This document shows positions 1 to 20,185 of a DNA stretch of 20,185 nt, piece after piece (positions within the stretch are counted from its first letter, which is position 1; every line of letters starts with the position of its first letter). Position numbers and translations under genes: made by a program. The stretch lies in the IMG/VR virus record IMGVR_UViG_3300031952_001450, positions 1 to 20,185 of that record. One strand, written 5' to 3'. This DNA comes from a virus. The notes below the pieces were generated by a model. That model saw only the letters and a program-made list of their open reading frames with translations, was not told the origin of the DNA and did no database searches.

Positions 1-388
1 TGGTTAATAATCTTAATTTACCCATTAAAACATTACCCTCCCACCATACTTCAGTAATAAGGTGAGAAACTCTGTCTAAATCTATTAAAGAAGATTCGGG
101 GTGATTTAATTCTGATAAAGATGTTCCTTTTTGAATTAATTTTTTATAATTCTCAGCTTCTCTTTTTAATATTTTTTCGGGGTATGATCTACCATTCCTG
201 TTTGGTGTGTCGTATTTTTGTAATACGGCGTAGAACTCAAAAGGTTTGCTATGGTCTAGAAAACCTTTTGATTCTTTTAATATATCTTGGTTACCGAATT
301 CTCTTGGTGATACATATCCTGCGTCATCCTCAATAAGAATACCTTTCTTACCTGATTCGTTACCTTTTAAAATTCTATATTCGCTCAT
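1..388 (-). CDS. 21: Prohead core protease, gp21-like (partial, runs off left edge)
   Basis: An open frame reads leftward from ATG at 388 without a stop to the window edge, giving 129 residues. Residues 52-70 (FYAVLQKYDTPNRNGRSYP) followed by KxIL, then SELNHPES (His96) and a TEVWWEGN segment near 112-119, match the layout of T4 gp21: an N-xN-R-YP motif, ELNHP with the catalytic His, then WWKGN. By family knowledge this serine protease cleaves scaffold and head proteins after [LI]-x-E during capsid maturation. The catalytic Ser and third residue would lie beyond the edge. It sits downstream of the portal and a core-like gene, as in T4. The start is supported by a TATTTAT element 14 nt upstream; there is no Shine-Dalgarno sequence. 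Confidence 0.85.
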   Translation of the reverse strand, partial: MSEYRILKGNESGKKGILIEDDAGYVSPREFGNQDILKESKGFLDHSKPFEFYAVLQKYDTPNRNGRSYPEKILKREAENYKKLIQKGTSLSELNHPESSLIDLDRVSHLITEVWWEGNVLMGKLRLLT

Positions 389-402
389 ATGTTATTTTAA
401 CA

Positions 403-410
403 ATAAATAC
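403..410 (-). promoter_or_regulatory. TATTTAT element upstream of prohead protease
   Basis: The coding strand reads GTATTTAT ending 14 nt before ATG 388. It is one of about ten copies in gene leaders of this window. A promoter role is inferred. Confidence 0.4.
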
Positions 411-424
411 CACGAACTTTATAT

Positions 425-877
425 TTATGCCTCAACTAATTCAGATTTGTCTTTTTTACTAACGTGAAATTTAAAATACTCATTACCTTTAAACACATCA
501 TTGTGTATTGAGTTCACAATATCTTTAATGGATTTCTTAAGTTCTGGTGATTTAAAATCAATCTCATTTATTAAAAATAAATTTATCTCTAAATTCATAA
601 AAGACCTTTTTTTGTATTGTATGCCACTTGTTCTTAGATCTAAATCAACTATAAAATTTTCATCATATATTTTCCTGTTGATTATTTCGTATATTGAGTG
701 TTTTACCGCTCTTGACATATTTAGGACGATTCTTGTCCAATTTTCGTAATCATCACTTGGTTCAACCCAAGATTGTATATTAATGTAAAGTGATTTAAGT
801 TCTTTTGAATCTACTGTCCCGTAATTAATTTTTGATGATTTGTAACCGACTAATTTTGAGGTTTTACCCTTCTTCAT
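425..877 (-). CDS. Unknown 150-aa phage protein
   Basis: I do not recognise a family. The protein is basic at its N-terminus (MKKGKTSKLVGYKSSK) and has a central segment with EPSDDYENWTRIVLNMSRAVK near residues 39-59. The rest is a mixed alpha/beta-looking sequence with no signal peptide or membrane segment. It lies between the putative prohead core gene and the gp21-like protease, so a head-related role is possible but only from position. Unlike its neighbours it has its own perfect sigma70-type promoter, about 34 nt upstream of the ATG, which suggests expression separate from the head genes. It ends 36 nt before the protease start. Confidence 0.7.
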   Translation of the reverse strand: MKKGKTSKLVGYKSSKINYGTVDSKELKSLYINIQSWVEPSDDYENWTRIVLNMSRAVKHSIYEIINRKIYDENFIVDLDLRTSGIQYKKRSFMNLEINLFLINEIDFKSPELKKSIKDIVNSIHNDVFKGNEYFKFHVSKKDKSELVEA

Positions 878-910
878 AATTCCATAATTGATATGTTTAT
901 TGTTTTAGGA

Positions 911-939
911 ATTATAGGTTAATATTACTATTTTGTCAA
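911..939 (-). promoter_or_regulatory. Consensus sigma70-type promoter (TTGACA-N17-TATAAT)
   Basis: On the minus strand TTGACA (939-934) and TATAAT (916-911) are separated by exactly 17 nt, a full match to the E. coli-type consensus. Transcription would start near 904, giving a leader of about 27 nt for the gene starting at 877. It sits in the 66-nt gap after the gene ending at 944. Confidence 0.6.
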
Positions 940-943
940 AAAA

Positions 944-1672
944 TTAAAGTTTATCAATTAATGAACGTAATTTAACTAATTCTAACCTATCTGGAGTTTT
1001 GATTTTAATATTGTCTATTGTTTCGTTAATGGTGGTTCTAACCGACTCATCACTCTCATTTACCGTTAATAACGCTAGTTTAACAATAGCATCATCTCTC
1101 AACTCGTTAAACGTCCTTTCTAATGTTGATTCATCCATTTTTAATAAACCTATAACCTCTTTTTGTTCCGATTCGGTAAGGTTACTAATATATTCTGAAT
1201 ATGACTTATTTGCAATACTTAACATTGAATTTATTGGTATATTAATATTTGTATCATTATTACAATAAGGTTCTTTCTGTAAATTTTCTACAACAATTTT
1301 TTTGTTTTTAATTTTATTCTCTAAATTTAAAACATCGTTTGATCTACCTAATAAATTATCAATATGTTCGTATTGATTATCTACCTTTATTTTAGACACC
1401 CAACCAATAATAGATTTAATGTCTTTATCTTGAACTCTATTAATTATATTCTCATATAGTGTAATTGATTCAAATACGAATTCTTTTGCGGTACTCTCAC
1501 TCAAACCCTTATTAGAGTTTAGTTCATCATATAAATAAAATAACTTAGAAATATTTTTATTACTAAGAACCAATTTATTGAATGTTTTTATTTCATTCTT
1601 AAATGCGTTATTACTATATGACTCTAATAATAGAGTTTCAATTTTCGTTTTTAATATACCAAATTTTACCAT
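944..1672 (-). CDS. Putative prohead core/scaffold protein (242 aa)
   Basis: No domain is recognised. The protein is charged and appears almost wholly helical, with Lys, Glu, Asn and Ser in heptad-like spacing and no membrane segment. Its position between portal and prohead protease is where T4 has gp67 and gp68, the small core proteins that gp21 cleaves. The N-terminus has KTKIETLLLE followed by SY, which fits a gp21-type [LI]-x-E cleavage site after residue 17. The core role is inference from position, composition and this site. The start at 1672 is preceded by a TATTTAT element that overlaps the end of the portal gene, so it could be transcribed alone or with the portal. Confidence 0.5.
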   Translation of the reverse strand: MVKFGILKTKIETLLLESYSNNAFKNEIKTFNKLVLSNKNISKLFYLYDELNSNKGLSESTAKEFVFESITLYENIINRVQDKDIKSIIGWVSKIKVDNQYEHIDNLLGRSNDVLNLENKIKNKKIVVENLQKEPYCNNDTNINIPINSMLSIANKSYSEYISNLTESEQKEVIGLLKMDESTLERTFNELRDDAIVKLALLTVNESDESVRTTINETIDNIKIKTPDRLELVKLRSLIDKL

Positions 1673-1691
1673 CTCTTTAAATGTTTTTTAT

Positions 1692-1700
1692 ATAAATATC
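1692..1700 (-). promoter_or_regulatory. TATTTAT element upstream of putative core gene
   Basis: The coding strand reads GATATTTAT, 19 nt before ATG 1672, overlapping the last codons of the portal gene. Confidence 0.4.
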
Positions 1701-3546
1701 AATCATTTAACAATCTGTTCAATTCATCCTCCATTTCACCTAAAGAATTCTTTGCTCTAGATAAATTTATATACTCACTTTCAGATACCAAACTACTATT
1801 TTCTAATAATATATTCACATTATCTCTATTTGATGATTCAGGTGTTACTCCCGCATCACCACCCGGAGTTGGCCCTGGAGGTGGTGGCGGTGGAGCTCCA
1901 CCCATATCTCCACCCATTGGTGGTGGTTCCATTCCTCCCATATCTCCGCCAGGTGGTGGAGGTGGTACTGCTGCGGATGCTGAGGTTGTTCCCGTTTGTT
2001 GTCCGTATAATTTATCAATATTATCAAATATACCCGTATGAACAATAATGGTTGGTGTATTTGTAAGTTCAGCAGCAACCGCTTTCTCAATTCTTTGTTG
2101 TTGTAAATCCAATCTAATCTCCTCATCAGAGAATCCTAAGATATGTTTCTTAGCCCAAGATTGGGATACGGGAGCAATACCCTCAACACCGGCAACCGCA
2201 TCTTTATATAATAATATCTTCTCTTTCCAAACATCAATTTTTAACAAATCAGCCTGTGTTGATGGATTAGATAATGCTAATGTAAAGTTAGATAACTCGT
2301 CTTCAAAACCCAAAAGAAATAAATGGATAATGGCGATTTTATTCATCTCAGCCAACATACTCTTTTGAATACGATTAATAGTTCTCGCAAAACGAATATC
2401 CATTAATGATAGATTCTTACCATCTCCAACAACCTCCTCAAAACCTAAAAATGCTTTTGGAACTCTCAATGCGGTTAGTAGTTTCTTTTGAATATACTCA
2501 ATATCGGCTATTTCCGATAAGTTAGTCGCTCCGGGAAGTGTTGTAATAGGGTCAGGAGCGGCAGCATCTCTAACAGGTATGAAGTAATCTTGGTCAACCG
2601 CCATTTGGTTAAATCTCATATCAACATTACCTGTGTTATTATCTACAACTTGAGAACGCTTGAACTTGTTTGCCATACGTTGTACATACGGTTCAACGTC
2701 CTTATCATCCATATTACCTACGAATATCTTGAACATTCTTCTTTCGGGGGCTCTTGATGTTCTGTAAATTAACATTGCGTCTTCAGATAACAATAATTGT
2801 TTCCAAATTCTTCTCGCCTTTTCCAACATAGAAGTTCCGTAAGGTAACTTTCTATCATCCCCCAATAATCTAAAATGGGCAATCTCCCAAGAATTAAATT
2901 CCATATCCTTGGCTTTCCATTTAAATCTCAATCCTGTATTTCTTGGGTCTTGTTCGGTATTTGTAGTTTTTGATGCCATACCCATCTCCAATCTTTCAAT
3001 CTCAATGTTTGGTAACTGCATACAACCAACAACCCCTCTTTCAGTATCTAATTTTAGATAAACAAAATTATCACCATATTTACAAGCATTTCTTGTCCAC
3101 ATTGGTAAGTTTGTATTAATATCCAAATTGTTATTAAACAAATCCGATAATATTGATTTTATTCTCTGTGATTCAGAATAAATCTGTAACATATCACCAT
3201 TTTGGTCAACCGTGGTGGATTCCTCTCCATAGATATCCAACGCTGCGGATATTTCGGGTGTGTACTCCATAGATTCAAAATCATAGAATGATGCTAATCT
3301 TGTTGGTTCGTAATACGTTGCTTGGGTATATAAATTATTCTCAATCTTAGTCCATTGATTGGATAAGTAGAATGTTTGTTGAGCTTGGAGTTTTTCCTTC
3401 TCGTATTGTTGTTTACTATTTGTTTTTAGTAATTCAGTCTTATCGTATTTGTAGGTCGGATAATCTTGACCTAATAATGAGTAAGGGCCGAAGGCTTGGG
3501 TTAATCTTTGCCAAACGGTCAAATTTTGATTATTGTTATTTTCCAT
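1699..3546 (-). CDS. 20: Portal vertex protein, gp20-like
   Basis: This 615-aa protein is the dodecameric portal through which DNA is packaged and to which the terminase docks. Recognition rests on the gp20 signature in the middle: HFRLLGDDRKLPYGTSMLEKA, then RRIWKQLLLSEDAMLIYRTSRAPERR and FKIFVGNM, followed by the segment ending TLPGATNLSEIADIEYIQKKL. T4 gp20 is 524 aa. The excess is mainly a C-terminal tail in which residues 527-566 are almost entirely Pro, Gly, Met and Asp, followed by an acidic helical end. The gene follows the C-terminal terminase gene by 63 nt. Its leader carries a 9-bp inverted repeat and a TATTTAT element. There is no Shine-Dalgarno sequence. Confidence 0.93.
   Translation of the reverse strand: MENNNNQNLTVWQRLTQAFGPYSLLGQDYPTYKYDKTELLKTNSKQQYEKEKLQAQQTFYLSNQWTKIENNLYTQATYYEPTRLASFYDFESMEYTPEISAALDIYGEESTTVDQNGDMLQIYSESQRIKSILSDLFNNNLDINTNLPMWTRNACKYGDNFVYLKLDTERGVVGCMQLPNIEIERLEMGMASKTTNTEQDPRNTGLRFKWKAKDMEFNSWEIAHFRLLGDDRKLPYGTSMLEKARRIWKQLLLSEDAMLIYRTSRAPERRMFKIFVGNMDDKDVEPYVQRMANKFKRSQVVDNNTGNVDMRFNQMAVDQDYFIPVRDAAAPDPITTLPGATNLSEIADIEYIQKKLLTALRVPKAFLGFEEVVGDGKNLSLMDIRFARTINRIQKSMLAEMNKIAIIHLFLLGFEDELSNFTLALSNPSTQADLLKIDVWKEKILLYKDAVAGVEGIAPVSQSWAKKHILGFSDEEIRLDLQQQRIEKAVAAELTNTPTIIVHTGIFDNIDKLYGQQTGTTSASAAVPPPPPGGDMGGMEPPPMGGDMGGAPPPPPPGPTPGGDAGVTPESSNRDNVNILLENSSLVSESEYINLSRAKNSLGEMEDELNRLLND
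1849..1968 (-). repeat. Pro/Gly/Met low-complexity tract in portal C-terminus
   Basis: Codons 527-566 of the portal encode runs of five and six prolines and two copies of GGDMGG. The tract is GC-rich against an AT-rich gene. It gives rise to long spurious frames in other registers. Confidence 0.8.
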
Positions 3547-3554
3547 ATAATAAA

Positions 3555-3580
3555 TTTAACTATATCCATAAATAGTTAAA
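3555..3580 (-). promoter_or_regulatory. Inverted repeat in portal leader
   Basis: The arms TTTAACTAT (3555-3563) and ATAGTTAAA (3572-3580) are perfect 9-bp complements around an 8-nt loop, ending 8 nt before the portal ATG. No U-tract follows, so a terminator is unlikely. The TATTTAT element (3568-3575) lies in its loop and arm. Confidence 0.45.
3568..3575 (-). promoter_or_regulatory. TATTTAT element upstream of portal
   Basis: The coding strand reads CTATTTAT, 21 nt before ATG 3546. A second copy, GATATTTAT, lies at 3603-3611 over the stop of the preceding gene. Confidence 0.4.
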
Positions 3581-3609
3581 CACTAGTATTTTGGATATTT
3601 TGATAAATA

Positions 3610-4788
3610 TCATCGTTTACCACCAAATAACCACCCGTAATCAATATAGTCCTGTCTTGATGCTCCTTGTTGTCTTGGGTCTTGGTATCTTTGTTGTATA
3701 TTGGGTGACCCTGGATTGAATGAAATTGACTTGGCCGGAGACTCATCAACGTTAACCGTCCAAGATTCCAACATAGCTTTTGTGTGTTCTGTAACCTTCC
3801 CTAATTGACTAAATGAAGATTCACCAACATAAATCGCCATGGCAATTGACATAAGTAAGTCATCGTGTTGACCCTTTTGATGGTCAGGTCTACCACTGAT
3901 ATAAACAAAAGTATTCATCTCGTTTAATAGACGATTACTATGGATAATAAAATTATGTCTAACTGCTTCTTCTAACGCCGCAATTATTTGAACTCTCTTA
4001 CTATTGAAGTTAATACCGGGTATCTTCTCATTTTGTTTTGGGTCGTATTTCCATTTGTTCTGATAATCAACACCATCAACATATAAATCTCTATATCCCA
4101 ACTCTTGCATTTTTCTAGCGGTGGATACCCCCATTCCTCCGGTTATATCAATAACAACAAAACAAGAATACATATTAGCCCATTTAAACGCAATATCCGC
4201 CATAATGTCTGGTGGTATCTTACCAACATATTCAGCGACTTGTTCCCTCTCATCAAAATCTATAATTTGGAATGTTGAATAATCCTCGCTATCCCCTCTT
4301 GACACGTCAATACCCATAATGTATTTGTGACCAATTACAGGTTCTTTCCATATCCATAAGGAATTTGCCATCATCTTATTTGACGGATCTGAAATAGTAT
4401 TTTCACGAATCTTGGTAAGTGTCTTTGAATCAAACACGTTATCACCAGATCCAAGGAAGTTACAATTATGAGATATAATATCGTTAGTGTAATACAGATT
4501 TTGATTTCCTGAATTTATAATATCATATACATCACTTTCATAGTCGTAATCAATAATATTTATAACATTTAAAAAACCATTATGTGACTTAATTACATCT
4601 TTAATTTTTATATCTTTAACTATAACTTCTTCACCATCATAATTAAAAATTTTATGGTTATAGCTACATCTTAAAGTTATATTATTATCAAAAATAATCT
4701 CTCTGGTCTTCTTACTTAATTTTTGTATTCCATCAAAATTAACAAATCCTTCAGGACTCAAAATTTTATAACGACTATTATTTTTCAT
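3610..4788 (-). CDS. terL: Large terminase C-terminal part preceded by intein C-half (IntC-TerL-C)
   Basis: Residues 1-108 are an intein C-terminal fragment. CSYNHKI (41-47) is block B-like, SDVYDIINSG (85-94) is block F, and DIISHN (103-108) is block G, ending in the catalytic Asn108 followed by the +1 residue Cys109. The rest, residues 109-392, is the gp17-type nuclease half of the large terminase. It begins CNFLGSGDNVF and has acidic residues at D161 (GIDVSRG), D214 (VVIDITGG) and D309/D310 (GQHDDLL). By itself this polypeptide would have no ATPase. It is expected to splice in trans to the product of 5997-7010. Its ATG lies inside the end of the endonuclease gene (11-bp overlap), suggesting translational coupling. 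Confidence 0.93.
   Translation of the reverse strand: MKNNSRYKILSPEGFVNFDGIQKLSKKTREIIFDNNITLRCSYNHKIFNYDGEEVIVKDIKIKDVIKSHNGFLNVINIIDYDYESDVYDIINSGNQNLYYTNDIISHNCNFLGSGDNVFDSKTLTKIRENTISDPSNKMMANSLWIWKEPVIGHKYIMGIDVSRGDSEDYSTFQIIDFDEREQVAEYVGKIPPDIMADIAFKWANMYSCFVVIDITGGMGVSTARKMQELGYRDLYVDGVDYQNKWKYDPKQNEKIPGINFNSKRVQIIAALEEAVRHNFIIHSNRLLNEMNTFVYISGRPDHQKGQHDDLLMSIAMAIYVGESSFSQLGKVTEHTKAMLESWTVNVDESPAKSISFNPGSPNIQQRYQDPRQQGASRQDYIDYGWLFGGKR
4465..4788 (-). other. Split intein C-half (IntC, 108 aa)
   Basis: Starts at the ATG and ends at Asn codon 4467-4465, with the +1 Cys codon at 4464-4462. The His-Asn-Cys junction and the KILSPEGFVNFDGIQK segment resemble IntC of the AceL-TerL intein as I recall it. 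The long IntC paired with a very short IntN means the split is near the N-terminus, unlike cyanobacterial DnaE inteins. Confidence 0.88.
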
Positions 4789-5959
4789 TTTTTAAAAAAT
4801 TAATACATTTATTAATAACTTCCTTAGTTTTTTTTTGACGATTAAATTGGTCATCAGTGATAATTAATACCTCATAACCATTATCATAATAGAATGAATT
4901 TCTTATTATATCTTTATCTTTATCGTGCCAATAACTTCCATCATATTCTATTATTTTATTTTTATATACGAAATCGGCGATATATGTTTTACCATCTTTA
5001 TTAATTGAAATTTCTTCATTTAATTCTTTAAAATGGCAATTTATTTTTTCTTCATTAGACAATTGTTTATAAATTAACCAAAATAGTTCCTGTGAGATTT
5101 TAGAACACGCATTAATTGATAACTTAATTATATTATCAACACGTTTTTTAGCATAATTATTATAGTTAAGTAATCCGTCAGTCTCCCCATATTTATTTAT
5201 AAACCAAGTAAGACTATTAACTTTTTTATTTTTAATATGTAATCTATCTTTTTTATAATACTCCTCCCAATTATCACCATAATTTTTTTTAAAAAATCCT
5301 ATTTGGGGGTAAAAATCGTCGGTTTTATAATAGCAATTTTTACATTTTTTATTAAAATTACAATTATTTGGGTTATATGAAACATAAGATACGTTACAAT
5401 CCTCACATAATAATCTACTAATATCAGAATCATAATCTCTAATAAAAATTATTTTTGATGGAAATTTATTATTATTTTTATTAAACTTACTTAATTCGTT
5501 AGAATGGAATAAAATGCTATTATATAGTTTAGGGTTTATTGATGTTAAAACTCTATTTTTACCTCTACCAAATATATTATCATTAGACATATCATTAACT
5601 AATTTTTTAGTTTCAGATAAATTGAAAACTTCAGTATCACATAAGTTTTTTTTTATTTTGTTCCAACCTTGCTTTACGTAATTGGTATTTCTATCAATAA
5701 AGTCGTCAATTTTTCTATCAAAAGTTAAATAACCACGGTCATTAGTAATCATAGACAAATCACAATTATACTTCATTACGAATAAAACCCTACCCCTAAA
5801 CAATAAATTTACTTTATATGTTTTCTCCAAAGGATTAGTAATCTTAATAATTTTATTATATAGTTCTTTATGCTTCATATGAAAATACGAGCCTATAGAA
5901 ACATCCTCAATATAACCTGTGTTAATTATTTCTTTTTTTATTAATTCTAACGTTTCCAT
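4778..5959 (-). CDS. Free-standing EDxHD (Vsr-like) homing endonuclease
   Basis: 393 aa. The C-terminal domain (about 300-390) has the Vsr-like/EDxHD fold signature: KTYIADFVYKNKIIEYDG with D329, E338 and D340, then WHDKDKD with H345 and D348, then YDNGYEVLIITDDQF. Residues 185-209 contain five Cys (CEDC, then C200, C206, C209), a likely zinc-binding knuckle. Residues 250-273 (WFINKYGETDGLLNYNNYAKK) are a pattern common in phage homing endonucleases. The first 180 residues are not recognised. By family knowledge such enzymes cut intein-free or intron-free alleles and drive spread of the locus. It lies between the terminase halves, 37 nt after one and overlapping the next by 11 bp, in a reading frame different from both, so it is a separate protein. 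Confidence 0.88.
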   Translation of the reverse strand: METLELIKKEIINTGYIEDVSIGSYFHMKHKELYNKIIKITNPLEKTYKVNLLFRGRVLFVMKYNCDLSMITNDRGYLTFDRKIDDFIDRNTNYVKQGWNKIKKNLCDTEVFNLSETKKLVNDMSNDNIFGRGKNRVLTSINPKLYNSILFHSNELSKFNKNNNKFPSKIIFIRDYDSDISRLLCEDCNVSYVSYNPNNCNFNKKCKNCYYKTDDFYPQIGFFKKNYGDNWEEYYKKDRLHIKNKKVNSLTWFINKYGETDGLLNYNNYAKKRVDNIIKLSINACSKISQELFWLIYKQLSNEEKINCHFKELNEEISINKDGKTYIADFVYKNKIIEYDGSYWHDKDKDIIRNSFYYDNGYEVLIITDDQFNRQKKTKEVINKCINFLKNEK

Positions 5960-5963
5960 TTAT

Positions 5964-5972
5964 ATAAATATA
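5964..5972 (-). promoter_or_regulatory. TATTTAT element upstream of homing endonuclease
   Basis: The coding strand reads TATATTTAT ending 4 nt before ATG 5959. If it is a promoter, the endonuclease transcript would be nearly leaderless. Confidence 0.35.
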
Positions 5973-5996
5973 CGGAAACTCGCACAAAAACTAAAA

Positions 5997-7010
5997 TCAA
6001 GTTAAAATGTTATATAATTCCGAAATTGTGACTTTTTTTATTTCTTCGGTTATTATATCTTTTATTGTAATTATTGTGTCACCACCAACACACTCCAATT
6101 CCTGAGAAACTTTTCTCTTATCGTATTTTAACTTCTTTACCATTCCCTCAAACCAAGAAGAACAAGGTTTAAATCCGTCTTTAAAATAAGGTTTTAGTTT
6201 TTCGTGGTCACCATTATTTGGGTGATAATGTTCTATTTTTACCACCGCATCTGATGGGTATTGTTCCTTATTTAACAAATAGTGAATAATATCATCGGTT
6301 TTAACCAAGAACATATCTTTAGTATATCTTGGATCCCTATACCAAAACATTTCAGATATTTTAAAATCATTAAACCCTCTTAACGCCTGGTCATAGATTT
6401 CGTAATAAATGGGATCATACCCGTTTGGTGTTGAGATTACAATAACTTTACCACCCGTAGATAGTGAAGCCATACAGGCTGACCAAAAATCTGAATCCGC
6501 CTCAATGTAAGCCGCTTCATCAAATATTAGTATTGTTGGTGTGTAACCACGTAAAGCATCCTTAGATGTTGCAACCGCTTTTACCTCACAACCATTTGTT
6601 AATTTATAATGTCTCTGTGAGTTCTTTTCTTTAGCGAACCCAATATCAACCCAAGACGGCCATTGTTCAATAAACCCTCTAACTTTATTAGCCATCTCTT
6701 GGGCGGTATCCAATTTATTGGCGATAATTAGAATCTTCTCAGGGGTTTGTTTTTTCGCGAAGGCTATTTTCTTAGACGCCCAAGCGGCAGTTACGGTGGA
6801 TACACCTGCCTGTCTATACTTTAGGGCAATATTCTCATTACTATTCTCGTAATCATCAAGTAATGATACTTGGTCGGGAAATAACTCCAAAGGAACGAAT
6901 TTAGATACCGTATTATCATACGTCTGTAAATACGTTTTAAGTGCATAAGGGGTGTCCCTCATACACTTAACATATTCTATTAAAACTTGTTCCTTTGTTA
7001 TATTTTGCAT
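5997..7010 (-). CDS. terL: Large terminase N-terminal part fused to intein N-half (TerL-N-IntN)
   Basis: Residues 1-306 are the ATPase half of a gp17-type packaging motor. They contain a Walker A variant KYRQAGVST (64-72), Walker B TILIFDE (159-165) and coupling motif ISTPNG (192-197). At Cys307 the sequence leaves the terminase: CVGGDTIITI starts an intein block A, and the protein ends after 31 intein residues. The nuclease half is absent here and is encoded at 3610-4788. Splicing would join ...KVSQELE to CNFLGSG..., the usual gp17 transition, giving about 590 aa (T4 gp17 is 610). The gene starts 3 nt after the stop of the preceding gene, and no Shine-Dalgarno sequence is present. Confidence 0.93.
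   Translation of the reverse strand: MQNITKEQVLIEYVKCMRDTPYALKTYLQTYDNTVSKFVPLELFPDQVSLLDDYENSNENIALKYRQAGVSTVTAAWASKKIAFAKKQTPEKILIIANKLDTAQEMANKVRGFIEQWPSWVDIGFAKEKNSQRHYKLTNGCEVKAVATSKDALRGYTPTILIFDEAAYIEADSDFWSACMASLSTGGKVIVISTPNGYDPIYYEIYDQALRGFNDFKISEMFWYRDPRYTKDMFLVKTDDIIHYLLNKEQYPSDAVVKIEHYHPNNGDHEKLKPYFKDGFKPCSSWFEGMVKKLKYDKRKVSQELECVGGDTIITIKDIITEEIKKVTISELYNILT
6000..6092 (-). other. Split intein N-half (IntN, 31 aa)
   Basis: Begins with the catalytic Cys codon (6092-6090) directly after QELE and carries CVGGDT, a normal block A. It stops after 31 residues, so the intein is split far upstream of the canonical endonuclease insertion site. Confidence 0.88.
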
Positions 7011-7013
7011 AAA

Positions 7014-8273
7014 TTAGATTCCAAGATCACTCAAAGAAGGACCTTCGTAATCTTCATCTTCATCCTCATCATTATCCCCAAATTGAGAATCAAGATCTTG
7101 TTTCTTTAATTCTTGAATTATATCATCAACCATTCTTTGTAATACCTGTTTTCCTTTAGGGTTGTCAGATAAAATGAATTTAGATAATTTAAAGAATTCT
7201 TCTGGTGTTAAAGATGAAAATCTCATAAACAGGTAATGCTGAATATGACGTTTGTCCTCCTCAAAAATTTCATCGGGATATGCCGCTACGAATTTCTCCC
7301 AAAAAATAGGACCTAATCTTAAATCCCATATCTCTGCGGGTAATGTATCTTCACTCGCAATAACCATTTCGGCTTGACGAGGGTCATCAGGTAATCCGTG
7401 AGTTCCGAAAATCTCATATACACCTTTAACCAATTCGTGAATTAACACGGGGAAAGAAGCCCCTCTTGCGATTACTGTTGGTGGGTCTGTTTCTGTATCA
7501 ACTTCTGATTGACCTACTTGACCTTCACCCGATGCTGCCATACTTGACACCATTTGCTCAGGATAAATCCAATATAAGTGGTCTAACAACGCTTGTGACA
7601 TACCATAAATCCTAACAAGTTCAGGATTGATATTCTCAAGTTCATCAGCAACCAATTCAAACATATAATGTCCTTTTTTAGCTGCTCCACCGATTAATGC
7701 GTTAATAAATCTACGCTTAGCTTTCTCTTGGTTAAATTTCTCAAAAGAATCCATAAAAGCTTCTAACTCATCCTGATGTTCATCAGCGGATGCAAATGCG
7801 TCTTTTACTTCTTCTGCCGTAGGTTCTTCAGATTCACCTCTCATACCTTCAGCTGATGACATACCCCCGTGAATAAGTTTTGCGTCAAACTGCATCGCTC
7901 CTTCAGGGATTGACATTTCTTTTTTAACTAACTCAACCGCTAAATTCTCAAGATATTCTTTGTTACGACTTTCAATCTGACCAATTTTACCAAACAACTG
8001 CATTGCTGATGACATAAGCGACATCATAACTTGTTGAGGACCACCTTGTATCTTAGTAGTATCACCCAAATATCTTCTAACGTTATTGACAGAATTTTTA
8101 AATCTTTCAGATGAAATAACCTCAACGAAATCTCTATCCATTTTAGGTAACCCTGGATGTTCAGCGTAAGGAGTCGTTTTAGACGTTATTTTACGCTCAA
8201 TACTTGGATCCATTCTTTCAGGACCTTCATAATCTATTGGTGCTTCATTGATATTTTTTCTATACTTTGCCAT
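7014..8273 (-). CDS. Unknown 419-aa phage protein upstream of terminase
   Basis: I do not recognise a named family. The protein is acidic overall and predicted mostly helical. It has a Met-rich stretch around residues 80-95, a Glu-rich linker at 145-180, and a conserved-looking core at 272-296 (FPVLIHELVKGVYEIFGTHG) and 316-332. It ends in an acidic run (residues 400-410) and GPSLSDLGI. The tetrapeptide YEGP occurs near both ends (15-18 and 409-412). There is no signal peptide or membrane segment. It is 3 nt upstream of the terminase ATPase gene, and they are probably cotranscribed. A head or packaging role, or a virion component, is possible only from position. Confidence 0.7.
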   Translation of the reverse strand: MAKYRKNINEAPIDYEGPERMDPSIERKITSKTTPYAEHPGLPKMDRDFVEVISSERFKNSVNNVRRYLGDTTKIQGGPQQVMMSLMSSAMQLFGKIGQIESRNKEYLENLAVELVKKEMSIPEGAMQFDAKLIHGGMSSAEGMRGESEEPTAEEVKDAFASADEHQDELEAFMDSFEKFNQEKAKRRFINALIGGAAKKGHYMFELVADELENINPELVRIYGMSQALLDHLYWIYPEQMVSSMAASGEGQVGQSEVDTETDPPTVIARGASFPVLIHELVKGVYEIFGTHGLPDDPRQAEMVIASEDTLPAEIWDLRLGPIFWEKFVAAYPDEIFEEDKRHIQHYLFMRFSSLTPEEFFKLSKFILSDNPKGKQVLQRMVDDIIQELKKQDLDSQFGDNDEDEDEDYEGPSLSDLGI

Positions 8274-8290
8274 TTTAAATGTAATTTTAC

Positions 8291-9031
8291 TTAAATATTA
8301 ATTCCTAAACCATCCCACTTTAACCAAGACGGTACCGACCCTTTACCCGCCTTAGGTGCGGGTTTAACTCCGGGTTTAGGTTTATATGGTGTTGAAGGTG
8401 TTTTTATTTTTTCTCTTTCCTTTGGTGGTGCGATGGTTGGACTACCTTGTTCATTAGCTTCTACCTTAGCCTTAGGTGGGGTTTTAACCCCCGGTTTTGG
8501 ATTATATGGTGTTTTTGTTTTTTCTCCCGGTTTAACCGTGGTTTTTCCCGGTTTAACCGTAGTTTCAGATTCTTTAATCATATCTAAAAATTCTTTTTTA
8601 CTGATTTTTGGTTGGACGTTTCTTTCCAACAAAGATACGATTTTATTTTCTAAAAACAACTCGGATGGGTCTCTTCCTTCTTTTACGGATTTTTTAACAT
8701 CCATAACACATCTCTCGTATTTTTTCTTATTCTCTCTACCAACGGTAGAAGTACAGATAGCCCAAGGATTGTATTTTTTGGATTTTTTAGACCTACCTTC
8801 AGTTGTGGGTATTTTAATTTTTCCTTGTGTGTCCATAACACCTTTTGATTGTGCAATTTTAACATCTTCGGGTTTTTTTGGGTCAATAAGTAAATCAGCC
8901 TCCTTAGTTTCTTTTTTACCCTCGTTCAATTTCTTATAAAGTTTAACCAATTGTGATTCAGTTAAACTTGCTAGTGTTTCGGCTTTAAATCCCATATCCA
9001 TTAATTTAAATGCTGCGTTATCAGTTTTCAT
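8291..9031 (-). CDS. Unknown Lys/Pro-rich 246-aa protein, possible cleaved head protein
   Basis: The N-terminal segment LTESQLVKLYKKLNE (23-37) followed by Gly closely resembles the leader of the 129-aa protein at 15306-15695 and fits a gp21-type [LI]-x-E/G cleavage. Residues 87-113 (KYNPWAICTSTVGRE, then KKKYERCVMDVK) look like a compact conserved unit with two Cys. From 157 onward it is a low-complexity Lys/Pro/Thr tail with repeats of PYxPKPGVKxxPKA. The tail is strongly basic and could bind DNA inside the head, but this is inference. The start overlaps the end of the next upstream gene by 11 bp. Confidence 0.65.
   Translation of the reverse strand: MKTDNAAFKLMDMGFKAETLASLTESQLVKLYKKLNEGKKETKEADLLIDPKKPEDVKIAQSKGVMDTQGKIKIPTTEGRSKKSKKYNPWAICTSTVGRENKKKYERCVMDVKKSVKEGRDPSELFLENKIVSLLERNVQPKISKKEFLDMIKESETTVKPGKTTVKPGEKTKTPYNPKPGVKTPPKAKVEANEQGSPTIAPPKEREKIKTPSTPYKPKPGVKPAPKAGKGSVPSWLKWDGLGINI
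8341..8565 (-). repeat. Repeats in the Lys/Pro-rich tail
   Basis: Two imperfect copies of about 55 bp (near 8350-8412 and 8470-8525) encode YxPKPGVKxxPKA. A shorter tandem unit (8525-8565) encodes TTVKPG twice. Confidence 0.65.
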
Positions 9032-9431
9032 AAACTACTTTTTTTTCAAATTCTAAAACTATATCTCTCTCATATAGTTTTTCTTTTATTGTTTTCTCAT
9101 CCTCACCAAATCTAAAAACCAATCTCTTTTCAGTTTCAAAATTGGTATCAGAATCTTCCGACTCCCAACCCAACGCAATTACGTCATCAATAGAATCTAT
9201 CATAGAAAAAAAGTCAGAATCCTGAATTAGGGATAACTTAATATCCACACTTTTTAGAGTCCCAACTTTCTGTATAAATTCTATATCGGGAGCGGATGGA
9301 TTACCGTTAGACGGTTTTGACTCCCATCCCTCTCCCCATATATCGGTTATTGTATCTGAAAAGATAAATTCGTATATATTATCACCTTTATAATTAGGTC
9401 CTAAACCATTTATATAAATTAGATAACTCAT
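9021..9431 (-). CDS. Unknown 136-aa phage protein
   Basis: Family not named, but the sequence is well formed and not low complexity. It opens MSYLIYINGLGPNYKGDNIYEFIFSD, continues with IWGEGWESKP (32-41), and has a DSDFFSMIDSIDDVIALGWES core near 72-92. I associate this type with uncharacterised proteins of T4-like marine phages, from memory and without a search. It is acidic, with no membrane segment. Its ATG overlaps the stop of the upstream gene (ATGA) and its end overlaps the downstream gene, so the three are a tightly coupled operon. A structural or baseplate-linked role cannot be excluded. Confidence 0.75.
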   Translation of the reverse strand: MSYLIYINGLGPNYKGDNIYEFIFSDTITDIWGEGWESKPSNGNPSAPDIEFIQKVGTLKSVDIKLSLIQDSDFFSMIDSIDDVIALGWESEDSDTNFETEKRLVFRFGEDEKTIKEKLYERDIVLEFEKKVVYEN

Positions 9432-10855
9432 AGAATCGCTCCGTCAGGTGTGATTTTAAATTGTTTACCATTAACCTCAAAAACTAAATTTCTCTTATTA
9501 GTTTTACCGATTAATTCCGCTTTAGAATATCTTGTTATAAATTTCTCAGAAGTCACTTCTTGATCAATTGATTCTGACAATCTCTTAACCTCTTTCATTT
9601 GTTTAACCTTATGAGTTTTTTTCTCAACAAATTTTCTAACTCCTCTTTCTTCATTCAATCTTTTTTCGTTAGGTGATTCTTGAAAATATTTTGACAAAAT
9701 CTTATCAACTTTTGATTCCGAGAAAATCTCATCAAAGATACCACCCATTCCCTCAACGTGTTTATCTTCTAACATATCACCCATTTTAGTTTTAATGAGT
9801 TCACTATGTTTGTTAATTAACGCTTTGTTAAAGTCCATTTCCTCCATTGGAGATTTTGGATGTCTTTTTCTTTTAGGTTCATCACTAAACCCTAAATCGT
9901 AATCTCCGTCCATCGTTCCTTCCCATTCTTCTCTCATTTCACCTTCAGGCATTTCCATATCTTCGTCACCCATTTCAGGTTCTTCAGGCATTTCCATATC
10001 TTCATCGTCCATTTCAGGTTCTTCCGGCATATCCATATCCTCATCACCCATATCTTCATCATCCTCAAATCTAGTCATAATCTCCTCAACATCCTCATCG
10101 GATAATTGACTTAAATCAAGAGCTGATAATATTGAGTTAATAACATATTTTGTGTCATCAGATGAAATTGGTTCTTCACCTTGATTAAGTTTCCTAATTT
10201 TTTGACCTAACTTACCTGTTAGTTTTTGGATTGATTTAAAGGTAACCATACCTTCTTCTCCTTCGGGTTCTACTCCCATATCCATTCCTTCATCACCCAT
10301 GTCCATACCTTGGTCATCCATTTCAGGATCTTCCGGCATGTCCATTCCTTCGTCACCCATAGATGGGTCTTCAGGCATATCCATGTCACCTCCCGGTGCT
10401 GGCGGTAGTTCTGCAGGTGCAGGGGCGGGAGCAGGTGCCGGTTCTGGCATCGGTGCGGCTTCTACAGGTGCGGGTTTAGGTGTTTTTAATGTGAATTTTT
10501 TTTGTTCACCAAATAATGAAATATTTTCTTCGTTACCAACCAAAGTATTAACTTCTTTCGTAATTAAGTTTAATCTCTTTAATGCTTGGGAATAAGAAGG
10601 ATAATACTTTCTATTCTGCATTGGTTCAAGATATTCCATCTCGGATTCATTAATTGATTTTTTAATGACATATCCGTTCTTATCTCTCTCAATTTTATAT
10701 GTATTACCATCGGCTAACATTATTCCATATTCCGTCGATCTTACTTCATTGACAGGATTTGGAATGTTTTCCTTATAACGTGAAATTTCAATGATACGGT
10801 TTATTTTTTCCATACCTTCTAATCTTTCACTTCCAATTGGTTTTAATTTTCCCAT
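9428..10855 (-). CDS. Unknown acidic protein with Met/Asp/Glu repeats (475 aa)
   Basis: Residues 124-155 are a Pro/Ala linker. Residues 156-194 and 268-305 are two blocks of repeats of the type MDMPEDPEMDDE. Between them lies an ordinary domain (203-262) with FKSIQKLTGKLGQKIRKL and YVINSILSALDL. The C-terminal part (340-475) is basic and helical, then ends in a small beta-rich unit FEVNGKQFKITPDGAIL. No enzyme motif is visible. The charge pattern suggests a scaffold, core or structural protein, but I have no direct homologue. It heads a run of overlapping genes leading to the terminase. The leader has AT-rich CATAAATA but not the usual TATTTAT. Confidence 0.7.
   Translation of the reverse strand: MGKLKPIGSERLEGMEKINRIIEISRYKENIPNPVNEVRSTEYGIMLADGNTYKIERDKNGYVIKKSINESEMEYLEPMQNRKYYPSYSQALKRLNLITKEVNTLVGNEENISLFGEQKKFTLKTPKPAPVEAAPMPEPAPAPAPAPAELPPAPGGDMDMPEDPSMGDEGMDMPEDPEMDDQGMDMGDEGMDMGVEPEGEEGMVTFKSIQKLTGKLGQKIRKLNQGEEPISSDDTKYVINSILSALDLSQLSDEDVEEIMTRFEDDEDMGDEDMDMPEEPEMDDEDMEMPEEPEMGDEDMEMPEGEMREEWEGTMDGDYDLGFSDEPKRKRHPKSPMEEMDFNKALINKHSELIKTKMGDMLEDKHVEGMGGIFDEIFSESKVDKILSKYFQESPNEKRLNEERGVRKFVEKKTHKVKQMKEVKRLSESIDQEVTSEKFITRYSKAELIGKTNKRNLVFEVNGKQFKITPDGAIL
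9941..10054 (-). repeat. Met/Glu/Asp codon repeat block 2
   Basis: Codons 268-305 hold three imperfect copies of a unit like GDEDMEMPEEPEM. The nucleotide repeats are of about 39 bp. Confidence 0.75.
10274..10390 (-). repeat. Met/Glu/Asp codon repeat block 1
   Basis: Codons 156-194 hold copies of GDEGMDMPEDP-type units. It is related to block 2 and separated from it by a folded-looking domain. Confidence 0.75.
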
Positions 10856-10873
10856 TTTATTTTTTATTTATGT

Positions 10874-11050
10874 TTAATTGTTTAATCCGTTAAATCCCCC
10901 AAGAGCAACTGCATTACATTGATATATCGTACCACCCGTAATGTTTGAATATACAGGTGTTGGTGTACCAAAGGTAACTACGACATTCGTAAGGGTAGAA
11001 AATCCGATTATTGTTGTTGTATAATACGAGGTACAAGCGGTTGTTGGCAT
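10874..11050 (-). CDS. Small 58-aa protein of unknown function
   Basis: A short frame from ATG 11050 to TAA 10874. The product is MPTTACTSYYTTTIIGFSTL followed by a VVVTFGTPTPVYSNI stretch, with TIYQCNAVALGGF near the end. It is rich in Thr, Val and Tyr, probably beta-stranded, with two Cys (residues 6 and 45) and almost no charge, unlike its neighbours. It fills an otherwise empty gap. The leader has GATATATTTAT 17 nt before the start, the same element seen upstream of accepted genes, which supports expression. It might be a small virion or fibre-associated protein; no family is recognised. Confidence 0.6.
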   Translation of the reverse strand: MPTTACTSYYTTTIIGFSTLTNVVVTFGTPTPVYSNITGGTIYQCNAVALGGFNGLNN

Positions 11051-11067
11051 ATCTTTATTTTTTCTTT

Positions 11068-11078
11068 ATAAATATATC
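11068..11078 (-). promoter_or_regulatory. TATTTAT element upstream of 58-aa gene
   Basis: The coding strand reads GATATATTTAT, 17 nt before ATG 11050. Confidence 0.4.
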
Positions 11079-11111
11079 AATATTAATAATAGTTTATGTG
11101 TAATTAATAAT

Positions 11112-13274
11112 TTATGCCGTATTATTGATTTGATTAACTAAATTGTTCAAACTACTTTCATAGTTTCTTGATGATGCGTATCTATTATTATTTTTATTTA
11201 CGAAGTTATTTACCAAATCTTTTGCGGTTTTACCGCCAGTTAAATAACTTCTCGCAATTAAATCGTAATAGGATTGTATTCCCGACTGAACATCAGAAAA
11301 ATATTTATTATTACCATCATCAACATTACCCACATTATATGGGTTTTTAGTTTTAATTGGTCTACTATTAGGATTACTACTAAATCCACCCTCTACTGTC
11401 ATTTGAGCTAAAGCTAATTGGGGTGGAACATATTTTTGATATGTACTATATGTGGTTTTAGCCGCTTTAGCCATCATTTCACCTGTTATACCTAATAAAT
11501 TACTACTTCTTGTGATTATAAATTTTTGACAAATATTCTCATATTTTTTATATCCTTCATCACTCATTAAATCAATATCAGTGAATCCTTCACCACCTCC
11601 TGTATTAACCACATCAATATATTTCTTTAAATCTTCCGATTTAATTCCTTTGGATTTAATTTTTTCCACCATAACCTTAATTGTCTCAAGTGTTGCAACT
11701 GAATTAACTGAATTAACTGAATTTTTATCGTTAAAACTACCTACGTATTTTTTATCCACCACAGTAGCAGGGTCTATCTTTGTACCATTAAGGCTAACCG
11801 CGAAATGTAAATGAGGCCCTGTCGATCTACCATGACCCTTATCATTTGCCCCACCACCACTTAAACCTATTACATCCCCTTGCTTTACAATATTACCGGC
11901 ACTAACATTTATTTGTTTACAATGGCAAAAAATAGTTTGATACCCATCGGCATGATTAATTACAATAGTACCACCACAGTTTCCACTATCGTCATGAACC
12001 TTTAAAACTTTACCGTCTAATGGTGAATGTATTTCAGTACCAGAAGGTACCGGAATGTCAGCAGCCCCATGTTTACCATAACCTCTACTTGCATTAAAAT
12101 CACTTCCAATATTAAAAGGGGTAACGGGGGGTAAAAACTTTGATTCACTATTTGTAGATTCCGTATTTGGAGATTCCGTATTTGGAGATTCCTTTTCGGT
12201 TTTTTCTACCTCTTTTAAATTATCCGATTTAAATTTTTCTACTTGACTTGCCGTTTCAGGTCCATATAATCCGTCAGACCCAAATTTAGGTAGATTATAT
12301 CCAAGTAACTCTAATCCGATTTGTATGGTCTCAACTTCTTTTTGGAAGTTCATTTGACCCTTTTGTTGTTGGGATATAGGCCCTTTTATTGATTCTAAAG
12401 TTTCATAGAATTTGGCAACATCATCATCAACAAGATCTGCTTTCTTAGGGTCATCAATCTTAACCTCAGTTTTTTTATCTTTTTTACCTGAGAATATATT
12501 TTTAAAAAAATCTTTTATTCCTTGTTCACCAATTAATTTTTGCTCCAATGACAATTCCTTATCAACTTTCTCGTTTTCAAAGTTGAATAATTTTTCAATA
12601 TACCCATTTCGTCTAAGGTATTTAAATACCAAATTTTCGTAGGATAATTCTCCACCACCTTCTAATCCTGATTGTCTGTATTTTTTAAGTTTATCCTTAA
12701 AACCACCTAATAACTTTAAAGCTGATTCCAAATCCTTACCTTTAGCCGAATCTATAACCTCATCAATTTTCTCAGTCCATTGATTAACTTTTGACATAAG
12801 AACCTCTCTATCGGCCTTGAAATCGGTTTTCTTGGGTGGACTTAACCATTTGTTATATATCAAAGAATAAGCCCCTGATGAAAAATAAGTTTCATTACTA
12901 TCCTGCACATATAACTCAACATCATAACCATAAATTTTAATATTATGTTTAGAATTAAATAAAGTTTTTTTTAATTTAAAAAGTTCTTGGTATAGGTCTA
13001 ATTGGTCTTTAGGGAATTGTTCAAAATCAGCAATTATGTGCAAATCAAAATCTGAATATTTTGACCAGTTATAATTAACCATAGACCCTATGATGTGAGC
13101 ATCAGATACAATAATATCAACACCTAAAAATTCTATGAATTCATAAGCAATTTCTAATAACTTTTCTCTAATTTCAAGTTTAAGTTTTGTGGACTTATTG
13201 TCCTTAACCCACACTTTTGGATTTAGTCCTTTTTTTAAGTCAAAGCTTGATAAAATTTCAGTATCCTTTTTCAT
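11112..13274 (-). CDS. Multidomain nucleotidyltransferase / peptidoglycan hydrolase (720 aa)
   Basis: Four units can be read in order. (1) Residues 40-125 form a nucleotidyltransferase-like domain: GSMVNYNWSKYSDFDLH (63-79) gives the GS...DxD pattern (D75, D77), with D118/E120 as a later acidic pair. (2) Residues 310-350 form a peptidoglycan-binding domain (LLGYNLPKFGSDGLYGPET). (3) Residues 385-505 form an M23 lysostaphin-type peptidase with H402 and D406 in KHGAADI, H451, and HLH (488-490). (4) Residues 585-720 form a glucosaminidase/lysozyme-like domain with candidate catalytic E628 in TVEGGFSS and NPYNVGN after it. There is no signal peptide, so it is either packaged in the virion or released by a holin. 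The 245-352 segment is duplicated in the gene at 14137-15216. TATTTAT lies 6 nt upstream. Confidence 0.82.
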   Translation of the reverse strand: MKKDTEILSSFDLKKGLNPKVWVKDNKSTKLKLEIREKLLEIAYEFIEFLGVDIIVSDAHIIGSMVNYNWSKYSDFDLHIIADFEQFPKDQLDLYQELFKLKKTLFNSKHNIKIYGYDVELYVQDSNETYFSSGAYSLIYNKWLSPPKKTDFKADREVLMSKVNQWTEKIDEVIDSAKGKDLESALKLLGGFKDKLKKYRQSGLEGGGELSYENLVFKYLRRNGYIEKLFNFENEKVDKELSLEQKLIGEQGIKDFFKNIFSGKKDKKTEVKIDDPKKADLVDDDVAKFYETLESIKGPISQQQKGQMNFQKEVETIQIGLELLGYNLPKFGSDGLYGPETASQVEKFKSDNLKEVEKTEKESPNTESPNTESTNSESKFLPPVTPFNIGSDFNASRGYGKHGAADIPVPSGTEIHSPLDGKVLKVHDDSGNCGGTIVINHADGYQTIFCHCKQINVSAGNIVKQGDVIGLSGGGANDKGHGRSTGPHLHFAVSLNGTKIDPATVVDKKYVGSFNDKNSVNSVNSVATLETIKVMVEKIKSKGIKSEDLKKYIDVVNTGGGEGFTDIDLMSDEGYKKYENICQKFIITRSSNLLGITGEMMAKAAKTTYSTYQKYVPPQLALAQMTVEGGFSSNPNSRPIKTKNPYNVGNVDDGNNKYFSDVQSGIQSYYDLIARSYLTGGKTAKDLVNNFVNKNNNRYASSRNYESSLNNLVNQINNTA
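12216..12539 (-). repeat. Duplicated linker plus peptidoglycan-binding module, copy A
   Basis: It encodes residues 246-353. Over 107 residues it aligns without gaps to copy B at 14731-15054, with about three quarters of residues identical by eye. The segment starts KLIGEQ and ends near KFKSDN. Confidence 0.85.
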
Positions 13275-13310
13275 TAACTAATAAATACTACAAAATATGT
13301 ATTTAGTTAA
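13274..13310 (-). promoter_or_regulatory. Imperfect inverted repeat in leader of the 720-aa gene
   Basis: The arms TTAACTA (13274-13280) and TAGTTAA (13304-13310) are complementary, with an inner pair AAATAC/GTATTT. It spans the whole gap from the stop of the KTSC gene to the start codon. The arm sequence is the same as in the portal leader. Confidence 0.4.
13281..13289 (-). promoter_or_regulatory. TATTTAT element upstream of the 720-aa gene
   Basis: The coding strand reads AGTATTTAT, 6 nt before ATG 13274. Confidence 0.35.
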
Positions 13311-13549
13311 AGTTTTTTATATGGGTGTGCTTTCGCTATTTTTGAACTGAAGAATTTACCCTGAGATTCCGACATTCTGAATTGAGTATATAATTGATGG
13401 GGAACATCTTGATACTCATATTTTAAACCATTATTAAACTCAACCAATAGATCCTTCGTTTCGGTATCGTATTCCGTGTGTTTAATATTTGACGAAGTAA
13501 TATCGTTAATTATTTTTGTTCCTATAATTTCTTCTTTTGTGATTGCCAT
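13307..13549 (-). CDS. KTSC-domain protein (80 aa)
   Basis: The sequence matches the small KTSC family along its length: SSNIKHTEYDTETKDLLVEF (19-38), then NGLKYEYQDVPHQLYTQF, then SESQGKFFSSKIAKAHPYKKL at the end. Family function is unknown; it occurs alone or fused to other domains in bacteria and phages. It is a compact alpha/beta protein without a signal peptide. It sits between two groups of peptidoglycan hydrolase genes, separated by 32 nt from the next gene and 66 nt from the previous. An RNA- or protein-binding role has been suggested for the family, but nothing here decides it. Confidence 0.8.
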   Translation of the reverse strand: MAITKEEIIGTKIINDITSSNIKHTEYDTETKDLLVEFNNGLKYEYQDVPHQLYTQFRMSESQGKFFSSKIAKAHPYKKL

Positions 13550-13615
13550 AATTTTTTATTTACAATAATAAATTATTAATTCACATATGTCTATACATTA
13601 TTTTTTTATCTAAAA

Positions 13616-14140
13616 CTATGCTGAGTAAATTGGTGGTGGGTTTATTGAACCGTGTTGTAAAACTTTATCAACTAACCCTCCCGTACCCCATGTTTTCAAT
13701 TGACTTATACACATTTTAGATATTTTTTCAGCACCTGAATCATTCTTTAACCCATCCACTATACAACCATAATAACCATTAAGAAGTGTTTTTACTGTGG
13801 CTTCAACACCATAGGATGGAGTTGAGTAATTCTTAACGCCAACACTATTATAGTTAGTTTTTTTTTCGTCACTTTTAAGGTTTAATGTCGTATTAAATGG
13901 GTTGTTTGTAGATTTACTACCTTCCGCTTGTCTCCATGCATATAAAAATTTAAGGTTACTTTCCGTTATTGGTGCTCCAATACCTTTTAATATTTGTTCA
14001 TAAAATTCTTTATCGTTGTTAACTATGACACCTTCGCTCCCGCTACCACCACCTCCGGTTTTAACCATATCTAAATACTTCTTTAAATCTTCAGATTTAA
14101 TTCCTTTGGATTTAAGTTTTTCTATCATATCCTTAATCAT
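13616..14140 (-). CDS. Muramidase/transglycosylase-like protein (174 aa)
   Basis: The protein begins with MIKDMIEKLKSKGIKSEDLK and a Gly-rich linker (29-35), nearly the same as the linker at 538-560 of the 720-aa protein. Residues 44-170 form a lysozyme-like domain seen in phage wall hydrolases: LYAWRQAEGS with candidate catalytic E73, NNPFNTT (79-85), and PSYGVEATVKTLLNGYYGCIVDGL (108-131). It probably cuts the glycan strand. The start overlaps the stop of the M23 gene (ATGA), so translation is coupled. Together the two genes reproduce the order M23, linker, muramidase found fused in the 720-aa protein. Confidence 0.75.
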   Translation of the reverse strand: MIKDMIEKLKSKGIKSEDLKKYLDMVKTGGGGSGSEGVIVNNDKEFYEQILKGIGAPITESNLKFLYAWRQAEGSKSTNNPFNTTLNLKSDEKKTNYNSVGVKNYSTPSYGVEATVKTLLNGYYGCIVDGLKNDSGAEKISKMCISQLKTWGTGGLVDKVLQHGSINPPPIYSA

Positions 14141-15216
14141 TTCAGGGTTATTGATATACTACCATCTTCTTCGGATTTATATTCACTACCATCTTCATTT
14201 TTCTTTATAGGGGTGTTTGTTGATTTACTAATAGCCCCCTTTAATATATCTAACGGGTCTTCACCAGAATTAAACCCTGAATTTGTTTTATAAACATTAT
14301 AGTGAAGGTGAGGTGCGGTACCGCTAGCATTTCCGCTATTACCTAAAGTCCCTACCTGCTGACCCGCTGACACAAACTCACCTTCTTTAACTGTTATTGA
14401 ATCTAAATGTCCCAACCAATGAGAGAAACCTGTTTTATCGTCTTGAACAATAACAGTTAATCCGTTAGACCCGTATTTAACTTTTCCATCAACAGGGGCT
14501 ACAATAGGTGTACCTTTTTTACCAAATATATCCACCCCAATATGTCCATTTTTATGACCACCGGCACCTGCATTTGTTGCTTTTCTTGTGAAATCAGTAT
14601 TAGCGGTTCCGGCGGGATTATTAAAATCGTCCCAATTTTTATCCCAACCAATATTATATTGACCGCCCGCAATTGGAAAAGTGTCAATATTAGGTAGTGA
14701 CTCATTTAAATGTCTAAATGATTCGTTTAATTTATTATCTGTTTTGAATTTAATAACCGCAGATCCGGTTTCAGATCCAAATAAACCATCAACACCAAAT
14801 TTAGGTAATTCATAACCTAATAATTGTAATGCGATTTGAACTGTCTCAACATCCTTTTGGAAGTCCATTTTACCCTTTTGTTGTTGGGATATAGGTGATT
14901 CTATTGATTCTAAAGTTTTATAGAATTCCGCAACATCGTCATCTACAAGATCAGCTTTCTTAGGGTCATCAATCTTAACATCACCTTCTTTGTCCTTTTT
15001 ACCTGAGAATATGTTATTAAAAAAATTTTTTAGTTTTTGTTCGCCGATTAATTTTTCTTCTACATACGATTCATTATCAACCAACGGTCTCACATCCCCA
15101 AGTTTTGAATTTAATAACTTTTTAAAGTTTTCGGTTACAACTCTAATTTCACTTGTATATTGATTACGAATACTATTTTTCTCGTCTTCCGATAAATTAT
15201 TTAATAAGTGTTTCAT
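14137..15216 (-). CDS. M23 metallopeptidase with peptidoglycan-binding domain (359 aa)
   Basis: The N-terminal 50 residues begin MKHLLNNLSEDEKNSIRNQY. Residues 55-161 are the copy of the duplicated linker and peptidoglycan-binding module, containing LLGYELPKFGVDGLFGSET. Residues 185-325 are an M23 peptidase with H225 and D229 in GHIGVDI, H270 in LGHL, and HLH (303-305), a complete zinc site, so an active endopeptidase on peptide cross-links is likely. It lacks the nucleotidyltransferase domain of its paralogue and has no signal peptide. A terminator separates it from the preceding gene, and TATTTAT lies 15 nt upstream, so this looks like the head of a transcription unit. Confidence 0.85.
   Translation of the reverse strand: MKHLLNNLSEDEKNSIRNQYTSEIRVVTENFKKLLNSKLGDVRPLVDNESYVEEKLIGEQKLKNFFNNIFSGKKDKEGDVKIDDPKKADLVDDDVAEFYKTLESIESPISQQQKGKMDFQKDVETVQIALQLLGYELPKFGVDGLFGSETGSAVIKFKTDNKLNESFRHLNESLPNIDTFPIAGGQYNIGWDKNWDDFNNPAGTANTDFTRKATNAGAGGHKNGHIGVDIFGKKGTPIVAPVDGKVKYGSNGLTVIVQDDKTGFSHWLGHLDSITVKEGEFVSAGQQVGTLGNSGNASGTAPHLHYNVYKTNSGFNSGEDPLDILKGAISKSTNTPIKKNEDGSEYKSEEDGSISITLK
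14731..15054 (-). repeat. Duplicated linker plus peptidoglycan-binding module, copy B
   Basis: Residues 55-162 of the M23 gene; partner of copy A at 12216-12539, same strand, about 2.5 kb apart. Confidence 0.85.
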
Positions 15217-15231
15217 TTTTTTTTATTTATT

Positions 15232-15240
15232 ATAAATATC
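15232..15240 (-). promoter_or_regulatory. TATTTAT element upstream of M23 gene
   Basis: The coding strand reads GATATTTAT followed by AATAAATA, 15 nt before ATG 15216, just after a terminator. Confidence 0.45.
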
Positions 15241-15250
15241 ATATATAATG

Positions 15251-15277
15251 AAAAACCCCTCTTTTTGGGGAGGGGTT
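15251..15277 (-). terminator. Intrinsic terminator after the 129-aa gene
   Basis: Minus-strand arms AACCCCTC and GAGGGGTT form an 8-bp GC-rich stem (15254-15261 with 15270-15277) followed by a U-run. It lies 28 nt after the stop at 15306. Confidence 0.8.
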
Positions 15278-15305
15278 ATCAATTTTATTTTAGAAACAAT
15301 AAAGT

Positions 15306-15695
15306 TTAAGACCAAGAAGCGTCTCCAATATCACCTTGATACTTTCTAAATTCTCTATCGTGGTCAAATCCAGATTCACCACCACTCTTTTGTGGTCTTC
15401 TAGTTTTGATTGTTAAAGGTTTTCCTGTTTTTTCTTTATATGTGTTAAACATTGCCTTACCCATATCACCACCTAAAGATCTTCTTTTTGGATGTTTTTC
15501 GTGAAATGATTCATAGTCATTAAATTCCTCTGAATCAAAATCATCATCATTTATATCATCGTCAGAGAATTGGTCGGTATCCATATCAACCCATTTTTCA
15601 TCACCACCAAATGAACCATATCTTTCACCTTCGCTGATTATTCTTTTTACTAACCTAACTAAATCACTTTCTGTTAATCTTACAATTTTTTTCAT
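15306..15695 (-). CDS. Unknown acidic 129-aa protein with candidate head-targeting leader
   Basis: The N-terminus MKKIVRLTESDLVRLVKRII (1-20) is an amphipathic basic helix, followed by SE and Gly23. ISE/G fits the [LI]-x-E/[AGS] rule of gp21-type proteases, and the arrangement is like the capsid-targeting sequences of T4 internal proteins. The same LTESxLV motif occurs in the 246-aa protein at 8291-9031. After the leader the protein is very acidic (residues 38-60 are mostly Asp and Glu) and then basic, without a recognisable fold. An internal head protein is a reasonable hypothesis, not shown. It has its own TATTTAT and a downstream terminator, so it appears monocistronic. Confidence 0.65.
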   Translation of the reverse strand: MKKIVRLTESDLVRLVKRIISEGERYGSFGGDEKWVDMDTDQFSDDDINDDDFDSEEFNDYESFHEKHPKRRSLGGDMGKAMFNTYKEKTGKPLTIKTRRPQKSGGESGFDHDREFRKYQGDIGDASWS

Positions 15696-15710
15696 AATAT
15701 AATTTTTATT

Positions 15711-15721
15711 ATAAATATATT
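15711..15721 (-). promoter_or_regulatory. TATTTAT element upstream of the 129-aa gene
   Basis: The coding strand reads ATATATTTAT, 15 nt before ATG 15695. Confidence 0.4.
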
Positions 15722-15741
15722 ACGACTTGTAAAAAAAATAT

Positions 15742-16113
15742 TTAAAGCAAAGATATCTTTTTCTTTTTCTCAACCTTAGTTTCGTTAGGGATAAACACAC
15801 TTAATAATCCATCCTCAATAGTTGCTTCAAGTTTAGAGGTGTCAATATTTAATCCCAAGTCATAAGAGAAGTGAACACTCTTAGTTTTATCACCACTTGA
15901 TGATTTAATCACACGACTACCATCAATGGTTAAAATTGTGTCATCAACATCAACTTTTAAATTTGACTTATTAAATCCGGGAACACTAAATACGTAGTAA
16001 GCCCCATCTTCGGTTTTATGAACATCATAGTCACTGACATAATTTCTTCTGAATTTAACATCAGTAAAGTCGTTTAGGATTGTGTCGAAAATTGATAAAT
16101 TTCCTGTTTTCAT
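15742..16113 (-). CDS. hsp20: Small heat-shock protein (Hsp20 / alpha-crystallin family)
   Basis: 123 aa, with an alpha-crystallin domain at about 30-112: YYVFSVPGFNKSNLKVDVDD (39-58), LTIDGSR, and TIEDGLLSVFIP, the family's A-x-x-x-G-x-L signature in variant form. The C-terminal KKISLL resembles the I-x-I/V tail used for oligomer assembly. These ATP-independent holdases bind unfolding proteins; Hsp20 genes are known in T4-like cyanophages. The N-terminal arm is short. It is transcribed away from the ClpC-like gene across a shared 153-bp region, so the two may be co-regulated and may act in sequence: holding, then unfolding. Confidence 0.88.
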   Translation of the reverse strand: MKTGNLSIFDTILNDFTDVKFRRNYVSDYDVHKTEDGAYYVFSVPGFNKSNLKVDVDDTILTIDGSRVIKSSSGDKTKSVHFSYDLGLNIDTSKLEATIEDGLLSVFIPNETKVEKKKKISLL

Positions 16114-16173
16114 AGTTTTTTAAATTTTTATGTTTATTATTTGATTGTGGATTATTCAAGAGGTGTGCCAAAT

Positions 16174-16181
16174 CAAATATA
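16174..16181 (-). promoter_or_regulatory. Possible Bacteroidota -7 box for hsp20
   Basis: The coding strand reads TATATTTG, an exact TAnnTTTG. No convincing TTTG lies at the usual spacing upstream, so it is tentative. Confidence 0.3.
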
Positions 16182-16216
16182 TGACATTTTGTCAGTTAGT
16201 GTATGACAATTTGACA
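16182..16216. promoter_or_regulatory. TGACA/TGTCA repeat cluster (candidate operator)
   Basis: TGACA occurs at 16182-16186, TGTCA at 16190-16194 (together a perfect 13-bp palindrome), and TGACA again at 16204-16208 and 16212-16216. It sits between the divergent hsp20 and clpC-like starts, next to the hsp20 -7 box and overlapping the clpC-like -35 box. It is not a CIRCE element. Confidence 0.5.
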
Positions 16217-16238
16217 CTATTGAATTATTGACTATGAT
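16211..16238 (+). promoter_or_regulatory. Sigma70-like promoter for the ClpC-like gene
   Basis: TTGACA (16211-16216), then 16 nt, then TATGAT (16233-16238). An alternative reading in Bacteroidota terms is TTTG (16210-16213) and TTTG (16238-16241). Transcription would begin near 16245. Confidence 0.5.
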
Positions 16239-16240
16239 TT

Positions 16241-16251
16241 GATATATTTAT
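16241..16251 (+). promoter_or_regulatory. TATTTAT element upstream of the ClpC-like gene
   Basis: GATATATTTAT lies 15 nt before ATG 16267. It is the only plus-strand copy in a gene leader, matching the orientation of its gene. Confidence 0.4.
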
Positions 16252-16266
16252 TAAAAAAATAAGATT

Positions 16267-18309
16267 ATGAATGAGATAATGGACGGAGATGGACCTTCAT
16301 CAAGAAAAAAAGGAGACAACGATAGTGGTACTCCTGTACTGGATAACTTCAGTAAAGATTTAAATAAATTGGCCGAGGAAGGTAAATTAGATTCAGTTAT
16401 TGGTAGAGATAAGGAGATATTAAGAATCGCTCAGATCTTATCAAGAAGAAAGAAAAACAATCCTATTATCATTGGAGAACCAGGTTGTGGTAAGACCGCA
16501 ATTGTTGAGGGATTGGCAATGAAAATCCAACAGGGAGAATGCCCAAGAAATTTGGCGGATAAGAGAATCGTCCTATTAGATATGACATCCATTGTTGCGG
16601 GAACAAAATACAGAGGTCAGTTTGAGGAAAGAATGAAAGTGATTATTGAAGAATTACAATCACATCCCAACATTATTATCTTCATAGATGAGATTCACAC
16701 CATTGTAGGTGCGGGTAATTCATCGGGGTCATTGGATGCTTCAAACATATTCAAACCGGCACTAGCGAGAGGTGAGATTCAATGTATCGGAGCGACAACA
16801 CTTGATGAATACCGTAAAAACTTTGAGAAGGACGGAGCATTAGAAAGAAGATTCCAAAAAGTAGTGGTTGACCCTTCAACGAAAGAAGAAACTCTACAAA
16901 TTCTAAAAAACTCAAAAGACAAATACGAGAGTTACCATAAAGTTATTTTTAGTGACGAAGTGTTAATCACTTGTGTTGATTTGGCCGACAGATATATCAC
17001 AGATAGAGAGTTTCCTGATAAGGCGTTTGACATTATGGATGAAGTTGGAGCAAGAAGTCAGGTGGATATTAAAATGCCTGAAGTTATTGAGAAATTGAAA
17101 TTGGACGCAATTGATATTAAACAACAAAAGATTGATGTTGTAAAAAAACAAAATTACGAACAAGCAGCAGAACTTAGAGATAAGGAGAAAAAAATTCTGA
17201 ATAAACTTCATGTGGAAAAAATGAAGTTTGAGGAGGAAATGAATATCAATAAGAAAGAAGTTGAAATTGAGTTAGTTTATGAGGTAGTATCCAATATGAC
17301 AAAAATTCCTGTTGGAAAACTTAACATTGACGATTCAAAATCATTGGTTGATTTGGAAGTTAATATCGGGTCGAAAGTTATTGGTCAATCCGAAGCGGTT
17401 TCAAAAATTTCAAAGGCAATTAGAAGAAATAGATTAGGTATTAAAGACCCAAATAGACCCATAGGATCGTTTATCTTCTTGGGATCCACAGGTGTGGGTA
17501 AAACTCACTTGGCAAAGCAATTGGCAAAAGAGATATTCGGTAGTGAAGATTCTTTAATTAGAGTTGATATGTCCGAATATCAAGAAAAACACTCAATCTC
17601 TCGTTTAATCGGATCTCCTCCGGGATATGTTGGTTATGATGAAGGTGGTCAATTAACTGAACAAGTTAAAAACAAACCATACTCTGTTATTTTATTTGAT
17701 GAGATTGAGAAAGCAAATAAAGACATATTCTCAACTTTACTACAGGTATTGGATGATGGTCACCTCACAGATGGATTGGGAAGAAAAATCAATTTCAAAA
17801 ATTGTCTTATTATTATGACATCAAATATTGGTGTTAAGAAATTACAAGACTTCGGAGCTGGTGTTGGATTCCAAACCAAATCATACGTTGAAGAAGAACA
17901 AAAACGAGATATCCTTAAAAAGGAACTTCAAAAATTCTTCGCACCTGAATTCCTAAACAGAATTGATGATGTGATAATCTTTAACACCCTAAAACAAGAA
18001 CAAATTAACGAAATCGTTAAGATTGAACTTAATAAGTTATCATCAAGATTGACTAAAATCAAATACCAATTTAAATTTGAATCTTCGGTAACTGATATGA
18101 TATCAAAAGTGGGGTTTGATGAAATGTATGGAGCAAGACCTTTAAAGAGAGCAATCCAAGATAAAATTGAGGATTATATTTCCGAGGAAGTTCTTAGAGG
18201 GGAACTTAAAACCGAAACCCCTTATGTGGTTACGGCAGAGAATGACGTTATTATTATAACGGAAGAGAAAAAAGGAAAGAAGGGTAAATCAAAAAAGGAG
18301 GTCGAATGA
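16267..18309 (+). CDS. ClpC-type AAA+ unfoldase lacking the N-domain (680 aa)
   Basis: Two AAA+ modules are complete. D1 has Walker A GEPGCGKT (70-77), pore loop TKYRGQFE (113-120) and Walker B IIFIDE (137-142). D2 has Walker A GSTGVGKT (406-413), pore loop GYVGYDEGG (453-461) and Walker B VILFDE (474-479). The short middle segment has a UVR-like motif NYEQAAELRDKEKK (296-309), as in ClpC, rather than the long ClpB coiled coil. GAGVGFQ (530-536) carries VGF, a ClpP-docking tripeptide, so it may work with a protease. The first AAA+ motif is about 140 residues earlier than in full ClpC: the adaptor-binding N-domain is missing and replaced by a short Ser/Gly/Asp-rich tail. The C-terminus is Lys-rich. 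It is the only plus-strand gene here and ends inside its terminator. Confidence 0.9.
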   Translation: MNEIMDGDGPSSRKKGDNDSGTPVLDNFSKDLNKLAEEGKLDSVIGRDKEILRIAQILSRRKKNNPIIIGEPGCGKTAIVEGLAMKIQQGECPRNLADKRIVLLDMTSIVAGTKYRGQFEERMKVIIEELQSHPNIIIFIDEIHTIVGAGNSSGSLDASNIFKPALARGEIQCIGATTLDEYRKNFEKDGALERRFQKVVVDPSTKEETLQILKNSKDKYESYHKVIFSDEVLITCVDLADRYITDREFPDKAFDIMDEVGARSQVDIKMPEVIEKLKLDAIDIKQQKIDVVKKQNYEQAAELRDKEKKILNKLHVEKMKFEEEMNINKKEVEIELVYEVVSNMTKIPVGKLNIDDSKSLVDLEVNIGSKVIGQSEAVSKISKAIRRNRLGIKDPNRPIGSFIFLGSTGVGKTHLAKQLAKEIFGSEDSLIRVDMSEYQEKHSISRLIGSPPGYVGYDEGGQLTEQVKNKPYSVILFDEIEKANKDIFSTLLQVLDDGHLTDGLGRKINFKNCLIIMTSNIGVKKLQDFGAGVGFQTKSYVEEEQKRDILKKELQKFFAPEFLNRIDDVIIFNTLKQEQINEIVKIELNKLSSRLTKIKYQFKFESSVTDMISKVGFDEMYGARPLKRAIQDKIEDYISEEVLRGELKTETPYVVTAENDVIIITEEKKGKKGKSKKEVE

Positions 18310-18318
18310 CCTCCTTTT
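18293..18318. terminator. Bidirectional intrinsic terminator after the ClpC-like gene
   Basis: AAAAGGAGGTC (18293-18303) pairs with GACCTCCTTTT (18308-18318) around a GAAT loop. The TGA stop of the gene (18307-18309) lies in the loop and stem. The A and T flanks let it work both ways between convergent genes. Confidence 0.85.
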
Positions 18319-18355
18319 CCTTTCTGCCACCCAAATTTTATTTCAGATGAAGTGT

Positions 18356-18436
18356 TCATAACTTGATGGAGGCTGACACATAACCTTTCCCACCCAGTCG
18401 ACTTATATTATAATCCTCATCGACCTTCGGATTTTG
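18356..18436 (-). pseudogene. Coding-like in-frame extension after the stop of the 182-aa gene
   Basis: Continuing in frame past TAA at 18439-18437 gives 26 more codons (QNPKVDEDYNISRLGGKGYV, then SASIKL) before TGA at 18358-18356. The composition is protein-like, more so than the AT-rich spacers elsewhere. It may be the lost C-terminus of an ancestral longer protein or a readthrough extension. No start codon serves it separately. It is not a tRNA: I see no cloverleaf or GTTC arm. Confidence 0.4.
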
Positions 18437-18985
18437 TTATACAAATATATGAATAATTTCTGACTTTACAACATGTTCTAAAAAAATATTTAATTTTTGG
18501 GTATGATATGCGGGATTATATAGATTTGATAATGGGGTTCCGTCTTTTAAAATAGTCACTATCTCAAAACTTATGTAATTACTATTTTTATCATAATCAC
18601 GAATTAGTAAAACAATTTGACAAAAATCATCTTTAACCTCAACTATTACGAACTTAGGTGAATCGTACTTACTTATTTTTCCACTTCTATTATCTTTATT
18701 AATATATTTACGGTCAACTATTGGACTTTTTTCCTCCCTGTAATCACCAAAAAATCTTTTATTAAGTTGAGGTAAAGCTCTTCTGAATTTATCTATAATA
18801 TCTGATTTAGTAACATCTGATGTATTTTCAGGTCTTTTGGCTCTATCTACACCGTGTCTATCGGTAGATAACTCAAAAATATTACCTTCGTATTTTTCAG
18901 ATGTGATTAACCCTTTTACAATGAATTTATCAACTTTAATCGGTTGCTCACAAATTATTTTATTAAGAAAATTTATTAATTTCAT
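18437..18985 (-). CDS. Unknown 182-aa protein
   Basis: No family is recognised. The start is taken at ATG 18985 (MKLINFLNKIICEQP) and not the more upstream ATG at 19021. The upstream one lies inside the terminator of the previous gene, and GATATTTAT ends 4 nt before 18985. The short N-terminal hydrophobic/basic helix ending IICE is reminiscent of the head-targeting leaders proposed for other proteins here, but with Gln after Glu. The body contains a RFFGDYREEKSPIVDRKY segment and a beta-rich C-terminal half (KFVIVEVKDDFCQIVLLIRD). It lies between two near-identical terminators. Confidence 0.65.
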   Translation of the reverse strand: MKLINFLNKIICEQPIKVDKFIVKGLITSEKYEGNIFELSTDRHGVDRAKRPENTSDVTKSDIIDKFRRALPQLNKRFFGDYREEKSPIVDRKYINKDNRSGKISKYDSPKFVIVEVKDDFCQIVLLIRDYDKNSNYISFEIVTILKDGTPLSNLYNPAYHTQKLNIFLEHVVKSEIIHIFV

Positions 18986-18989
18986 AATA

Positions 18990-18998
18990 ATAAATATC
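18990..18998 (-). promoter_or_regulatory. TATTTAT element that decides the start of the 182-aa gene
   Basis: The coding strand reads GATATTTAT ending 4 nt before ATG 18985. Confidence 0.4.
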
Positions 18999-19000
18999 CC

Positions 19001-19034
19001 AAAATAAAAAAAGGAGACCAAATGACCTCCTTTT
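19001..19034 (-). terminator. Intrinsic terminator after the M20 peptidase gene
   Basis: In the minus-strand RNA GGAGGUC (19030-19024) pairs with GGUCUCC (19019-19013) using two G-U pairs around a 4-nt loop. A run of U follows. It begins about 11 nt after the stop. Confidence 0.8.
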
Positions 19035-19041
19035 CAACATT

Positions 19042-19875
19042 TTAAAATGGACTATAAATTTTATTAGGTTTCTCCTCTTTAAATTGGTGTTTGGTGTAAC
19101 CTAATGATTCTATCATTTTTTTACCAACTTTGATACCATTGTAGACATCCTCAACCACCACATATTCATTTGCAGTGTGGTAATCGTAGTACCCAATGGA
19201 GATATTGATACAAGAAAAATCAAAAGATTCTTTAAGAGCGTAAACATCGGTGTAAGGGTGTGAGAAATATTTTAATTTATCAGGAAAACTTTCAGTTAGA
19301 ACTTTATCACATTCTTTAAAGAAGTCAGTCCGTCTGTCAAATAATGTTGTTCCCCAACATCTTTCAGTAACCATCCAATTTTCGGGAGCGTCAAACTGAA
19401 TTGCATAACCTACATTAGTAAAAAATATCTTATCCGCCTTACGAGACCCGTGGCATCCCGTTTCTTCGGAAACAAAAAACGCCGCCTTTAGATTCGGTAA
19501 CTCCTTTAGTAATTCTAAACAAGCATAAACACCGCATTTATCATCACCTCCGATACCCGTTGGGTTTCCGTGGTTATTGTACGCCTTTAAGGATAACTTA
19601 ATCTCACCTTGAGCATTTTTAAGTTGTTCTTCGGTAACATTAATTGAATCTATATTATGAACGGTGTCGGTGTGAGATACAACACAGGGGAACATAAAAT
19701 CTTCGGGTAATTCACCTGTTTGTTTAGTGGCATAAACATTAAGATGTTCATCCACCGTATGATTAATGTTGTTTTCAGTTAACCAATCAATAAGAAATTG
19801 AACCATCTGTTCTTCCTTATATGTTTTACTTGGTACGGACAATACGTCCTTGAGTAATTGATAGTTTCTTTCCAT
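19042..19875 (-). CDS. M20-type zinc metallopeptidase, short form (277 aa)
   Basis: All metal-site positions of M20 peptidases (peptidase T-like) can be seen: H68 and D70 in VVSHTDTV, D111 in GIGGDDKCGVY, E137/E138 in SEETG, D162 in FDAP, and H233 in DYHTANEYV. It is probably an aminotripeptidase/dipeptidase or amidohydrolase acting on small peptides in the cytoplasm. Typical members have 370-410 aa because of a lid/dimerisation domain of about 110 residues between the last two ligands. Here only 70 residues separate D162 and H233, so that domain is absent or very reduced. It is monocistronic by its own terminator. A role in recycling amino acids during infection is inference. Confidence 0.83.
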   Translation of the reverse strand: MERNYQLLKDVLSVPSKTYKEEQMVQFLIDWLTENNINHTVDEHLNVYATKQTGELPEDFMFPCVVSHTDTVHNIDSINVTEEQLKNAQGEIKLSLKAYNNHGNPTGIGGDDKCGVYACLELLKELPNLKAAFFVSEETGCHGSRKADKIFFTNVGYAIQFDAPENWMVTERCWGTTLFDRRTDFFKECDKVLTESFPDKLKYFSHPYTDVYALKESFDFSCINISIGYYDYHTANEYVVVEDVYNGIKVGKKMIESLGYTKHQFKEEKPNKIYSPF

Positions 19876-19879
19876 AAGA

Positions 19880-19910
19880 CAAAACTACTAAAAGTTTTTA
19901 ACAAAACAAA
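19880..19910 (-). promoter_or_regulatory. Possible Bacteroidota-type promoter for the M20 gene
   Basis: The coding strand has TTTG (19910-19907), 19 nt, then TAGTTTTG (19887-19880), matching TTTG-N19-TAnnTTTG. It lies so near ATG 19875 that the transcript would be almost leaderless. T-rich background makes chance possible. Confidence 0.35.
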
Positions 19911-19911
19911 A

Positions 19912-20185
19912 TTAAAACAAAGAATAGTTGTAAATTAAATTTAGAAAATCCTCCATCTCCATTAAGGCTCTTTGGGTATTAGTCTCCATACCTCTAAATC
20001 TTACCGATAGTTTACCTGTTTCCATATCAACTCTGTCTATATAAAATGTTTTCTTTGGGTTAGTAGGAAAATCATGCCATTTTCCAAATTCGAATTTTTT
20101 GGAGATTTCATTATATACTTTTTTAACCTTTTCTATATTCTCACCTTCAAATGAATCTAATACTCTATCTAATACTCGTTCAGCC
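19912..20185 (-). CDS. Unknown protein, C-terminal part (runs off right edge)
   Basis: An open frame enters from the right edge and ends at TAA 19914-19912, giving 90 complete codons. It reads AERVLDRVLDSFEGENIEKV, later FGKWHDFPTNPKKTFYIDRV, and ends MEMEDFLNLIYNYSLF. It is charged with a helical start and end and a central beta-like part (KLSVRFRGMETN). No family is recognised. It is 36 nt upstream of the M20 gene on the same strand. Confidence 0.65.
   Translation of the reverse strand, partial: AERVLDRVLDSFEGENIEKVKKVYNEISKKFEFGKWHDFPTNPKKTFYIDRVDMETGKLSVRFRGMETNTQRALMEMEDFLNLIYNYSLF

Follow-up and report, generated by a model that had tools for sequence, protein, structure and literature searches.

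The large terminase gene (terL) in the window, the whole 20,185-nucleotide stretch of viral DNA analysed here, is very probably occupied by a mobile element that combines an atypically split intein with a free-standing EDxHD endonuclease. The element sits at one conserved codon junction between the ATPase and nuclease domains, and we infer that the terminase halves trans-splice and that the endonuclease homes by cleaving empty alleles.

A terminase gene in three reading frames

The locus consists of three ORFs, TerL-N, the endonuclease and TerL-C, all on the minus strand and in three different frames. Its features are as follows.

7010-5997, minus strand: TerL-N ORF, 337 aa, composed of 306 extein and 31 intein residues
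6093..7010, minus strand: TerL N-extein, gp17-like ATPase domain, 306 aa (Pfam Terminase_6N at 3.4e-13; PHROG terminase large subunit at 6e-26)
5997..6092, minus strand: IntN, 31 aa (CVGGDT...NILT) and stop codon, found in occupied alleles and missing from empty ones
5960..5996, minus strand: spacer 5' of the endonuclease start, with a promoter-like element and an RNA hairpin
5964-5971, minus strand: promoter-like element ATATTTAT, within the spacer before the endonuclease gene
4778..5959, minus strand: free-standing putative endonuclease of EDxHD type (VSR fold), 393 aa (match to 3r3p; fold match to VSR, 1cw0)
4778..4788, minus strand: 11-nt overlap of the endonuclease stop and the TerL-C start, here ATGAAAAATAA
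4788-3610, minus strand: TerL-C ORF, 392 aa, composed of 108 intein and 284 extein residues
4465..4788, minus strand: IntC, 108 aa, last residues ISHN (6dsl CatC at E = 1.2e-14; model Z 14.8)
3610..4464, minus strand: TerL C-extein, nuclease domain, 284 aa, first residue Cys+1 of CNFLGSG (model Z 26.0 to T4 gp17)
4465..6092, minus strand: entire insert, 1,628 bp (IntN, spacer, endonuclease and IntC), the putative mobile unit

All testable details of the three-frame fracture given in a preliminary description, with an endonuclease gene between intein-bearing TerL halves, were confirmed, and the matches that identify the parts go far past what chance would give. Removal of the insert restores an uninterrupted terL in which the exteins join without a missing or extra residue; this is the gp17 sequence that had been expected, and the extein parts are directly adjacent (gap 0) in 148 related IMG/VR locus records, which are the uninterrupted alleles at the same codon that the description had proposed to seek among relatives. 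The nearest empty relatives (L014 and L016-L019), with 97-98% identity in TerL-C, lack exactly the 1,628-bp insert, the boundaries of which are sharp in the DNA comparison with L014 and L016. The insertion codon encodes Cys in 96% of 137 empty alleles. The overlap between the endonuclease and TerL-C is of equal length in 8/8 split alleles checked. The hairpin encloses the endonuclease start codon, runs into the ORF and is strong in the window allele (W), L186 and L203; a hairpin common to all alleles was not found, L187 and L155 being without it.

We give almost no credence to the possibility that this arrangement is an artefact of assembly or sequencing, joining unrelated loci or creating frameshifts. 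The contig is metagenomic, and the relative L195 has frameshifts in TerL-N and the endonuclease, which are probably sequencing errors and were therefore not used as proof of decay. However, the same structure is present in the IMG/VR contigs L010 (100% over the insert) and L011 (97.8%) and, in diverged versions, in L186, L203, L155-157, L197 and L187, and its parts are under purifying selection. An assembly error is ruled out by these other contigs with the same fracture.

The split intein and the proposed trans-splicing

IntN corresponds to TerL-N residues 307-337 (CVGGDTIITIKDIITEEIKKVTISELYNILT) and begins with the block A nucleophile, Cys at intein position 1 (TerL-N 307, CVGGDT), while TerL-C residues 1-108 are intein, ending in ...YYTNDIISHN before Cys109. 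Block B, (T/S)xxH, is represented by SYNH at IntC 42-45, the penultimate His and terminal Asn lie at IntC 107-108, and Cys109 is the extein +1 residue. His45, His107, Asn108 and Cys109 are invariant over 10 aligned sequences, Ser42 nearly so, and the dN/dS of IntC is 0.08-0.15. With every splicing residue present, the earlier view of split-intein halves flanking an EDxHD endonuclease in terL is upheld. In the PDB, IntC matches chain B of 6dsl, a consensus atypical split intein (CatC), and the model of the IntC part alone aligns with 6dsl over 105 residues and with other inteins at Z 13-14; on this model, IntC is predicted to have the HINT fold. The 6dsl construct, examined for a match of the Cat extein to this junction, ends in HACESRGK. 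IntN by itself gave no significant match in the PDB; it resembles CatN of 6dsl, which was reached solely with an AceL IntN as the query.

We propose that TerL-N and TerL-C would be produced as two separate proteins, that IntN and IntC would associate and complete the HINT fold, and that Cys1, His/Asn and Cys+1 would mediate ligation of the exteins to a gp17-type motor of 590 aa. The endonuclease would cut empty terL alleles of co-infecting phages, and the 1,628-bp insert would be copied into them during repair; as both halves of the intein would come with it, the target terL would stay functional. The phage, whose locus is seen on a 20-kb fragment, may make its packaging motor only by trans-splicing. 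This reading is supported by large occupied contigs, in each of which the only TerL locus is the fractured one, and by cultured phages with a fractured terL, for instance Krischvirus kaaroe and JK32, where no other terL copy was detected. These cultured phages indicate that the fractured arrangement is viable, and the comparison shows that the "two terminase genes" annotated in them are one fractured gene.

In an Aeromonas phage, NrdA is interrupted by mobE and its halves work as non-covalent subunits. It is very unlikely that the ATPase and nuclease halves described here do the same, with the intein tails as dead remnants. By the TerL-C model, the cut does fall at the boundary of the two domains, a position at which a two-subunit enzyme is conceivable, but all splicing residues are kept under the low IntC dN/dS given above, the tails are retained in L100 after loss of the endonuclease, and the contiguous same-site inteins of relatives must splice in cis to yield TerL. 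Genes in pieces would have halves without functional intein tails; here, the tails carry all motifs and are under purifying selection.

The endonuclease

On the basis of its sequence and structure model, the gene between the TerL halves is predicted to encode an EDxHD/VSR-fold endonuclease. The protein matches 3r3p (I-Bth0305I) at E = 0.001; in structural comparisons, its model scores Z 10.4 against 3r3p and 9.5 against VSR (1cw0). The catalytic domain is located at residues ~286-393 and a CxxC..CxxC motif at residues 185-209; E338, D340 and H345 are invariant among 7 aligned endonuclease sequences, as are the residues of the motif IIEYDGxYWH, and dN/dS is 0.14-0.34. I-Bth0305I is an EDxHD homing endonuclease encoded in a group I intron (PMC3943268). 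The present protein is likewise multi-domain, with a similar C-terminal catalytic domain by sequence and fold, but it is free-standing in a split-intein locus and its homing is putative. The EDxHD assignment made earlier stands for this locus but not as a fixed family, because the same kind of fracture holds GIY-YIG and other nucleases elsewhere. Weak endonuclease matches were also observed in L012 and L013, without intein or TerL.

Movement of the insert

A comparison of occupied relatives shows ~3-4 times less divergence in the insert than in the flanks. W and L011 differ at 36/1628 positions in the insert against 140/1999 in the flanks (p = 5e-12), with dS of 0.066/0.197 for endonuclease/IntC and 0.40-0.44 for the exteins; the corresponding values are 0.126/0.133 and 0.71-1.0 for L155/L197, and 0.31/0.60 and 1.3-1.55 for L187/L195. 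The trees conflict in both directions: the pairing of L186 with L203 seen in the exteins is rejected by the intein and endonuclease (p = 1e-7), and the grouping of L186, W and L015 is rejected by the exteins (p = 1.8e-4). Occupancy is scattered among empty alleles, and the closest TerL relatives are empty. At the level of sequence comparison, horizontal movement of the insert can be regarded as shown, although its low divergence could also arise from ordinary phage recombination without cleavage.

The claim that the endonuclease moves the whole fracture is supported by the low insert divergence in three allele pairs, the tree conflict and the scattered occupancy, but it does not hold for the end of IntC in W and L011. 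Divergence changes abruptly at the 5' insert edge of this pair, and the block of low divergence spans IntN and the endonuclease but reaches only into the start of IntC, the last 256 nt of IntC being more divergent (14/256 vs 22/1372, p = 6e-4). The block stops early in IntC, and the whole unit was therefore not moved in every exchange. A co-conversion tract was sought in the TerL flanks of W and L011 and was not found. The element might alternatively be immobile at present; the fracture would then be old and vertically inherited, and the endonuclease would be retained for a different function, e.g. competitor exclusion, as phage endonucleases can act on competitors. This can scarcely be reconciled with the strong conflict between extein and intein/endonuclease trees, with an insert several-fold less divergent than its flanks or with the empty state of the closest TerL relatives, and we consider it highly improbable.

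Split and contiguous alleles

Intein identity spans 42-98% across the states found at this terL site. In L100 the endonuclease has been lost by a deletion of ~1 kb but the fracture is kept, with both halves open, while in L201, L202 and L212 this site holds the same intein in contiguous form, within a single gene. The contiguous inteins nest among the split ones in the intein tree, in which deep branches are weakly supported, and monophyly of the split forms is rejected (AU p = 0.009). It can be hypothesised, with about an even chance of being correct, that the split intein was re-fused to a contiguous one at least twice in this lineage, after loss of the endonuclease gene. It is possible, if rather doubtful, that the contiguous forms L201/L202 and L212 are ancestral and that contiguous inteins were entered on several occasions, each time at one and the same nucleotide, by related endonuclease genes. 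Such a history agrees with the contiguous-to-split direction usually assumed (PMC12707363) and is helped by the weak support of the deep branches. It is opposed by the rejected monophyly, by L100 as a deletion intermediate, and by the large agreement of the endonuclease and intein trees together with the 11-nt overlap common to all split alleles checked; the last two observations favour one endonuclease insertion with at least two later fusions. If re-fusion did occur, the split and the contiguous intein would be stages of a single homing cycle, each convertible into the other, rather than a one-way series; the cycle would lead from empty to fractured with endonuclease, fractured without endonuclease, contiguous mini-intein and back to empty.

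Relation to known systems and significance

The layout is that of the "fractured genes" reportedly described by Dassa et al. in 2009, in which two extein-intein ORFs flank a free-standing endonuclease gene of EDxHD type. As in that case, the extein halves of one essential gene lie on two ORFs with split-intein parts and the endonuclease ORF between them. The differences are the host gene, terL, and the position of the split, close to the N end of the intein. What the comparison of relatives adds to this layout is evidence that the insert has moved and that the endonuclease can be lost. By its sequence, the intein is assigned to the atypically split TerL inteins AceL-TerL, GOS-TerL and Cat (Thiel 2014; Bachmann and Mootz 2015; Stevens 2018; review PMC11766414), which have an IntN of about 25-37 aa and an IntC of about 104 aa in terL (PMC11766414). 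It shares with them a short IntN (31 aa), an IntC of 108 aa matching CatC in sequence and fold, and the terminase large subunit as host. TerL inteins with this atypical split have been characterised before, which makes the kind less new than first thought. However, those were studied as isolated inteins, while here the locus is seen with its empty alleles and relatives. The cultured Vibrio phage Va1 (MK387337) has the same kind of fracture at the equivalent position; its endonuclease, also of EDxHD type and ~30% identical to the one described here, is fused in frame to IntC, and the annotation reads only "putative terminase".

Split inteins are widely used tools, and their natural origin and persistence are mostly a matter of conjecture. 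A single site in this phage lineage, showing empty, fractured (with or without endonuclease) and contiguous states, makes the origin, reversibility and mobility of split inteins testable, and the locus supplies new short-IntN split pairs together with their natural contiguous counterparts.

Layout of the fractured terL and its splicing residues

The gene of the large terminase, terL, is fractured in the window into two ORFs with an endonuclease gene between them, and the three lie in three different frames:

7010-5997, minus strand: TerL-N, 337 aa
5959-4778, minus strand: endonuclease ORF, 393 aa
4788-3610, minus strand: TerL-C, 392 aa

The coordinates and residues of the preliminary description all proved correct. 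The last 31 residues of TerL-N (IntN) start at Cys307, and the first 108 of TerL-C (IntC) end in ISHN, directly ahead of Cys109. With its stop, the endonuclease ORF reaches 11 nt into TerL-C, and this overlap is shared by all other split alleles checked. TerL-N holds the ATPase part (Pfam Terminase_6N), the predicted model of TerL-C matches the T4 gp17 nuclease (Z 26), and both the terL-portal gene order and the portal protein are of the T4-like phage type.

IntC matches CatC of PDB 6dsl (E = 1.2e-14), a consensus of atypically split TerL inteins, and its modelled fold agrees with 6dsl (Z 14.8 over 105 residues). IntN searched alone gave no significant match, its length being too small for one; the block-A pattern of CatN (6dsl_A, ...GDTMIEI...EDLYQRLA) is present in it. 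The splicing residues of the pair are complete (Cys1, SxxH, penultimate His, Asn, Cys+1); across ten aligned sequences His45, His107, Asn108 and Cys109 are invariant and Ser42 nearly so. In vitro splicing is known for atypically split TerL inteins (PMC11766414).

Empty sites and movement of the insert

An assembly artefact as the source of the fracture was rejected, other IMG/VR contigs sharing it: the insert (IntN, spacer, endonuclease and IntC) is identical in L010 and 97.8% identical in L011. Among the best matches, the TerL parts are directly adjacent in 148 records of loci with both parts, some sharing a contig, so that this count is not a frequency. In the nearest such empty alleles (L014, L016-L019), TerL-C is 97-98% identical to that of the window, and precisely the 1,628 bp of the insert are missing. 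The sequence around the junction is conserved (90th percentile). Since 96% of empty alleles have a Cys at the position used as Cys+1, the intein uses a pre-existing host cysteine.

Occupied and empty alleles are interspersed in the tree of the exteins (the TerL parts), where the window's TerL has empty alleles as its closest relatives. L186 is the partner of L203 by its exteins and of the window and L015 by its intein and endonuclease, and the two data sets reject each other's grouping (AU p = 1e-7 and 1.8e-4). Three separate pairs show a synonymous divergence much lower for the insert than for the exteins. Between the window and L011, the insert differs at 36/1628 nucleotides versus 140/1999 in the flanks (p = 5e-12); between L155 and L197, at 62/1642 versus 140/900 in the 5' flank. 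Since the low-divergence block shared with L011 stops within IntC, some exchanges were partial. Homing of the insert is the simplest cause of these sequence patterns, and we infer that the endonuclease cleaves DNA.

The endonuclease gene and its start region

The endonuclease ORF matches I-Bth0305I (E = 0.001), and residues 286-393 of its model (mean pLDDT 80) superpose on I-Bth0305I (Z 10.4) and the VSR endonuclease (Z 9.5), with a conserved CxxC...CxxC in the N-terminal two thirds. It is under purifying selection (dN/dS 0.14-0.34). The following element recurs in the window:

5964-5971, 15232-15239, 15711-15718, 16244-16251, 1692-1699 and 11068-11075: ATATTTAT element

In relatives it occurs 33 times just upstream of ORF starts versus 3 times within coding sequence (reversed motif as control, 2 versus 5), mostly 13-17 nt ahead of the ATG, and looks like a promoter element of the phage lineage. 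A copy stands near the endonuclease start in all alleles examined, in the window only 5 nt ahead of the ATG. There it lies inside a predicted RNA hairpin (5940-5985) that encloses the start codon (z of -2.6 in the window, -4.0 in L186 and -4.2 in L203); L187 and L155 have no such hairpin. In T4, I-TevI is controlled by a hairpin and a late promoter, which the arrangement here recalls.

Elsewhere in the window, two proteins (11112-13274 and 14137-15216) have M23 peptidase and peptidoglycan-binding domains in common, the larger with additional glucosaminidase-like and nucleotidyltransferase-like matches, and a ClpB/ClpC-like AAA+ protein is encoded at 16267-18309 on the plus strand, opposite to the structural genes.

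States of terL in relatives

At the same junction, the fracture with a full-length EDxHD gene is found in L186, L203, L155-157 and duplicates, L197 and L187/L188; L015 and L098 are truncated by contig ends, and the broken frames of L195 are probably sequencing errors. L100 is fractured with the endonuclease deleted: its IntN and IntC ORFs are both open, and the ~160 nt left between them match the two ends of the spacer/endonuclease region of L155. In L201, L202 and L212 the same intein is contiguous, a mini-intein of 136-139 aa within one TerL ORF, 42-67% identical to the split ones. A further record, L215 (434-2478), has a fractured terL without endonuclease, its halves only 5 nt apart.

It could be supposed that the TerL halves work as two unspliced subunits. 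This is disfavoured, since the intein motifs are conserved under selection and persist in L100, and contiguous versions of the intein exist. Trans-splicing is the preferred reading. The intein tree places L212 with L100/L155/L197 (support 97/98) and, with weak support, L201/L202 near the window, L186 and L015. The AU test rejects a tree in which the split forms make up one clade free of contiguous ones (p = 0.009); split and contiguous states have therefore interconverted in this lineage. We favour, at about an even chance or somewhat better, a single fracture and at least two subsequent fusions, L100 representing the kind of intermediate, because the endonuclease genes checked all have the 11-nt overlap and their tree largely tracks the intein tree; this history is read from only some 139 residues.

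A second, contiguous LAGLIDADG intein lies farther downstream in several related TerL genes. Intein-rich packaging genes were seen in L155 (7234-9633), L187 (1317-4964), L201 (571-6977), L202 (2-5801), L217 (3249-6197) and L227 (3621-6077): besides the second LAGLIDADG intein of TerL-C, TerL-N of L187 has two more inteins, the TerL of L217 has three, and the L201 and L202 portal genes also contain inteins.

Cultured phages and significance

Isolates too have a fractured terL, mostly missed by annotation, with one TerL-N locus per record examined; as these phages are propagated, the fracture is compatible with viability. By nuclease types that were assigned by eye where fused or unnamed, EDxHD is fused to IntC in Vibrio phage Va1, GIY-YIG is fused to IntN in Vibrio VP-1 and 1.244 and free-standing in Providencia PSTRCR_127 and Serratia 92A1, and in the Krischvirus phages phiS, JK32 and kaaroe, where the break falls at the Walker B site, another nuclease is fused to IntN. 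The terL of Campylobacter Fletchervirus (L169, L170, L174; records KX879627, GU296433, MT863725) is broken at the Walker B motif into halves that some 24-26 kb separate, without an intervening endonuclease; in NCTC12673 the TerL-C match falls where no feature is annotated. The 'intein and intron' reported in 2012 in terL of phage IBB_35 (PMC3322345) may be a related arrangement.

Atypically split TerL inteins are already known, and EDxHD fractured genes were reportedly described in 2009, so that the window locus belongs to a known kind. The natural series of states around the locus is a more interesting result than the locus itself.
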